A stretch of 64,000 bases of DNA. It comes from Rhodoferax sp. OV413 (lineage in GTDB: Bacteria > Pseudomonadota > Gammaproteobacteria > Burkholderiales > Burkholderiaceae_C). How positions within the stretch are numbered: the first letter of the stretch is position 1; every line of letters begins with the position of its first letter. Positions 1 to 64,000 of this stretch are shown here, in pieces. Made by a program: the position numbers and the translations under genes. The notes beneath the pieces were generated by a model, which searched no databases, was not told where the DNA came from, and was given only the letters and a program-made list of their open reading frames with translations. The stretch covers positions 594,386-658,385 of the forward strand of contig NZ_FNJA01000001.1 of NCBI RefSeq assembly GCF_900104385.1, read 5' to 3'.

Positions 1-2
1 CA

Positions 3-488
3 GGCTATCCGGGGCTCTACGTACTCGCGCCGGTAGACATGGTGTTGCATAGCGCCGTACACCTGTTCCAAGAAGGCGAATTCGGTCATGGGCTGCGTGA
101 CTTGCTGGACTTGCGCGACCTGCTGAATGATTTCAGCCGCCAAGCGAGCTTCTGGGACGCGCTACTGGATCGCGCTGAAGTACTTGGGCTCCAGATACCA
201 CTATTCCATGCTCTCTCCCAACTTCGACGTCAGCTGGACTTTCAGACCCCGCCGCGCCTGCAAGGCCGCGTGGAACAGCTAGGCCCGAACTTGCTCTCCA
301 GGGCATTGATGGCATGGATGCTGGATCTGGCGCTACAACCCGATCATCCGAGCTGCCACAGCCGATGGACAGGCTTGGCACGCTGGCTTTTGTACGTGCG
401 CTCCCACGCACTGCGCATGCCCGTGCACCTTCTGATTCCGCACTTGCTACGCAAATCCTGGATGCGGCGCTTCCCCCCAAAACCTTAA
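3..488 (+). CDS. Nucleotidyltransferase family protein (NTP_transf_5-like), 5' end outside window
   Basis: The reading frame is open from the first bases of the window, so only the C-terminal 161 residues are present. The visible part contains LHSAVHLFQEGEF followed by GLRDLLDLRDLL, the pattern I recognise from the large uncharacterised nucleotidyltransferase family (PF14907), which is common in exosortase/PEP-CTERM and exopolysaccharide loci. The N-terminal catalytic part is not visible, so activity cannot be judged. The gene ends in TAA and converges on the GGDEF-EAL gene at 655. The 166 bp between them show no clear terminator. Family assignment rests on one motif block; the substrate is unknown. 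Confidence 0.7.
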   Translation, partial: GYPGLYVLAPVDMVLHSAVHLFQEGEFGHGLRDLLDLRDLLNDFSRQASFWDALLDRAEVLGLQIPLFHALSQLRRQLDFQTPPRLQGRVEQLGPNLLSRALMAWMLDLALQPDHPSCHSRWTGLARWLLYVRSHALRMPVHLLIPHLLRKSWMRRFPPKP

Positions 489-654
489 GCCTGGCCTAGA
501 GCGTTCGGAATCCTTCAGCGCTAAAAAACGGCGAATAGGCCCGACATCCAAACGGCAACTAGCCAGCGCGGGTGCCCGCAATGAGTCTCGGAATAAGCAT
601 GAAAATTGGAAGACTCGTAATTTCAGCGAGCTTCTAATTCAATGCGTCCCATAT

Positions 655-2886
655 TCAATGCATCTGCGCCACTAGGCTATTCTGATTTCGCAGCAACTCC
701 ATAAAAGCATGTTGCGGAAGTGGCTTGTGGTACAGAAAGCCTTGCATAACATCACATCCGGCATTTTTCAAATACCGCTCTTGAATCCGGGTCTCCACTC
801 CTTCTGCAATAAGATTCAAACCAAGACCACGAGCTATGGAAATAATTGCCAACACAACAGGAAAATGCGCACCCACATCTTGAATTTCCATTACAAACGC
901 ACGATCAATTTTGATGGTATGTATAGGAAATCTATGCAAATAAGACAATGAAGAATAGCCAGTGCCAAAATCATCAATCGCAACACTAACGCCTAATTGC
1001 CCCAACTTATCTAGTTGTTCAATTGCAATCTGCGGATTTCGGATACAAATATTCTCGGTTACTTCGACTTCAATTTGTTTTGGTTCAATATGATGACGAG
1101 TCAGAGCGCTTTTTAAATTATCAAAAAAATCACCACGATCCAGGTACTGAGGAGAAAGATTAAGTGATAAACAAATTTTATTATCGCCAACTTTATTCCA
1201 TTCCTTCAGATCATGGCAAATGGCCTCAAGCATCCAATCGCTGATCGGGATCATCAGTCCATTTTCTTCGGCAAATGGTAAAAATTCCCCGGCACTTAAG
1301 AAACCACGTTCAGGATGATTCCATCGCATCAAGGCCTCTGCACCCACGACTTTATGCGTCATCACATCGACTTGAGGCTGGTAATACATCTCCAGCTCGC
1401 CATGCTCAATCGCCAGGTGCAAGCTATGCTCAAGTGCAATTCTCTGAGTGGCAGCATCCAACATCGAAGCATCAAAGAAGACATGGCCATTCTTGCCTTG
1501 GGTCTTCATTTGGTACATCGCGACATCCGAGTGGCGTATCAGCTCATCTACCGTCGAGCCATCGAACGGATAGACCGCGATACCAATACTTGCAGAGATG
1601 TGCACCAACTGGTCAGCAAGCGCAAAGGGCTGCCTTAAACACTCGATAAATTTTTCGGCAATCAACGCGGCATCGCGTCGATCGGTGAGGTCGGCCAATA
1701 CCACCAGAAACTCATCACCGCCCAATCGCGAAAGGGTATCGCATCGGCGCAAGCAGGCTTTCAGGCGAGAGGACACCTGTTGCAACAACTCATCCCCAAC
1801 GCCATGCCCTAGCGTGTCATTCACAATTTTGAAACGATCCAAGTCCAGAAACATGACTGCGAGATTCGACTCATTGCGTTTTGCCTGCAATAGTGCAAGA
1901 CCAAGGCGATCTCTGAACAATGCGCGGTTAGGCAGTTGGGTCAAAATATCATGGAAAGCTTGGTAATTGATCAGCTCATCAGCCCGCTTACGTTCGGTGA
2001 TGTCACGCGCAACACCATAGGTTCCCCAAAAGGCCTTCTGCCGATCCAACTCCGCACCTTGCAAATCTTCGTTGCTGCCAAAAGTAATATTGGTCAGCTC
2101 ATGGCTGAACGTGCGTTGGTCATTGGCCGTATGGCGGGACTTCAATCGAAGTTCAACATTGCGCGATAGGCGTTGGTCCTCACGGCACTCTTTAAAAACA
2201 TAGTGCGCCCGGTCCAGGTCATCCTCATGTACCAACACCGAAAAATGTTTACCAAGGATTTCCTCGCGGCTAAACCCCAGGAGCTGGTGCGCGCGGTCAT
2301 TGACAAAGGTAAAACGCCCTTCATGGTCCAGCGTGTAAATAATATCGGGCGAGCTATCTACCAGATAACGGTAAATTCTCTCGGATCGCTCCAGCCGTAC
2401 GGCAATGCGCTGATTTTCCGCCTTGAGGCGGCGTTGCTGCAGAGCGTTGTCAACGGCCTTGAGCAATTCTTCTTTGCTGTAGGGCTTGCGAAGATAGTCA
2501 TACGCACCACGTTTAAGTGCGCCAATGACCGCATCAATACCCCGGGCGCCACTGGTGACAATCACATTGCAACCGGTTTTCTGGTGGTTCATGAAATCCA
2601 TGATTTCATGCCCACCAATATCGGGTAGATGCAAGTCCAGGATCACCAAATCAAAAGGCCCTCGCCGTAAATGCTGGATCGCCTCACCGCCGTTGGCTGC
2701 GCTGGTCAGCAAATAGCCGCGCCCTTTGAGCAGCTCGTTCAGGCTGCTGAGAATTCTTGGTTCGTCGTCCACCAGCAAGACCAGCACCGGGGATTCCACT
2801 GAGTCTGGTAGTGACGTGTAACTAACTGGGAAATCTAGTTCCAACCCGTTTGCAGCATCACTCAAATTAGACAAATCAGACTCCAT
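655..2886 (-). CDS. Response regulator with PAS, GGDEF and EAL domains
   Basis: A 743-residue cytoplasmic protein. Residues about 33-150 form a receiver domain (VDDEP; phospho-acceptor D84 in LVILDLHLPD; KP loop near 134). Residues about 170-300 are a PAS domain ending in DITERKRA. A GGDEF domain with intact GGDEF at 389-393 follows; an RxxD inhibitory site (RRCD, 380-383) lies five residues upstream. The EAL domain starts with EALMRW at 516 and keeps DDFGTGYS and AEGVE. Both c-di-GMP synthesis and breakdown look possible; the net direction cannot be told. The start overlaps the end of the upstream histidine kinase gene by 11 bp, so that kinase is the obvious phosphodonor. Base composition is visibly AT-richer than in genes from icd onward, which may mean acquisition. 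Confidence 0.9.
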   Translation of the reverse strand: MESDLSNLSDAANGLELDFPVSYTSLPDSVESPVLVLLVDDEPRILSSLNELLKGRGYLLTSAANGGEAIQHLRRGPFDLVILDLHLPDIGGHEIMDFMNHQKTGCNVIVTSGARGIDAVIGALKRGAYDYLRKPYSKEELLKAVDNALQQRRLKAENQRIAVRLERSERIYRYLVDSSPDIIYTLDHEGRFTFVNDRAHQLLGFSREEILGKHFSVLVHEDDLDRAHYVFKECREDQRLSRNVELRLKSRHTANDQRTFSHELTNITFGSNEDLQGAELDRQKAFWGTYGVARDITERKRADELINYQAFHDILTQLPNRALFRDRLGLALLQAKRNESNLAVMFLDLDRFKIVNDTLGHGVGDELLQQVSSRLKACLRRCDTLSRLGGDEFLVVLADLTDRRDAALIAEKFIECLRQPFALADQLVHISASIGIAVYPFDGSTVDELIRHSDVAMYQMKTQGKNGHVFFDASMLDAATQRIALEHSLHLAIEHGELEMYYQPQVDVMTHKVVGAEALMRWNHPERGFLSAGEFLPFAEENGLMIPISDWMLEAICHDLKEWNKVGDNKICLSLNLSPQYLDRGDFFDNLKSALTRHHIEPKQIEVEVTENICIRNPQIAIEQLDKLGQLGVSVAIDDFGTGYSSLSYLHRFPIHTIKIDRAFVMEIQDVGAHFPVVLAIISIARGLGLNLIAEGVETRIQERYLKNAGCDVMQGFLYHKPLPQHAFMELLRNQNSLVAQMH

Positions 2887-5125
2887 CCTTGGTTGAAACT
2901 GAAGAAAAACCGTCCAATACAGAACTACGCATCGGAAATAAAATCTCGAACACCGTTCCCGTTTTCGAACTTGTGCAGCTTATAAATCCATCTATTTTCT
3001 CAACCAAGCTATGCACAATATTTAGACCCAACCCCCTGTTATTGCCAGGTTTCTCGCTCACTACGGGTGTAAAAATCTTTGCCAAAACAGCCGCGGGAAT
3101 ACCTGGACCATTGTCCTTTACATACAATGCCAATACCTCGCGTCCATTACGTACAATTTGCCCACCGTTTACAACCTCGATCAACCCGCCATTGGGTAGC
3201 GCTTCAACAGAATTCTTGAGAAGATTCACCAGTACCTGTTTCACCAAATCACTGGGTGCATCGATTTCATAAAACTGCTCGGACAATTGCGCGCCGACGT
3301 GCACCGATGCTGGCAAGAATCTACTTTCCCGAAATAAACTAACTAATTGCTTGATGATCTTGTTGACATCTGTGGGTTGCTCTTGGATTTTTGGCTCTGC
3401 ACCACCAAATTCATCCAGAATATTACCGATACGGTCAATTTCCTCATTCAGAATCGATAACTCACCCGCTACGGGCTCTTCTCGAATTAATTTTTCATCC
3501 AGAACACTCAAATAATTTTTAATGATTGCGAGCGGATTGTTTATCTCATGGACTACACGATGAGAGCTTTCGCGATAATCTTCTTTGATGCGTGCAATGC
3601 GCCGATCAATTTCGCCTTGGTCACGGGCCGCTGCTGCCAGTGCGGCCCCAACCTGCAGGCCAAATGTGTGCAGTAGGCGCTCGCGGCGTTGCAAGTCAGC
3701 CAACTGCCAAGACCGCACACCGCAGACCATCACGCCTAAGCACTGCGCTCCGTCCACAAAGGGGATGCAGACCAGGCAGTCGGCAGCAAATATTCTCAGT
3801 AATTGCTCCTCCGGTACGCTGAGAGCTCCGCCGGCACGATCCAGAAAGCCCAAGCGTCTTTGCCGAACCGTTTCAGCGACTCCGCTGCGATTTTCCGAAA
3901 GACTGATGGAAAACTCAGCCAAACGCTGGCGTCGATCTCCCGATGCAACCGCAACCAAAGACTGACCTTCGCCATTCATCAGCAAAATGATGCTCTCGTC
4001 CACGTCAAACAGAATCCGCGCGTTGTGACGAACAGAGTTGAGCAACTGGGTATCACCCTTTTGTCGGGCAAAAGACTGCCTCAGCTCCGCGGCCAAGGTC
4101 ATATCTAGAACGGCATTCGTGAGCTGCCCCGGTTGAGACGGATTCGCCGTCGGCTCTTTGGGGCTGTCCACCGCTGGTACCGGCATGGCATCCGTCCCGG
4201 ACAAATCGATTCCGAGAAATGCAGCGGACTTTTTAACCTGCCCCGCCGCCCCTTGCATGATGGCCAGCATGGTGTCATTCGACAGCTGGCACAGTGCGCC
4301 TGCATCTGCAGGTATCGGAGCTTCAAGCGGATGATTCGCCATCCAGTTAGCCAGATGAACGATGCGAATCAGCGCATGGGAGGTTTCTATGCGTGCAGCG
4401 GCCTCATGGTGGTAGAGGATGCTGTCCGCCATGAACGAATCCAGGTTCCAACGCTCTACCAGCCACGCCCCCGCTTCCGCATGGGAAATTTGCAGGGTTC
4501 TGATTTCCACCGCGCACAGGTTTTCGTCGTCCTGGGCTAAAAAATTGAAACCATATTCATTTGGCGCCACGGTCATCAACGCCAAGCGTCCGACATCGTG
4601 CAGCAGTCCCGCCAAGTAGGCCTCCTCGCTATGGAGATAGCCCATTTTTTTGGAAACCTCACGGGCAACGACGGCAGTCGTCAAGGCGTGTTTCCAAAAA
4701 CTTCGCATATCACGGCTGGCCGAGCTGGAAAAACCATTGAAGGTATGTCGGACCGATTCGCTAATGATGACTGTCTTGATGACGTCGGCGCCTAAGATGC
4801 TGAGCGCCTGGACCAGCCCCACTTTTTGCTCACCGCGGTAGTAGGCTGCATGGTTGGCTACATTCAATACCTTGCTGGTCATGCCCGCATCATTGGCGAT
4901 CAGTTTGGCCAACTCGGCCATGCCAGCATCGTCCGCTTGGCAAAGTTCAAGCAGTTTGAACAAAATTTCTGGCATCGCAGGCAATCGCGCTACCAGCAGA
5001 CGATTGCGAATATCTTGATCAGATTGAGCCATTTTCCAAACAGGTACGCTTCTGGTTTCCGTCAATTTAGCCAAGCCATCGCCTACTGCAAGCAAACTCT
5101 TCAAGCGAATGGCCATCCAAGACAT
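2876..5125 (-). CDS. HDOD-GAF sensor histidine kinase
   Basis: A 749-residue protein with no clear membrane segment. An HDOD domain covers about 40-260, with an HD pair at H176-D177 (GLLHDVGRL). A GAF-like region covers about 345-500. The kinase core has H526 in VVHEINNPLA, the N box NLLKNSVEA, the G1 box DNGPGIP and the G2 box NRGLGL. The gene overlaps the receiver-GGDEF-EAL gene downstream by 11 bp, forming a two-gene phosphorelay into c-di-GMP. HDOD output domains fused to an active kinase are uncommon. A later start at 5032 (MAQSDQ, preceded by GGAAA) is a reasonable alternative. The locus shares the lower GC of its partner. Confidence 0.88.
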   Translation of the reverse strand: MSWMAIRLKSLLAVGDGLAKLTETRSVPVWKMAQSDQDIRNRLLVARLPAMPEILFKLLELCQADDAGMAELAKLIANDAGMTSKVLNVANHAAYYRGEQKVGLVQALSILGADVIKTVIISESVRHTFNGFSSSASRDMRSFWKHALTTAVVAREVSKKMGYLHSEEAYLAGLLHDVGRLALMTVAPNEYGFNFLAQDDENLCAVEIRTLQISHAEAGAWLVERWNLDSFMADSILYHHEAAARIETSHALIRIVHLANWMANHPLEAPIPADAGALCQLSNDTMLAIMQGAAGQVKKSAAFLGIDLSGTDAMPVPAVDSPKEPTANPSQPGQLTNAVLDMTLAAELRQSFARQKGDTQLLNSVRHNARILFDVDESIILLMNGEGQSLVAVASGDRRQRLAEFSISLSENRSGVAETVRQRRLGFLDRAGGALSVPEEQLLRIFAADCLVCIPFVDGAQCLGVMVCGVRSWQLADLQRRERLLHTFGLQVGAALAAAARDQGEIDRRIARIKEDYRESSHRVVHEINNPLAIIKNYLSVLDEKLIREEPVAGELSILNEEIDRIGNILDEFGGAEPKIQEQPTDVNKIIKQLVSLFRESRFLPASVHVGAQLSEQFYEIDAPSDLVKQVLVNLLKNSVEALPNGGLIEVVNGGQIVRNGREVLALYVKDNGPGIPAAVLAKIFTPVVSEKPGNNRGLGLNIVHSLVEKIDGFISCTSSKTGTVFEILFPMRSSVLDGFSSVSTKDGV

Positions 5126-5451
5126 GCTCGCGCAACTCTCACATCACTCTGCCCCACAGCAGCGTGAGCATCCCCTGGCGATACTGAATTAAGAGCAACG
5201 GATTATGCGCATCAACCTGGTACCTATTCCAACGGCGCTGGCAATTTACATGATTTGAATGCCAGTATGAATTTTGTTACTCTTTTTACATCTAGATGAT
5301 ACTGCCATAAGAATGACAGCATGGCAGCACTTTTAATGACACCCCCGCAGTGCACACTATTTCACCCCTAACGTTGCGAAATCGCTGAACCCTGTTGGAC
5401 ACAGAATGCGGGCATAGCCAGGTCGACGGCAAGCCACCCCACGTGCAGAAA
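5126..5451. other. Intergenic region upstream of the HDOD kinase operon
   Basis: About 330 bp without a supportable gene, between the kinase start and the icd terminator. It should carry the promoter of the kinase/response-regulator operon. It is AT-rich around 5240-5320 (runs such as TTTGTTACTCTTTTTACA), but I could not pick out a convincing -35/-10 pair, operator or small RNA. Confidence 0.5.
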
Positions 5452-5490
5452 GCAAAAACCCCTGACTTTCACCAGAAAATCAGGGGCTTC
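5452..5490 (-). terminator. Rho-independent terminator of icd
   Basis: Read on the minus strand, CCCCTGA (5480-5486) pairs with TCAGGGG (5459-5465), and the stem is extended by partly complementary bases. It is followed by TTTTTG. It lies about 30 bp after the icd stop codon. Confidence 0.85.
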
Positions 5491-5520
5491 TGAGCCGCCA
5501 AGCAGCGCAGCAGAACACGA

Positions 5521-6774
5521 CTACATGTTGTCGATCATTACCTGGCCGAAGCCTGAGCAGCTGACCTGGGTCGCGCCCTCCATCAGGCGAGCGAAGTCGT
5601 AAGTCACCTTCTTGCTGGCGATGGACTTCTTCATCGACGCGATAATCAAATCGGCGGCTTCGATCCAGCCCATGTGGCGCAGCATCATTTCAGCGGACAG
5701 AATTTCGGAGCCGGGGTTCACGTAATCCTTGCCGGCGTACTTGGGTGCCGTACCGTGGGTGGCTTCAAAGCAGGCCACGGAATCGGACATATTGGCGCCC
5801 GGCGCAATCCCGATACCACCAACCTGGGCGGCCAGCGCGTCAGACACGTAGTCGCCGTTCAGGTTCAGCGTAGCGATCACGCTGTACTCGGCGGGACGCA
5901 GCAGGATTTGCTGCAAAAATGCATCCGCAATCACGTCCTTGACGACAATTTCCTTGCCGGTCTTGGGGTTCTTGAACTTCATCCAAGGGCCGCCGTCGAT
6001 CAGCTCGGCACCGAACTCCTTTTGCGCCAGTGCGTAGGCCCAGTCGCGAAAGCCACCTTCGGTGAACTTCATGATGTTGCCCTTGTGCACGATAGTCAGG
6101 TTGGGCTTGTTGTTGTCGATGGTGTATTGCAAAGCCTTGCGCACCAAGCGCTCGGTACCTTCGCGCGAAACTGGTTTCACACCGATGCCCGAGGTATTGG
6201 GGAAGCGGACTTTCTTGACGCCCATTTCTTCCTGCAGGAACTTGATCAGCTTCTTGGCCTTGTCGGACTCGGCCTCGAATTCGATGCCCGCGTAGATGTC
6301 TTCCGAGTTTTCGCGGAAGATCACCATATCGGTCTTGTGCGGCTCCTTGACGGGCGATGGCACACCATCAAAGTACTGCACCGGGCGCAAGCAGACATAC
6401 AGATCCAGCTCCTGGCGCAAGGCCACGTTCAGGGATCGGATGCCACCACCGACGGGCGTGGTCAGCGGGCCTTTGATGGACACCACGTAGTCGCGCACCA
6501 CGTCCAGGGTTTCTTTCGGCAGCCATTCGTCGGGGCCATAGATCTTGGTGGACTTTTCGCCTGCATAGATTTCCATCCAGTGGATCTTTTTCTGGCCGCC
6601 ATAGGCCTTGGCCACCGCCGCATCCACCACCTTCAGCATCACGGGCGTGATGTCTTGCCCGGTGCCGTCGCCCTCAATGAACGGAATGATCGGCTGGTCT
6701 GGCACGTTAAGCGAAAAGTCCGCATTGACCGTGATTTTCTGGCCTTCGGCGGGTACTTGGATGTGCTGGTACAT
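5521..6774 (-). CDS. icd: NADP-dependent isocitrate dehydrogenase
   Basis: A 417-residue cytoplasmic TCA-cycle enzyme converting isocitrate to 2-oxoglutarate and CO2 with NADP+. The length and sequence match the homodimeric E. coli-type enzyme. [11 protein letters not shown] is near the N terminus. [13 protein letters not shown] carries the substrate-binding/phosphorylatable serine (S114, equivalent to E. coli Ser113). [27 protein letters not shown] and the [11 protein letters not shown] region of the cofactor site are all present. It has its own terminator and is transcribed away from the DUF192 gene across a 185 bp divergent gap that must hold both promoters. Confidence 0.98.
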
Positions 6775-6959
6775 GGAAATCGAGACTCCAGTAGATGTAA
6801 AGATGGGGGATTAATGCGCAGCAGGCAGCACAGCATGCTTGAGTCGAAAGATTTTAGTCTTTAATCACGGAGTGTCTCGGCCAGCGGCTGGCCCATTCGG
6901 CAGTGCCAGAATGCAAACCAGAAGCGCACACCAAGTTTGATTTTTTGCACCCCAATTCC

Positions 6960-7424
6960 ATGAAAAAACTTATCCGCCCATTCTGCTTTTCCTTGTCCTT
7001 GGTGTGCGCCGGCGCAGGCTCGGCCAGCGCACAAGATGCCCCGCAGACCAGCCTGCCCCGCATCACGCTGACGGCTGGCATCCACCAAATCGACACCCAG
7101 GTGGCGCTGACGCCCGACCAGCGCCAGATCGGCCTGATGTTCCGCAAGGAAATGCCGCAACAGGAAGGCATGCTGTTCGTCTTTGAGCAGCCCGCCACCC
7201 AGTGCTTCTGGATGAAAAACACCATCCTGCCGCTGACCGCCGCGTTTGTGGAAGACGACGGCACCATCGCCAACCTGGCCGACATGAAGCCCCAAACCAC
7301 CGACTCGCACTGCTCGACCAAACCGGTGCGCTATGTGCTGGAAATGAACGTAGGCTGGTTCGCCAAAAAAGGCATCAAGGCCGGCAGCAAGCTCGGTGGC
7401 AAACCCTTCGAGATGGCCAAATAA
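6960..7424 (+). CDS. DUF192 family exported protein
   Basis: A 154-residue protein beginning MKKLIRPF, chosen over an upstream in-frame ATG because it opens directly on a signal peptide with a probable cut after SASA-Q. The mature part shows the DUF192 pattern: VALTPDQRQIGLMFRKEMP, GMLFVF, CFWMKNTILPL and a C-terminal VLEMNVGWFAKKGI. DUF192 proteins are small beta-barrel proteins of unknown function found in the periplasm or secreted. The gene is monocistronic and shares a bidirectional terminator with sodB. Confidence 0.9.
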   Translation: MKKLIRPFCFSLSLVCAGAGSASAQDAPQTSLPRITLTAGIHQIDTQVALTPDQRQIGLMFRKEMPQQEGMLFVFEQPATQCFWMKNTILPLTAAFVEDDGTIANLADMKPQTTDSHCSTKPVRYVLEMNVGWFAKKGIKAGSKLGGKPFEMAK

Positions 7425-7454
7425 AAAAAAGCCCGTCACAGACGGGCTTTTTTG
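7422..7454. terminator. Bidirectional terminator between DUF192 gene and sodB
   Basis: A perfect 8 bp stem AGCCCGTC/GACGGGCT with a 3 nt loop is flanked by an A-run on the left and a T-run on the right, so it can end transcription from both convergent genes. It starts inside the DUF192 stop codon region. Confidence 0.92.
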
Positions 7455-7469
7455 AGAGCGCTAGAAAGC

Positions 7470-8051
7470 TCAGGCGAAATTCTTTTCCGCGAATTCCCAG
7501 TTCACCAGCTTGTCGAGGAAGGTTTCGACAAACTTGGGACGCATATTGCGGTAGTCGATGTAGTACGCGTGTTCCCACACGTCCACTGTCAGCAAGGCCT
7601 TGTCGGCGGTGGTCAGCGGCGTGCCGGCAGCGCCGGTGTTGACGATGTCGACCGAGCCGTCAGGCTTCTTCACCAGCCAGGTCCAGCCGGAACCGAAGTT
7701 ACCCACAGCCGACTTGACGAAAGCTTCCTTGAAAGCCGCGTAGGAGCCGAACTTGGCGTTGATGGCCGTAGCCAGCGCGCCGCTGGGTTCGCCGCCGCCC
7801 TGTGGCTTCATGCAGTTCCAGAAGAAGGTGTGGTTCCAGATTTGCGCGGAATTGTTGTAGATGCCGCCGCTGGACTTCTTGATGATTTCTTCCAGGGTCA
7901 GCGATTCAAACTCGGTGCCCTTTTGCAGGTTGTTCAGGTTGACCACGTAGGCGTTGTGGTGCTTGCCGTGGTGAAACTCCAGGGTTTCCTGGGAGTAAGC
8001 AGGCGCCAAAGCGTCAATCGCGTAGGGCAATGGGGGCAGGGTATGTTCCAT
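7470..8051 (-). CDS. sodB: Superoxide dismutase [Fe]
   Basis: A 193-residue cytoplasmic enzyme dismutating superoxide to oxygen and peroxide. The start [10 protein letters not shown] is preceded by GAGGAA; the longer upstream frame runs back into xseA and is rejected. The four metal ligands are visible: H27, H74 (IWNHTFFW), D157 and H161 ([11 protein letters not shown]). Q70 in SAQIWNH is the outer-sphere glutamine typical of Fe-SOD rather than Mn-SOD. It lies 43 bp after the xseA stop codon in the same direction, so read-through from xseA is possible. Confidence 0.97.
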
Positions 8052-8094
8052 GTTTTTCCTCGTGGGTTGGTGGTTAACGGGTGGATTGTAGAAA

Positions 8095-9420
8095 CTAATT
8101 AAGGCGCGTCTGTAGGACACGAAGATCAACCTCACCATCGGCCAGGATGGCGGTTGCCGAGCGCCCTTCGGCAGTCTGCCCGACCCGGGTGATCGGCAGA
8201 CCTTCGGCGCTGCGCAGCAAGGCATAGCCGCGCTGCAGCACCAGTTGCGGGTCCAGCAGCGCCAGGCCGCGGCCGGCGCGGTCCAGGCGGTCGTGGCGCT
8301 GCCGGATCGCCTGGCTTAGCTTGATAGGGAAATCGGCCCTCAGCGCTTGATGGCGATTCTTTTCGCGCTCTATATTCGATAGCACCGCATAGCGCAGCCG
8401 CTGCGCCTGCTGGCCCAGCTGCCATTGCTGGCGCGCCACCAGGCCCGAGGGCCGGCCCAGGCGCTGGGCTGCGCTGTCCAGCCGCTGGGCCTGGGTATCA
8501 AGCTTGCGCTGCACGGCATCCTGCAAACGCTGCCCGGCCAGCGCCAAGGCGCCCAGCCAGACTTCGCGTGGCTGGGCAGCCAGCTCGGCAGCCGCCGTCG
8601 GCGTGGGCGCCCGCAGGTCGGCCACAAAATCGGCGATGGTGAAGTCGGTCTCGTGGCCGACACCACTGACCACCGGCACCGGGCTTTCAGCGATGGTGCG
8701 GGCCAGCTGCTCGTCGTTGAAGCCCCACAGGTCTTCCAGCGAACCGCCGCCACGCACCAGCAAGATCAGGTCTATCCTCACATTTTGAGAAAAATCGGCC
8801 TCTGGCGCAGATTCCGCCTGCGTGTACCGGTATAGATTTGATAGCGCCCGGACCAGTTCACCAGGTGCAGCCGCACCCTGCACCAAGGCCGGCGCCAGCA
8901 CCACCGGGATATGCGGCACGCGCCGCTGCAGCGCCGACACCACGTCGTGCAAGGCCGCCGCGCCCAAGGACGTAACCACGCCGATACCGCGCGGCAGCAG
9001 CGGCAGCGGGCGCTTGCGCGCTGGGTCGAATAGACCTTCGGCCTCCAGCTTGGCCTTGAGCTGCAGAAACTGCTCAAACAAGGCGCCCTGCCCGGCCCGG
9101 CCCATGCTTTCCACAATCAGTTGCAGGTCGCCGCGCGGCTCGTACACGCCGAGCCGGCCACGCACTTCGACCAGCTCGCCGTCGCGCGGCGCAAAGTCCA
9201 GCAGGCTGGCCGCACGGCGGAACATGGCGCAGCGGATCTGGCCTTGTGCGTCCTTGAGATTGAAGTAGCAATGCCCGCTGGACGCCCGCGAGAAGCCCGA
9301 AATCTCGCCGCGCACCGCGACCGGATTGAAGCGCGCCTCTAAGGCTTCAGCAATGGCGCGGCACAGCACGCCAACCGGCCAGATTCGCGGCGCCAATGCT
9401 GGGTTTTGCAGGCCCGACAT
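8095..9420 (-). CDS. xseA: Exodeoxyribonuclease VII large subunit, with an in-frame repeat insertion
   Basis: A 441-residue subunit of the bidirectional single-strand exonuclease VII (partner XseB not in the window). The N-terminal OB-fold shows [18 protein letters not shown]. The catalytic region has [30 protein letters not shown] and [14 protein letters not shown]. Between [13 protein letters not shown] and the RGGGS motif there are about 15 more residues than in E. coli XseA (roughly 196-212, [17 protein letters not shown]). These are encoded by a copy of the short hairpin repeat found between genes throughout the window. The frame stays open, so the enzyme is probably functional with an enlarged loop. 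Confidence 0.96.
8777..8847 (-). repeat. Short hairpin repeat embedded in xseA coding sequence
   Basis: On the minus strand this reads TATCAAATCTATACC, then CGCAGGCGG, then AATCTGCGCCAGAGGCCG and ATTTTTCTC. That is the order and spacing of the intergenic repeat (for example 40556-40620 and 44090-44152). It is translated in the xseA frame without a stop. Edges are approximate. Confidence 0.7.
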
Positions 9421-9790
9421 CAGCTTTGGCGCGCGGTTGCGCGAGTTTTGCCTGGCAAGTGCTCCACAGGCCTGATGTCCCCAATGCGATTCATTAGCAA
9501 ATGCGAAAAAACACCTGTTTGCGCCGGATTAATGTGGTAAGTGCTTGATTTCAATTGGATTTTTTCTGCTTAAATTTTCATCGAAGTGTCACAAGCCCGC
9601 ATGGGCGCTGGATTTCAGCGTTGTGCGCAGAAGTTCTTCACAAAGTTATCCACAAGAAATGTGGGTGACTGCGGCGTCGGCAGCTTGCCACAAGTTGCTG
9701 GCCGCAAGAGCTTCGGGCTAAGCCATAATCGCGAATCTGTAACGAGTTGCGCTACGTGCAAGTCCTGTCTAAACCACGCGGAGAGCTATA
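9421..9790. other. Divergent intergenic region between xseA and exbB, with one DnaA-box-like 9-mer
   Basis: About 370 bp without a supportable gene. It holds the promoters of xseA and of the exbB operon. The 9-mer TTATCCACA at 9646-9654 is a perfect DnaA-box consensus. Only one perfect copy was seen, with no dnaA/dnaN nearby and no AT-rich unwinding region, so this is not called an origin. CATAAT at 9724 could be a -10 element but lacks a well-spaced -35. Confidence 0.4.
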
Positions 9791-10423
9791 TTGTTTTCGA
9801 TCATACAAGCCGCAGGCTGGCCCATCTGGCCCTTGGTTGCCTGCTCCATCCTCGCGTTGGCGTTGGTGATTGAGCGATTCCTGAGCCTCAAGACCTCCAA
9901 AATCGTCCCTCCCAAGCTGCTCAACGAGGTGCTGACCGTCTCGCAGACCAGCATCCCGGCGCCCGGCATCGTGAACCAGTTGGCGCAGAACTCATCGCTG
10001 GGTGAAGTGCTGGCCAGCGGCCTGCGGGTGATCAACACCCACCCCCGCTGCAGCGACGACGATGTGCGCGACGCCATGGAGAGCGCCGGCCGTGCGGTGG
10101 CCCACAAGCTGGAGAAATACCTCAGCGCGCTGGCCACCATCGCCTCCGCCGCACCGCTGCTGGGCCTGCTGGGCACGGTGATCGGCATGATCGAAATTTT
10201 CGGCTCCCAGGGCAACGGTGGCGGCATGGGCGGCAACCCGGCCCAGCTGGCGCATGGCATCTCGGTAGCGCTGTACAACACTGCCTTTGGCCTGATCGTG
10301 GCCATCCCGTCGCTAATCTTCTGGCGCTACTTCCGCGCCCGGGTGGACGAATACCTGCTGACCCTGGAGATGGCCGCCGACCAGTTTGCCCGCCACCTGA
10401 ACGCCGTCCGTAAACGCAACTGA
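9791..10423 (+). CDS. exbB: MotA/TolQ/ExbB proton channel family protein
   Basis: A 210-residue inner-membrane protein with three hydrophobic segments (about 8-28, 118-140 and 158-180) and the family pattern ATIASAAPLLGLLGTVIGMI. It starts at TTG, preceded by GGAGAG; no better ATG lies nearby. With ExbD it forms a proton-driven motor that normally energises TonB or a similar partner, but no tonB lies in the window. It heads the operon exbB-exbD-lpxK-trm112-kdsB, an arrangement I recall as conserved in beta-proteobacteria, where it is linked with envelope biogenesis. Confidence 0.9.
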   Translation: MFSIIQAAGWPIWPLVACSILALALVIERFLSLKTSKIVPPKLLNEVLTVSQTSIPAPGIVNQLAQNSSLGEVLASGLRVINTHPRCSDDDVRDAMESAGRAVAHKLEKYLSALATIASAAPLLGLLGTVIGMIEIFGSQGNGGGMGGNPAQLAHGISVALYNTAFGLIVAIPSLIFWRYFRARVDEYLLTLEMAADQFARHLNAVRKRN

Positions 10424-10448
10424 GCAGCTGAACGGAGATATTGCGACC

Positions 10449-10865
10449 ATGAACTTCCGCCACCGCTCCCGCGAAGAGCCCGAAATCAACCTGATCCCGT
10501 TCATCGACGTGCTGCTGGTGGTGCTGATCTTTCTGATGCTGTCCACCACCTACAGCAAGTTCACCGAGCTGCAGATCACCTTGCCAGTGGCCAATACCGA
10601 CGCCCAGCGCAACTACCCCAAGGAAATCATCGTCGCCGTGGGCAGCGACGGCCGCTACGCCATCAACAAAAGCCCGGTCGAAGGCCGCAGCGTCGATGCC
10701 TTGTCCCTGGCCCTGGCCAACGCCGCAAAGGGCGGCAAGGACATGGTTGTCATCATCAGCGCCGACGCCAGCGCCGCCCACCAGTCGGTCATCACAGTGA
10801 TGGAAGCCGCTCGGCGTTCGGGCCTGAACCAGATCACCTTTGCCACCCAGGCCACCCCCAAGTAA
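10449..10865 (+). CDS. exbD: ExbD/TolR family biopolymer transport protein
   Basis: A 138-residue single-pass inner-membrane protein. Its N-terminal [19 protein letters not shown] segment includes the conserved protonatable aspartate (about residue 20) that drives the ExbB/ExbD motor. The rest is a periplasmic domain of usual length. It lies 25 bp after exbB and 4 bp before lpxK, so it is almost certainly cotranscribed. Confidence 0.93.
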
Positions 10866-10869
10866 GCCC

Positions 10870-11880
10870 ATGGGGCTGGAAGCCACCCTGCTGCGCACCT
10901 GGCGCTCCCGTGGTGCACTGGCCTGGCTGCTGTGGCCGCTATCCCTGCTGTACGGCCTGCTCGGCGGACTGCGCAACCTGCTCTACCGTCTGAACTGGCT
11001 GCCCACCGGCCGCGTGCCGGTGCCGGTCATCGTGGTCGGCAATGTGGTGGCCGGCGGCTCCGGCAAAACCCCGGTGGTCATGGCCCTGGTGCGGCACTGG
11101 CAGGCACGCGGCATAGCGGTCGGCGTCATCTCGCGTGGCTACGGCCGCAGCAGCACAGACTGCCGCGAAGTCCTACCCGACAGCCTGCCCGCCGAAGTCG
11201 GCGACGAGCCGGCCCTGGTACACCGTAGCTGCCAGGTGCCAGTATTCGTGGCCCGCCAGCGGCTGGAAGCGGCCCAGGCACTGCTGGCGCGCTACCCGCA
11301 AACCCAGCTCATCGTCTGCGACGACGGCCTGCAGCACCGCGCACTACACCGCGACCTGGAAATCTGCATCTTTGACGACCGCGGCGTGGGCAACGGCTTT
11401 CTGCTGCCCGCCGGCCCGCTGCGCGAGGCCTGGCCACGGCCGGTAGACCTGGTGCTGCACAGCGGCGCCCAGCCGGCGTTTGCCGGCTTCCGGGCACGCC
11501 GCAGCCTGGCCGATTACGCGGTGCAGGCCGATGGCAGGCGCCGCCCGCTGTCCAGTCTGCAGGGCACGCCGTTGCTGGCCCTGGCCGCCATCGCCCAGCC
11601 CCAGAGCTTCTTCACCATGCTGCGCGCCGCCGGCCTGTCGCTGGACCAGACCCAAGCGCTGCCCGATCACTATGATTTTGATAGCTGGACCCGCATAGAA
11701 CATCTGCGCCAGACGGTTATTTGCACCGAAAAAGATGCGGTGAAGCTGTGGCGCCACCAACCGGACGCGCTGGCCGTGCCCCTGGTGGTGGAACTGGAGG
11801 CCGGCTTTCTGGCCGCCCTCGACCAACGGGTCGATCCCTGGCTATCATCGCCCCCTGCGCGCACCTCTGCGCTTACCTGA
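10870..11880 (+). CDS. lpxK: Tetraacyldisaccharide 4'-kinase
   Basis: A 336-residue inner-membrane-associated lipid A kinase that phosphorylates the 4' position of the tetraacyl disaccharide. The start at 10870 gives the usual N-terminal membrane helix ([16 protein letters not shown]). The P-loop is [28 protein letters not shown] and CTEKDAVKL are all present. The segment [19 protein letters not shown] near residues 270-285 is encoded by DNA resembling the window's short hairpin repeat. The gene overlaps no neighbour and runs into trm112 after 35 bp. Confidence 0.95.
11668..11727 (+). repeat. Possible degenerate short hairpin repeat inside lpxK
   Basis: TATGATTTTGATAGCTGG, CCGCATAG, ATCTGCGCCAGACGG and TTATTTGC occur in the same order and at similar spacing as in the intergenic repeats. 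The protein length in this region looks normal for LpxK, so this may be partly coincidence. Confidence 0.35.
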
Positions 11881-11915
11881 TACCGACTACCGCGACTACC
11901 GACCGAGATTCCCCC

Positions 11916-12098
11916 ATGGATAGCAAACTTCTGGAACTGCTGGTCTGCCCCGTCACCAAGGGCCCACTGCAATTCGACCGCGACAAGCAAGAGCTGACTT
12001 CGCGCAGCGCCCGCCTGGCCTACCCGGTGCGCGACGGCATCCCCATCCTGCTGGAAAACGAAGCCCGCACCCTGAGCGACGAGGAGTTGGGCCTGTGA
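11916..12098 (+). CDS. Trm112-like zinc-ribbon-family small protein
   Basis: A 60-residue protein beginning [18 protein letters not shown]. This matches the Trm112/YcaR family, small proteins that accompany methyltransferases or are encoded between lpxK and kdsB. Only one cysteine (in LLVCPV) remains, so a classical zinc ribbon is not formed, which is usual for bacterial members. Its stop codon overlaps the GTG start of kdsB (GTGA), showing translational coupling. Confidence 0.9.
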
Positions 12099-12850
12099 GC
12101 TTCACCGTCCTGATCCCCGCCCGACTGGCCTCGACCCGCCTGCCCAACAAGCCGCTGGCGGCCCTAGGCGACGCGCCCATGGTGGTACGGGTAGCCCAAC
12201 GCGCCATGCTCTCCCAGGCCGCGCGCACCGTCGTCGCCTGCGACAGCCAGAGCATCCTGGATGCCTGCCAGGCCCATGGCGTGGAAGCCATCCTGACCCG
12301 CGACGACCACCCCTCGGGCAGCGACCGCCTGGCCGAAGCCAGCCAGCTGCTGGGCCTGGCCGACGACGCCATCGTGGTCAATGTACAGGGCGACGAGCCG
12401 CTGATCGACCCGCAGCTGATCAACGAAGTCGGCGCCCTGCTGCTGCAGCGCCCGCAGGCCAGCATGGGCACGGCGGCACACACCATCGACACCCTGGCCG
12501 ATCTGGGCAACCCGAATTTCGTTAAGGTGGTACTGGACGCCCAGCAGTACGCGCTGTACTTCAGCCGGGCGCCAATTCCCTGGTGGCGCGACGGTGCCAC
12601 GCCCGACCACAGCTTCCGCGCCCTGCCCGACCCGGCACCGCTGCGCCACATCGGCATCTATGCCTACCGGGCCGGCTTTCTGCGGCTGTTTCCGACCCTG
12701 CCGCAAGCCCCTATCGAGGTCACCGAAGCCCTGGAACAGCTGCGTGCCATGTGGCATGGCCACCGCATCGCGGTGCACGTCACCGCCCACGCGCCAGGCG
12801 CCGGGGTTGACACGCCGGAAGACCTGGAACGCGTAAGCAAGCTGTACTGA
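12095..12850 (+). CDS. kdsB: 3-deoxy-manno-octulosonate cytidylyltransferase
   Basis: A 251-residue cytoplasmic enzyme making CMP-Kdo from Kdo and CTP for LPS inner core synthesis. The GTG start at 12095 is preceded by GAGGAG and overlaps the trm112 stop. Family motifs seen: [17 protein letters not shown], the substrate-binding region [28 protein letters not shown] and the C-terminal [11 protein letters not shown]. It ends the exbB-lpxK-kdsB cluster; adk follows after 92 bp and may have its own promoter. Confidence 0.97.
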
Positions 12851-12924
12851 AGCCTCTGGTATCCTCTGACGGAATGAAGCACGGCGGTAGTTCTCGGACT
12901 GCCAGTCGTGCCACGTGGTTTTAA

Positions 12925-13599
<675 letters not shown>

Positions 13600-13616
13600 A
13601 GCGCTGACGCCAATAC

Positions 13617-13652
13617 AAAAAGCCGCCAGGTGCTGAGCCCGGCGGCTTTTTT
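13617..13652. terminator. Bidirectional terminator between adk and the asparaginase gene
   Basis: The stem AGCCGCC (13621-13627) pairs with GGCGGCT (13641-13647), flanked by an A-run and a T-run. The T-run touches the stop codon of the convergent asparaginase gene. Confidence 0.9.
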
Positions 13653-14674
13653 CATGGTGCGGCTAGCAGCTCCAGCAGCAGCGCAATCCGCGCCTTCACC
13701 GGCGACAGGCCCTGGGCATCGGGAATCGCATCCGCCGGCATGGCCTGCACCCGGCCGAACACACAGCGCGTAGACCGCAGCACCCGCACCCCGGCCGCCA
13801 TGGCGCGCAGCAGGGCCGCCTGCAAGTCCAGGTGCAGCGTGCCATTGCCGGTGCCCGCCACCACGATGCCGCGCACGCCCTGGGCCACCAGCGCGTCCAC
13901 CAGCAGGCCGTTCGCCCCGGCGTAGTTCAGCACGATCTCCACCCGCGGCCAGGCCCTGGCAGCCGCTGCGTTGATTACTATGTTTTTAATAGCTTCTCGC
14001 GCAATCTCTGCCTGCGCCAAAGGTCGATTTTCCTTATAAAAATCGATGGCCGACGGCCAGGGCCGGAACATCCGCACCCGCCCTTCTTCCACCACCCCGA
14101 CCAGGCCGGCCTCGCCCGACGAGAACGCATCTACCTTGTAGCTGTGCACCTTCTGCACATCCTGCGCGCCGTGGATATTGCCCGCGCAGACCGCCAGCAC
14201 GCCGTGTGCGCCCGGGGTACTGGCCACCGCCATCGCGTCCAACAGGTTCTGCGGCCCGTCCGGAACCAGGGCGGTGGCCGGGCGCATTGCGCAAGTCAGC
14301 ACAATGGGCTTGGCAGGGTCCAGCACGGCCTGCAGAAAGTAAGCGGTTTCTTCCAGCGTATCCGTGCCATGGGTGATGACGATGGCCGCCACCTCGGGTT
14401 GGGCCAGCCAGTGGGCGCAGCGCGCGGCCAGTTGCTGCCACAGCGCAAAGCCCATGTCCTTGCTATCCACCTGGGCCACTTGCTCGGCCACCAGACGGAA
14501 CGCGCCGTCCTGGAAGCCGCCTATCGACTCCAGCAGCTGGGACACGCCTACCTCGCCCGCCGTATAGCCGATGTTGTCGCCCGCGCTGCTGGCCCGCCCG
14601 GCAATCGTGCCGCCAGTGCCCAACACCACGATGCGGGAAGGCTGTGCGTCCAACGCGCCTGAATTTACTGCCAT
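13652..14674 (-). CDS. L-asparaginase (type II-like fold), with an in-frame repeat insertion
   Basis: A 340-residue protein from the ATG at 14674; an in-frame TTG at 14683 would add three residues. Both threonine catalytic motifs are present: VVLGTGGTIAG near the N terminus and ITHGTDTLEETA in the middle. No signal peptide is evident, so it is probably cytoplasmic, hydrolysing asparagine to aspartate and ammonia. Residues about 211-235 (around FYKENRPLAQAEIARE) are encoded by a copy of the window's short hairpin repeat, placed before the PRVEIVLNYAGANG strand. The gene diverges from lexA, and the LexA box lies in the shared 85 bp gap. Confidence 0.92.
   Translation of the reverse strand: MAVNSGALDAQPSRIVVLGTGGTIAGRASSAGDNIGYTAGEVGVSQLLESIGGFQDGAFRLVAEQVAQVDSKDMGFALWQQLAARCAHWLAQPEVAAIVITHGTDTLEETAYFLQAVLDPAKPIVLTCAMRPATALVPDGPQNLLDAMAVASTPGAHGVLAVCAGNIHGAQDVQKVHSYKVDAFSSGEAGLVGVVEEGRVRMFRPWPSAIDFYKENRPLAQAEIAREAIKNIVINAAAARAWPRVEIVLNYAGANGLLVDALVAQGVRGIVVAGTGNGTLHLDLQAALLRAMAAGVRVLRSTRCVFGRVQAMPADAIPDAQGLSPVKARIALLLELLAAP
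13972..14045 (+). repeat. Short hairpin repeat embedded in the asparaginase gene
   Basis: On the plus strand TATGTTTTTAATAGCTTCT, CGCGCAATCTCTG, CCTGCGCCAAAGGTCG and ATTTTCCTTATAAAAA occur in the order of the intergenic repeat, including its AT-rich tail. The coding frame passes through on the opposite strand without a stop. Edges are approximate. Confidence 0.75.
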
Positions 14675-14711
14675 GGCTTGCAAACTTTCAAAAACTGGTT
14701 AAAAATACAGC

Positions 14712-14731
14712 TACTGGATATTAAAACAGCC
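14712..14731 (+). promoter_or_regulatory. LexA box (SOS operator)
   Basis: TACTGGATATTAAAACAGCC has the CTG-N10-CAG form (CTG at 14714-14716, CAG at 14727-14729) with an AT-rich centre, as in E. coli LexA boxes. It ends 28 bp before the lexA start codon, so it should mediate autoregulation. It may also affect the divergent asparaginase gene. Confidence 0.85.
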
Positions 14732-14759
14732 AGCCCGCTAAACTAGCACGGAGTCACCC

Positions 14760-15437
14760 ATGGATCTGCCCGCCTTTACTTCGAATCTGTCCGCCAAACT
14801 CACCGCCCGCCAGCAACAGATTCTGGACCTGATCCAGTCGGCCATTGCCCGCACCGGCGCCCCACCTACCCGGGCCGAAATCGCCAGCACGCTGGGTTTC
14901 AAATCGGCCAACGCCGCCGAAGAGCATCTGCAGGCCCTGGCCCGCAAAGGCGCGATCGAACTGGTCAGCGGCACCTCGCGCGGCATCCGGCTCAAGAGCG
15001 ACACCCTGCGCTCCATCAACGAATCCCGCTTCCAGCACACCCTCAACCAGCTGGCCCTGCCGCTGATTGGCCGGGTGGCTGCCGGCTCCCCGATTTTGGC
15101 GCAGGAACATGTGGACCAAACCTACCATGTGGAAGCCAGCATGTTCCGCCACAAGCCCGACTACCTGCTCAAAGTGCGCGGCATGTCGATGCGCGACATC
15201 GGCATCCTCGACGGCGACCTGCTGGCCGTCCAGTCGGCCACCGATGCCAAGAACGGCCAGATCGTGGTGGCCCGGCTGGGCGAGGAAGTCACCGTCAAAC
15301 GCTTCCGCCGCAACAAGAACCTGATCGAGCTGCTGCCCGAAAACCCCGACTACGCCACCATCGTCGTCGAACCCGGCGAGAGCTTCGCCATCGAAGGGCT
15401 GGCCGTAGGCCTCATCCGCAACACCATGCTGATGTAA
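14760..15437 (+). CDS. lexA: SOS-response repressor LexA
   Basis: A 225-residue repressor and self-cleaving serine protease. The N-terminal winged helix covers about 8-75 ([21 protein letters not shown]). The self-cleavage bond is A108-G109 in [10 protein letters not shown]. The catalytic dyad is S143 ([10 protein letters not shown]) and K180 (EEVTVKRF). A LexA box precedes the gene. A small gene follows after 68 bp with no terminator between, so both are probably part of one SOS transcript. Confidence 0.98.
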
Positions 15438-15505
15438 GCCCGCAGCGCCAGCGCATAGCCACCCTGTCCATCCGCATCCAGCACACCATGTCGTGGGAGT
15501 TTCAT

Positions 15506-15880
15506 ATGGGAATCGCATCGTTTTCGCCTACCGGTCTGTTCGGCTCGTTCCAGGGCCTGGTCGGCTGGTTCAACCTCCATTCGCCCAAAACGCGCAGTGT
15601 CCGCCAAGCGCTGGCGCTACGGCCCGGCCCGGCCCGCGGCAATGCCTGCGCCAGCCACGCCAGCACAGCCGCGGTACGCAGCGCCTGCCCGACCCTCCAG
15701 GCAACGCCTCTGCGTCCGCTGCGCCCCTTGCGGGTGCTGCGCGTGGTCGATGGGCCGCAGACGCCGGCCAACGCAGGCCGCATGCTGATTTCGGGCCGTA
15801 TGGCCGATGTCTGCGCCGAGCTGGATCGGCTGGCCGCCCTGGAATCTTCTGGCCCACGCACCAGCGCCCTGCTGCAGTAG
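15506..15880 (+). CDS. Conserved small hypothetical protein behind lexA
   Basis: A 124-residue protein. I chose the ATG at 15506 because GGGAG precedes it by about 8 nt; an in-frame ATG at 15488 is possible. The middle is basic and low in complexity (many Ala, Pro, Arg). The C-terminal third, VLRVVDGPQTPANAGRM and ISGRMADVCAELDRLAAL, resembles a conserved segment I recall from Comamonadaceae hypothetical proteins. No known domain is recognised. Its place directly after lexA is that of sulA in pseudomonads, so an SOS-linked role is plausible but unproven; no sequence match to SulA was seen. Confidence 0.65.
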   Translation: MGIASFSPTGLFGSFQGLVGWFNLHSPKTRSVRQALALRPGPARGNACASHASTAAVRSACPTLQATPLRPLRPLRVLRVVDGPQTPANAGRMLISGRMADVCAELDRLAALESSGPRTSALLQ

Positions 15881-16020
15881 GGCCCAGCCACCCTGTAGCG
15901 CGCGTCCACCCGCGCCGGCTGGTCCGTAGAGAACGCACCACGCAAATTTAACCCGGGTCGCGGCGCTTATTAGATACATACAGGTACAGGCAGGCATCTG
16001 CGTCAAGGCACAATCGGGGG

Positions 16021-17028
16021 ATGAATATTGTGATTCTTGACGACTACCAAGATGCCGTTCGCAAACTCGACTGCGCCATCAAGCTGGAACCTTACGCAGC
16101 CAAGGTGTACACCAATACCGTCAAAGGCCTAGGCCAGCTGTCGGTACGTCTCAAGGACGCCGACATCATCGTGCTGATCCGCGAGCGCAGCCAGCTGAAC
16201 CGCCAGCTGATCGAAAAACTACCCCGGCTCAAGATGATTGCCCAGACCGGGCGCATCGGCTCCCACATCGATATCGCCGCCTGCACCGAGCGCGGCATTG
16301 CTGTCGCTGAGGGCGTAGGTTCGCCCGTGGCGCCGGCCGAACTCACCTGGGCGCTGATCATGGCCTCCACGCGACGCCTGCCCCAATACATCAGCAACCT
16401 CAAGCACGGTGTCTGGCAACAGTCGGGTATGAAGACCGCGTCCATGCCCGCCAACTTCGGTATGGGCACGGTGCTCAAGGGCAAGACCATGGGCATCTGG
16501 GGCTATGGCCGGATTGGCCAGATCGTCACCACCTATGCCCGGGCCTTCGGCATGAGGGTACTGGTCTGGGGCCGCGAGACATCGCGCACCCGCGCCCTGG
16601 CCGATGGCGTCGATGTAGTGGAAAGCAAGGAGGAGCTGTTCGAACAGGCCGACGTGCTGTCCCTTCACCTGCGGCTCAACGACGAAACCCGCAGCATCGT
16701 CACCCTGGACGACTTGCTGCGCATGAAGCCGACGTCCCTGCTGGTGAATACCTCGCGGGCCGAGCTGATCGAGCCCGACGCCCTGCTGGCCGGCCTGAAC
16801 CGCGGCCGTCCCGGCATGGCGGCGGTGGACGTGTTCGAGAGCGAGCCCATCTTGCAAGGCCACGCGCTGCTGCGGTTGGAGAACTGCATCTGCACACCAC
16901 ACATCGGCTATGTCGAGCAAAACAGCTACGAGATGTACTTCAACGCCGCATTCGACAACGTGTTGAATTTCATCAAGGGTACGCCGACCAACATTGTCAA
17001 CCCTGGGGCGCTGCAGGTTCGTCGCTAG
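16021..17028 (+). CDS. D-2-hydroxyacid dehydrogenase family protein
   Basis: A 335-residue NAD(P)-dependent oxidoreductase of the phosphoglycerate/glycerate dehydrogenase superfamily. The Rossmann motif is GIWGYGRIGQ (about 160-170). Catalytic-type residues follow in NTSRAELIEPDAL (Arg), FESEPI (Glu) and CTPHIGYVE (His). The substrate cannot be told from sequence; related proteins act on various 2-hydroxy acids. It stands alone, with 140 bp upstream and a terminator downstream. Confidence 0.88.
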   Translation: MNIVILDDYQDAVRKLDCAIKLEPYAAKVYTNTVKGLGQLSVRLKDADIIVLIRERSQLNRQLIEKLPRLKMIAQTGRIGSHIDIAACTERGIAVAEGVGSPVAPAELTWALIMASTRRLPQYISNLKHGVWQQSGMKTASMPANFGMGTVLKGKTMGIWGYGRIGQIVTTYARAFGMRVLVWGRETSRTRALADGVDVVESKEELFEQADVLSLHLRLNDETRSIVTLDDLLRMKPTSLLVNTSRAELIEPDALLAGLNRGRPGMAAVDVFESEPILQGHALLRLENCICTPHIGYVEQNSYEMYFNAAFDNVLNFIKGTPTNIVNPGALQVRR

Positions 17029-17032
17029 GTTT

Positions 17033-17062
17033 TTCATAGCACTATGCGCACAAATATCCTGC
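17033..17062 (+). repeat. Degenerate fragment of the short hairpin repeat
   Basis: CATAGCACTATGCGCAC followed by ATATCCTGCGC resembles the core of the intergenic repeat but lacks the downstream arm and T-run. It follows the dehydrogenase stop codon, the usual position for this element. Confidence 0.35.
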
Positions 17063-17083
17063 GCAAACTGCCTAAATCATCCA

Positions 17084-17113
17084 TAAAAAAAGCCACCAGA
17101 TCGGTGGCTTTTT
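17084..17113. terminator. Bidirectional terminator
   Basis: The stem AGCCACC (17091-17097) pairs with GGTGGCT (17103-17109) with a 5 nt loop, an A-run before and TTTTT after. It serves both the dehydrogenase gene and the convergent FimV-like gene. Confidence 0.9.
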
Positions 17114-17115
17114 GC

Positions 17116-19314
17116 TTACTTGGACTTGGGTGAAATCTTCGCCTCAACCTTCGGGTCGAACAGATCGAACTCCAGCATATTGCTGTCGATCACCGGCGGA
17201 GCCGGCGGTGGTGGCGTCGGCGTAGCCGCCGGGTTTGCCATCAATTCATCCAGGTCCAGGTCCAGCGGCTCCATCAGCGGGCTGCTGGCGGCGGGGGCCG
17301 GAGCGGGTGGTGGCGGCGATGCAGCCGGCAACTGTTGCATGGCCAGCAGTTCCGAGTTCGAGAAATCCAGATTCAGGTCCAGATCCAGGTCCAGCGGCTG
17401 GCGGTACGAAGACACGGCCGGCTCGGGCGGCACATCGGCCCGCTCGGGCGCGGAAGGATCGGGCATCAACAGCATGGGCTGGGTGAACGAGGTTTCGCGC
17501 GGCAACTCTTCCAGTGCGCCGGGCTGCGACAACTGGGGCTCCAGCGCGGCAGGCAGGCTGTTGCGGCTGCGCGCTTCCATGGCCCGTTTGCCGCCGGTCT
17601 GGCGCAGCGCGCTCTTGGCCATGGCGTGCAGCAGCAGCAGTTCGCGGTAGGCGGCCAGATCAAACACCGGCATCGGTGCGGCTTCCGGGTCACGGAACAG
17701 GCAGGACTCGATGAAATCCAGCACCTCCGGCTTGCCCCACTGGGCTTCGATGCTGCGCAGCACGGCCGGGTAGTTCTCCAGAGTCTGGCCTTCGCTGGTG
17801 AAGGCCGGGAACACCGGCAACTGGCAATTGAAGATGCGGTTGAAGGCATCGCGCTGCTGGTTGTACTCGGCCTGGCGACCCAGCGTGTGGTAGACCTTCA
17901 GCAGCTCCAGATAGGCCAAGGGGTTGACCTCGACACTCTCGTCTATGCTCTTCTTCAACACGCCGATCGCCTGGTCGTACTGGCCTAGCGACACGAAGAA
18001 ATCGGCATGCTGCTGCACATCCAGGAAGTCATCGGCATGCAGATTGCGCGCTGGTGCGGCTGCTACCGCCGGCGCCACGGCGGGCTTGACGGGCATCGCC
18101 GTAACGGCTGTCAGCTTCTTCAAATCCTCGAACAAGGACTCGTCCACCTCGGTATCGATATGCGTGTCGTGGGCTGAGCCTGGCAGAGTCGCGGGCGGCT
18201 GCTGGGTGGCCAGTTTGGCCGGGCGGCTCAGCGCGGATGGTCGTCCCATTTCTTCGGGACTGGGTTCGCCATGGTGTGCCCAGTCTGTGGCCGTGGCCAG
18301 GCCGCGCTGGCGGGCCCGGTTCCACCAGAAGCCGGCGGCCGCAAGGGCGGCCAGCAACAGAGTCAGCAAACCGTAAACCAGGCCTTCGCCGAAACGGTTG
18401 TTTTCTAACTTTTCGAGCCGCAGCTTGAAGTCGGCCTCGCTCTTGGCCAGCAGGGCTTTGAGGGCTTTGGACTCGGCCTCCAAGGCCAGCAGGCGCTGCT
18501 TTTCCTGCGGGTTTTCGACCGGCAGGTTGTTAAGCTCGCGCCAGGCAGCTGCCGCGGCAGCGCGCTTTTGCGGGTCTTCGGTAGGCGCCACCACCAGGTC
18601 TGTAGACGACTTGAGTTGCACCACGCGCTCGTCTGGCGTTTCAGCGGCTTCCAGCTTCAGGCGCGGCTTGTTGTCTGGCACTTCGGGTTTAACCACCGGC
18701 TTGGGCGCAACAGCAGGCTCCTTGGCCGGTGCTGGCTTGGGTGCCGCCACCGGTTTGGGCGGGGCTTTGACAACGGGTGCAGTCGTGGCGCTGGGCGCAC
18801 TGCGCACTACAGGGGGACGCGGCGCTGGCCGCGGTGCAGGTGCGGGAGCTGGTGCGTCCATTGCTGGCGCCGGGGCCGGGGCCGCAGCGGGCGCCGTCAC
18901 AATGGCCGGAATGATCGTAGGTACGGATGCAGCGCGCGTTTCGACGGGGAAGTCGGTTAGAAAATCATAGCGGCGTGAGGCTTTTTGGCCACAGACGGAG
19001 CGCAGAACCACCCCCACCACCGGTTCATCGACCACGGCCGAGGAGCGGATTCGCACCACGGCTTCCTGTTGCTGGCCACCGGCCACCACGATCACCCGGA
19101 CCCGGTTCGGCGCCACTTGCGCATCGCCATGGAAGACATCGGCCTCAAAGCAGGCGTTGCCACTATCGTCTGCAGAGTCAAGACGCACATCCACCGCCAG
19201 ATCCAATGGCTGGCCCAGCACCACTGCGCCCCGGGCACGGCCGAGAGACAAGGCTGAACTACCAAATGCGGCGACCAAGAGGGTCGATCCCAGAAGTGTG
19301 TTTCGTAGTTTCAC
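17116..19314 (-). CDS. FimV-like membrane protein
   Basis: A 732-residue protein. It has an N-terminal signal peptide, then a short domain (about 25-130) beginning GQPLDLAVDVRLDSADD that matches the N-terminal region of FimV-family proteins. A Pro/Ala/Lys-rich linker (about 135-225), a predicted coiled region (about 270-310) and one transmembrane helix (about 315-335, GLVYGLLTLLLAALAAAGF) follow. The cytoplasmic part has a TPR-like stretch (YLELLKVYHTLGRQAEY) and acidic LDLDLD segments near the end. No LysM domain was seen where FimV has one. FimV proteins organise polar type IV pilus and chemosensory machinery; here the role is inference. Confidence 0.75.
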   Translation of the reverse strand: MKLRNTLLGSTLLVAAFGSSALSLGRARGAVVLGQPLDLAVDVRLDSADDSGNACFEADVFHGDAQVAPNRVRVIVVAGGQQQEAVVRIRSSAVVDEPVVGVVLRSVCGQKASRRYDFLTDFPVETRAASVPTIIPAIVTAPAAAPAPAPAMDAPAPAPAPRPAPRPPVVRSAPSATTAPVVKAPPKPVAAPKPAPAKEPAVAPKPVVKPEVPDNKPRLKLEAAETPDERVVQLKSSTDLVVAPTEDPQKRAAAAAAWRELNNLPVENPQEKQRLLALEAESKALKALLAKSEADFKLRLEKLENNRFGEGLVYGLLTLLLAALAAAGFWWNRARQRGLATATDWAHHGEPSPEEMGRPSALSRPAKLATQQPPATLPGSAHDTHIDTEVDESLFEDLKKLTAVTAMPVKPAVAPAVAAAPARNLHADDFLDVQQHADFFVSLGQYDQAIGVLKKSIDESVEVNPLAYLELLKVYHTLGRQAEYNQQRDAFNRIFNCQLPVFPAFTSEGQTLENYPAVLRSIEAQWGKPEVLDFIESCLFRDPEAAPMPVFDLAAYRELLLLHAMAKSALRQTGGKRAMEARSRNSLPAALEPQLSQPGALEELPRETSFTQPMLLMPDPSAPERADVPPEPAVSSYRQPLDLDLDLNLDFSNSELLAMQQLPAASPPPPAPAPAASSPLMEPLDLDLDELMANPAATPTPPPPAPPVIDSNMLEFDLFDPKVEAKISPKSK

Positions 19315-19521
19315 TGCAGTTTTTTGGCGTTTTTTTGAATTCAGTCACACCATACCATCTGTAAACGGCCGGTGATCAGTAAATGAAGCGGAATTATGCG
19401 GCCATCTATCGGGATCACACAGCGGTGGCAAACATCAATAGCCGGGCGCCCGACGACACCCCAACATCGCTGCAAATCGATAGGCCAGACACGCAAGTGA
19501 CAACCCTGAGCCGACTTGTGC

Positions 19522-19535
19522 GTCACGGGCGTGAC
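19522..19535. promoter_or_regulatory. Candidate operator: perfect inverted repeat upstream of the Crp/Fnr gene
   Basis: GTCACGGGCGTGAC is a 14 bp perfect inverted repeat (6 bp arms) ending 35 bp before the regulator start. The position suits autoregulation by a dimeric helix-turn-helix protein. It is not a canonical FNR (TTGAT-N4-ATCAA) or CRP (TGTGA-N6-TCACA) site. Confidence 0.3.
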
Positions 19536-19570
19536 AATCAGCCCATTAGCAGTCACCCAAAAGACAGACC

Positions 19571-20290
19571 ATGGACGAACCGATTCTTACCATCGAAGAA
19601 CGCGCAGCGATCAATACCGGTCACTGGTTTGTTTCTCTCTCACCGTCGTTGCGACACGATATTCTGCGATGCGCCTACGTCAAACGCTACCAGGACAACG
19701 GCCTGATCGCTGCCCGCGGCGAGCCCCCCGAGGAATGGGTGGCCTGCGCCAAGGGGGCTGTGCGGGTGAGTTCCACCTCGATCTCGGGCAAGCAAATCAC
19801 CCTGACCTATCTGGAGCCGGGCACCTGGTTTGGCGATGTGGCGATATTCGACGGCGACCGGCGCACCCACGACGCCTATGCGCATGGCGAAACCACCTTG
19901 TTGTGCGTGGCCAAGGCCGATTTCAAGAAAATCCTGGCCACCCATACCGAGCTCTACGAAGCCCTGCTGCGCCTGCAGTCGCGGCGCATCCGCCAGCTGT
20001 TCGGCCTGGTGGAAGACCTGAACACCCTGCCCCTGCGCGCGCGCCTGGCCAAGCAGCTGCTGCATCTGGCGCGCAGCTATGGCATCCCCAATCTGGCGAA
20101 CGCCAACGAGGTGCGCATCAGCCTGCAACTGGCCCAAGAAGAGCTGGCGCAGCTGCTCGGCGCCTCGCGCCAGCGCGTCAACCAGGAGCTCAAGGCCATG
20201 GAGCGCGAAGAAGTCATCCGCATCGAGCCCGCCGGCCTGACGGTGCGCGACCGCTCCGCCCTGTACCGGATCGTGGAGTCCGACAACTAG
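19571..20290 (+). CDS. Crp/Fnr family transcriptional regulator
   Basis: A 239-residue regulator. The cyclic-nucleotide-binding fold (about 20-135) shows LEPGTWFGDVAIFDG. A dimer helix follows, then a winged helix (about 150-230) with LAQEELAQLLGASRQRVNQELKAMER. FNR-type clustered cysteines are absent: single cysteines occur at scattered places, so oxygen sensing through an Fe-S cluster is unlikely. It is 10 bp ahead of the kinase-like gene and in the same direction as the acyl-CoA dehydrogenase, which suggests it regulates or is co-expressed with them. Confidence 0.92.
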   Translation: MDEPILTIEERAAINTGHWFVSLSPSLRHDILRCAYVKRYQDNGLIAARGEPPEEWVACAKGAVRVSSTSISGKQITLTYLEPGTWFGDVAIFDGDRRTHDAYAHGETTLLCVAKADFKKILATHTELYEALLRLQSRRIRQLFGLVEDLNTLPLRARLAKQLLHLARSYGIPNLANANEVRISLQLAQEELAQLLGASRQRVNQELKAMEREEVIRIEPAGLTVRDRSALYRIVESDN

Positions 20291-20300
20291 GCCCTGGCCT

Positions 20301-21386
20301 ATGACCGACTTCGGCCACTTCACCGGCACCCGTCCCGCCACCGGGTCGCACGTGCTCGACGAAAACCGCCTGAGTGCCTGGCTGGCGCAGCACCTGCCGG
20401 GCTTCAATGGCCCGCTGACGGTCAGCATGTTCAAAGGCGGGCAATCCAACCCGACCTACCAGCTCAGCACGCCCACCCAGACCTATGTGCTGCGCGCCAA
20501 GCCGGGGCCGGTCGCCAAGCTGCTGCCGTCGGCCCACGCGATCGAGCGCGAGTTTGCGGTGATGCGCGGGTTGGCCGACACCGACGTGCCGGTGCCGCGC
20601 ATGCTCTGCCTGTGCGAGGACGAGTCCGTCATCGGCCGGGCCTTCTATGTGATGGAGTTCATCGCCGGCCGCGTGCTGTGGGACCAGGCCCTGCCCGGCA
20701 TGCAGCCCGCCGAACGGGCCGCGATCTACGCCGAGATGAACCGCGTCATCGCCGCCCTGCACACGGTGCGCTTCGCCGACCACGGGCTGGCCAGCTATGG
20801 CAAGCCGGGCAATTATTTCGAGCGCCAGATCAGCCGCTGGAGCAAGCAGTACCAGGCCTCCATCACCCAGCCGATTGCCGAAATGGACCAGCTGATGGCC
20901 TGGCTGCCAGCCCACATCCCCGCCGACGCGCGCGACGAGAGCAAGACCCGCATCGTGCACGGCGACTACCGGCTCGACAACCTGGTGTTCCACCCCACCG
21001 AGCCGCGCGTGCTGGCGGTGCTGGACTGGGAGCTCTCCACCCTGGGCCACCCGCTGGCCGACTTCAGCTACCACTGCATGTCCTGGCACATACCGCCGGG
21101 CAGCTTCCGCGGCATTGCCGGGCTGGACTGGGCCGCACTCGGCATTCCATTGGAAGCCGACTACATCCGCCAATACTGCGAACGCACGGGCTTGGCCAGC
21201 GCCGAAGCCTTGCAAGCCGACTGGGGCTTTTACATGGCCTACAACCTGTTTCGCCTGGCCGCGATTCTGCAAGGCATTGCCAAGCGGGTGGAAGACGGCA
21301 CAGCGTCCAGCCCGCAGGCGCGGGCCTCGGCGGCCGGCGCACGGCCGCTGGCCGAAATGGCCTGGACATTTGCCCGGAGCACCTGA
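20301..21386 (+). CDS. Phosphotransferase family protein (APH/ACAD10-11 N-terminal type)
   Basis: A 361-residue protein with the aminoglycoside-phosphotransferase/kinase fold: [13 protein letters not shown] as the nucleotide loop, catalytic HGDYRLDNL (Asp) and the metal-binding [14 protein letters not shown]. This subfamily is the stand-alone counterpart of the kinase part of animal ACAD10/ACAD11 and relates to bacterial LvaA. Its stop codon overlaps the start of the acyl-CoA dehydrogenase by one base (TGATG), so the two are coupled. The likely role is phosphorylation of a 4-hydroxyacyl-CoA, which the partner then converts; this follows from family knowledge only. Confidence 0.88.
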
Positions 21387-22630
21387 TGGACTTTGACTAC
21401 TCCCCCAAGACCCTGGCCTTGCAGGCCCGCCTGCAGCAGTTCATGGACGCCCACATCTACCCGGCCGAGCCCGCCTACGTGGCCGAGATCGAGGCCAACA
21501 CCCAGGCCGGCAAGCGCTGGACGCCGCTGCAAACTATCGAAAAACTGAAAGTCCAGGCCCGCGCCGCCGGCCTATGGAACCTGTTTCTGCCCGTGGACAG
21601 CGCCGCCGTGGCGGGCTACGCAGGCGCCGGCCTGACCAACCAGGAATACGCGCCGCTGGCCGAAACCATGGGCCGGGTCCCCTGGGCTAGCGAGGTCTTC
21701 AACTGCTCGGCCCCCGACACCGGCAACATGGAAACCATTGCCCGCTATGGCTCCGCAGCCGCCAAGGCGCGCTGGCTCAAGCCCTTGCTGGAGGGCGAAA
21801 TCCGCTCCGCCTTCGCCATGACCGAGCCCGACGTGGCCTCCAGCGACGCCACCAACATCGCCACCCGCATAGAACGCCAGAGCGACGACTACCTGATCAA
21901 CGGCCGCAAGTGGTGGATTTCTGGCGCCGGCGACCCGCGATGCGCGGTCTACATCGTGATGGGTCAGACCGACCCGGAGGCGCCGCGCCATGCGCAGCAA
22001 AGCATGGTGCTGGTGCCGGCCGACACACCTGGCATCCGCGTGCTGCGGCCGCTGAGCGTGATGGGCTACGACGACGCGCCGCACGGCCACATGGAAATCA
22101 GCTTCGAGAACGTGCGCGTGCCCGCCAGCAACATCCTGCTGGGCGAAGGCCGCGGCTTTGAAATCGCCCAGGGCCGCCTGGGCCCGGGCCGCATCCACCA
22201 CTGCATGCGCCTGATCGGCCTGGCCGAGCGCGCGCTGGAGCTGATGTGCAAGCGGGCATCGTCACGCATCGCCTTCGGCAAACCGGTTGCCGCCCAGGGC
22301 GTCACCCAGGAGCGGATTGCCGAAGCCCGCTGCAAGATCGACATGGCGCGCCTGCTGACTCTCAAGGCCGCCTGGTTGATGGATGTGGCCGGCAACAAGG
22401 TGGCCAAAAACGAGATTGCGATGATCAAGGTGGTGGCCCCCAGCATGGCCTGCCAGGTGATCGACTGGGCCATGCAAGCCCATGGCGGGGCGGGCATGGG
22501 CGAAGACTTTCCGCTGGCCTACGCCTATACCGCGGCGCGCACCCTGCGCTTTGCCGACGGCCCAGACGAAGTGCACCGCAACGCGATTGCCAAGGCTGAG
22601 CTGGGCAAATACGCCGCCGTTCCTAAATAA
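21386..22630 (+). CDS. Acyl-CoA dehydrogenase family protein
   Basis: A 414-residue FAD enzyme. FAD/substrate motifs [39 protein letters not shown] and the C-terminal [13 protein letters not shown] and [12 protein letters not shown] are present. The sequence resembles the long ACAD10/11-type dehydrogenases. The start at 21386 overlaps the kinase stop; the frame is open much further upstream but that part is antisense noise over the kinase gene. Its last 8 bp overlap the end of the convergent gene at 22623. The substrate is unknown, probably a medium or long hydroxyacyl-CoA. Confidence 0.93.
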
Positions 22631-23309
22631 GCTCTGCCCCGTCCGCACTGAGCTGCTGGGCCGACACGCAGGCCTGGGTGAACACCGCCACCGCGTGCTC
22701 CAGGGTCGGCACATCGTTGTGCGGATACTCCATGCGCAGATACACCCGGCCGCGCTGCAACTGCAGGATGAAGGGCGTGATCTGCTGCACGGCCGGTGTG
22801 GGCCAGGCCATCAGCAAGGGCAGTAAATCGCCCTCCAGCCACTGCTGGGCATGGGCGCGGGTATCGGCCACGGCGGCGTAGCGGTCCCAGAACTCCAGCG
22901 GCGCCGTGCTCCAGCCAACCTCGTCGTACAGCGACAACCAGCGTGCCTCTTCCGGCAGATCGGCGTCCAGCGTAGTCTGCACGCTGTGGGTGACCTGCTC
23001 GTAGACGCGTTTTTCCAGGTCTTCCTTCAGCGGGCGGTTGATCAGCATGACGGCCACGTCCTCGGGCAAAACCACATCGGCGCGCCCGCGCAGCTCGGCG
23101 CCCTGGATGAAATCCCGCACCGGCTCGGTACGCTCCAGGCGCCACGACCACACGGCCTGCTGCCCGGTTAGCGCGAAATCGCCGTCATTGAACAGGCTTT
23201 CAAAACCCAGTTCGCGGGCCATGGCCCAGGCTTCTACCGCCTGCAAGTCGGCCTGCTCCGGCCGGCTGTCGGGCGACCGGGCAACCCATTTTTTTATGCG
23301 CTCAAACAT
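22623..23309 (-). CDS. Conserved hypothetical protein
   Basis: A 228-residue soluble protein with no signal peptide, membrane helix or recognised domain. It is rich in Trp and acidic residues ([42 protein letters not shown]). Codon use resembles the neighbours and the frame is clean over its whole length. It stands alone, convergent with the acyl-CoA dehydrogenase. No function can be offered. Confidence 0.75.
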
Positions 23310-23371
23310 GCGCGTCCGCTTTCACCTAAAGTTTGCCGGGTGGCGTGCACCCCAAAAGTAGCCATCCATGG

Positions 23372-23498
23372 TCCGGGTGTTTCCTGCCCACCCGGACGGC
23401 CACATATCCCCATCATGCTGGAAGAACATGGGCTGGTGTATGAGGCGATACCCGTCAATGGGGATCATGGGCGCCAGCCGTATTTTGCTACACTTTAA
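23372..23498 (+). pseudogene. Remnant of a glutathione S-transferase N-terminus
   Basis: From the ATG at 23415 the frame reads MLEEHGLVYEAIPVN then GDHGRQPYFATL and a stop. This resembles the beta1-alpha1-beta2 part of GSTs (IMLEELGLPYEV..VD..KGEQF). Just upstream in another frame, HPDGH fits the PNGHK motif, implying a frameshift. Nothing downstream continues the fold; the stop codon lies in the beginning of a hairpin repeat. Short, so uncertain. Confidence 0.4.
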
Positions 23499-23545
23499 AT
23501 AGCTGCTCGCGCATACAAAATAAGCGCTAGAAGCTTTTTTTATGT
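23490..23545 (+). repeat. Short hairpin repeat copy (next to tRNA-Arg)
   Basis: AAATAGCTGCTCGCGCA, ATAAGCGCTAGAAGC and a T-run. The two arms can pair into a terminator-like hairpin. It lies after the GST remnant and about 25 bp beyond the 3' end of the minus-strand tRNA gene. Confidence 0.75.
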
Positions 23546-23568
23546 ATAAAAATGGAGGCGATGTGAGG

Positions 23569-23645
<77 letters not shown>

Positions 23646-23711
23646 GAGCTTAAGATTCTAACCTTACGCCTCTGTGGCGCCCCACCGGCCGGCTCTTATG
23701 AAAAGTGTTCT

Positions 23712-24833
23712 ATGCAATCCATCCACGGAAATATCCTGACCCCTAACGGCTTTGTCAGCGGCGACATCCGCTTCGGCTCCGACGGCCGCATTGCCGCCAT
23801 CACCGGCAGCCCCGTGGCGACCGCCAGCGTGCGGGATGCCGGCCTGCCGCTGGTCTTGCCCGGCTTCATCGACCTGCATGTGCATGGCGGTGCCGGCCAC
23901 GACATCATGGAAGGCGGCGACGCCGCTCTGCACGTGGCCACGCTGCATGCGCGACACGGCACCACCAGCCTGCTGGCCACCACCATGACCGCACCGCAGA
24001 GCGATCTGGACATAGCCTTCGCTGCTATGGGCCGGCTGTGCGCGCAGCGCGCGCCCAACGCGGCGCGCGTGCTGGGCGTGCATCTGGAAGGCCCGTACAT
24101 CAGCGAGGCGCGCCTGGGCGCGCAGCCCCCGTTTGCGCGTCCCGCCAGCTTTGAAGAAATACACCGCCTGCACGCGTTGGCGCCCATCCGCCTCATCACG
24201 CTGGCGCCCGAGGTAGGTGGCAATGCCGAACTCATAGCGCAGCTGGTGGCCGAAGGCTTCAAAGTGCAGCTGGGCCACACCACGGGCAGCTACGAGCAGG
24301 GCGTGGCTGCGCTGCGCTGCGGCGCCACGGGCTTCACACATTTGTTCAACGCCATGTCGGCCCTGCACCACCGCGAGCCCGGCATGGTGGGCGCGGCGCT
24401 GGCCCATGCCGAGTTTGCCGAGGTGATTCCCGACCTCTTGCATGTACACCCCGGTGCCATCCACACCGCGCTGCGCGCTATTCCCAAGCTCTACTGCGTG
24501 ACCGACTCCACTTCGGCCGCCGGCATGCCCGACGGCGACTACAAGCTGGGCCGCCACACTGTCACCAAATGCATGGGCGGTGTGCGCCTGCCCGACGGTA
24601 CGCTGGCCGGCTCCGTACTCAGCATGGACCAAGCCCTGCGCAACCTGGTGGACACACTGGGGCTGGACTTGACGGATGCCTCGCACCGCGTGTCTACCTA
24701 TGCAGCCGACCATATGGGCTGGACCGACCGCGGCCGCCTGGCGGTGGGCGCCTGGGCCGATGTGGTGGTGCTGGACCGGGATTTGGCGCTGCAGGCGGTG
24801 TACGTCGAAGGTGGAGCGATCAACCTGGGCTGA
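23712..24833 (+). CDS. nagA: N-acetylglucosamine-6-phosphate deacetylase
   Basis: A 373-residue amidohydrolase converting GlcNAc-6-P to glucosamine-6-P and acetate. Metal and active-site motifs: FIDLHVHGG, GVHLEGPYIS, LGHTTGSYEQG, FTHLFNAMSALHHREPG and VTDSTSAAGMPDG, in the order expected. It begins the amino-sugar locus; the kinase and deaminase that complete the pathway are at 32978 and 34978. A hairpin repeat follows directly. It points toward the convergent two-component operon. Confidence 0.96.
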   Translation: MQSIHGNILTPNGFVSGDIRFGSDGRIAAITGSPVATASVRDAGLPLVLPGFIDLHVHGGAGHDIMEGGDAALHVATLHARHGTTSLLATTMTAPQSDLDIAFAAMGRLCAQRAPNAARVLGVHLEGPYISEARLGAQPPFARPASFEEIHRLHALAPIRLITLAPEVGGNAELIAQLVAEGFKVQLGHTTGSYEQGVAALRCGATGFTHLFNAMSALHHREPGMVGAALAHAEFAEVIPDLLHVHPGAIHTALRAIPKLYCVTDSTSAAGMPDGDYKLGRHTVTKCMGGVRLPDGTLAGSVLSMDQALRNLVDTLGLDLTDASHRVSTYAADHMGWTDRGRLAVGAWADVVVLDRDLALQAVYVEGGAINLG

Positions 24834-24837
24834 CCTC

Positions 24838-24895
24838 GCTACAGTTTATATAGCTACTGGCGCAGGTACTCTCTGCGCCGGCGCTTGATTTATTA
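24838..24895 (+). repeat. Short hairpin repeat copy (nagA / kinase junction)
   Basis: GCTACAGTTTATATAGCTAC, GGCGCAGGTACTC, TCTGCGCCGGCGC then TTGATTTATTA. The arms GGCGCAG and CTGCGCC pair. Its right edge includes the stop codon of the minus-strand histidine kinase (TTA at 24893-24895). Confidence 0.8.
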
Positions 24896-26356
24896 CTCAG
24901 TCTGCACGGCGGGTAGCAGTACGGTCACCACCAGCCCGCACTCCGCATGGTTGTGCAAACGGATTTCGCCGCCATGCGCCTGGATGATGTTGCGGGCAAT
25001 GCCCAGGCCCAGGCCGGTGCCGGTGCGGTTGTTCTGCTGGCCGTGGCCTAGCCGTACATGCGGCTCGAAGGCGGCCGACATCGAGGCCTGCGCAATACCC
25101 GGGCCGAAGTCGCGCACCTCGACCACCGCCAATGCGCCGCGGTCGCTCAGGCGCAGCTGCACCCTTTCGCCGTACAGCACGGCGTTGTCCAGCAGGTTGC
25201 TGAAGGCCCGCTCCAGCGCCAGCGGCTTGCCCTGCACACTCACTGCGTCGGACACGAACTCGATGCTGGCATTCGGGTGGATCGGCCGCTTGGCCAGTCG
25301 CGCCAGCAAGGTGTCCAGCCGCACGGGAGTCAGGTTCTCGTGGATGTCGGTGTCCTTGACGCTTTGCAGTGCCGCCTTGACCATCACGTCCAGGTCGTCC
25401 AGGTCTTCGTGGAAGTCAGCCTGCAGGGCTTCGTCGTCCAGCAGTTCGGTGCGCAGCTTGAGCCGCATGATGGGCGTCTTCAAGCCGTGCGAGATACCCA
25501 GAAACAGCCGCTCGCGGTCCACCAGGTAGCGCTGAATGCGGGCCTGCATTTCGTTGAAGGCGCGGGCGGTGCGGCGCAGCTCGGCGGTGCCGGTCTCGGG
25601 CACGGCCTCGGGCGCGCTGTCGCTGCCAAAGGCATTGGCGGCAGAGGCAATCCGGTTCAAGGGGCGGATCAGGCCGCGCACCAGCAGCACTGACAGCACC
25701 AGCACCGTCAGCAGCGTCACCACCTGCATGGCCACCCGGTCCAGGGTCAGCGGATTGGCGTTGTCCAGAAAGTACGGGTCGGGCATGGGTGCGGCCAGGT
25801 ACAGCCAGCGGCCGGGCTCGAACTCGGCCTGGATCACCAGCACCGGCGCGGGGCGCGGGCGCAGCAGCAAGGTGGCCTCGACCCAGGACTCGGGCAGGTC
25901 GTTCACCGTGCGGCCGTCGTCCGACACCCGCAAACCATCGGGCCAGGCAAACGCCACATCGGGTGGCTGGGCCGGCTGCAGATTGCCCACCAGATCGTCG
26001 CGCACCACCGTCACCACCGCGTCCACCAGCGCATTGCCGCTCAGCGGGGTGATGGGCACGCGCTCACGGTTCACATTGACGAAGAAGCGCGTACCACCCA
26101 TGGTGCGCAGCTGCTCGATCAGGATGGGCCGGTATTTGGGCGGCAGGTCGCGGAAGAAGCGCAGCGTGCCCGCCGCATTCACCGCCAGATGGTGGGCCGC
26201 GCCCAGGGCTTCGGCGCGGGCGCTTTCGCGCAGCTGGCGCGCCCACAACAAGGTGCCCACCAGCTGCGCGCTGACCACCCCCAAAGCCATCACCAGCACG
26301 ATGCGGCCCAGCAGGCTGTCGGGCAGCCAGCGGCGGAAACCCGCAGGCCTAGGCAT
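24893..26356 (-). CDS. Sensor histidine kinase with unusual H-box (GtrS-like context)
   Basis: A 487-residue inner-membrane kinase: TM1 about 15-38, periplasmic domain about 40-205, TM2 about 208-230, HAMP about 231-282, then kinase core. The phospho-accepting H290 sits in FLGISHGLKTPIMRL, so the residue after His is Gly where Asp or Glu is usual. The N box NLLDNAVLYG, DFGPGI and GTGLGLGIARNI are normal. The start at 26356 overlaps the stop of the response regulator gene; a start at 26386 would add 10 residues. It ends the operon SBP-RR-HK, which recalls the Pseudomonas glucose sensor GltR/GtrS in size and order. Confidence 0.9.
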   Translation of the reverse strand: MPRPAGFRRWLPDSLLGRIVLVMALGVVSAQLVGTLLWARQLRESARAEALGAAHHLAVNAAGTLRFFRDLPPKYRPILIEQLRTMGGTRFFVNVNRERVPITPLSGNALVDAVVTVVRDDLVGNLQPAQPPDVAFAWPDGLRVSDDGRTVNDLPESWVEATLLLRPRPAPVLVIQAEFEPGRWLYLAAPMPDPYFLDNANPLTLDRVAMQVVTLLTVLVLSVLLVRGLIRPLNRIASAANAFGSDSAPEAVPETGTAELRRTARAFNEMQARIQRYLVDRERLFLGISHGLKTPIMRLKLRTELLDDEALQADFHEDLDDLDVMVKAALQSVKDTDIHENLTPVRLDTLLARLAKRPIHPNASIEFVSDAVSVQGKPLALERAFSNLLDNAVLYGERVQLRLSDRGALAVVEVRDFGPGIAQASMSAAFEPHVRLGHGQQNNRTGTGLGLGIARNIIQAHGGEIRLHNHAECGLVVTVLLPAVQTE

Positions 26357-27065
26357 CGCTGGCCGTGACGTCAGCCGAGAACACATAGCCGCTGCCGCGC
26401 ACGGTCTTGATCAGCAGCGGCTGCTTGCCGTCGTCGTTCAGGCGCTGGCGCAGCCGGCTGATCTGCACGTCCAGGGACCGGTCCAGCGGGCCTAGATCGC
26501 GGCCCCGGGTCTGCTCCATCAGCCGGCCACGGTCCAGGGTTTCGCCCGCATGCTCGGCAAAGAAGCGCAACAGGTTGAAGTCCATGCTGGTCAGCACCAC
26601 CAGCGTGCCGGCCGGGTCGGTCAGCTGGCGCTCCAGCAGGTCCATGCTGAAGCCGGCAAAGCGCAGAAAGCGTACCGCAACGCCCGGCCCGCCCAACTGC
26701 ATGCGGCGGTGGATGGCCTTGATGCGCGCCAGCAGCTCGCGTGGGTTGTAGGGCTTGGCGATGTAGTCGTCGGCGCCCAGCTCCAGGCCGACGATGCGGT
26801 CGGTGTCGTCGGCGCTCGCGGTCAGCATGATGATAGGAACCGGCGACTGGCGGCGCACGGTCTGGCACAGGGTGAAGCCGTCGGTATCGGGCAGCATCAC
26901 GTCGAGGATCACCAAACTCAGCTCGTCCTTGAAGCGCTCGAACTCGGCCAGAAAGCTGACGCCGTCGTGCGCCACGCGCACCTCGTACTGGTGCTTTTCC
27001 AGATAGGTCTTGAGCAGGTTGCGGGTTTTTTGGTCGTCGTCGACGACCAGGATGGTTCTGTTCAT
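26349..27065 (-). CDS. OmpR/PhoB-family response regulator
   Basis: A 238-residue regulator. The receiver has VVDDDQ, phospho-acceptor D55 in LVILDVMLPD, a TAS switch and the AKPYNP lysine. A winged-helix output domain (about 135-235) has LTSMDFNLLRFFAEHAGE and RTVRGSGYVFSADV. It is 16 bp after the sugar-binding-protein gene and overlaps the kinase start by 8 bp. It probably controls the divergent transporter operon; three related GTAATG motifs lie in the intervening promoter region. Confidence 0.95.
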   Translation of the reverse strand: MNRTILVVDDDQKTRNLLKTYLEKHQYEVRVAHDGVSFLAEFERFKDELSLVILDVMLPDTDGFTLCQTVRRQSPVPIIMLTASADDTDRIVGLELGADDYIAKPYNPRELLARIKAIHRRMQLGGPGVAVRFLRFAGFSMDLLERQLTDPAGTLVVLTSMDFNLLRFFAEHAGETLDRGRLMEQTRGRDLGPLDRSLDVQISRLRQRLNDDGKQPLLIKTVRGSGYVFSADVTASDA

Positions 27066-27081
27066 GCGGTACTTTTAACGT

Positions 27082-28344
27082 TCAGCGTTCGGCACTGGGG
27101 GCGCGGATCACGGCGGCCAGCCGGCGCTGGGCCTCGGACGGCTCCATGCGCGCGTCGGTCAGGTAGCGCCACAGGGTTTGGGCCACCGCGTCCTTGATGG
27201 ATTCATCGGCCGCCATGCGGTGCGCCAGGCTGGGCACGCGCGCACTGCGCGGGTCGGCAAAGGTGTCCCAGGAGTCGCGCGCGCAGCTGTCCAGGCTGCT
27301 CACGTCGGCGTCGCGGTGCACTGGCACCGAGCCCTTGATGCGGTTGTAGGCCAGCTGGGCCGGCAGGCTGGAGACCAGCTCGGCCACTTTCTCCTGCGTG
27401 GCCTCGCGGTGCCGCACATTGACCAGCATGGCCAGGGTGTCGATGCTGTAGAGGTGCATGTTGTCGGTACCGGGCACAACCACGCAGCCGAAGTCTTTGC
27501 CCGGGCTCGCTCCCCAGGCCATTAACTCGCCCTTGGCCCAGTCGCCCATGACCATCATGCCCACGCTGCCCTGCAGCAGCTCGCGGGCGGCATCGGTCCA
27601 GTTCTGCTCGCGCGGAGTCTCGCCCTGGATGCTGCGCAGCCAGCGTAAACGCGTCAGCGCGCGCTCGACCCGCGGGTCCAGCCAGGCGCTGCTTTTGCGC
27701 TGCACGATCAGCTCGCGGTACAGCGCCGGGCCGGCTTCACCCAGCAGCACGGACTCAAACACCGTGGCGATCTGCCAGGGCTCGTCGCTCCAGGCCAGGG
27801 GCTTGATGCCCTGCGCTAGCAGCTTGCGCGCCACCAGCTCGAACTCGGCCCAGGTCTTGGGCGGCAGCAGGCCAAGGCGCGCAAAGACGCGGCGGTTGTA
27901 CAACAAGGTGTTGATGCGGTGGATGCCCAGCGGCGCAGCGATCACATCGCCCTGGTAGCTGACCAGCTCCATCACGGTCGGGAACATGTTCTGCGCCCAG
28001 CGCTGGCGCGCGGCCACGGCATTCAGCGGCAGCACCAGGCCGACATCGGCCCATTCGGTCAGGGTGGTGCCTATCAGCTGGGCAACATCGGGCGGGTCGC
28101 CCATCAGCACCCGGCTTTTCAGCACCTTGACCGCCGCCATGCCACCGCCGCCGGGAATCGCCGCATCGCGCCACTGCACGCCATTGGCAGCCAGGTAGAT
28201 GCTGAGCTGGTTGGCCGCACGGCGCTCGCTGGTCGAAGTCCACCAGTGCAGCACATCGACCGGCATGGCCTGCGCCTGGGCGAACGCCGGCTGCGCCCCC
28301 AGCCAGGCCGCCAGACCGATCAAAAGCAAGGCAAGAGCTCTCAT
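27082..28344 (-). CDS. Orphan sugar ABC-type substrate-binding protein leading a two-component operon
   Basis: A 420-residue periplasmic protein with a signal peptide cut near AFA-QAQ. The mature part has the family-1 solute-binding fold (DVLHWWTSTSERRAAN, PPDVAQLIG, MGDWAKGEL). No permease or ATPase genes accompany it on this strand; instead it is followed at 16 bp by the response regulator and kinase. The likely role is a sensing partner for the kinase periplasmic domain, or a high-affinity component shared with the divergent transporter. AGGAA precedes the ATG. Confidence 0.9.
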   Translation of the reverse strand: MRALALLLIGLAAWLGAQPAFAQAQAMPVDVLHWWTSTSERRAANQLSIYLAANGVQWRDAAIPGGGGMAAVKVLKSRVLMGDPPDVAQLIGTTLTEWADVGLVLPLNAVAARQRWAQNMFPTVMELVSYQGDVIAAPLGIHRINTLLYNRRVFARLGLLPPKTWAEFELVARKLLAQGIKPLAWSDEPWQIATVFESVLLGEAGPALYRELIVQRKSSAWLDPRVERALTRLRWLRSIQGETPREQNWTDAARELLQGSVGMMVMGDWAKGELMAWGASPGKDFGCVVVPGTDNMHLYSIDTLAMLVNVRHREATQEKVAELVSSLPAQLAYNRIKGSVPVHRDADVSSLDSCARDSWDTFADPRSARVPSLAHRMAADESIKDAVAQTLWRYLTDARMEPSEAQRRLAAVIRAPSAER

Positions 28345-28352
28345 TTCCTATC

Positions 28353-28436
28353 GAAATGTAATGTTATCTATCGCGGCTGCGGCGCCCGTCGCCACGCCTG
28401 CCCACGCAGGCCATCCCCTACGTAATGAAACGTAAT
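28353..28436. promoter_or_regulatory. Candidate response-regulator sites in the divergent promoter region
   Basis: GAAATGTAATG (28353-28363) and GAAACGTAATG (28426-28436) differ at one position, and CGTAATG also occurs at 28420-28426. The latter two CGTAATG copies are 10 bp apart, the spacing typical of OmpR-family direct repeats. They lie between the sensory operon and the transporter operon. Confidence 0.35.
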
Positions 28437-28616
28437 GCAGCAAGCGCACCACAGGAAAAAATATGAACAAAATCAACAGCTTGAACACTTTATGAAGCCC
28501 GTTGCGCGCGGTTTGATATTACAGGTGGCACAGCATAACCTCCGGCCCACTGAATGCCACGACATCCCGTTTGTGGCAGCAGCCAGGTCCCACCAATGTC
28601 CAGGAGATCACTGTCC

Positions 28617-29864
28617 ATGCGCACCACATTCCATTTCGCTGCCACCGCCCTTGCCTTGGTTTGCAGCGGCCTTACCCACGCCGGCAACCTCACCATCGAA
28701 AGCTGGCGGGTGGACGACAAAGCCCTGTGGGAAGAGGTTTTGTTGCCCGCCTTCAACAAAGCCAATCCCGGCATCACCGTCAAGTTCTCGCCTACCTCGC
28801 CGCCCGAATACGACTCGGCACTCAATACCCGCCTGACCGCGGGCACCGCCGGCGATTTGATCACCTGCCGCCCGTTTGACGTGTCGCTCGATCTGGCCAA
28901 GAAGGGCTATCTGGAAAAGCTCAATGGCATCCCCGGACTAAAGAACTTCCCCGAATCCGCCCAGGTCGCCTGGCAGTCGGATGACGGCAAGAGCACCCAC
29001 TGCCTGCCGATGGCATCGGTGATCCACGGTTTCTTCTACAACAAGAAGATCTTTGCCGAGCTGGGCCTGGGCGTGCCAGTCACGGAAGCCGACTTCTTCG
29101 CCGCGCTCGAAAAGATCAAGGCCGCGGGCAAAGTCACACCGCTGGCCATCGGCACCGCCGACCAGTGGGAAACGAACCAGATCGTCTTCACCGGCATTGG
29201 CCCAAACCACTGGAAGGGTGAAGAAGGCCGCAAGGGCATCATCAGCGGCAAGAAGAAGTTCACCGACCCGGCCTTCGTCAGTACCTGGGAAACCATGGCC
29301 AAGTGGGCACCTTACATGTCCAAGGGCTACCAGGCACAAACCTATGGCGACTCACAAAACCTGTTCGGCGCGGGCCGTGCCGCCATCTACCCCACCGGCT
29401 CGTGGGATATCTCGTACTTCGAGCAAAACAGCAAGGTGGACTTCGGCGCCTTCAAACCACCAGTACAAAAGGCCGGTGACCCCTGCTACATCTCGGATCA
29501 CACCGACATCGGCATGGGCATCAACAGCAAGAGCAAGAACAAGGCCGACGCCCAGGTGTTCCTGAACTGGCTGGCCAGCAAGGAATTTGCTGACCTGTAC
29601 ACCAACAAGGCCACCGGCTTCTTCTCGCTGTCCAGCCACGCCATCGAGGTGAAGAACCCGGTCGCCAAGGAAATGATTGGCTGGCGCAACCAGTGCAAAA
29701 GCACCATCCGCCTGAACGCGCAAATCATGAACCGCGGCACGCCGAGCATGGAAAACGAGCTGTGGAACGTGAGCTCGCAGGTCATGAACCTGAAGATGGC
29801 GCCCAAGGATGCAGCCCAGCAGATCCAAGCCGGATTTGCCAAGTGGTACACGCCAGCCAAGTAA
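28617..29864 (+). CDS. Sugar ABC transporter substrate-binding protein
   Basis: A 415-residue periplasmic protein starting MRTTFHFAATALALVCSG, preceded by AGGAGA at 9 bp; the signal peptide ends near LTHA-G. Family-1 solute-binding features include LTIESWRVDDKALWEE, AGDLITCRPFDV and YPTGSWDISYFEQ. It heads an operon with two permeases, an ATPase, a sugar kinase and a SIS deaminase, so the substrate is probably GlcNAc or short chito-oligosaccharides; this is context-based. A strong hairpin follows the stop codon. Confidence 0.93.
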   Translation: MRTTFHFAATALALVCSGLTHAGNLTIESWRVDDKALWEEVLLPAFNKANPGITVKFSPTSPPEYDSALNTRLTAGTAGDLITCRPFDVSLDLAKKGYLEKLNGIPGLKNFPESAQVAWQSDDGKSTHCLPMASVIHGFFYNKKIFAELGLGVPVTEADFFAALEKIKAAGKVTPLAIGTADQWETNQIVFTGIGPNHWKGEEGRKGIISGKKKFTDPAFVSTWETMAKWAPYMSKGYQAQTYGDSQNLFGAGRAAIYPTGSWDISYFEQNSKVDFGAFKPPVQKAGDPCYISDHTDIGMGINSKSKNKADAQVFLNWLASKEFADLYTNKATGFFSLSSHAIEVKNPVAKEMIGWRNQCKSTIRLNAQIMNRGTPSMENELWNVSSQVMNLKMAPKDAAQQIQAGFAKWYTPAK

Positions 29865-29872
29865 ATCGGCAA

Positions 29873-29894
29873 GGCAAGCCCGGAAGGGCTTGCC
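29873..29894 (+). promoter_or_regulatory. Intercistronic hairpin after the binding-protein gene
   Basis: GGCAAGCCC (29873-29881), a GGAA tetraloop and GGGCTTGCC (29886-29894) form a perfect 9 bp stem with no T-run. This placement commonly protects the abundant binding-protein mRNA and lowers expression of the permease genes downstream. Confidence 0.7.
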
Positions 29895-29954
29895 GGCTTC
29901 TAAGCAACCCAAATAACCACCGTCCACCCGACATTCAGTCAGAACGCACGCCCC

Positions 29955-30051
29955 CCAGAAACACCGCAGAACTGGCTTTGCCAGGCTGCTGGTGTTGCCC
30001 CCTGCAAGGGGGTTGGCGGAAAGTGCGCAGCACTGGAGCCTGGGGGTGAGC
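29955..30051 (+). repeat. 97 bp multi-hairpin repeat, copy A
   Basis: Nearly identical to 49260-49357. It can fold into several hairpins: CTGGC-TTT-GCCAG nested in AACACC...GGTGTT, then CCCCCT-GCA-AGGGGG, then a small GTGC/GCAC stem. It ends 12 bp before the first permease start codon, inside the transporter operon. Confidence 0.9.
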
Positions 30052-30063
30052 AAGAAAGTCACG

Positions 30064-30978
30064 ATGAAACAAGGATTCTCCTGGCGGGTGCTGGTGTTTA
30101 TTACGCCCGCCTTGCTGATCTACGCCGTGTTCAGCGCCCTGCCGCTGCTGGACACCTTGCGCCTGGGGCTGTACAGCACCGATGACACCGGCGTGCGCAC
30201 TTTCTCTGGCCTGGCGAACTACGCCACCATCCTGCACGACCCGCAGTGGTCGGCCAGCTTCTGGAACGCGATGCTGAACAACCTGAAGTTCTTCGGCATC
30301 CACATGCTGGCGCAAAACCCCATGGGCTTGCTGCTGGCCGCCCTGCTGTCGCTGCGCAATGTGCGCTTTGCAGCCTTCTACCGCACCGTATTCTTTTTGC
30401 CCACCCTGCTGTCGGTGGTGATCGTCGGCTTTGTCTGGCAACTGATTTTGTCGCCTTTGTGGGGCGTGTCCGAGCGGCTGCTGGGCTGGGTGGGCCTGGC
30501 GGACTGGTTTGCACCCTGGCTGGGGCTGGAATCCTCGGCGCTGATCACCTTGTCGCTGATGTCGGTATGGCAGTACGTGGGTATTCCGATGATGCTGATC
30601 TACGCGGCGATGATCGCCATCCCCGAAGACGTGATCGAAGCCGCCGTGGTCGAAGGCGCTTCGCCCTGGCGCATTTTCTGGCAGATCCGCCTGCCGCTGA
30701 TCCTGCCGACCCTGGGCCTGGTCACCATCCTGACCTTTGTGGCCAATTTCAACGCGTTTGACCTGATCTATACCGTCAAGGGCGGCCTGGCCGGCCCCAA
30801 CTACAGCACCGACATCCTGGGCACGCTGTTCTACCGCACCTTCTTCGGCTACCAGTCGCAAGTGGCCAGCCCGACCATGGGCGCGGCCGTGGCCACGCTG
30901 ATGTTCCTGGTGATCCTGCTGGGCGTGGGCGCCTATTTCCTGGTGGTGCAGCGCCGCCTGCAACGCTTTGCCATGTGA
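30064..30978 (+). CDS. Sugar ABC transporter permease 1
   Basis: A 304-residue inner-membrane permease (MalF/UgpA type) with about six membrane helices. The EAA loop region AAVVEGASPWRIFWQIRLPL binds the ATPase. The start MKQGFSW at 30064 is the first ATG giving a normal N-terminal helix; the region upstream is the 97 bp repeat. It is 7 bp before permease 2. Confidence 0.94.
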   Translation: MKQGFSWRVLVFITPALLIYAVFSALPLLDTLRLGLYSTDDTGVRTFSGLANYATILHDPQWSASFWNAMLNNLKFFGIHMLAQNPMGLLLAALLSLRNVRFAAFYRTVFFLPTLLSVVIVGFVWQLILSPLWGVSERLLGWVGLADWFAPWLGLESSALITLSLMSVWQYVGIPMMLIYAAMIAIPEDVIEAAVVEGASPWRIFWQIRLPLILPTLGLVTILTFVANFNAFDLIYTVKGGLAGPNYSTDILGTLFYRTFFGYQSQVASPTMGAAVATLMFLVILLGVGAYFLVVQRRLQRFAM

Positions 30979-30985
30979 GGCCCCA

Positions 30986-31828
30986 ATGGCTAAATCTGAT
31001 CTAAAAGTAGCGCCCAGCCGCCTGTTCGTCCATGCGGCCCTGCTCGGCTACCTGGTGCTGGCGCTGGCGCCCATCCTGCTGGTGTTCATGAACTCGTTCA
31101 AGGAGCGCGGTGCGATCTTTGACGACCCGCTGGCCTGGCCTACGCCCGAGACCTTTTCGCTGATCGGCTACCACAAGGTGCTGGCCCGCTCGGACGTATG
31201 GCTGTACTTTGGCAACAGCTTCATCGTCACCGTGGCCTCGCTGTTCTTCATCTTGCTGTTCGGCGCCATGGCAGCCTGGGCGCTGTCGGAATACAAGTTC
31301 AAAGGCAACCGCTGGCTCAAGCTGTTCTTTGCCTTCGGCATCATGGTGCCGATCCGCCTGGGCACGGTGTCGATTTTGCAGATCATGGTCAGCCTCGGGC
31401 TGGTCAACACCCTCACCGCCCTGGTGCTAGTCTACGTGGCCCAGGGCTTGCCGCTGGCCATCATGATCCTGTCGGAATTCATGGGCCAAGTGCCAGGCGA
31501 GCTGAAGGACGCGGCCCGCTGCGACGGTATTGACGAGTTCCGCATCTTCTTCCAGGTGGTGGTGCCGCTGATCCGCCCTGCCATTGCTACGGTGGCCGTG
31601 TTCACCATGGTGCCGATCTGGAACGACTTGTGGTTCCCGCTGATCCTCGCGCCCTCCGAAAAGACCCAGACCATCACCCTCGGCATCCAGCAGTTCGTCG
31701 GCCAGTACGCCACCGACTGGAACGCCGTGCTCGCCGCCCTGGCCCTGGCCATCGTGCCGGTGGTCGTGCTCTACGCCCTGTTTTCTCGCCAGTTGATCCG
31801 CGGGATTACGGCCGGAGCAGTGAAATAA
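30986..31828 (+). CDS. Sugar ABC transporter permease 2
   Basis: A 280-residue permease (MalG/UgpE type) with six membrane helices and an EAA-type loop KDAARCDGIDEFRIFFQVV. The start at 30986 follows GAGG. It pairs with the preceding permease to form the channel of the sugar importer. Confidence 0.94.
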   Translation: MAKSDLKVAPSRLFVHAALLGYLVLALAPILLVFMNSFKERGAIFDDPLAWPTPETFSLIGYHKVLARSDVWLYFGNSFIVTVASLFFILLFGAMAAWALSEYKFKGNRWLKLFFAFGIMVPIRLGTVSILQIMVSLGLVNTLTALVLVYVAQGLPLAIMILSEFMGQVPGELKDAARCDGIDEFRIFFQVVVPLIRPAIATVAVFTMVPIWNDLWFPLILAPSEKTQTITLGIQQFVGQYATDWNAVLAALALAIVPVVVLYALFSRQLIRGITAGAVK

Positions 31829-31841
31829 CCCGTTAAAAATC

Positions 31842-32981
31842 ATGGCAAAAGTTTCCATCCAAAACGTCTCCAAATCCTTCGGCAGCACGCCCGTGCTGCA
31901 GGACGTCAGCCTCGACATCGAACACGGCGAGCTGGTCGTGCTGGTAGGGCCCAGCGGCTGCGGCAAGTCCACCCTGCTGCGCGTGCTGTGCGGCCTGGAA
32001 GAGATCGACAGCGGCACGCTGCGCATCGGCGACGACATCGTCAACGGCAAACCGCCGGCCGAGCGCGGCATCGCCATGGTGTTCCAGAGCTATGCGCTGT
32101 ACCCGCACATGACGGTCTACCGCAACATGGCTTTCGGCCTGAAGATCCACGGCGTTGACAAGGCCGACATCGAGCGCCGGGTGGTTGATGCCGCCAAGGT
32201 GCTGCACATCGACCACCTGCTGCAGCGCCTGCCGCGCGAACTCTCGGGCGGCCAGCGCCAGCGCGTGGCGATTGGCCGGGCCATCGTGCGCGAGCCGCGG
32301 CTGTTCCTGTTCGACGAACCGCTGTCGAACCTGGACGCCGCCCTGCGCGCCAAGACTCGCATCGAACTGGCCCGTTTGCACCGCGATCTGGCCGCCACCA
32401 TGGTCTATGTGACGCACGACCAGATCGAGGCCATGACCCTGGGCGACAAGATCGTGGTGCTGCACGAAGGTCGGGTCCAGCAGGCCGGCACGCCGTTGAC
32501 CCTGTACCAGCAGCCGGCGAACCGCTTTGTGGCCACCTTCATCGGCTCGCCCACGATCAACCTGCTGCCCGCGCGCGTCATCGAGCTGGCCGAGCAAGGC
32601 GTGCGCGTGCAGCTGGGCAATGGCTGCAAGTTTCTGGCTACGGTGGACAACACCGGCCTGCAGGTCGGCGAGTCGGTCGAGATCGGCCTGCGCCCCGAGC
32701 ACTGCGAAGTGCTCACCGGTGAGCGCGCGCCGGGCCTGGACGACGCTGCACTGGACGCCGAAATCACCCTGGTCGAACACCTGGGCGAATCGAATCTGCT
32801 CTACCTGAAGACCGACGACGGCCAGGAGCTGATAGTGCGTGGCGACGGCAATGCCGCGGTGCGCCTGGGCGACTCGGTGATCGTCCGCGCGTTGCCCGAA
32901 GCCATGTATTTGTTCCGCGCCGATGGCACGGCCTGCGCACGCCTGCGCCCCGGCAATATGCGCTCGGCCCACGCGCTATGA
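31842..32981 (+). CDS. Sugar ABC transporter ATP-binding protein (UgpC/MsmX type)
   Basis: A 379-residue ATPase. Walker A is GPSGCGKST (36-44). The signature LSGGQRQRVAIGRAI and Walker B LFLFDEPLSNLD follow, with the switch His in YVTHDQ. A C-terminal TOBE/regulatory region (about 240-370) is typical of MalK-type subunits. The last 4 bases overlap the next start (ATGA), so the kinase gene is translationally coupled. Confidence 0.96.
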   Translation: MAKVSIQNVSKSFGSTPVLQDVSLDIEHGELVVLVGPSGCGKSTLLRVLCGLEEIDSGTLRIGDDIVNGKPPAERGIAMVFQSYALYPHMTVYRNMAFGLKIHGVDKADIERRVVDAAKVLHIDHLLQRLPRELSGGQRQRVAIGRAIVREPRLFLFDEPLSNLDAALRAKTRIELARLHRDLAATMVYVTHDQIEAMTLGDKIVVLHEGRVQQAGTPLTLYQQPANRFVATFIGSPTINLLPARVIELAEQGVRVQLGNGCKFLATVDNTGLQVGESVEIGLRPEHCEVLTGERAPGLDDAALDAEITLVEHLGESNLLYLKTDDGQELIVRGDGNAAVRLGDSVIVRALPEAMYLFRADGTACARLRPGNMRSAHAL

Positions 32982-33868
32982 AGCTGCCCGAAAACATCTA
33001 TTACCTGGTGGGAGTGGACGGCGGCGGCAGCAGCACCCGCGCGCGCGTCACCCTGCCCGATGGCAGCGTGTTGGGCGAAGGCAAAGCCGGCGCATCGGGT
33101 CTGATGCAAGGCATTCCGCAGGCCTGGCAGCACATCCAGCTGGCGATAGAACGTGCGGAGCAAGCCATGGCCGCCACCGATCTGCCGCCCCTGAGCCCGC
33201 ACAACTGCGCGTTGGCCATAGGCGTGGCTGGTTTCAACAATGCGCAATGGCGCGCCGCCTTCCTGGCGGCCAACCCCGGTTATGCCCATCTGGTGGTGGA
33301 TACCGATGTGTTCACTGCCCTGCTAGGTGCCCACCAGGGCCAGCCCGGCGCGCTGGTGATCGCCGGCACCGGCACGGTGGCCCAGGCGTTGCATGCCGAT
33401 GGCAGCCGCGCCACGGCCGGCGGCTGGGGCTTTCCGTCGGGCGACGAAGGCGGCGGCGCGGTGCTCGGCCTGCGCGCGGTCAACCTCGCCCAGCAGGCCA
33501 TAGACCGCCGGCGTGCCCCCAGCGCCTTGAGCCGTGCGGTGCTGCAGGCTGTGGGGCCTAGTGCCGACGATCTGCTGGCCTGGTGCTGCGCGGCCGGCCA
33601 GGCCGAATACGCCCGCCTCGCCCCCCTGGTGTTTGACAGCGAGGCCCACGACCCCGCCGCCGCCCTGCTGCTGGCCGATGCCGTCGGCACCCTGGAACGG
33701 CTGGCGCTGGCGGTAGACCCCGAAGCCCGACTGCCGCTGGCGCTATGGGGCAGCATCGGCCAGCGGCTCGCACCCCGCCTGTCGCCGCCCCTGCAGGCCC
33801 GCCTGGTACTACCCCAGGCCGATGCGCTGCAAGGCGCGATCCAGCTACTGACACAACAGTTTGCTTAA
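32978..33868 (+). CDS. BadF/BadG/BcrA-type sugar kinase, probable N-acetylglucosamine or glucosamine kinase
   Basis: A 296-residue ATPase of the ASKHA fold. The phosphate-1 motif is GVDGGGSSTRA. TDVFTALLGAH and the phosphate-2 motif VIAGTGTVAQA follow, then GGWGFPSGDEGGGAVLG, which is typical of the GlcNAc kinase branch. Placed in an operon with a sugar importer and a SIS deaminase, and near nagA, it should phosphorylate incoming GlcNAc to the NagA substrate. Glucosamine kinase is the main alternative. Confidence 0.85.
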   Translation: MKLPENIYYLVGVDGGGSSTRARVTLPDGSVLGEGKAGASGLMQGIPQAWQHIQLAIERAEQAMAATDLPPLSPHNCALAIGVAGFNNAQWRAAFLAANPGYAHLVVDTDVFTALLGAHQGQPGALVIAGTGTVAQALHADGSRATAGGWGFPSGDEGGGAVLGLRAVNLAQQAIDRRRAPSALSRAVLQAVGPSADDLLAWCCAAGQAEYARLAPLVFDSEAHDPAAALLLADAVGTLERLALAVDPEARLPLALWGSIGQRLAPRLSPPLQARLVLPQADALQGAIQLLTQQFA

Positions 33869-33899
33869 CTCTCTGCACCTCTTTGCAAACCCCTATCCC

Positions 33900-34970
33900 A
33901 TGAAAACCATGCTCAAAACCATTCTGTCGGCCAGCATTCTGGCCAGTCTGCTGGCCCACGCGCCGGTATCTGCCGAAGGCATCAACGCGGTTGCGCAGGA
34001 GCGCGCGGCCAAGATCGTCCAGACCGGCATTTACTACTACTGGAACGGCGGCGATCTCAAGCAGGCCGAGAAAGACTACTTCAAGGGCATCACCCTCAAG
34101 GGCAAGTACGACATCGTGGAAAACAGCTTCCGCGAAGCCGCCAAACTGCAGCCCGAGCGGCTGGACCTGCTGTTCGGCGTGGCATCCGCCCAGGTGCTGC
34201 AAAAAAACACCACCGGCGCACTGCAGACCTGGGCCGACATCTGGAGCAAAGACAGCCAGGGCTTTGAAGCCCCTATCCTGCAGGCCGCCTACCTCAAGGC
34301 GCTAGGCCAGACCGAGGCGGCGGACAAGATCCTCGCCACCCTGGCGCAAACCCACCCCGACCGCACCCAGGCCTACCAAGACAAGTTTGCCCGCACCGCG
34401 CGCACCATTGCCTTGCCTATTCGCACCACGCCCAACGCCGGCATGCCGCAGGACAAGCACGCCATCGTGGTGCTCGGCTACGCGCTGGGCAAGGGCGGCG
34501 TGATGCAGCCCACCCTGCTCAAGCGCCTGGACAAGGCCCTGGAGCTCGCCCTGCTGTATCCCAAGGCGCCCCTGGTGCTGTCCGGCGGCGTGCAGCAAGG
34601 CGGCATCACCGAAGCCTATGCGATGGCCGAATGGCTGGCCGGCAAGGGCATCGCCCGCTCGCGCCTGGTGCTGGAAGACCTGGCCAAGGACACCGTGGGC
34701 AATGCGGTCAACTGCGCCGCCATGCTGAAGGAGCTGGGCGTCAGCCACGCCACCCTGGTGTCCAGCGCCAGCCACATCCGCCGCGGCCTGACCCTGCTGG
34801 AAGAAGCCTCGCGCAACCAGGGGCTGGACCTGCAATACGACAGCCTGGTCGATCTCGACTACCCCAGCGTGGAAGAAGCCCAGAAGGTCAGCGAGCAAGA
34901 GCGCGTAGTGGTCTACCGCGACCTGATGCGCACCAGCGGCATCTGGGCCTTCCCCGGCATCCAACAGTAA
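33900..34970 (+). CDS. YdcF/ElyC-family (DUF218) exported protein
   Basis: A 356-residue protein starting MKTMLKTILSASILAS, a signal peptide cut near VSA-E. The N-terminal half contains TPR-like helices (LKQAEKDYFKGITLKGKYD, REAAKLQPERLDLLFGV). The C-terminal half is a DUF218 domain: IVVLGYALGKGG, PLVLSGGVQQGG and the DTVGNAVNCA and LVSSASHIRRG motifs. DUF218 proteins are envelope-associated and of unsettled biochemistry. Finding one between the sugar kinase and the SIS deaminase (7 bp before the latter) suggests a link with amino-sugar or peptidoglycan turnover. Confidence 0.85.
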   Translation: MKTMLKTILSASILASLLAHAPVSAEGINAVAQERAAKIVQTGIYYYWNGGDLKQAEKDYFKGITLKGKYDIVENSFREAAKLQPERLDLLFGVASAQVLQKNTTGALQTWADIWSKDSQGFEAPILQAAYLKALGQTEAADKILATLAQTHPDRTQAYQDKFARTARTIALPIRTTPNAGMPQDKHAIVVLGYALGKGGVMQPTLLKRLDKALELALLYPKAPLVLSGGVQQGGITEAYAMAEWLAGKGIARSRLVLEDLAKDTVGNAVNCAAMLKELGVSHATLVSSASHIRRGLTLLEEASRNQGLDLQYDSLVDLDYPSVEEAQKVSEQERVVVYRDLMRTSGIWAFPGIQQ

Positions 34971-34977
34971 ACCAAAG

Positions 34978-36012
34978 ATGAACAGTTCCACACCTACCCA
35001 TATGTATTCGGAGGCGGTCGCGTCCGCCCGGCAAGTCCAGCTGCAACTGGCGGCCGATGCCGACCGCTACGCCGCGCTCGGCGTCGCCCTGCGTGCGCGT
35101 CCGCCCAGCGGCACCGTCACCATCGCCCGCGGCAGCTCGGACCACGCGGCCGCCTACATGGCCTACTTGATCATGGCGCGCAACGGCCAGCTGGTCACGT
35201 CCTTGCCGATGTCGCTACTGACCCTGTACCAGGCGCCACTGGCCATCGGCCAGATGCTGGCCATCTCCATCTCGCAGTCCGGCCGCAGCCCAGACCTGGT
35301 CGAACCCATGCAGCTGTTCCAGCGTGCCGGCGCCACCACCGTGGCCCTGGTCAACGACACCGCATCGCCGCTGGCCGCCGCCGTCGACTGGGCCATGCCG
35401 CTGCATGCCGGCCCCGAACTCAGCGTGGCCGCCACCAAGAGCTTCATCTGCGGCCTGGTCGCTGGCGCGCGCCTGGCTGCCTGCTGGAGTGACACGCCCG
35501 ACTTCATCGCCCGCATGGCCGACCTGCCCGCGGCACTGGAGCAGGCCTGCCAGCAGGACTGGTCGGCCGCCATCGCGCCGCTGCTCCAAGCCGAAAGACT
35601 GATGGTCATCGGCCGCGGCCCCGGCCTGGCGATAGCCAATGAGGCCGCGCTGAAGTTCAAGGAAACCTGCGGCATCCAGGCCGAAGCCTTCAGCGCCGCC
35701 GAGGTCAAGCACGGCCCGATGGCCCTGGTCGACGAGGCCTACCCCATGCTGGTGTTCGCCCCCCGCGGCCCGGCCCAGGCCAGCCTGATCACCCTGGCCG
35801 CCGAGATGCGCGAGCGCGGCGCCCGCGTATTGCTGGCCGCGCCAGCCGACGTGGCCAGCCGCGACCTGACCCTGGCCATCGCCCCGCACGAAGACCTGGA
35901 CCCGATCACCGCCATCCAGAGCTTCTACCTGCTGGTCGAAGCCGTGGCGCGCGCGCGTGGTCAGGACCCGGACCGGCCGAGACATTTGTCCAAGGTGACA
36001 AGTACACGCTGA
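34978..36012 (+). CDS. SIS-domain aminosugar isomerase/deaminase (NagB-II type)
   Basis: A 344-residue protein with two SIS domains: VTIARGSSDHAA and ISISQSGRSPDLVE in the first, IGRGPGLAIANEAALKFKE and EAFSAAEVKHGP in the second. It lacks the glutamine amidotransferase domain of GlmS, so it fits the NagB-II glucosamine-6-P deaminase family, the last step from GlcNAc to fructose-6-P. The stop codon is followed by a hairpin repeat that can act as terminator. The last 31 codons recur, decayed, at 37099. Confidence 0.92.
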   Translation: MNSSTPTHMYSEAVASARQVQLQLAADADRYAALGVALRARPPSGTVTIARGSSDHAAAYMAYLIMARNGQLVTSLPMSLLTLYQAPLAIGQMLAISISQSGRSPDLVEPMQLFQRAGATTVALVNDTASPLAAAVDWAMPLHAGPELSVAATKSFICGLVAGARLAACWSDTPDFIARMADLPAALEQACQQDWSAAIAPLLQAERLMVIGRGPGLAIANEAALKFKETCGIQAEAFSAAEVKHGPMALVDEAYPMLVFAPRGPAQASLITLAAEMRERGARVLLAAPADVASRDLTLAIAPHEDLDPITAIQSFYLLVEAVARARGQDPDRPRHLSKVTSTR

Positions 36013-36039
36013 ACTTGCGTCCACAGCTTCTTAGAAATC

Positions 36040-36098
36040 AGTATTAAATTGATAGCTGCTACCGCAGGATTTACCTGCGCTAGCGGCTATTTTTATGC
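36040..36098 (+). repeat. Short hairpin repeat copy, terminator-like, after the amino-sugar operon
   Basis: ATAGCTGCTACCGCAGG and CCTGCGCTAGCGGCTAT pair over almost their full length, with a 4-5 nt loop and then TTTTTATG. This is the best terminator candidate for the operon beginning at 28617. Confidence 0.9.
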
Positions 36099-36210
36099 GT
36101 AGATTTTGGTCCTGTTTGCATAGCAAGATCGCTGCAAAGCACCCGGATGTGAACTCGGCCAGAATTTCGAGTTGAGCGCACGGGACTAGCGGGTCCGGTT
36201 GCGCGAGGGG

Positions 36211-36684
36211 TTAGGCCTCATCGCGTATGTAGCGCCTACTATCTGGTACTCCCCAGGATCTGCGATAGACATAGAGTGCAAGCAAGGCAAATGCTATGGC
36301 GATGCGCCCGGGCAGGGCGTAGGGGGCGGGCAGCAAGAATTGTGCGCAAACCACGAGAAAGAGGAGCGCGAAGATTTGAGATGAGGATAGACGGGGGTTG
36401 CGCGTGTCAAGCAGGAAAGCGTTGCAGTGCGGGCAGGCAAGCCTTTGTACCTGAGGTACATACCACTTTGCGCCCGCGGGGGTTAGGACGAAAGCTGGCT
36501 TGGAGAAAGCGAGCTGACAACTTGGACAGTTGTGCTTCCCTAGAAATTGGGGACCTTTTGCCCGCGCAGAAAGTTCCGAGTCGCACTTCGCACAAACTGC
36601 ATCGGCGGATGGAAGCTCGCAACCGCATCGCTCGCAGGTGCGGGCTTCTGAGGCTGGTGCAGGATTGTCTGTGTGCGGGCTCAT
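36211..36684 (-). CDS. Zinc-ribbon membrane protein of unknown function
   Basis: A 157-residue protein starting MSPHTDNPAP. The N-terminal part holds four CxxC knuckles (CERCGCEL, CAKCDSEL, CPSCQLAF, CPHCNAFL), enough for two zinc ribbons. The C-terminal part has two hydrophobic segments (IFALLFLVVCAQFLLPAP and IAIAFALLALYVY). It is flanked on both sides by copies of the SIS-gene 3' end plus hairpin repeat and runs against its neighbours. Function unknown. Confidence 0.7.
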   Translation of the reverse strand: MSPHTDNPAPASEARTCERCGCELPSADAVCAKCDSELSARAKGPQFLGKHNCPSCQLAFSKPAFVLTPAGAKWYVPQVQRLACPHCNAFLLDTRNPRLSSSQIFALLFLVVCAQFLLPAPYALPGRIAIAFALLALYVYRRSWGVPDSRRYIRDEA

Positions 36685-37098
36685 GAAGCCTAACGTGATG
36701 TAGACCGCAGAACCTGCGGGATAAGCTGGGCGATGCGGAATATTCTGGACACCGCTTCCTCCTGAGAGTGGATTGCAAACTACGTTTTTAACGCCTTGCT
36801 GTATAAACATTCGGGCATAAAAATCCGTAAACCCGGCAGACTTGTACTCGGGAAACTATAGCTTACGAGGAGGTGAGATCGGGGCGCTCACAGGGCAAGG
36901 TTATGGCCCTGGAAACGCTGGGCAGCGCATCACACACCGCTTTGAGGGACGATGCCCACCGTAGGCTTTGGGCCCAAAGCTTACGTTGTCCCCCGTTGCC
37001 AACGCTCCCATCCTCTGCCAGTAAGGCTGAAAAGGATATGTGCAACTAGGCGGCAATACACCTGATGCAATGGGAACACACACCCGGCTCCATCCCTC
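36685..37098. other. Gene-poor spacer between zinc-ribbon gene and SIS remnant
   Basis: About 415 bp with only short, unsupported reading frames on either strand. It should contain the promoter of the minus-strand zinc-ribbon gene. No similarity to known RNAs, operators or mobile elements was noticed. Its right edge leads into the decayed duplicate of the SIS gene end. Confidence 0.4.
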
Positions 37099-37194
37099 CA
37101 GAGCCTCTATCTGCTGGTCGAAGCCCTGGCCTGCGTCCGCAGCCAGGCCTCGGACCGGACTAGGCACTTGTCCAAAGTGACGAGCACGCGCCGA
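37099..37194 (+). pseudogene. Decayed duplicate of the 3' end of the SIS-domain gene
   Basis: The frame reads QSLYLLVEALACVRSQ then ASDRTRHLSKVTSTRR. It matches the end of the intact gene, QSFYLLVEAVARARGQ then DPDRPRHLSKVTSTR-stop. The original stop TGA is CGA here. Similarity continues downstream through the hairpin repeat to about 37310 (against about 36140), so gene end and intergenic tail were duplicated together. Confidence 0.85.
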
Positions 37195-37203
37195 AATCAA
37201 AAT

Positions 37204-37262
37204 TGGTATTAATTTGATAGCTGCTACCGCAGGATATACCTACTCCAACAGCTATTTTTATT
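37204..37262 (+). repeat. Short hairpin repeat copy downstream of the SIS remnant
   Basis: TTGATAGCTGCTACCGCAGG, then ATATACCTACTCCAACAGC, then TATTTTTATTG. The left arm equals that at 36040; the right arm has several changes that weaken pairing, as expected for a decaying duplicate. The next 240 bp to 37503 contain no supportable gene and presumably hold the promoter of the amino-acid importer. Confidence 0.85.
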
Positions 37263-37503
37263 GCTGAATTTTCGTCCCATTTAAATAGCAATGTAGCGGC
37301 TCCGCAAAGCCGCCAGTACCCGAGGGAATACCCGCTGCAACGAACAGCCTCGACCTCTCCATAATCCGGATCGCGTTGTACGACAACAGATAACTAACCA
37401 CCCCGGACACCATGCACTCTGCGCCCGCCGCCTGCCCTAGCCGCCCTCCGCTTGCCTCCGACATCCATGCGGCCCGCGGCATCTGCAACCGGCCGGTGCG
37501 CGC

Positions 37504-38253
37504 ATGAAGTACGCCATCGACTTCAGCACCCTGCTGCCCTACTGGCCGGTGTTCCTGAACGGCGCCTGGCTGACGCTGAAGATGACGGCGGTGGCCGTGG
37601 TGGTCGGCGTCGGCGTCGGCACGCTGGTGGCGTTTGCCAAGCGCAGCCAGATACAGCCGCTGTCGCGCATCTGCGCCGGCTACATCGAGGTGGTGCGCAA
37701 CACGCCGTTTCTGGTGCAGATCTTCTTGCTGTACTTCGGCCTGGCCAGCATCGGCATCCGCATGCCGACCTTTGCCGCCGCGGTGCTGGCAATGATCATC
37801 AACATCGCCGCCTACGCCGCAGAGATCATCCGCGCCGGGCTGGAGTCGGTGCCCAAGGGCCAGATCGAGGCAGCCGAATGTCTGGGCTTGTCCAAGTGGC
37901 GCATAGGCTGGCACGTGATGCTGCAGCCGTCGATCGAGAAGGTCTACCCTGCCCTGACCAGTCAGTTCCTGCTGATGATGCAGGCATCGGCCATGGCCTC
38001 GCAGATCTCGGCCGAGGAGCTGACGGCGATTGCCAACACCGTGCAGTCCGACACCTTCCGCTCGCTGGAAACCTACATCGTGGTCGCCGCTTTGTACCTG
38101 GCGCTGTCGTTGGTGATCAAGCTGGTGACGCATCTGCTGGGCGAATACCTGTTCCGCCGGCGCCGCGTGGTGCGCCAGACGGCTGCGCGCAACAGCCGGC
38201 AGGCCGTGCGGCCGGTGGCGGCCAGCGTTGCCCGCCAAGGGGGTGCAGCATGA
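37504..38253 (+). CDS. Polar amino-acid ABC transporter permease 1
   Basis: A 249-residue permease of the HisM/GlnP type: several membrane helices, YIEVVRNTPFLVQIFLLYFG near the N-terminal third and the EAA loop IEAAECLGLSKWRIGWHVML. The start at 37504 is the first ATG giving a normal N terminus. It heads a four-gene importer operon and overlaps permease 2 by 4 bp. Confidence 0.94.
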   Translation: MKYAIDFSTLLPYWPVFLNGAWLTLKMTAVAVVVGVGVGTLVAFAKRSQIQPLSRICAGYIEVVRNTPFLVQIFLLYFGLASIGIRMPTFAAAVLAMIINIAAYAAEIIRAGLESVPKGQIEAAECLGLSKWRIGWHVMLQPSIEKVYPALTSQFLLMMQASAMASQISAEELTAIANTVQSDTFRSLETYIVVAALYLALSLVIKLVTHLLGEYLFRRRRVVRQTAARNSRQAVRPVAASVARQGGAA

Positions 38254-38915
38254 GTCTCCTGACATTGGGCAGCTTTACCGGCACCCATCTGCTGTACCTG
38301 TTCACCTCGATCTGGTGGACTCTGGTGCTGTCGGCCGTGGCCTTTGCGCTGGGCAGCATAGGCGGCTTTGGTGTGATGCTGGCGCGCATCTCGCCGCGCC
38401 GCTGGCTGCGCTGGCTGGCGCTGGCCTACATCGAATGCATACAGGGCATTCCGCTGCTGATTCTGCTGTTCATCGTTTACTTCGGGCTGTCGGTCTACGG
38501 CTATTCGCTGCCCTCGCTGGTGGCGGCCGGTATTGCGATGATGGTCTACGTCAGTGCCTATCTGGGCGATATCTGGCGCGGCTGCATCGACGCCATGCCC
38601 AAGCCGCAGTGGGAGGCGGCCGAGTGCCTGGCCCTGGGCCGTTGGCAGACCTTGCGTCTGGTGATCATTCCGCAGGCGGTGCGCCTGTCGCTGCCGCCTA
38701 CGGTGGGCTTTCTGGTGCAGATCATCAAGATGACTTCGCTGGCCTCGGTGATCGGCTTTGTCGAGCTGACCCGCGCCGGCCAGATCATCAACAACAGCAT
38801 CTTCCAGCCCTTTCTGATCTTCACGATCGTGGGTGCGTTTTATTTTGCCCTGTGTTATCCGCTGTCGCGCTGGAGCGAAGCGATGGAAAGAAAACTGAAT
38901 GTCGCAAATCGTTAA
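38250..38915 (+). CDS. Polar amino-acid ABC transporter permease 2
   Basis: A 221-residue permease with the same family features (YIECIQGIPLLILLFIVYFG; WEAAECLALGRWQTLRLVII). The ATG at 38250 overlaps the previous stop (ATGA). Its end overlaps the ATPase start by 17 bp. Confidence 0.94.
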   Translation: MSLLTLGSFTGTHLLYLFTSIWWTLVLSAVAFALGSIGGFGVMLARISPRRWLRWLALAYIECIQGIPLLILLFIVYFGLSVYGYSLPSLVAAGIAMMVYVSAYLGDIWRGCIDAMPKPQWEAAECLALGRWQTLRLVIIPQAVRLSLPPTVGFLVQIIKMTSLASVIGFVELTRAGQIINNSIFQPFLIFTIVGAFYFALCYPLSRWSEAMERKLNVANR

Positions 38916-39717
38916 CCCCCTGCCCGGCACGTTGCACAGCGGCCTGGTCGCCACCGAAGGCGGTGGCAGTATCAACACCGCCGCCCACCCCGGCCCTATC
39001 GTCAAGCTCGACCAGGTCTACAAGAGCTTCGGCGCGAACCAGGTGCTCAAAGGTGTGTCCTTCGAAGTCGCCAAGGGCGAAATGATCGCCATCATCGGCG
39101 CCAGCGGCTCGGGCAAAAGCACGGCGCTGCGCTGCATAGACCGGCTGGAAGTCATAGACCAGGGCAGCATCGAAGTTTGCGGCATCCGCGTAGACAGCCC
39201 CACGGTGGACCTGAAACAGCTGCGCCTGGAAGTCGGCATCGTGTTCCAAAGCTACAACCTGTTTCCGCACCTGACGGTGGAAGAAAACATCCTGCTCGCG
39301 CTGCGCCATGTGAAGAAGCTGCCGCGCACCGAAGCCCACCAGGTGGCGCTGCGCGTGCTCGAGCAGGTCGGCCTGCAAGAGAAAGCCGCCGCCTACCCCG
39401 AACAGCTGTCCGGCGGCCAGCAGCAGCGCGTGGCGATTGCCCGATCGCTGGCCATGTCGCCCAAGGTAATGCTGTTCGACGAAGTGACTTCGGCACTCGA
39501 CCCACAGCTCACCGGCGAGGTGCTGCGCGTGATGGAAGACCTGGCCGCCGGCGGCATGACCATGCTGCTGGTGACGCACGAAATGGCCTTCGCCAAACGT
39601 GTGGCCGACCGCATCATCTACATGCACCAGGGCAAGGTCTGGGAGGTGGGCGCCGGCGAGATGCTGGACGCACCCAAGACGCCCGAACTCAAAGCTTTTC
39701 TCGACAACGGCCTTTAA
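38899..39717 (+). CDS. Polar amino-acid ABC transporter ATP-binding protein
   Basis: A 272-residue ATPase (GlnQ/HisP type). Walker A is GASGSGKST, the Q-loop is FQSYNLFPH, the signature LSGGQQQRVAIARSL and Walker B VMLFDEVTSALD, with VTHEM as switch. The first 33 residues extend beyond the usual start of the family; a start nearer VKLDQVYKSFG is possible but has no better ribosome site. Confidence 0.95.
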   Translation: MSQIVNPLPGTLHSGLVATEGGGSINTAAHPGPIVKLDQVYKSFGANQVLKGVSFEVAKGEMIAIIGASGSGKSTALRCIDRLEVIDQGSIEVCGIRVDSPTVDLKQLRLEVGIVFQSYNLFPHLTVEENILLALRHVKKLPRTEAHQVALRVLEQVGLQEKAAAYPEQLSGGQQQRVAIARSLAMSPKVMLFDEVTSALDPQLTGEVLRVMEDLAAGGMTMLLVTHEMAFAKRVADRIIYMHQGKVWEVGAGEMLDAPKTPELKAFLDNGL

Positions 39718-39746
39718 ATCATTCTTATAACCACCCGGAGACAAAC

Positions 39747-40541
39747 ATGCGCAACACCTATTTCACCCGCACCGCCATCGCCGCTGTACTGCTAGCCTGC
39801 GGCAGCCACGCCGCCATGGCCGACCAGTTTGACGAGATCAAGAAGGCTGGCAAGGTACGCGTGGCCATCGCCATCGGCACGCCACTGTTCAGCTATGCCG
39901 ACGCAAACCTGCAGCCCACCGGCTCGGATGTGGACACCGCGACCGAGCTCGCCAAGGACTTGGGTGTGAAGCTGGAAATCGTCGCCATCACCACCGCCGC
40001 GCGCATCCCCACGCTGCAGGCCCAGCGCGCCGACCTGGTGATCTCCAGCCTGTCAATCACCGAAGAACGCGCCAAGGTGGTGGACTTCTCCACGCCCTAC
40101 TCCGCCATCACCATCATGGTCGGCGCTCCTAAGGACGTGAAGATCGCCAGCTACGCCGACCTGGCCGGCAAGCGCATCGGCCTGACCCGCGCCACCACCA
40201 ACGATGCGCTGACCACCAAGGAAGCCAAGGGCGCAGAAATCATGCGCTACGAGGACGACGCGACGCTGATCACCTCGGTGGTTACCGGCCAAGTCGACAT
40301 TTTCTCCAGCACGCCATCGAACATGGGCGAGATCAACAAGCGCGCCGCCGGCAAGAACTTCGAGATGAAGTTCTCGCAGCTGGACTCGGGCCTGGGCATC
40401 ACCATGAACAAGGGCGAACCCAAGCTGAAGGAATGGATCAACGCCTGGGTCAACACCAACCTGCACAACGGCAAGCTGAACACCATCTACAAGAAATACC
40501 ACGGCCGCGATCTGCCGGCCAATGTGGTCAAGCCCGTGTGA
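39747..40541 (+). CDS. Amino-acid ABC transporter substrate-binding protein (family 3)
   Basis: A 264-residue periplasmic protein starting MRNTYFTRTAIAAVLLACG with a signal peptide cut near AMA-D. The mature part shows VRVAIAIGTPLFSYADANL, RADLVISSLSITEERAKVVDFS and the C-terminal KLNTIYKKYHG of family-3 binding proteins. GGAG precedes the start. It completes the importer begun at 37504; the ligand is not determinable. A hairpin repeat follows. Confidence 0.95.
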   Translation: MRNTYFTRTAIAAVLLACGSHAAMADQFDEIKKAGKVRVAIAIGTPLFSYADANLQPTGSDVDTATELAKDLGVKLEIVAITTAARIPTLQAQRADLVISSLSITEERAKVVDFSTPYSAITIMVGAPKDVKIASYADLAGKRIGLTRATTNDALTTKEAKGAEIMRYEDDATLITSVVTGQVDIFSSTPSNMGEINKRAAGKNFEMKFSQLDSGLGITMNKGEPKLKEWINAWVNTNLHNGKLNTIYKKYHGRDLPANVVKPV

Positions 40542-40555
40542 GTTTCGGCGATACC

Positions 40556-40620
40556 GCTATTTAATCGATAGCTGCCAGCGCAGGTAGTATCTGCGCTGCA
40601 GCCCGATTCACCAAAAATTC
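40556..40620 (+). repeat. Short hairpin repeat copy after the amino-acid importer
   Basis: CGCTATTTAATCGATAGCTG, CCAGCGCAGGTAG, ATCTGCGCTGCAGCCCG. AGCGCAG and CTGCGCT pair. It lies 15 bp after the stop codon, suggesting use as a 3' end. Confidence 0.85.
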
Positions 40621-40680
40621 ATGCCAGGGCGTCGGCAAACGCAGGCGTCCTGACGATCGGGAGCATTTGCCGTGCACATT

Positions 40681-41220
40681 TCAAAAGAATCGATAGGCTG
40701 ACACGCCAAGTGCGGCATCTGGATCATAAATTCTGGTGAAACGTATCCCATTGAAAGTGTGGGTACAGCATCTGCACTGGGGTACGAGACTACCTGACCC
40801 AATCTTTGGATTCACCAGTTGTAAAAGGCCATCACCGTCTACTTTCATTCCGCTGAAGTAGCTAGCTTCTCCGGTTCTGACGAACTCTTTCTCATCCTCT
40901 TGTCTTAGCGCAACCATCCAGAAAATCGGCTCCGACTTGTCCAGTCGAGAAACAGCCTCTGAATAAACCTCTTGCCAGTTAGCTCCAGCTCTGGAAAGTA
41001 GAAAGCGAAAAAGGGGCGTGTAATCCAGACCACGCTGCTTTGAGCCGTGCATGCCTTGGCGCCTAACCTCAGCATCATTTTGGGGCTTGCTATGACGTTC
41101 ATCCCTATAGTCGCCGCCATACAAATGGTGAACGCCATGAGCGGTGGTGTTCACTTTGCGGTAAAGCGGTTGCTTTCGCTTGTTCATCGCTCGCTTTATG
41201 GGATGTTGATCGTCGGACAT
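40681..41220 (-). CDS. Hypothetical protein, AT-richer than neighbours
   Basis: A 179-residue soluble protein starting MSDDQHPIKRAMNKRKQP. It has a His/Tyr-rich segment (TTAHGVHHLYGGDYRDERH) and a CRCCTHTFNG cluster near the C terminus that might bind metal. The frame is open upstream, but that part lies antisense to the helicase gene and is discarded. No good Shine-Dalgarno precedes the ATG; a later start at 41187 is possible. Lower GC suggests recent acquisition. No function recognised. Confidence 0.6.
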   Translation of the reverse strand: MSDDQHPIKRAMNKRKQPLYRKVNTTAHGVHHLYGGDYRDERHSKPQNDAEVRRQGMHGSKQRGLDYTPLFRFLLSRAGANWQEVYSEAVSRLDKSEPIFWMVALRQEDEKEFVRTGEASYFSGMKVDGDGLLQLVNPKIGSGSLVPQCRCCTHTFNGIRFTRIYDPDAALGVSAYRFF

Positions 41221-41224
41221 TCTG

Positions 41225-41264
41225 TATTCTGGCATCCCAGAATATCCGACGGGATATCCCAGAA
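41225..41264. promoter_or_regulatory. Cluster of nested palindromes between the hypothetical gene and the helicase
   Basis: TATTCTGG-CATC-CCAGAATA (41225-41244), ATATCC-GACG-GGATAT (41242-41257) and GGGATATCCC (41251-41260) overlap. ATCCCAGAA is repeated directly at 41234 and 41256, 22 bp apart. The cluster abuts the minus-strand start codon and lies about 55 bp before the helicase start, so it may be a shared operator. Confidence 0.45.
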
Positions 41265-41317
41265 CGCGGACTTCCGATCTTATTAGCTGTAGCCACACCA
41301 CGCGGCACAATCCCCGC

Positions 41318-44083
41318 ATGGCCCGCCCCCGCACCAGCCCCCACACCACCCCCCAAGACCTACCGCCCGGCGCCGACCGGCGCGACCAGGCGGTGGCCGC
41401 CTGGGTCGATGCGCTGCGGCACCAGGCCGATGCGGCGACGCTAAAAAACCTGCCGACCCTTGCCGACGAGGATGCGGCGCGCGTCATGGCCTTGCTGCGC
41501 ATGGACCGCCCGCCGGTAGCGGAAACACCGCCGCCGCCCGCCCCACCGGTCGATGGCATCACCGGCCACTTCCGCCCTCGCCTCACCCTGCAAACCCTGG
41601 GCCGCGGCGACGGCCTGCTGGGCCTGAAGCCGCAGGGCAAACTGGGGCCGCGTGGCGACAGCGTGACCCTGGCGCAATTCGACTGGTGCTACCACACCGA
41701 CAGCGGCGCGCGCTGGCAAACGCCGGCGCCGACCTCCATCCTGAACAACCGACCCAACGCGCTCCAAGAGCTGTTCGACACCGGTGGCCCGGTGCTCAAA
41801 ATGCGGCGCGACTTGGCGGCCGAAGCCGACGCCATGGACAGCGTGTGGGACATGGGCTTTGTGCCGCTGGACCACGCATCGTTCCAGTGGCGCAGCCGCG
41901 AGCACAGCCCGCTGCTGGGTCCGGTGTGGACCTTGCCGCAAGAAGAATTCTTCGGTGACTTCTGGGCCGACCAGGTGCCGCAGCTGCAAGCCCAGGGTTG
42001 GTCGGTGGTGGTAAAGCAGGGCTTTGCGCATGAGAGCGTACCGGTGCAGCGCTGGAAACTGGTGGTCAGCCCCGACACCGGCGAGGTGCTGGGCAAGGAG
42101 CTGGACAGCCCGCTGGCCAAGCCCGTACGTGGCGTGGAGAAGCTGCAGCTGCCGGCACGCGAAGGCGCGTGGCTGCTGAGCCTAGGCATCGAGATCGACG
42201 GCCAGACCCTGGACCTGGCACCCATGCTGGCCGACCTGCTGCGCCGCGACCACCGCTGGCTGAACGCCGCGCAGATAGCGGCCATCGACGACCTGGCCAT
42301 CGTCTCGCTGCGGGCACCCGGTGGCCGCCGCATCGACGCGCCAGCGGCGCCGCTAAAGGCCATCATCGGCGCCATGGTCGACCTGCTGACCGACCCGCTG
42401 CGCGCGCAGAACCAGGGCCTGCTGAAACTGGGCGCCTGGGAGGCCCGGCGCCTGGATGCGCTGCGCGCCAGCCTGCTGGACGCACACAGAGTCGGCGCGC
42501 ACAACGCCTGGCAACTGGAGGGCGATCTGGGTCTGGCCAGCTTGGCAAAGCGCCTGCAGGCACTGGGTGCGCCGCAGCCAGTCGCTGCCCCCGACGGCTT
42601 GCAAATACAGCTGCGCCCCTACCAGCTCGAAGGCCTGGCCTGGCTGCAGTACCTGCGCGCGCACAGCCTGGGCGGCATCCTGGCCGACGACATGGGCCTG
42701 GGTAAAACCGCGCAGGCGCTGGCCCATGTACTGACCGAGAAGCAGGCCGGCCGGCTGGATCTGCCGGTGCTGGTGGTACTGCCGACTTCGCTGATCTTCA
42801 ACTGGCAGGCCGAGGCCCGCCGCATGGCGCCCAGCTTGCGCCTGCTGACCCTGCAGGGGCCGGAGCGCGACACGCTGTTTACCCAGATGCCTGACCACGA
42901 CCTGGTGCTGACCACCTACCCGCTGCTGTGGCGCGACATGGATGCGCTGGCGGCCCAGCGCTTCCACCTGGTGATCCTGGACGAAGCGCAGATGGTGAAG
43001 AACGCCGGCAGCCGCAGCGCCCGCGCCCTGCGCCGTCTGCAAACCCGGCACAGCCTGTGCCTGACCGGCACGCCGATGGAGAACCACCTGGGCGAGCTGT
43101 GGGCGCAGTTCGACTGGCTGATGCCCGGCTTTCTGGGCGATGCCCGCCACTTCGCCGCGCGCTGGCGCAAGCCCATCGAAGAGAACGGCGAAACCTTGCG
43201 CGCCGCCCTGCTAGCCCAGCGCGTGCGCCCCTTCATCCTGCGCCGGCGAAAAAATGACGTGGCCAGCGAACTGCCACCGCGCACCGAGGTCATCAAGCGC
43301 GTGCAGCTGCAAGGCCAACAGCGCGAGCTGTACGAAGGCGTGCGCGCCGCCGCCGATGTGCAGGTGCGCCGCGTGCTGCAGCGCCAGAGCTTCAATGGCG
43401 CACAGATCAGCATCCTGGACGCGCTGCTCAAGCTGCGCCAGGTCTGCTGCGATCCGCATCTGGTCAAGGGCAGCAAGCCTGCCAAAACCATGGAGCGCGC
43501 CAAGCTGGAGCTGCTGGCCGACATGCTGCCCGAGCTGGTGGCCGAGGGCCGGCGCGTCTTGGTGTTCTCGCAGTTCACCGAGCTGCTGGACCTGGTGGCC
43601 GAGCAGCTGCGTGGGCTGGAACTGCCCTTCTTGAGCCTGACCGGCAAGACTCTGCCCAAAGAGCGCGGCAGCGTGGTGCTGCGCTTCCAGGCGCAAGAAG
43701 TGCCGGTGCTGCTGCTCAGCCTGAAAGCCGGCGGCGTGGGCCTGAACCTGACCGCCGCCGACACCGTGATCCACATGGACCCGTGGTGGAACCCTGCCGT
43801 GGAGGAACAGGCCACGGCACGCGCCCACCGCATCGGCCAGGACCAGCCGGTGTTCGTCTACAAGCTGGTGGTCGAGGGCAGCATCGAGGAACGCATGCTG
43901 GAGCTGCAGGCGCGCAAACTGGCGCTGGCCGACAGCGTGCTCGGCCACGATGCGGCCGGTGCGCTGAAGTTTGATGCCGCCGATCTGGATGCCTTGCTGG
44001 CGCCACTGGGTGCTTTGACCGCGGGCTCGCAAACGCCCGAAGAAGCCGCGCGGCGCTGGGGCCGCACCGGTAGCCGGGCCTGA
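41318..44083 (+). CDS. SNF2/HepA-type DEAD-box helicase
   Basis: A 921-residue ATPase. The N-terminal 400 residues contain no SWIM zinc finger and only weakly recognisable SNF2-associated sequence. The ATPase core has motif I DDMGLGKT near residue 460, motif II DEAQ near 553, LTGTPMENHLGELW, and the C-terminal half with VLVFSQFTELLD, LKAGGVGLNLTAADTV and RAHRIGQDQPV. Related proteins remodel RNA polymerase or other protein-DNA complexes; the exact role here is unknown. No operon partners on this strand. Confidence 0.92.
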   Translation: MARPRTSPHTTPQDLPPGADRRDQAVAAWVDALRHQADAATLKNLPTLADEDAARVMALLRMDRPPVAETPPPPAPPVDGITGHFRPRLTLQTLGRGDGLLGLKPQGKLGPRGDSVTLAQFDWCYHTDSGARWQTPAPTSILNNRPNALQELFDTGGPVLKMRRDLAAEADAMDSVWDMGFVPLDHASFQWRSREHSPLLGPVWTLPQEEFFGDFWADQVPQLQAQGWSVVVKQGFAHESVPVQRWKLVVSPDTGEVLGKELDSPLAKPVRGVEKLQLPAREGAWLLSLGIEIDGQTLDLAPMLADLLRRDHRWLNAAQIAAIDDLAIVSLRAPGGRRIDAPAAPLKAIIGAMVDLLTDPLRAQNQGLLKLGAWEARRLDALRASLLDAHRVGAHNAWQLEGDLGLASLAKRLQALGAPQPVAAPDGLQIQLRPYQLEGLAWLQYLRAHSLGGILADDMGLGKTAQALAHVLTEKQAGRLDLPVLVVLPTSLIFNWQAEARRMAPSLRLLTLQGPERDTLFTQMPDHDLVLTTYPLLWRDMDALAAQRFHLVILDEAQMVKNAGSRSARALRRLQTRHSLCLTGTPMENHLGELWAQFDWLMPGFLGDARHFAARWRKPIEENGETLRAALLAQRVRPFILRRRKNDVASELPPRTEVIKRVQLQGQQRELYEGVRAAADVQVRRVLQRQSFNGAQISILDALLKLRQVCCDPHLVKGSKPAKTMERAKLELLADMLPELVAEGRRVLVFSQFTELLDLVAEQLRGLELPFLSLTGKTLPKERGSVVLRFQAQEVPVLLLSLKAGGVGLNLTAADTVIHMDPWWNPAVEEQATARAHRIGQDQPVFVYKLVVEGSIEERMLELQARKLALADSVLGHDAAGALKFDAADLDALLAPLGALTAGSQTPEEAARRWGRTGSRA

Positions 44084-44089
44084 GGTAAA

Positions 44090-44152
44090 ACTATTAAATA
44101 GATAGCAGCTTGCGCAGGTAATATCAGCGCTAGAGGCGTATTTCTTATAAAT
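44090..44152 (+). repeat. Short hairpin repeat copy between helicase and GGDEF-EAL gene
   Basis: ACTATTAAATAGATAGCAGC, TTGCGCAGGTAATATCAGCG and CTAGAGGCGTATTTCTTATA. It begins 7 bp after the helicase stop, and its AT-rich tail supplies the stop codon (TTA at 44145-44147) of the convergent GGDEF-EAL gene. Confidence 0.85.
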
Positions 44153-46616
44153 CTGCGGGTACAGATTCCCAGGCCAGGCTCAAGGGCATGTCGGCCGCCA
44201 GCGCGGGCCGGGCGAACAAATAGCCCTGGCCGTAGTCGCAGCCCGCAGCGGCCAGCAGATCGCACTGCTCCTGCGTTTCCACGCCCTCGGCCACCACCTT
44301 CAGGCCCAGGGTGTGGGCCATCACGATGATCACATTGCACAAGGCCATGTCGTCCGAGTCGGCGGTCAGGTTGCGCACAAAGGCCTGGTCGATCTTCAGC
44401 ACATCGATGTCGAACTTCTTCAGGTAGGACAGCGAGGAATAACCGGTGCCGAAGTCGTCCAGCGACAGGCCGATGCCGGCCTGGCGGAAGCCGCGCAGCT
44501 GCTCTGTGATGTTGCCGCCGGCGTCCATCAGCAGGCCTTCGGTGATCTCGATCAACACCGCCTGGCCCGGCAGGCCGGCGGCTGACAGTTGGGCCAGCCA
44601 GGTGGCCTGGTTGATACCTTCGTTGCGGAACTGCACCGGTGACACATTCACGCTGACCTGGAAGTCCGGGTGGTGGGTCTTGCGCCATTGCGTGACCTGC
44701 TTGACCGCCTGCTGGAACACCCAGTTGCCGATGTCAACGATCATGCCGGTCTCTTCAGCCACCGGCACAAAGTCGGCCGGGCTGACCATGCCGTCTACCG
44801 GGTGGCGCCAGCGCACCAGGGCCTCGGCCTTGCGGATCTGGCCGGTCTTCAGGTCGACGATGGGCTGGTAGAACACGCTGAACTGGTGTTCGGCAATCGC
44901 CACCCGCAGGTCGTTGATCAGGCGCATACGCTTTTGCGCCACGTCCTGCATGGACGGCGTGAACACGCTGTAGCGATTCCGCCCCTGGCTCTTGGCCGCG
45001 TACATGGCCTGGTCGGCGTTCTTCAGCAGAGCCTCGACGCCGGTGGCGTCCTGGGGGTAGAAGGTGATGCCGGCGCTGGTCGAAATATGCACTTGCTGGC
45101 CGGCCAGCAAGAACGGCTCGGCCAGGCGCCGCAGCGCGTCCTGCACGATCTGGTGCACGTCGGCGATGTCGGCCAGGCCGCTGAGAATCAGAGTGAATTC
45201 GTCGCCGCCCAGGCGCGCCACCAGGTCGTTCTGGCGCACGCCCACGCGCAGGCGGCGCGCCGCTTCCTGCAGCAGCAGGTCGCCCATTTCATGGCCCAGG
45301 GTGTCGTTGACTTCCTTGAACAGGTCCAGGTCGAAGAACACCAGGGCCAGCGAGCGGGCTTCGCGCTGCGCGGCCGCCATGTCCTGCTCCAGCCGGGTCT
45401 GGAACATATGGCGGTTCGGCAGGCCGGTCAGGCGGTCGAAGTTGGCCTGGTTCCAGATCATTTCGGCCGAACGCTTGCGCTCGGTGATGTCTTCCAGCAC
45501 CAGGATGAACAGCTGCTCGGTGCCCAGGTCGATCATGCGGCCCGAAACTTCGCACAAGATGGCGTCGGCGCGTTCCGCCGGCAGCAGGGCCAGCGAGCCG
45601 TCGACCACCGCGTCACGGCGGCGATCCTGCAGCGTAGTGCCGCAACGCAGCCAGGCCTCAAAGCCCTTGATATGGCCGCTGCGTTCGATCACCGACAACA
45701 CATCGGTCTGGTCCTGCGGTCGGCACCACAGCTGGGTATGGCTGGCGCCCAGCAGGTCGTCGCGCAGCAGGCCGAACTGGTGCAGGCCGGCGTCGTTGAT
45801 GTCGACGATGGGATAGCCGGGGGCATTGCGCGACACCGTCATGGCCAGCGGCGAGGCGTGGAAGATGGCCTTGAACTTGGCCTGGGTGAAGCGCAAGGCC
45901 TGCTCGGCGCGCAGGCGGTCGTTCAGCTCATGCTGCAGGTCGGAGTTCTTGGTGTCGCGCTCGGCAATCAGGCCGCCCAGCGACTCGCGCATCTGGTCCA
46001 GGCTCTCGGCCAGACTGCCGATCTCGTCGCGGCGGTGCCAGGCCAGCGGCTGGTTCAGCTCGCCGCGGGCCAGCCGGGAGGTAGCCTGCTGCAGAACGGA
46101 CAGCGGGCGGATCACCCGCCGCTCCACCAGCAGCAGCACCAGCGCAAACGAAATCCCCACCTGGGCCAGCAAGGCCAGGCCGAGTTGGATGAAGTCGGCC
46201 CACAGCTGGCGCTCGATACGGTCGGTGCTGAGCTCGACCTTCACCTGGCCGATGCGTTTCTTCTCCACCAGGATGTCGCTCTGCTGGCTCAGCACCAGGC
46301 CGTGGCGGCGCGCGCCGTCTTCGCCCGACACAAAGGTGTTGCCAAACTCGTCGTGGATGGTCACCGCCACCACATCGGGGTTGCGCATCACCGAATCGAT
46401 CAATTGGGAGGCTACCGCCTTGTCCACGTTCCAGATCGGCATGGCCAGCGCACTGGACAGCAGCTGGGTGTACTGCGACATGGGTTCGCGGATGCGCAGG
46501 GAGAGCTCGCGTGCATAGCGGTCCTTCAGCACCAGACTGCCAAACACCAACGCGGGTACCAGGATGCCAAGCGCAACGCCCAGCGTCATGATTCTTCTAA
46601 GGGCTAACTTGGGCAC
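44145..46616 (-). CDS. Membrane GGDEF-EAL protein with periplasmic sensor, HAMP and PAS
   Basis: An 823-residue inner-membrane protein: TM1 about 8-30, periplasmic domain 31-141, TM2 about 142-165, HAMP about 166-218, coiled coil, PAS about 240-380 ending DITERKRS. GGDEF is intact at 470-474 with an RxxD I-site (RQND, 461-464). EAL begins at E598 (EALVRW) and keeps DDFGTGYSS and VAEGVET. It could make and degrade c-di-GMP. The gene is 104 bp downstream of, and on the same strand as, a periplasmic family-3 binding protein, which may deliver the signal to its periplasmic domain. Confidence 0.93.
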   Translation of the reverse strand: MPKLALRRIMTLGVALGILVPALVFGSLVLKDRYARELSLRIREPMSQYTQLLSSALAMPIWNVDKAVASQLIDSVMRNPDVVAVTIHDEFGNTFVSGEDGARRHGLVLSQQSDILVEKKRIGQVKVELSTDRIERQLWADFIQLGLALLAQVGISFALVLLLVERRVIRPLSVLQQATSRLARGELNQPLAWHRRDEIGSLAESLDQMRESLGGLIAERDTKNSDLQHELNDRLRAEQALRFTQAKFKAIFHASPLAMTVSRNAPGYPIVDINDAGLHQFGLLRDDLLGASHTQLWCRPQDQTDVLSVIERSGHIKGFEAWLRCGTTLQDRRRDAVVDGSLALLPAERADAILCEVSGRMIDLGTEQLFILVLEDITERKRSAEMIWNQANFDRLTGLPNRHMFQTRLEQDMAAAQREARSLALVFFDLDLFKEVNDTLGHEMGDLLLQEAARRLRVGVRQNDLVARLGGDEFTLILSGLADIADVHQIVQDALRRLAEPFLLAGQQVHISTSAGITFYPQDATGVEALLKNADQAMYAAKSQGRNRYSVFTPSMQDVAQKRMRLINDLRVAIAEHQFSVFYQPIVDLKTGQIRKAEALVRWRHPVDGMVSPADFVPVAEETGMIVDIGNWVFQQAVKQVTQWRKTHHPDFQVSVNVSPVQFRNEGINQATWLAQLSAAGLPGQAVLIEITEGLLMDAGGNITEQLRGFRQAGIGLSLDDFGTGYSSLSYLKKFDIDVLKIDQAFVRNLTADSDDMALCNVIIVMAHTLGLKVVAEGVETQEQCDLLAAAGCDYGQGYLFARPALAADMPLSLAWESVPADL

Positions 46617-46720
46617 GCGTTCCTTTGTCGAGGGTAACTGGCGGGCACAGGCAGGCCGCTGCGGCGGCGGCTGAGGCTAAAAAATCTGCAACATGGGGCC
46701 GATCAACTGCCCCGCTGCAG

Positions 46721-47539
46721 TTATTTAGTGCGCCAGAGCTGGATATTCGCATCTACCATTTTCTTCATGACATTCAGACGCGCCAACTTGTACATGGCCT
46801 TGGACAGCGCAGCCCGCAGCTCGGGGGAGTTGCAGGGCGATTTGTGCGACAGCGTCAAATACAGGCTCTCGTTGCTGACCGAAGGATTCACCGGTGCCAA
46901 GCCGGTAATCGCCAGCTTGGCGATGTAAGCCAGGGCCGGGTCTTCTTCGTAAATCAAATAATCCACCCGCCCCAGCTGCAATATCTTGAAAGCCTGCTCC
47001 AGGCTGGGCACGGTATTGATCTTCAGCGAACTCTTGGCATAGCGGTCAAAGCCTTCGCCAAAGCTGTTGTTGATGACGGTCAGGCCGACCAGGCCTTTGA
47101 GGTCCGACCATTGCTGGTACTTGAGCGGCGCCTCCTGCCGGCCCCACAGCACCGAGCGGGTTTCGCGGAATGCCGGGTACACATAGTCCATGTAATCCAG
47201 CCGGTCCACGGTAAAAAAGGCGCCGGCAATCAGGTCGATGCGCCCCAGCTTGGCCTCTTCCTGCACCCGCGCCCACGAGCCCACATAGCGCACGTCGATG
47301 GGAATGCCGATTTCTTTGGACACCAGCTGCATCAGGTCGGCATTGGCCCCCAGCATACGGCTGCCATCGGCCGCCTCGCGCCACAGATACGGCGGATATT
47401 CGGGGTTTCCTGTGGCTACCAGCTGCTTGCAGGACTCGGCAGCCCACACCACACCGGCCACGCAAGCGAGTCCGGCCAGCACGGCCGTCCGGAGAAAACT
47501 CCGGTGCCGCAAGCCTGTGTGTAATGAATGGATGCCCAT
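46721..47539 (-). CDS. Family-3 substrate-binding protein, probable sensor partner
   Basis: A 272-residue protein with a signal peptide ending near VWA-AESC. The mature part shows TGNPEYPPYLWRE, MQLVSKEIGIPIDVRYVGSW and GRIDLIAGAFFTVDRLDYMDYV, as in family-3 binding proteins. No permease or ATPase gene is adjacent; the downstream gene is a GGDEF-EAL receptor. This makes a signalling role more likely than transport. The upstream 290 bp hold a short GCGGCCACT direct repeat near 47691 and the dadA terminator. Confidence 0.88.
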   Translation of the reverse strand: MGIHSLHTGLRHRSFLRTAVLAGLACVAGVVWAAESCKQLVATGNPEYPPYLWREAADGSRMLGANADLMQLVSKEIGIPIDVRYVGSWARVQEEAKLGRIDLIAGAFFTVDRLDYMDYVYPAFRETRSVLWGRQEAPLKYQQWSDLKGLVGLTVINNSFGEGFDRYAKSSLKINTVPSLEQAFKILQLGRVDYLIYEEDPALAYIAKLAITGLAPVNPSVSNESLYLTLSHKSPCNSPELRAALSKAMYKLARLNVMKKMVDANIQLWRTK

Positions 47540-47757
47540 GAACGCCCTTTAGACCCGCAAAATTGGGAGCAGTCTAGCGCTAATAACCCACCGTCAATGT
47601 CTTGAATTGAGGGCGATTACAAGCATATTGTCCAGAATCGCTTAGCCGCCGCTGCTACGCCCCATTTATATCCGAATCCCCCCGTTTACGCGGCCACTTG
47701 CGCGGCCACTCGCCAAGCCCATCATCAAGCATCTTGCGTGCCCATAACCGTGCCGCA

Positions 47758-47800
47758 CAAAATAAAAAGCCCGGTCCCCGCAGAGGCCCGGGCTTTTGCC
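47758..47800 (-). terminator. Rho-independent terminator of the D-amino-acid dehydrogenase gene
   Basis: On the minus strand AGCCCGG (47788-47794) pairs with CCGGGCT (47768-47774), followed by TTTTTATTTT. It lies about 37 bp after the stop codon. Confidence 0.88.
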
Positions 47801-47830
47801 ATGCCGCGCCGGCTATTTATATTTATCTAC

Positions 47831-49066
47831 CTAGGCGGCCTGCGCCCCGGCCACCATGCCGGCCACCATATCGGCGGTCACAGCCGACAACGTCAAGCCC
47901 AGGTGCCCGTGGCCGGTGTTGTAGAACACGCCGGGCCGCTTGCCCGGGCCTACACGGGGCAGCATGTTCGGCATCATCGGGCGCAGTCCGGCCCAGGGGA
48001 TAACGCTCTCGGTGCGCACGCCAGGAAAGCATTGCTGCACCCATTCGACCAGCGGGCGGATGCGGTCGGCCCGGATATCGCGGTTGTAACCATTGAATTC
48101 CGCGGTGCCGGCCACCCGGAAGCGGTCCAGGCCCAGGCGGCTGGTCACCAGCTTGGTGCCATCGTCGAGCAGGCTGACCATGGGCGCGGCGGCCTGGCTT
48201 TGCGCATCGTCCAGATTGACGGTGATCGAATAGCCCTTGACCGGGTAGATATTCACCCGGTCGCCCAGCTGGGCGGCGATGCCGCGGCTGGCCGTGCCGG
48301 CGCAGACCACCACGCCGTCGAACACCTGGGTCTGCTGATCGGCTCCATCCTGGGAGGTGATGCTGACCTGTTTGCCATCGCTGCGCACAGCCGAAATCTC
48401 CTGCCCGTACTGGGTTTTCACGCCCCGGCGCTCGGCCGCCATGGCCATGCCGGTGCTGAACTTGTGGATGTCGCCGGTAGTGTCGCTCTCGGTGAAGTAG
48501 CCGCCGTAGTAACTGCCGGCCAAGGTCGGCTCGATGGCGCGCATCTCCTGCGGCGTGACCGCGCGGCGCTCCAGCCCGCCCTGGGCCAGCAGTTTCGAGA
48601 CCTTGCCGGCCTGGTCAAAACCGGCCTTGTCGCGGTAGATGTGCAGAATGCCTTCGCGCTTGTGGTCGAAGTCCAGGCCTTCCTCGTCGGCCCAGGCATA
48701 CAGATGCTCGCGCGCGGCGATGGCCAGGCGGGTGGTTTCCACCGTGTTCTTTTCGTAATGCGGTATGGCGGCCATGAATTCGGCAAACCAGGCCATCTTG
48801 TGCCAGCTGGGCTTGGGATTCACCAGCAATGGTGCATCGCTCTTCAACATCCACTTCAGGCCTTTGAGCACCGTGGACCAGTGGTTCCACACCTCGGCGT
48901 TCGATACCGAGAACTGCCCGCCATTGGCAAACGATGTTTCCATGGCCGCATAGCGGTGTTTTTCGAACAATGTGACGGTAAAGCCGCGTTTTGCCAAAGC
49001 GTAGGCCGTGGTGACGCCCGTGATGCCGCCGCCTATAACGGCAAAATGACCAGCTAGATTTTTCAT
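47831..49066 (-). CDS. dadA: D-amino-acid dehydrogenase (DadA family)
   Basis: A 411-residue FAD-dependent oxidoreductase. The dinucleotide motif is FAVIGGGITGVTTAYALAK at the N terminus; TSFANGGQFSVSNAEVW, a C-terminal PWAGLRPMMPNMLP and YNTGHGHLGLTL follow the DadA pattern. It should oxidise D-amino acids (or glycine-like substrates) to 2-oxo acids, passing electrons to the respiratory chain at the inner membrane. A tandem glycine riboswitch in its leader makes expression glycine-responsive, which fits use of glycine or D-alanine as nitrogen and carbon source. Confidence 0.92.
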   Translation of the reverse strand: MKNLAGHFAVIGGGITGVTTAYALAKRGFTVTLFEKHRYAAMETSFANGGQFSVSNAEVWNHWSTVLKGLKWMLKSDAPLLVNPKPSWHKMAWFAEFMAAIPHYEKNTVETTRLAIAAREHLYAWADEEGLDFDHKREGILHIYRDKAGFDQAGKVSKLLAQGGLERRAVTPQEMRAIEPTLAGSYYGGYFTESDTTGDIHKFSTGMAMAAERRGVKTQYGQEISAVRSDGKQVSITSQDGADQQTQVFDGVVVCAGTASRGIAAQLGDRVNIYPVKGYSITVNLDDAQSQAAAPMVSLLDDGTKLVTSRLGLDRFRVAGTAEFNGYNRDIRADRIRPLVEWVQQCFPGVRTESVIPWAGLRPMMPNMLPRVGPGKRPGVFYNTGHGHLGLTLSAVTADMVAGMVAGAQAA

Positions 49067-49120
49067 GATGAGAGTCCCAAAACGTCATAAGGGGGATAGC
49101 AACAAACGTGCGCAGCTATC

Positions 49121-49460
49121 GCCCCTCTGTTTTGGACCTGAGAGATTCACGGCCGGCGCATAGCCAGCCGCTTGCTCCTGCGGTGAACCGGGTGACGAAA
49201 CCCGGTTGCTCTTCAGAGTGTGTGACACCCCCCACGGTTTCAGGCATGACGCGCCGTTTCCAGAAACACCGCAGAACTGGCTTTGCCAGGCTGCTGGTGT
49301 TGCCCCCTGCAAGGGGGTTGGCGGAAAGTGCTTCAGCACTGAAGCCTGGGGGTGAGCCAAAATTAGATACCGGTCCTTTTGCCTGAAAGTTTCCGGGGCG
49401 GTTGCTCCTTCGGCGCTGATTTCTTGCCGCAAGGGCAAGGGGAGCAGTCTCTCCCGGTAT
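49121..49460 (-). promoter_or_regulatory. Tandem glycine riboswitch with a repeat inserted between the aptamers
   Basis: On the minus strand aptamer 1 (49460-49367) has ATACCGGGAGAG, GCCGAAGGAGCAA and CTTTCAGGCAAAAGGACCGG, with P1 closed by ATACCGG/CCGGTAT. Aptamer 2 (about 49220-49121) has CTCTGAAGAGCAACC, CCGCAGGAGCAAG and AATCTCTCAGGTCCAAAACA with P1 CTCTG/CAGAG. The linker is 146 nt instead of the usual few to about twenty, because the 98 bp multi-hairpin repeat (49260-49357) lies in it. Aptamer 2 ends about 55 nt before the dadA start codon. Confidence 0.9.
49260..49357 (+). repeat. 98 bp multi-hairpin repeat, copy B, in the riboswitch linker
   Basis: Matches 29955-30051 except around GTGCTTCAGCACTGAAG, where copy A has GTGCGCAGCACTGGAG. 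The nested hairpins are conserved. It occupies most of the spacer between the two glycine aptamers. Confidence 0.92.
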
Positions 49461-49483
49461 CTCCGCAGATTATCGCACCGGTG

Positions 49484-50197
49484 TCAAAGCACTTTCACCG
49501 CACGGCCTATGAACTGGATCGGGCCGGTGGGTTTATGGGTGGGTGAGCCATTGATCGGCTCCAGGGTCAGCTCGAACAGCTGGTTGGGCTGCAGCGGCGG
49601 CAATTTATCCAGTGCGATCTGCAGGGTCTGGCCGGGTTTGACCAGGCCCAGCGACACCGGCCCGTTCCAGCCATCGGCCTTGGTCCAGAACTGCAGCGAT
49701 TTCTCGGCCGGCACCTCAGCCTGGCCCAGCGGGATCAGGCTCAGCTGCTGCGGGTTGCTGGCCTGGATCACCCAGCCCGGCGCCTTGTCCTGCGGAGCCA
49801 CCAACACCACCATGTACTGCGGGCTGGCCGGCAGCACGCCTTGGCGCGTCACCAGTACCGAGGCCATGATGGCCGCGGCGGCAAAGCCGGCACCGGCCAG
49901 GCCGCGCCACAGGTCCAGACTATTCCACCAACCCGTTTTTACCGCGGGCACGGGCCGTCGACGCGGTGCCATCGCATGGTCGACACTGCGCTCAATGCGT
50001 TGCCATAGCTGTACCGAGGGCTCGACCGGCTCGGCGAGGGCCGTCAGGGGCAGCAGCCGCTCTTCCCAAGCCTGTACCGAGGCGCGCAACTCGGCGTCGT
50101 GGGCCAGGCGCTGCTCCACCTCGTGCCGGCGCGTGGCCGACAAGGTGCCGAGCACATATTCGGCGGCCAAGTCTTGCGTGTCTTGCGGCGCGCTCAT
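49484..50197 (-). CDS. Anti-sigma factor, RskA/ZAS-like
   Basis: A 237-residue protein. The N-terminal cytoplasmic part (LAAEYVLGTLSATRRHEVEQ, about 8-75) is the anti-sigma helix bundle. One transmembrane helix lies at about 98-117. The periplasmic C-terminal domain (about 120-237) matches the RskA C-terminal type (KSLQFWTKADGWNGP, GKP-type turns). The start ATG at 50197 overlaps the sigma-factor stop (ATGA), so the pair is coupled. It should hold the sigma factor at the membrane until an unknown envelope signal. Confidence 0.92.
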   Translation of the reverse strand: MSAPQDTQDLAAEYVLGTLSATRRHEVEQRLAHDAELRASVQAWEERLLPLTALAEPVEPSVQLWQRIERSVDHAMAPRRRPVPAVKTGWWNSLDLWRGLAGAGFAAAAIMASVLVTRQGVLPASPQYMVVLVAPQDKAPGWVIQASNPQQLSLIPLGQAEVPAEKSLQFWTKADGWNGPVSLGLVKPGQTLQIALDKLPPLQPNQLFELTLEPINGSPTHKPTGPIQFIGRAVKVL

Positions 50198-50760
50198 GCC
50201 ATGCACTCCTTCAGGCTGCCCATGCCGCGCTTGATCCAGGCCTTGACGGTGCCCAGCGGCGTGCGCGTGCGTTCGGCGATTTCGCCGTGCGAGCAACCAT
50301 CGACATAGGCGTACAGGATGCAATTACGCCGCGCCGGCTCCAGCCGGGCCAGGCAGTCGTTCAGCTTGCCCAGGCTCATATTCAGCTCGAAGGCATCGGC
50401 CACTTCGGCGTGGGCGGCGATGGAATGCTCGGCGTCCAGCGCCTCGGCGGTTTCCTCGTCGACCGACACCTCGCGGCCCTGGCTGCGCACCGCATTCAGC
50501 GCCTGGTGCCGCACCACGCTGTAGATCCAGCCGCGGCCCGCACCCCGCTGGGGGTCGAAGCTCGCGGCCTGGGTCCAGATCTTCATGAAAGCGTCGTGCA
50601 CCACGTCCTCCGCCTGCTGGCGTTGCCGCACGATGCGCAGCGCCACCCCCAGCAGGTGGCGGCTCTCCTGGCGGTAGATGTCCTGCAGCGCCTGGCGGTC
50701 GCCGCTGGCGCAGGCCTGCAGGGCGCGTTCGTAGTCGAAATCATCGGTAGCAGTCGTCAC
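50194..50760 (-). CDS. ECF-family RNA polymerase sigma factor
   Basis: A 188-residue sigma-70 family factor. Region 2 covers about 20-90 (RQQAEDVVHDAFMKIWTQA). Region 4 covers about 125-185 (CILYAYVDGCSHGEIAERT, LGTVKAWIKRGMGSL). It is similar to the SigK-type sigma factors that pair with RskA anti-sigma factors. Coupled to the anti-sigma gene downstream; the lipoprotein gene at 50834 lies 73 bp upstream on the same strand and may belong to its regulon. Confidence 0.94.
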   Translation of the reverse strand: MTTATDDFDYERALQACASGDRQALQDIYRQESRHLLGVALRIVRQRQQAEDVVHDAFMKIWTQAASFDPQRGAGRGWIYSVVRHQALNAVRSQGREVSVDEETAEALDAEHSIAAHAEVADAFELNMSLGKLNDCLARLEPARRNCILYAYVDGCSHGEIAERTRTPLGTVKAWIKRGMGSLKECMA

Positions 50761-50833
50761 AGGGCGGCCATCGGCTGGGTCATGGATATGGCCCCGATGT
50801 TAGCCGCCGCGCGGGCTACCGATGCTGCAGGGC

Positions 50834-51388
50834 TTAGGCAGCCTTCCAGAAGATGTAGTCGGCCTGGTACTTGACGATTTCCTTGGCGCCCTTGTTGGCC
50901 GGGCTGCAAACGCTGGCCGGTGCCACACCGCCCTTGGTGGCCACGCGCTGGATGTGCGTCACGCCGGCCATCGCTCCCATGCCCATGGCGGGGTTGGCCT
51001 TGACCAGTTGGTAGGGGATGTTGCCGGCGCCGGCTGGAGCGACCGCCAGCTGCGTGGCCGTCAGCTTGGAGCCATCCATTGATTCCCAGGTGGCGGGTGG
51101 GCCGTAGTACTTGCCGACCTGCTTGCCACTGCGATCATTCAGTGCGGCATTCGGGCCGACGAACACCCATTCGGTCAGGCCCGGGGCATTCGCCTTGTCG
51201 CGGCATTCGTAGGTGATCTCGCCCACGCCCACGGTTTCCATGGCCACTTTGTTGCCCATGGGCACTTTGACGGCCTCGGGCAGGCTGTCCTGGCTGAACA
51301 TGGGCTGCGTGGGTTTCATGGAGCCGCAGGCACTCAGTACGGCTACAGCGGAAACGACAGCAAGCAGGGAGAGAGGTTTGATCGACAT
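50834..51388 (-). CDS. DUF3455 lipoprotein
   Basis: A 184-residue protein starting MSIKPLSLLAVVSAVAVL with lipobox LSAC, so probably lipid-anchored. The mature part matches DUF3455: a CRDKANAPGLTEWVF stretch, a WESMDGSKLTA motif and a C-terminal YQADYIFWKA. DUF3455 proteins often occur beside RskA-type sigma/anti-sigma pairs, as here. Function unknown; possibly a target or sensor of the neighbouring sigma system. Confidence 0.85.
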   Translation of the reverse strand: MSIKPLSLLAVVSAVAVLSACGSMKPTQPMFSQDSLPEAVKVPMGNKVAMETVGVGEITYECRDKANAPGLTEWVFVGPNAALNDRSGKQVGKYYGPPATWESMDGSKLTATQLAVAPAGAGNIPYQLVKANPAMGMGAMAGVTHIQRVATKGGVAPASVCSPANKGAKEIVKYQADYIFWKAA

Positions 51389-51519
51389 GGATGTGCTCCA
51401 AAAAAGGTTTAGCGGATAAAGACAACAGGCAGCTTTGTGCGCTGCTACATGTACTACCCACAAGCCCCGGTTTTGGATGCACTCCAACGCAAATATTTTT
51501 GTGCGCAGCCAGAAGATTT

Positions 51520-51595
51520 ATAAAAAACGCTATTTATTCAATAGCTGCCAGCGCAGATTAAATATGCGCTGGCAGCCTATTTCATTCACGATTTT
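51520..51595 (+). repeat. Short hairpin repeat copy with a perfect 12 bp stem
   Basis: GCTGCCAGCGCA (51544-51555) and TGCGCTGGCAGC (51565-51576) pair perfectly across a 9 nt loop, flanked by AT-rich ends. It lies between the lipoprotein gene start side and the 3' end of dgcA and can terminate the latter on the minus strand. Confidence 0.88.
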
Positions 51596-51614
51596 TGCCA
51601 CCATTTCGATAGCA

Positions 51615-52598
51615 CTACCCCCACAGCGCCGGCAGTGGCGGCTGGATCACACCCCGGTCGTACTGCAGCGGCACCGCCCGGTCCTGCTGCTGCAGCAAGG
51701 GGCCGTCCAGGTCCACATAGCGGCAGCTTTGCGCCAGCAGAAACGCCGGCGCCATGGCCAGCGAAGTACCGCACATATTGCCGACCATCAACCCCAGGCC
51801 CAGCCGCCGGGCCTCGGCGGCCATGGCCAGCGCCTCGGTAAGCCCACCGCATTTGTCCAGCTTGATGTTGACGAACTGGTAGCGCCCGACCAGGGCGGAC
51901 AGCGAAGCCCGGTCGGTGCAGGACTCATCGGCGGCCAGCGGAATCGGCGGTTGCAGGCCGTCCAGCGCGGCGTCCAGCCCACGCGCCAGCGGCTGCTCGA
52001 CCAGCTCGACACCGGCGTCAGCCAGTTGAGGCAGCAGCTCGCGCAGCAGCGCCGGTGTCCAGGCCTGGTTCGCATCGACCACCAGGCGTGCACCCGGGTG
52101 TTCCTCGCGCACCCAGCGCACCACATCCAGATGGCGCCGCGCGTCCACCTTCAGCTTGAACAGCGGGTAGTGGCGGGCCGCGCGGGCCTTGCGCCGCGTC
52201 GTCGCCTCGTCGCCCAGGCCAATGGTGAATGCGGTGGTCACCGGCTGCAAAGCCGGCAAGCCGGCCGCCTGCCACACTGGCGTGCCGCTCTGCTTGGCGC
52301 GCAAGTCCCACAGCGCGCAGTCCAGCGCATTGCGCGCGCCGCCAGCCGGCAGCAGGTCCAGCAGCTCGGCGCCGCCCAGGCCGTCGTGCAGGCGCGGCAG
52401 CAGCTCGGCGATCTGCGCGGCCATGCTGACCGGAGTCTCGCCGTCGTAGTCGACCCCGGCGGCTTCGGCCTGGCCGCGGTGGCCGGCCGTATCGGTCAGG
52501 GTCAGCAGCAGCACCGCTTGGTCGGTGATGACTTCGCGGGCGATCTCGAAGGGCTCGTGCAAAGCCCAGCTCTCGATACGGGTCTGGCAGCGGATCAT
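51615..52598 (-). CDS. dgcA: Enolase-superfamily racemase/epimerase, DgcA-like
   Basis: A 327-residue enzyme of the muconate-lactonising/dipeptide-epimerase branch. The KxK catalytic lysines are at 148-150 (LFKLKVD). Metal ligands are D175 (VVDANQ), E201 (VEQPL) and D224 (AADES), and the second-face lysine is K246 (NIKLDKCGG). Annotation pipelines would call it L-Ala-D/L-Glu epimerase. Beside DgcN its likely substrate is an N-acylated amino acid (N-acetyl-D-glutamate racemisation); that follows from the described DgcN-DgcA pathway. Its start overlaps the dgcN stop by 4 bp. Confidence 0.85.
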   Translation of the reverse strand: MIRCQTRIESWALHEPFEIAREVITDQAVLLLTLTDTAGHRGQAEAAGVDYDGETPVSMAAQIAELLPRLHDGLGGAELLDLLPAGGARNALDCALWDLRAKQSGTPVWQAAGLPALQPVTTAFTIGLGDEATTRRKARAARHYPLFKLKVDARRHLDVVRWVREEHPGARLVVDANQAWTPALLRELLPQLADAGVELVEQPLARGLDAALDGLQPPIPLAADESCTDRASLSALVGRYQFVNIKLDKCGGLTEALAMAAEARRLGLGLMVGNMCGTSLAMAPAFLLAQSCRYVDLDGPLLQQQDRAVPLQYDRGVIQPPLPALWG

Positions 52599-53602
52599 GT
52601 TTGCAGCAAGGCTTTGGCAATCGCGTCCACGCCGCCGCGCATCGGGTCGACCACCGGCAGTTGCAGTTCACGGCGCAGGCGGCTGGCATAGGCATCCCAC
52701 TCGACATCCGACAGGCTGGACGAGTTGATGCTGATGCCGACGCAGCGCACCGCCGGATTCGTCAGGCGGCCGGCCTCGACATAGCGGTCGATGGCGACCT
52801 GCAGGTCGGGAATCGGAAAGCCGGGGTAGCCCTCGATACAGTCGCGCGCCGGGTCGTGGCACAGCACCAGCGCATCGGGCTGCGAACCGTGCAGCAGGCC
52901 CAGGGTCACGCCCGCATAGGCCGGGTGGAACAAGGCGCCCTGCCCTTCGATCACATCCCAGTGGTTGGGCGCGTTGTCGGGCGACAACTGCTCGGCCGCA
53001 CCGGCCACGAAGTCCGAGATCACCGCATCGATGGCCACACCCTCGCCGGCAATCATCACCCCGGTCTGGCCGGTAGCGCGGAAGGTGGCGGCCGCGCCCT
53101 GCTGTTGCAGCGCCTGGGCCAGGGCCAGGGCTGTGTACTTCTTGCCCAGCGCGCAGTCGGTGCCAACGGTCAGCACGCGCTGGCCGCTGCGCTTGCGGCC
53201 GGTGCCGGCGGGGAAGCTCTGGTCGGAATGCCGCACATCGATGAGACGCGCACCGCTGCGCTGCGCCGCCTGCACAAGCCGCGGAAAGTCGCGCAGGCGC
53301 GAATGCTGGCCGCTGACGATGTCCAGGCCCGCGTCCAGCGCGGCTTCCAGCTCGGCCAGCCAATGTTCGGGCAGCGCACCGCCGACGGCGGCCACGCCGA
53401 CCACCAGCGAACCCGCGCCCTGCTGCGCGGCCTGCTGCGGCGACAAGCGGGGCAGGCCCAGGCTGACCGTGGCGGCCGGCAGGCTCCATTCGCCAAGCAC
53501 GGCATCGGCACACCAGTCGCGCAGGCCGAAGGCGGTCTTGGCGTCGGACTTCAGCGTGACATCGCCCAGAAACAACAGATAAGGTTTACGTAGTTGGTGC
53601 AT
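52595..53602 (-). CDS. dgcN: DUF1611-family N-acetyltransferase, DgcN-like
   Basis: A 335-residue protein starting MHQLRKPYLLFLGDVT. It contains a P-loop-like VGTDCALGKKYTALAL, ATGQTGVMIAG, and DVIEGQGALFHPAY, all typical of DUF1611. DgcN members acetylate D-glutamate, after which DgcA epimerises the product. The pair, with the neighbouring binding protein and LuxR regulator, suggests a D-amino-acid utilisation module. Extension to 53671 is possible in frame but has no ribosome site. Confidence 0.85.
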   Translation of the reverse strand: MHQLRKPYLLFLGDVTLKSDAKTAFGLRDWCADAVLGEWSLPAATVSLGLPRLSPQQAAQQGAGSLVVGVAAVGGALPEHWLAELEAALDAGLDIVSGQHSRLRDFPRLVQAAQRSGARLIDVRHSDQSFPAGTGRKRSGQRVLTVGTDCALGKKYTALALAQALQQQGAAATFRATGQTGVMIAGEGVAIDAVISDFVAGAAEQLSPDNAPNHWDVIEGQGALFHPAYAGVTLGLLHGSQPDALVLCHDPARDCIEGYPGFPIPDLQVAIDRYVEAGRLTNPAVRCVGISINSSSLSDVEWDAYASRLRRELQLPVVDPMRGGVDAIAKALLQT

Positions 53603-53770
53603 GTCTTTATAGGTTTCAAACGGCCTGTCATCGCACAGCCGGTCGCGCGCCAAAGGCTTTGGCGGGGGCAAGCGTAAGCCTGATTCGGGTGTAAAACACG
53701 GCCGTCCGCACCGGGCTACACCCAGCGGGATAGGCCGCCGACCACCACCGCAGCGCGCCGCCCAGCCGCC

Positions 53771-53789
53771 CTATCCCCCTGGGGGTAGA
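53771..53789. promoter_or_regulatory. Candidate operator in the dgcN / binding-protein divergent region
   Basis: CTATCCCCCTGGGGGTAG is an almost perfect inverted repeat midway between the two divergent starts. It is a candidate site for the LuxR-type regulator encoded at 54684. Confidence 0.35.
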
Positions 53790-53894
53790 GGCCGTCCGGA
53801 GTCGGGTAAAGCGCCGTATTCTTGCGCCGCGCTTCCACCGCAACCACCGCTTTATCCCGCGCCGATCCGGCGCCCCAACCTGCAGGAACCCACG

Positions 53895-54671
53895 ATGAAA
53901 CTCCACTACCTACTCGCCATGGCCGGCCTGGTGCTAGGCCTCTCCGTCCAGGCGGCCGAGCAAAAAGACCTGCGCATCGGCACCGATGCCACCTACGAAC
54001 CCTTCGAGTACAAGGCCCCCGACGGCAAGCTGGTGGGTTTCGAGATCGAGCTGGGCCAGGCGATCTGCGCCGAGATGAAGCGCCGCTGCGTGTTCGTCGA
54101 GTCACCCTGGGACGCCATCGTGCCGTCCCTGCTGGCGCGCAAGTTCGATATGGTCATGTCGGGCATGACGGTGACCGACGAGCGCCGCAAGACCGTGGCC
54201 TTCAGCGACAAGATCACCGACATTCCCTACCGCGTGATCGTCAAGCACGGCAGCGGACTGGACGGCTCGCCGGCCGCGCTGAAGGGCAAGAAGGTCGGCG
54301 TGCTGAAGGGCTCGACCGAGGCCGACTACGCCGAAAAATACTACGCCAAGGCAGGCGCCACCATACAGCGCTACGAGTCCACCCAGGACTCGTACCTGGA
54401 CATCGCCTCGGGCCGGCTGGACGCCATCATCGGCAACCTGGTGGAGATGAAAATGGGCTTTCTGGCCAAGCCCGAGGGCAAGCCCTTCGAGTTCGCCAGC
54501 TACGAGCTGAAAGACCCGGCGGTGCTGGGCTATGGCACGGGTGTGGCGATGCGCAAGAACGACGCCAAGCTGAAGGCCGACTTCAATACCGCGCTGAAGG
54601 CCGTGCACGCCAACGGCAGCTACAAGAAGATCGCCGACAAGTACTTCGATTTCGACGTCTACGGCAAATAG
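53895..54671 (+). CDS. Amino-acid substrate-binding protein (family 3), stand-alone
   Basis: A 258-residue periplasmic protein starting MKLHYLLAMAGLVLGLSV, signal peptide cut near VQA-A. It shows LRIGTDATYEPFEYKAPDG, FDMVMSGMTVTDERRKTV, DSYLDIASGRLDAIIGN and C-terminal KIADKYFDFDVYG, close to lysine/arginine/ornithine or glutamine binding proteins. No membrane components accompany it. It is divergent from dgcN and probably feeds the D-amino-acid module through a permease elsewhere. Confidence 0.92.
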   Translation: MKLHYLLAMAGLVLGLSVQAAEQKDLRIGTDATYEPFEYKAPDGKLVGFEIELGQAICAEMKRRCVFVESPWDAIVPSLLARKFDMVMSGMTVTDERRKTVAFSDKITDIPYRVIVKHGSGLDGSPAALKGKKVGVLKGSTEADYAEKYYAKAGATIQRYESTQDSYLDIASGRLDAIIGNLVEMKMGFLAKPEGKPFEFASYELKDPAVLGYGTGVAMRKNDAKLKADFNTALKAVHANGSYKKIADKYFDFDVYGK

Positions 54672-54683
54672 CCGTCCAACGGT

Positions 54684-55601
54684 TCAGCCCTGTGCCGGCC
54701 CGGCCTCCAGCAGCGTCTTGCGCCTGCTGGAGGCCGGCGCGCTTTGGTAAACCGCCAGTGGGTCCAGCGCCGCATCCGGCTCGGCAAACGGGATGCAGTG
54801 TATGAACAGCGAGAACAGCTCGGCCTGCGAGCCTATGTCCAGCTTGCGGTGGATGTTCTTGCGGTGGATCTTGATCGTGCCCTCGGTGGTCTTCAGGCGC
54901 TCGGCCGTCAGTGCCGACGAGTAGCCGCTGATCATGTAGAACAGCACCTGGCGCTCGCGCTGGGTCAGCAACGAGCTGGCGAAGTTCTCCACCGTGCTCT
55001 GCACCTTGCGGTGTGTCAGCTTGTCGCTGTCGCGCTCGGCGGCCGCGGCCGTCAGTGCGTAATGCCTGGCGGTGGCCGACAGGATGATGGGCGCCAGCGT
55101 GCCTATGGCCAGCAGGTCGGTAGCCTGGAACTTCGCATGGCGGATGCTGCGCTCGATGAAGATGTTCAGTGCCGTGTCCTCGTTGATGCGCCACAGCAGG
55201 TCCACCGAGTCCGACAGGCCGATCTGCGAATAGAACACCCGGTAGTACTCGCTGTCGTAGAAGTCGTCGGGCGCAATATCGCGCAGCCAGTACACGCCGC
55301 TGGGGCAGCCCTGCAGGAACAGCTGGTAGTTCGGGTCCAGCACATAGGGGCCGGACAGGAACGCGTCTTCGGGCAGGCTGCGCTCCTGCGGGTTGAAGCG
55401 GTGCAGGATGCGGCGCGGCTGCTGGTGCCGGTGGAACACCATGGCGCCGCCCGAATCCACGCCGCAGACCGTGCCCAGCAGGTTCAGCACCGTGTCGAAC
55501 CAGTGCGGGCTGCCGATGGCCTCGACCATCTGGGCCAGCGCGCCGGCCAGCGCCGTGTCCAGCGGTAAACAGAGTCGGGTGGAGGTGTAAGAGTCGTCCA
55601 T
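54684..55601 (-). CDS. LuxR-family transcriptional regulator
   Basis: A 305-residue regulator. The N-terminal 200 residues show no recognised domain. The C-terminal helix-turn-helix (about 215-275) has LTQRERQVLFYMISGYSSA and TEGTIKIHRKNIHRKLDIGS. It is convergent with the binding-protein gene (12 bp apart). Placement at the edge of the dgcN-dgcA-binding-protein group makes it the probable regulator of that module; ligand unknown. Confidence 0.9.
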   Translation of the reverse strand: MDDSYTSTRLCLPLDTALAGALAQMVEAIGSPHWFDTVLNLLGTVCGVDSGGAMVFHRHQQPRRILHRFNPQERSLPEDAFLSGPYVLDPNYQLFLQGCPSGVYWLRDIAPDDFYDSEYYRVFYSQIGLSDSVDLLWRINEDTALNIFIERSIRHAKFQATDLLAIGTLAPIILSATARHYALTAAAAERDSDKLTHRKVQSTVENFASSLLTQRERQVLFYMISGYSSALTAERLKTTEGTIKIHRKNIHRKLDIGSQAELFSLFIHCIPFAEPDAALDPLAVYQSAPASSRRKTLLEAGPAQG

Positions 55602-55640
55602 GCCACTAGTGTGGCAGAGCCGGCAGTGCTACGCCTTCGC

Positions 55641-55704
55641 TACTCTATTGATAGCTGCTCGCGCTGGTGTAATCAGCGCTGCAGCCCGATTTCTTATAAA
55701 TTCA
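55641..55704 (+). repeat. Short hairpin repeat copy before the dioxygenase 3' end
   Basis: TCTATTGATAGCTGCTCGCG, CTGGTGTAATCAGCGCTGCA and GCCCGATTTCTTATAAATTC. The arms pair imperfectly. It lies 4 bp beyond the stop of the minus-strand dioxygenase and 40 bp upstream of the LuxR gene start. Confidence 0.85.
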
Positions 55705-55707
55705 TAC

Positions 55708-56613
55708 TCATGCCGCGGACGCCACCGCACTGTGCTGGCCGTGCACCGACACCGGCAGCTCGCCGTGCACGGTGACGCGGCGCACCACCCGGTGCTGGTC
55801 GCCGTAGTCGTTGATCGCGTAGTGCTGGGTCGCGCGGTTGTCCCAGATAGCGACATCGCCCTCGGCCCAATGCCAGCGCACGGTGTTTTCCAGCCGCGTG
55901 ATGTGGTGCTGGAATATCTCGAACAGGCGCTGCGAGTCGTGGGTGTTGTAGCCTACGAAGCGCTTCAAGAAGTGCCCAGCCACCAGGCTGCGCTCGCCGG
56001 TTTCAGGGTGCACGCGCACCAGCGGATGGCGGGACTCGATCAGGCGCGAGGTAAATACTTCGCGGTAATGCTTGGCGCCGTGCGCATCCACTTCAACCCG
56101 GTTGGCGGCGTAGTCGTAGTCGTTGCCGTGTACCGCCCACAGGGTGTCGGCCAAGGCCTTCAGCTCGGTGGGCAGCCCGTTGTAGGCCTCGGCAGTATTC
56201 GCCCACACTGTGTCGCCGCCCTGCTGCGGAATGGTCAGCGCGCGCAGCACCGATACCTTGGGATAGGCGGCCTCGAAGGTCACATCGGTATGCCAGGAAT
56301 TGGCGCGGCCGCCGTGGTTCGAGTCCAGCTCCAGGATCTCGGTGCCGCTGCGCGAGGGCACGGTGGGGTGAGGCACGATGCTGCCCCAGCGCCCGGCAAA
56401 CAGCTGGTGCTCGGCATCGTCCAGGTGCTGCTGGCCGCGGAAGAACAACACCTTGTGCTGCAGCAGCGCCTTGTGGATGGCGGCAAAGGTTTCGGGCGCC
56501 AGCTGGCCCGACAGGCGCACGCCCTGCACCTTGGCGCCGATCCGCCCGGCCAGCGGGTGGATGTCGAGTGCGGGCAGGATTTCGGCGTGGGGAGCGTTAA
56601 GAACAGCAGACAT
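55708..56613 (-). CDS. TauD/TfdA-family 2-oxoglutarate-dependent dioxygenase
   Basis: A 301-residue enzyme. The iron ligands H108 and D110 are in NSWHTDVTFE, with the distal His in TQHYAINDYGD and the 2-oxoglutarate Arg in HRVVRRVTVHG. Length and sequence suit taurine or alkylsulfate (AtsK-type) dioxygenases, which release sulfite or sulfate from organosulfur compounds. AAAGGAAA precedes the ATG. It diverges from the sulfonate-type importer operon, so the two are probably co-regulated by sulfur limitation. Confidence 0.92.
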   Translation of the reverse strand: MSAVLNAPHAEILPALDIHPLAGRIGAKVQGVRLSGQLAPETFAAIHKALLQHKVLFFRGQQHLDDAEHQLFAGRWGSIVPHPTVPSRSGTEILELDSNHGGRANSWHTDVTFEAAYPKVSVLRALTIPQQGGDTVWANTAEAYNGLPTELKALADTLWAVHGNDYDYAANRVEVDAHGAKHYREVFTSRLIESRHPLVRVHPETGERSLVAGHFLKRFVGYNTHDSQRLFEIFQHHITRLENTVRWHWAEGDVAIWDNRATQHYAINDYGDQHRVVRRVTVHGELPVSVHGQHSAVASAA

Positions 56614-56809
56614 GCAATTTCCTTTGAGATGACGGTGGTTAAGAAAACACCCGTTCATCCTAGGAAGCCCGGCGGCTAAACCGAAGCACGAAATCCGCAT
56701 GTGCATCTACCCCGAACAGTTGCGCATAAGCAAGCGCGGTTTCCTTCGTTGGTCGCCAGGCCTTGCCGGCCTACGCTGCAGCTCCAAGACCAATACACGA
56801 GGGAAATGC

Positions 56810-57823
56810 ATGCGAACCGTTTTCAAGCTATTCAGCGCCCTGGCTGTGGCCCTAGGACTGTCGGGCCAGGCCGTGGCACAAGAGGCCCTGGAGGTCACCG
56901 ACATCCGCTACCAGGGCTGGGCTGGCCAGGTCATCTGGATCGAACTGGCCGAGCACCTGGGCTATCTGGCGCCGCTGAAGGCAAAGTGGTTGGGCAACAC
57001 CATCAGCGGCCCGCAGGACATCCAGGCCGTGGTCACCGGTGACGTCGATTTCGGCGGCGCCTTCAACGGCGCGGTGGTCAAGCTGCTGGCCAAGAAGGCA
57101 CCGATCAAGGCGGTGTTGGGCTACTACGGCGTGGACGACAACACCTACACCGGCTACTACGTCAAAAGCGACAGCCCGATCAAGACCGCCCGCGACCTGA
57201 TCGGCAAGAAGGTGGCGGTGAACACCCTGGGTGCCCACCACGAATTCATGGTGCGCGAATACCTAGAGCGCAACAAGGTCAGCGACGCCGAAGCCAAGCA
57301 GGTCACCCTGGTGGTGACGCCGCCGGTCAGCGGCGAACAGGCGCTGCGGCAAAACCAGGTGGAAGTCACCACACTGGGCGGCATCCTGCGCGACAAGGCG
57401 CTGGAGCGCGGCGGCATCCGCCCGCTATTTACCGACCAGGATTTGTTTGGCTCGTTCACCGCCGGCAGCATCGTGTTGCACAACAAGTTTCTGGCGCAGA
57501 ACCCCAAGGCTTCCAAGCATTTGGTGAGCGCCCTGGCACGTTCGATCGAATGGGCGCGCAAGACACCCGCGCCCGAGGTGCGCGCCACCTTCGAGAAGAT
57601 CATCAAAACCCGGGGCCGCGCCGAAAGCGCCGACGCCATCCAGTACTGGAAGAGCACCGGCGTGCCCTCCATCGGCGGCGTGATCCAGGACAAGGAGCTG
57701 CAGGTGTGGATCGACTGGCTGGTAAAGGACGAGCTGCTCAAGCCCGGCCAGGTCAAAGCCGCCGACCTGTACACCAATGCATTCAACCCCTATGCCGGCG
57801 GCGCCAAGGTGGCCGCCCAATGA
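56810..57823 (+). CDS. Sulfonate/nitrate-type ABC substrate-binding protein
   Basis: A 337-residue periplasmic protein starting MRTVFKLFSALAVALGLSG, signal peptide ending near AVA-Q, preceded by GAGGGA. It has the NMT1/SsuA-like fold features IRYQGWAGQVIWIELAEHLG, SGPQDIQAVVTGDVDFGG and a KKVAVNTLGAHHEFM motif. It begins an operon with ATPase, permease and a flavin monooxygenase; a substrate such as a sulfonate or sulfate ester is inferred from the context. Confidence 0.92.
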   Translation: MRTVFKLFSALAVALGLSGQAVAQEALEVTDIRYQGWAGQVIWIELAEHLGYLAPLKAKWLGNTISGPQDIQAVVTGDVDFGGAFNGAVVKLLAKKAPIKAVLGYYGVDDNTYTGYYVKSDSPIKTARDLIGKKVAVNTLGAHHEFMVREYLERNKVSDAEAKQVTLVVTPPVSGEQALRQNQVEVTTLGGILRDKALERGGIRPLFTDQDLFGSFTAGSIVLHNKFLAQNPKASKHLVSALARSIEWARKTPAPEVRATFEKIIKTRGRAESADAIQYWKSTGVPSIGGVIQDKELQVWIDWLVKDELLKPGQVKAADLYTNAFNPYAGGAKVAAQ

Positions 57824-58674
57824 GCACGCCCAAGATCCGCTTTGAGCATGTGCGCAAAGAGTTCACGGTGCGCGCCGAAGACGGCGGCCCGGACCAGCGC
57901 TTCGTGGCGATGGACGATGTCACGCTGGACATACACGCCGGCGAATTCCTGGTGCTGGTCGGGCCCAGCGGTTGCGGCAAGTCCACGCTGCTGGACCTAC
58001 TGGCCGGCCTGACCCTGCCTACCAGCGGCCGGGTGCTGATCGACGGCAAGCCCATCACCGGCCCGGCGCGCGACCGCGGCGTGGTGTTCCAGCAGTACGC
58101 GCTGTTCCCCTGGCTGAGCGCGCTGGACAACGTGGCTTTTGGCCTGGAGATTGCCGGCATCGGCAAGCGCGAACGCCGGGACAAGGCCGCCGAGTACCTG
58201 GAACTGGTGGGCCTGAGCGCCTTTGCGAACCGCTACCCGCACGAGCTGTCGGGCGGCATGAAGCAACGCGTAGCCATCGCCCGCAGCCTGGCCTACGAGC
58301 CCCAGGTGCTGCTGATGGACGAACCGTTTGCCGCACTCGATGCGCAAACCCGCGAGACCCTGCAGGAAGAGCTGGTGGAGATCTGGCAGCGCACCGGCAA
58401 GACCATCGTCTTCATCACCCACGGCATCGACGAAGCCGTGGTGCTGGGCCAGCGCGTGGCGGTGATGACATCCCGCCCCGGCCGCATCAAGCAGATCGTG
58501 GACATCCCCGAATCGCTGCGCGCCGGCACCCAGGACGTGCGCTCGCTGCCCTTGTTTGGCGAGTTACGCCATGAAATCTGGTCGCTGCTGCACGACGAAG
58601 TTGACGCGGCCCGCCAGCAACGCCGCGCGCGCATCGCGGCCCAGCCCACCCTGAAAGAAGGTCTGCATGTCTGA
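57820..58674 (+). CDS. Sulfonate-type ABC transporter ATP-binding protein
   Basis: A 284-residue ATPase (SsuB/TauB type). Walker A is GPSGCGKST, the Q-loop FQQYALFPW, signature LSGGMKQRVAIARSL, Walker B LLMDEPFAALD and the switch ITHGIDEA. The ATG overlaps the binding-protein stop (ATGA). Overlaps the permease start by 8 bp. Confidence 0.95.
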   Translation: MSTPKIRFEHVRKEFTVRAEDGGPDQRFVAMDDVTLDIHAGEFLVLVGPSGCGKSTLLDLLAGLTLPTSGRVLIDGKPITGPARDRGVVFQQYALFPWLSALDNVAFGLEIAGIGKRERRDKAAEYLELVGLSAFANRYPHELSGGMKQRVAIARSLAYEPQVLLMDEPFAALDAQTRETLQEELVEIWQRTGKTIVFITHGIDEAVVLGQRVAVMTSRPGRIKQIVDIPESLRAGTQDVRSLPLFGELRHEIWSLLHDEVDAARQQRRARIAAQPTLKEGLHV

Positions 58675-59506
58675 TATCACCTTGAGCGCCGGCAGCGCGC
58701 CGCTGACACTGTCGGCCCCGCCGCGCTGGGCGCGTTTCTTCTGGCAAGTACGCAATGTGCTGCTGCACTCGGGCCTGGTGTTGGCGGTGGCGCTGCTATG
58801 GGAGCTGGTGCCGCGTTTTGTACTCGAAGACTCGACGTTTCTACCGCCGCTGAGCGAGGTGCTGGCCGCCGGCTGGGCCCTGGCGCAGAACGGCCAGCTG
58901 TGGCAGCACACCTCGGCCAGCCTGCAGCGGGTGCTAGGCGGCTATACCCTGGCCGTGCTGTATGCCGTGCCGCTGGGCCTGGCCATAGGCTGGTACCGGC
59001 GCCTGGGACAGGCGCTGAACCCCTTGATCGAGCTGCTGCGCAACACCGCGCCGCTGGCACTGTTGCCGGTGTTCCTGCTGTTGCTGGGGATTGGCGAAGT
59101 GTCGAAATGGACGATGGTGGTGTATTCCTGCTCGTGGCCGCTGCTGCTCAACACGATTGCGGCGGTGAAGCAGGTCGACCCGCTGCTGGTCAAGTCGGCG
59201 CGCACCATGGGCGCGAGCGCGCAGCAGCTGTTTCTGAAGGTGATCCTGCCGGCCTCGGTGCCGACGATTTTTGTCGGCCTGCGCACCGCCAGCGCATCCG
59301 GCATCTTGGTGCTGATCGCCGCCGAGATGGTAGGCGCCAAGTCGGGCCTGGGCTTCTTGGTCATCAACGCGCAGTACAGCTTTTTGATACCCGACATGTA
59401 CTTCGGCATCATCGCCATCACCTTCATCGGTGTGGTCTTCAACTATGCGATCGAGGTGCTGGAACGCCGGCTGACGGCCTGGAAGCCAGCCCCCGCCAAC
59501 GCCTAG
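58667..59506 (+). CDS. Sulfonate-type ABC transporter permease
   Basis: A 279-residue inner-membrane permease (SsuC/TauC type) with about six helices, PLALLPVFLLLLGIGEVSKW and the EAA-like loop VKSARTMGASAQQLFLKVIL. Translationally coupled to the ATPase. It completes a three-component importer and is 27 bp before the monooxygenase gene. Confidence 0.95.
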   Translation: MSDITLSAGSAPLTLSAPPRWARFFWQVRNVLLHSGLVLAVALLWELVPRFVLEDSTFLPPLSEVLAAGWALAQNGQLWQHTSASLQRVLGGYTLAVLYAVPLGLAIGWYRRLGQALNPLIELLRNTAPLALLPVFLLLLGIGEVSKWTMVVYSCSWPLLLNTIAAVKQVDPLLVKSARTMGASAQQLFLKVILPASVPTIFVGLRTASASGILVLIAAEMVGAKSGLGFLVINAQYSFLIPDMYFGIIAITFIGVVFNYAIEVLERRLTAWKPAPANA

Positions 59507-59533
59507 TCGCCCTCTGATTTCCAAGGAATCCCC

Positions 59534-60886
59534 ATGTCCCAACGCAAGCTGCGCCTAGGCGCTTTCATCATGGCCACCGGCCACCACATCGCCGCCTGGC
59601 GCCACCCCGGCGGCCAGATCGACGCCGGCACCAACATCGACCACTACATCGCGCTGGCCCAGACCGCCGAGCGCGGCCTGTTCGACCAGGTGTTTGTGGC
59701 CGACACCCCCGGCCTGCGGTTTGAAGGCAGCGACGAGGCCTTCAGCCGCCAGGGCCGGGTCTCGTACTTCGAGCCCGTCACGCTGTGGGCCGCGCTGTCG
59801 GCGGTGACCAAGCACATCGGCTTTGTCGCCACCGCCTCCACCACCTACGAAGACCCGTTTCTGCTGGCGCGCAAATTCGCCTCGCTGGACCACATCAGCA
59901 AGGGCCGTGCGGCCTGGAACGTGGTGACCACCAGCGCCGAAAACGTCTACGGCAACTTCGGCCAGGACAAACACCCCGAGCCCGAAGTCCGCTACGAGAA
60001 AGCCCAGGAATTCGTCGACGTGGTGAAGGGCCTGTGGGACAGCTTCGAAGACGACGCGTTTGCCCGTGACCCGGCATCCGGCGTGTACTTCGACCCGGCC
60101 AAACTGCACCCGCTAAACCATGTGGGCAAGCACCTCAAGGTGGCCGGCCCGTTGAACCTGGAGCGCTCACCGCAGGGCTACCCGGTGATCGTGCAGGCCG
60201 GCTCGTCCGAGCCCGGCAAGGAGCTGGCCGCCGCCACCGCCGAGGCCATCTTCACCGCCTGGACCAGCCTGGCCGAAGCCCAGGCCTTTTACAGCGACGT
60301 GAAGGGCCGGCTGGCCAAGTACGGGCGCCGGCCCGATCAGCTGCTGGTGCTGCCCGGCATCTCCCCGGTGGTCGGCCGCACCCAGGCCGAGGCCGAGTCC
60401 AAATGGGCCGAGCTGCAAAAGCTGATCCACCCCTCGGTGGGCCTGAACACGCTGGAGCCGTTCTGGCCGGGCGAAGACCTGTCGAAATGGGACCTGGACG
60501 CCCCACCGCCCTACATTCCGCAGCCGCCGCTGGGCCGCAACAGCCGCGCCCATGTGGTGCTGGAACTGGCCCGGCGCGACAAACTCACCGTGCGCCAGCT
60601 CTACGAATACCTGGCCGGCGCGCGCGGCCACTGGGTGGTGGTGGGTACGCCGGAACACATTGCCGACCAGATGCAGAGCTGGTTTGAAAACGGCGCGGCC
60701 GATGGCTTCAATGTGATGCCGCCGGTGCTGCCCGAGTCGCTGGACGACTTTGTCGACCTGGTGATTCCCGAGCTGCAGCGCCGCGGCCTGTTCCGCACCG
60801 AATACGAGGGCACGACGCTCCGCGAAAACCTGGGGCTGGAGCGGCCGGCCAACCAGTTCAGCGTCAAAGCCCGCAAAGCGGCCTGA
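59534..60886 (+). CDS. Flavin-dependent monooxygenase, NtaA/SnaA/DszA/SoxA family
   Basis: A 450-residue LLM-class oxidoreductase using FMNH2 from a separate reductase (not in the window). Family landmarks: RKLRLGAFIMATGHHIAAWR, GLFDQVFVADTPG, TASTTYEDPFLLARKFASLD and GRAAWNVVTTSAEN. Members attack C-S or C-N bonds in compounds such as dibenzothiophene sulfone or nitrilotriacetate. Linked to a sulfonate-type importer and a TauD-like enzyme, a sulfur-scavenging role is most likely; the substrate is not known. Confidence 0.92.
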   Translation: MSQRKLRLGAFIMATGHHIAAWRHPGGQIDAGTNIDHYIALAQTAERGLFDQVFVADTPGLRFEGSDEAFSRQGRVSYFEPVTLWAALSAVTKHIGFVATASTTYEDPFLLARKFASLDHISKGRAAWNVVTTSAENVYGNFGQDKHPEPEVRYEKAQEFVDVVKGLWDSFEDDAFARDPASGVYFDPAKLHPLNHVGKHLKVAGPLNLERSPQGYPVIVQAGSSEPGKELAAATAEAIFTAWTSLAEAQAFYSDVKGRLAKYGRRPDQLLVLPGISPVVGRTQAEAESKWAELQKLIHPSVGLNTLEPFWPGEDLSKWDLDAPPPYIPQPPLGRNSRAHVVLELARRDKLTVRQLYEYLAGARGHWVVVGTPEHIADQMQSWFENGAADGFNVMPPVLPESLDDFVDLVIPELQRRGLFRTEYEGTTLRENLGLERPANQFSVKARKAA

Positions 60887-60892
60887 AGGTGC

Positions 60893-60958
60893 TAGCTATT
60901 AAATAGATAGCTACTGGCGCATATAAAACCTGCGCTGGCGGCACTTTTTACTTAAATT
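60893..60958 (+). repeat. Short hairpin repeat copy between monooxygenase and GGDEF-EAL gene
   Basis: AGCTATTAAATAGATAGCTA, CTGGCGCATATAAAACCTG and CGCTGGCGGCACTTTTTACT. It begins 6 bp after the monooxygenase stop and its tail supplies the stop codon (TTA at 60952-60954) of the convergent gene. Confidence 0.85.
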
Positions 60959-63912
60959 TCCCAGTGTCCGTTCGGCAGGCGGGGCGCAGACCAGTAGGCC
61001 TCGAACTCGGCCGCTGCCAGCGGATGCGAGAACAGATAGCCCTGCGCATAGTCGCAGCCGGCGGCGGTCAGCAGGTCGCGCTGCTGGGTGGTTTCCACGC
61101 CCTCGGCCACCACCTTCATGCCCAGCGCATGGGCCATCACGATGATGGCCTTGCACAGGGCCAGGTCGGTGGACCCCGGAATCAGATGGCGCACAAACGA
61201 CTGGTCGATCTTCAGGAAGTCGATGTCGAACTTCTGCAGATACGACAGCGAGGAATAGCCGGTGCCGAAATCGTCCAGCGACACCTGGATGCCGGCCTCG
61301 CCCAGCTCCAGCAGGTGGCTGGTCACGCGGGTGCTGGTGTCCAGCAGCAGGCCTTCGGTGATCTCGACCACCATGCATGCGCCTGGCAGCCCCATGGCCT
61401 GTAGCCGGCTGGCCCAGGGCTGCAGGCCATGGCCATCGTGGTGAAACTGTGCGGGCGATTTGTTCACGCTGATCTGGAAATCGGGGTGCAGAGTCTGGCG
61501 CCAGGTCTGCACCTGCTGCGCCGCCTGCTGGAACACCCATTCGCCGATATCCACAATCAGCCCGCTGGATTCGGCAATCGGGATGAAATGCGCGGGGCTG
61601 ACCAGACCGCGCGTGGGGTGCTGCCAGCGTATCAAGGCCTCGGCCTTGTGCACCGAGCCGGTGGCCAGCTCGACGATGGGCTGGTAGACCAGCCGGAACT
61701 GCTGCTCCTGCAGGCCGGAACGCAGGTCGTGCGCCAGCCGGGCCCGGGTTTGCGCGGCCTCTTGCAGCGCCGGCGTAAAGAAGCTGAAGCGGTTGCGCCC
61801 TGCCCCCTTGGCAACATACAAGGCCTGGTCGGCGTTCTTGAACAGGCCTTCGATCTCCTGCGCATCGGCCGGGTACAAGGTAATGCCTATGCTGGCCGAC
61901 ACAAAAGCCTGCTCGTTGCCCAGCTGGAACACAGCCTCCAGGGTGCGCAGGATCTTCTGCAGGGTCGGCTCCAGGCGGTTGCCGTCGTTCACCTCGGTCA
62001 GGATCACGGTGAACTCGTCGCCGCCCATGCGGGCCACGGTATCGGCCTCACGCACGCAGTGCTGGATGCGCCGGGCGGCCTCTTGCAGCAACAGGTCGCC
62101 GTTGTCATGGCCCAGGGTGTCGTTGACTTCCTTGAAGTGGTCCAGGTCGATGAACAGAATGGCCAGCTGCTGCACGTCGCGTTTGCAGCGCTTGATCTCC
62201 TGCTCCAGCCGGTCGCGCAGCATGCGCCGGTTTGGCAGGCCCGTCAGGGTGTCGAAGAAGGCCTGCTGGCGGATCAGCGCCTCGGAGGCCTTGCGCTCAG
62301 TGATGTCGGTATGCGTGCCTATCATGCGGGCCGGCCGGCCTTGGGCATCGCGGCTGATGACCATGCCCCGGCTCAGCACCCATTTCCAGCTGCCGTCCTT
62401 GCAGCGCACCCGGTGTTCGTTGGAATACGTAGACGTCAGGCCGCTGAAATGGGCAATGCGGTCGCGCTCCATCTGCACCAGATCGTCGGGGTGGGTGCGC
62501 TTGTCCAGCTCAGCGGGCAGGTCGGGCATTTCACCTTCCTGGAAGCCATACATCTCGACCAGGCGTTTGGACAAATGCTCCACCCCGCTCTGGATATGCC
62601 AGTCCCACACGCCGTCGCCAGTGCTCTCCAGCGCCAGGCGCCAGCGGTCTTCGGTTTCTTGCACCGCCATCTGCGCCTGCTTGCGGTCGGTGATGTTCTG
62701 CATCACGCCGATGCGCGACACCAGCTTGCCGTTCTTGCGCACCGAGGTGCCCGTCACATGCACCCAGATGGTGTTGCCGCGGAAGGTCACGGCCTCCAGC
62801 TCGATACCGCCGGCCTGGTCCGTATCGAACGCCAGCGCGCGGGCGTGGACCTTTTCCATGGAGGCCGGCGTGAACACCCGCTGAGCCGACTCCATCGCGG
62901 TGCTGGGCGTGTATTCCTCGGGCGAGGTCTGGAAGATGCGGTAGACGCCCTCGGTCCAATAGACCCGGTCGGTGGCAACATCCACCTCCCAGGCGCCTAC
63001 CTGGGCCTGGGACTGCATGGCGGTCAGCAGCAGGTCCAGGCGCTTGCGTGCCGCCTGGGCCTGCACATAGTCGGACACTTCGGCAACCGTCCGCACCATG
63101 CCACCGTCGGGCAGCATCTGGCTTTTGACTTCCAACGTCCGGCCGTCCGGCGTGTCGCGCAGAAAATGCGCGGGCAACGGAGTTTTGCCGCCGGTCAGTA
63201 CATAGTCGCGGGCATGCTCGTCCACCAGCTGCGCCTGCGGGCCGAAGTCGCCGCGCTTAAACTGAAAGCTACTGATACCCGCCAGTGAGGGGCGCTCGGC
63301 CAGAAAACTCTCGGGCAGGTCCAGCATCTCGCAGGCCCGCTGGTTGAACGCGATCAGGCACATCTCGGCGTTGAACACAAAAATACCCTGGCTGATGCTG
63401 GCCGTGGTGGTTTGCAGCAGCCGGGTTTGCTCTTGCAGCTGGGCATTCAGCTCGCGCAATTCCACCTCGGCCTGCTTGCGTGCGCTGATGTCGGTATGCG
63501 TGCCTATCATCCGCAGCGGCCGGCCCTCGGCGTCCCGGCTGACGATGGTGCCGTGCGACATGATCCATACCCAATGGCCATTTTTGTGGCGCATGCGCAG
63601 ATCGGCAATGTAGTCAGGCGCCAGGCCGGCCAGGTAGGCCGTCACGGCGGCTTGCAGGGGCACGATGTCGTCGGGATGCACCAGGTGGATGAATTCCGCA
63701 TAGCCGCCCGTGAGCTCGCCGCCGCGGTAGCCCAGGATTTCCTCCCAGCGCTGCGAGTGGGTCTGGGTGTTGCTGGCCAGATCCCATTCCCACACGCCGA
63801 CGCCCGAGGCCTCCAGCGCCACCTTCCAGGGGTTGTCTTCCCCGCTCAGCTCTGGCGCACGGGTCCAGTCCTGCGGGGCGGGCGAGGCTGGGGAGTCAAT
63901 GCGGTCGGTCAC
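60952..63912 (-). CDS. Soluble multi-PAS GGDEF-EAL protein
   Basis: A 986-residue protein with no membrane helix. Four PAS-type domains run at about 28-150 (ends DISARKQAE), 165-285, 300-415 (ends NITDRKQAQ) and 425-545 (ends DITERKAS). GGDEF is intact at 630-634 with an I-site READ (621-624). EAL begins at E758 (EALIRW) and keeps the DDFGTGYSSL and AEGVET motifs. Both enzymatic domains look competent, so net activity depends on PAS signals. It stands alone. The last 88 bp of the window upstream of it hold no recognisable feature. Confidence 0.93.
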   Translation of the reverse strand: MTDRIDSPASPAPQDWTRAPELSGEDNPWKVALEASGVGVWEWDLASNTQTHSQRWEEILGYRGGELTGGYAEFIHLVHPDDIVPLQAAVTAYLAGLAPDYIADLRMRHKNGHWVWIMSHGTIVSRDAEGRPLRMIGTHTDISARKQAEVELRELNAQLQEQTRLLQTTTASISQGIFVFNAEMCLIAFNQRACEMLDLPESFLAERPSLAGISSFQFKRGDFGPQAQLVDEHARDYVLTGGKTPLPAHFLRDTPDGRTLEVKSQMLPDGGMVRTVAEVSDYVQAQAARKRLDLLLTAMQSQAQVGAWEVDVATDRVYWTEGVYRIFQTSPEEYTPSTAMESAQRVFTPASMEKVHARALAFDTDQAGGIELEAVTFRGNTIWVHVTGTSVRKNGKLVSRIGVMQNITDRKQAQMAVQETEDRWRLALESTGDGVWDWHIQSGVEHLSKRLVEMYGFQEGEMPDLPAELDKRTHPDDLVQMERDRIAHFSGLTSTYSNEHRVRCKDGSWKWVLSRGMVISRDAQGRPARMIGTHTDITERKASEALIRQQAFFDTLTGLPNRRMLRDRLEQEIKRCKRDVQQLAILFIDLDHFKEVNDTLGHDNGDLLLQEAARRIQHCVREADTVARMGGDEFTVILTEVNDGNRLEPTLQKILRTLEAVFQLGNEQAFVSASIGITLYPADAQEIEGLFKNADQALYVAKGAGRNRFSFFTPALQEAAQTRARLAHDLRSGLQEQQFRLVYQPIVELATGSVHKAEALIRWQHPTRGLVSPAHFIPIAESSGLIVDIGEWVFQQAAQQVQTWRQTLHPDFQISVNKSPAQFHHDGHGLQPWASRLQAMGLPGACMVVEITEGLLLDTSTRVTSHLLELGEAGIQVSLDDFGTGYSSLSYLQKFDIDFLKIDQSFVRHLIPGSTDLALCKAIIVMAHALGMKVVAEGVETTQQRDLLTAAGCDYAQGYLFSHPLAAAEFEAYWSAPRLPNGHWEI

Positions 63913-64000
63913 GGGCGGTGGGGTAAATGTTTAGCCGAATTCTAAAACTCTGGCGTTCGCCGGAGCCCAGCCATTGAAATCTTCAGTCCGAGCCAGTTCA

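Follow-up and report, generated by a model that had tools for sequence, protein, structure and literature searches.

A dispersed structured repeat in the linker of a tandem glycine riboswitch upstream of dadA in Rhodoferax sp. OV413

Why glycine riboswitches carry two aptamers, and how tightly these must be tethered, has been debated for a long time, largely on the basis of engineered constructs. The accessible text of Crum et al. 2019 (PMC6944388) describes 2,216 tandems with a largest gap between aptamers of 32 nt, and applies a working rule under which aptamers within 100 nt of each other form a tandem. On the minus strand of a 64,000-nt stretch of the Rhodoferax sp. OV413 genome (the window, taken at its full length), two glycine aptamers lie in front of dadA with a 145-nt linker between them, which raises the question of whether they still act together or have been uncoupled. 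The parts of the locus, in window coordinates, are as follows.

49469..49498, minus strand: predicted promoter, with a weak -35 (GTGAAA), an 18-nt spacer and an extended -10 (TG, GATAAT)
49361..49466, minus strand: glycine riboswitch aptamer 1 (RF00504, 60.4 bits)
49219..49363, minus strand: inter-aptamer linker of 145 nt, from the end of aptamer 1 P1 to the start of aptamer 2 P1, repeat element almost throughout
49257..49357, minus strand: three-hairpin core of the repeat element (covariance model R1, 117 bits; G000:C5:643642-643742 minus)
49226..49256, minus strand: right arm of the repeat element, complementary to its left end and giving a predicted outer closing stem (duplex -36.1 kcal/mol)
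49117..49226, minus strand: glycine riboswitch aptamer 2 (RF00504, 40.7 bits)
49129..49136, minus strand: segment UCCAAAAC, 3' of the aptamer 2 CUCAGG, with the ribosome-binding region as its alternative partner (predicted pairing)
49076..49083, minus strand: GUUUUGGG, adjoining the ribosome-binding site, complement of 49129-49136 (8-bp helix)
47831..49066, minus strand: dadA, the gene under control, encoding D-amino acid dehydrogenase (NF009074, 725.7 bits; cut-off 494)
29934..30051, minus strand: second copy of the element within the window (R1 core 29952-30051), lying in a probable transporter operon between two of its genes

Each aptamer upstream of dadA exceeds the RF00504 gathering score of 32, so that the scan rejected neither, and an earlier sequence-only reading, which had placed a tandem with 146 nt between its aptamers before dadA, was borne out by a P1-to-P1 distance of 145 nt. 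The leader has in common with the dadA-type tandem two aptamers with conserved cores, a D-amino acid dehydrogenase gene downstream and an alternative helix at the ribosome-binding site. It differs from known tandems, with gaps of up to 32 nt in the accessible part of PMC6944388, in its 145-nt linker with a mobile repeat; with 134 nt between the two model matches it lies outside the short-linker definition of a tandem, and we class it as a tandem variant because an insertion interrupts the linker. Under the 100-nt limit used in that tandem search, it would be counted as two singletons. Apart from RF00504, no Rfam family was matched in the leader, insert included, at E values up to 1.

Comparison with related dadA leaders shows that the long linker is derived and not ancestral. 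Both aptamer cores could be read in 76 of the best 80 of 439 named dadA loci (this set apparently includes G005 and G006, as L103 and L125); of the remaining four, L116 and L124 are cut by contig ends, and L106 and L150 show no aptamer core. The aptamer pair was present in all 76 readable loci, at a core-to-core spacing of 91-99 nt. This spacing is 230 nt in the window's genome (G000) and 228 nt in a sister species (G002), compared with 96 nt in G003, 95 nt in G007 and 93 nt in G006 (L125). Six of the eight genus genomes carry the tandem before this dadA, G000 and G002 with an insert and G003, G005, G006 and G007 without one; the linker measures 10 nt in G003, 8 nt in G005 and 10 nt in G007. 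An exact-pattern search of 369 family genomes, a sample that excluded G001, G005 and G006 and a search that covered gaps of 8-38 and 133-163 nt, returned the shorter gap in 36 genomes and the longer in two, which are G000 and G002. The closest DadA from a named genome (91%, among the best 80 of 439) belongs to a metagenome-assembled genome labelled Burkholderiales.

These comparisons refute the proposal of two single switches with no relation to each other, or of a chance match, with the repeat lying between independent elements. The large gap and the lower aptamer 2 score of 40.7 bits could be read in its favour, but the pair recurs at normal spacing in every readable named locus and aptamer 2 scores 37-53 bits in four insert-free same-genus leaders, and we give the proposal practically no credence.

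The inserted sequence is a repeat. The dadA linker forms a direct repeat with positions 29934-30026 (90% identity over 93 nt). The sequence-only reading had described 98 nt of the linker as shared with 29955-30051; the sharing holds, but 98 nt understates the element, since the outer right arm (about 49226-49256) is also shared, in decayed form, and forms a predicted stem with the left end, which makes almost the entire linker element. A covariance model, R1, built from 67 copies and 100 positions, gave 64 matches in the window's genome (68 candidates scored), hence at least 64 overall, and a BLAST-type search of this genome with the linker gave at least 40 (40 scored of 89 candidates). R1 is present in 40 of 60 sampled family genomes, with 100 matches in Polaromonas sp. 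CG9_12, 84 in Polaromonas sp. CG_9.7, 64 in Variovorax soli, 7 in Rhodoferax lacus and one each in Comamonas testosteroni and C. suwonensis; no match was found in the single genomes searched of Cupriavidus basilensis, Janthinobacterium fluminis, Stutzerimonas kunmingensis and Halopseudomonas bauzanensis. In Polaromonas sp. CG9_12 (L105) some copies are arrayed head-to-tail, with units 2-6 nt apart, and four-copy arrays of this kind lie at C5:1874593-1874994 and 3216722-3217135. The mean GC content of the element is 63.9%. By eye, stop codons appeared to stand directly 5' of many copies. At the other 19 of 20 scanned loci (of 30 fetched from G000), no other Rfam leader adjoins the element.

The claim that the insert is a structured repeat of a dispersed kind gains further weight from covariation. 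In the RNAalifold consensus of 67 copies, 10 of 29 pairs show two-sided changes (shuffled mean 4.8, with none of 500 shuffles as high); the structure was taken from the same alignment, which biases the comparison in its favour. Paired cells make up 99.0% of the consensus, compared with a shuffled mean of 95.5%, and pairing falls to 35-54% when partners are slid by 1-3 columns. Three hairpins make up the core, one small, one of CCCCC-GGGGG and one long, the last with AACACC/GGUGUU at its base. Beyond the core, the decayed right arm that is found in many copies is the complement of the left end (CACCCCCAGGCU), and a long closing stem appears in many predicted folds; the stability of this arm duplex ranks 9th of 71 for the G000 dadA copy, and 31st of 71 (-27.2 kcal/mol) for the G002 dadA copy in its transcribed orientation. 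From the 71-copy consensus, the cores of the G000 and G002 dadA copies depart at 7 and 3 positions, respectively, and the median copy at 5.

Short intergenic hairpin repeats that are transcribed within mRNAs include REP/BIME, ERIC, NEMIS/Correia and other MITE-like repeats. By description, the element shares their short hairpin form and their intergenic, mRNA-borne habit; in contrast to that group, it has no transposase tied to it. RAYT-driven mobility was considered and set aside, as copies do not flank the Y1_Tnp genes at six loci, the single exception being a weak and incomplete R1 match of 17.9 bits at the end of one locus. Y1_Tnp of the REP-associated type gives one match in each of six of the eight genus genomes (L257-L262, corresponding to G007, G003, G002, G005, G000 and G004), and G006, whose genome is 71% complete, has 40 repeat matches and no Y1_Tnp match. 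It is possible that a Y1 transposase moves the element in trans. Comparison of filled with empty sites revealed no readable target-site duplications.

Matched by description, the element is likely the beta-proteobacterial repeat element (BRE) of Hot et al. 2011 (PMC3110155), and hence has probably already been described. In the accessible part of that account, BREs occur in Bordetella and other Betaproteobacteria (Polaromonas sp. JS666 has 29 copies, Delftia acidovorans 13 and Rhodoferax ferrireducens 4) as repeats of about 90 bp, mostly intergenic, at times in tandem with a few nucleotides separating units, and showing indications of mobility. Length (about 90-100 nt), multicopy presence in Comamonadaceae, Polaromonas among the richest genomes, small-gap arrays and mobility signs are thus alike, whereas Bordetella BREs have a GC content of 69.0% against the 63.9% given above, and the extra right arm that is frequent in the present copies differs from the BRE as described. 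The same part of the account makes no mention of a copy inside a riboswitch, and among the matches listed, no later paper bearing the BRE name was found. Likewise, among the matches listed in a search of titles and abstract openings of the open-access literature, no report of a repeat inserted between riboswitch aptamers was found.

G002 carries a copy of the element at the same place in the linker, within a few nucleotides, in the opposite orientation to that in G000, and both inserts leave P1 of both aptamers whole. The close agreement in position could point to one ancestral insertion, followed by inversion in one lineage and exact loss in the others. The two inserts are 89.8% identical to each other, but each is nearer to other copies than to its counterpart (95.9% for G000, 94.8% for G002). 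At four-fold sites of dadA, compared over partial genes of 768 nt (G002), 1128 nt (G003) and 1086 nt (G007), G002 differs by 0.185 from G003, 0.191 from G007 and 0.316 from G000, and so groups with the insert-free pair, such that a single insertion would require an inversion and several exact losses. We therefore regard a single ancestral insertion as very improbable, and the G002 copy as probably a second, independent insertion. The element also turns over elsewhere: the site of the second window copy (29934-30051) is empty in G002 and G003, and G007 holds its own copy there in the opposite orientation, right after the stop codon, so that the copies of G000 and G007 at this site are independent. 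In view of this turnover, two insertions in one linker are notable and do not prove a preference for the site. Four same-genus leaders with short linkers, set against two genomes with inserts of roughly 145 nt in opposite orientations, thus constitute a natural experiment, with which the effect of tether length can be tested against that of mere proximity.

The sequence-only reading had offered two outcomes, that the repeat folds back on itself and keeps the aptamers close, or that it uncouples them. We compared these using the path between the aptamers, defined as the mean shortest route between them across predicted structures of the tandem RNA without its expression platform; the folding is thermodynamic, at the level of secondary structure, and leaves out ligand, tertiary contacts and co-transcriptional folding. 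The path is 12.4 steps in G000 (median 11), compared with 8.0 when the insert is removed and 8.9-11.0 in the natural insert-free leaders of G003, G005 and G007. With 200 dinucleotide-shuffled inserts placed in the G000 leader it rises to 36.6±13.9, with 5 of 200 as low as the real one, and predicted pairing between insert and aptamers is 2.0 compared with 19.2±10.5 for shuffled inserts (2 of 200 as low). P1 pairing changes little in value, from 7.57 with the insert removed to 7.19 with it for aptamer 1 (equalled by 47 of 200 shuffles), and from 4.73 to 4.26 for aptamer 2 (equalled by 6 of 200). The G002 leader gives a mean path of 23.8 (median 13; 25 of 200 shuffles as low) and an insert-aptamer pairing of 11.5 (15 of 200 as low). 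The folding model is crude: aptamer 1 P1 sums range from 0.01 to 9.97 across three natural insert-free leaders, and the natural short-linker leader of G007 receives no P1 for either aptamer. Within these bounds, predicted folding favours fold-back with the aptamers kept close over uncoupling, with a clear preference in G000 and a weaker one in G002; the earlier observation of a tandem with a structured repeat in its linker is confirmed, and its interpretation is supported in part.

If the insert did uncouple the aptamers, the RNA could be turning into a single-aptamer switch run by aptamer 2, with aptamer 1 as a bystander. In accessible parts of the literature, tandems are thought to decay into singletons (PMC6944388), and in B. 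subtilis in vivo, mutations affecting aptamer 1 dimerisation and the kink-turn abolish regulation (PMC5666159); the longer and more variable predicted path in G002 would also fit. The G000 insert is, however, predicted to be closed and insulated, and the scores of aptamer 1 are on a par with those of relatives lacking an insert. Aptamer 1 and aptamer 2 score 60.4 and 40.7 bits in G000 and 62.2 and 35.6 bits in G002, the latter the lowest aptamer 2 score of the six leaders, compared with 60 and 37.3 in G003, 60.3 and 41.9 in G005, 62.8 and 52.6 in G006, and 55.2 and 41.6 in G007. The conserved blocks of aptamer 1 also match those of insert-free relatives, apart from a one-base indel that likewise occurs among insert-free leaders. 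Taken together, we consider uncoupling unlikely.

Next to these scores we observed one other unusual aptamer: in L003 (G027), at about 1640-1830 of the reverse complement, the Rfam match to aptamer 2 spans 243 nt, and by eye this reflects a long stretch inserted within the aptamer itself, P3 being the probable site.

Whether the closed fold was selected is a separate matter, addressed by swapping 71 copies of the element into the leaders, each with its best right end. The median path was 19.9 steps in the forward and 29.0 in the reverse orientation, and the resident dadA copies ranked 15th of 71 for closure in G000 (forward) and 5th of 71 in G002 (reverse); closure is thus common without being universal, and the residents stand in the upper part of the distribution without being exceptional. 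Selection for exceptional closure was not significant at these ranks, and a more flattering rank of 7 of 71 for G000 (forward), obtained with a fixed right end, was set aside. The insert may then have hitchhiked neutrally, any insert being tolerated and the closed fold being a frequent habit of the element, without selection. The abundance and turnover of the element and the fact that neither resident copy ranks first speak for this, against which many other copies close worse; nothing strongly opposes it, and we give it close to an even chance; it is largely compatible with the explanation that we prefer.

That preferred explanation, held with moderate confidence, is that a BRE-like mobile repeat landed in what was a short linker of an old tandem that controls dadA, that its RNA folds on itself and keeps the aptamers close, and that the ON switch most likely still works. 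The comparisons show the insertion and the derived state of the linker, with aptamers, promoter and expression platform left undisrupted, as well as the covariation of the element; the closed fold and the proximity are predictions, and the second insertion in G002, the retained function and the ON direction are inferred. The RNA of the insert would behave as an independent folding unit, in which an outer stem joins both ends and encloses the covarying hairpins; because such a stem closes the insert, the aptamers would be linked via the stem base instead of a long open tether, at a path approximating that of the ancestral linker. A more far-reaching idea, which we put forward only tentatively and consider doubtful, is that structured mobile repeats are ready-made RNA insulators, and that the one seen here was kept twice, once in each orientation, on account of the inter-aptamer geometry that its closing stem restores. 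If this is true, a repeat that closes on itself can enter where two domains of a regulatory RNA join and leave that RNA unbroken. The dadA leader also suggests a route by which hairpin repeats get into structured leaders without destroying them.

The expression platform can be followed across the same leaders. The segment UCCAAAAC has a potential pairing partner in GUUUUGG(G/A), which adjoins the ribosome-binding site, and the 8-bp helix occurs in five of five leaders (G000, G002, G003, G007 and L103, that is, G005). In a swap test on 81 leaders with 17 distinct segments, the own partner was better for 13 of 17 segments and 60 of 81 leaders, an outcome that is favourable and not uniform; one segment is common to 34 of the 81. 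At 49000-49560 we found nothing resembling a terminator, with only 0.5 such sites expected by chance. This arrangement suggests a translational ON switch, in which glycine binding would fix aptamer 2 J3/1 and the P1 strand and thereby free the ribosome-binding region from the alternative helix. With both aptamers and the helix that would sequester the ribosome-binding site intact, the switch is probably still working, although the inserts may be young, which makes intact aptamers weak evidence of retained function.

The promoter bears on a further concern of the sequence-only reading, which had noted that linkers of known tandems are short and take part in a kink-turn. Shortness agrees with the gaps of known tandems given above; whether the concern over the kink-turn carries over to this leader is doubtful. 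In the accessible text of Babina et al. 2017 (PMC5666159), a kink-turn between leader and linker is present in over 90% of tandems, and breaking it abolishes regulation. The predicted sigma-70-like promoter matches at 9 of 12 positions, with TG preceding the second hexamer, and shuffles of the region average 0.2 such sites; the GATAAT -10 box occurs in five of the six same-genus leaders of this dadA and is missing in G006 (L125). In these five, only about 6 nt separate the end of the -10 box from P1, so that transcription is predicted to begin close to P1 and to leave little or no 5' leader for pairing with the linker. If this predicted start site holds, the P0 kink-turn may have been absent before the insertion, which may explain the tolerance of the linker for an insert.

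Other repeats were seen in the window. A second dispersed hairpin repeat, GCTATT...ATAGCTGC.GCGC, comprises two overlapping families with 6 and 8 copies, and is found at 24837-24904, 40555-40622, 44089-44156, 51528-51595, 55638-55705 and 60894-60961. By eye, motifs similar to this GCTATT-type repeat stand directly downstream of glycine aptamers in G004, G010, G017 and G019. In addition, two paralogous stretches, 44191-45491 and 61007-62307, share 70-79% identity and keep a constant distance of 16816, the first falling in a large open reading frame (44145-46616) that by eye has the look of a GGDEF/EAL protein.
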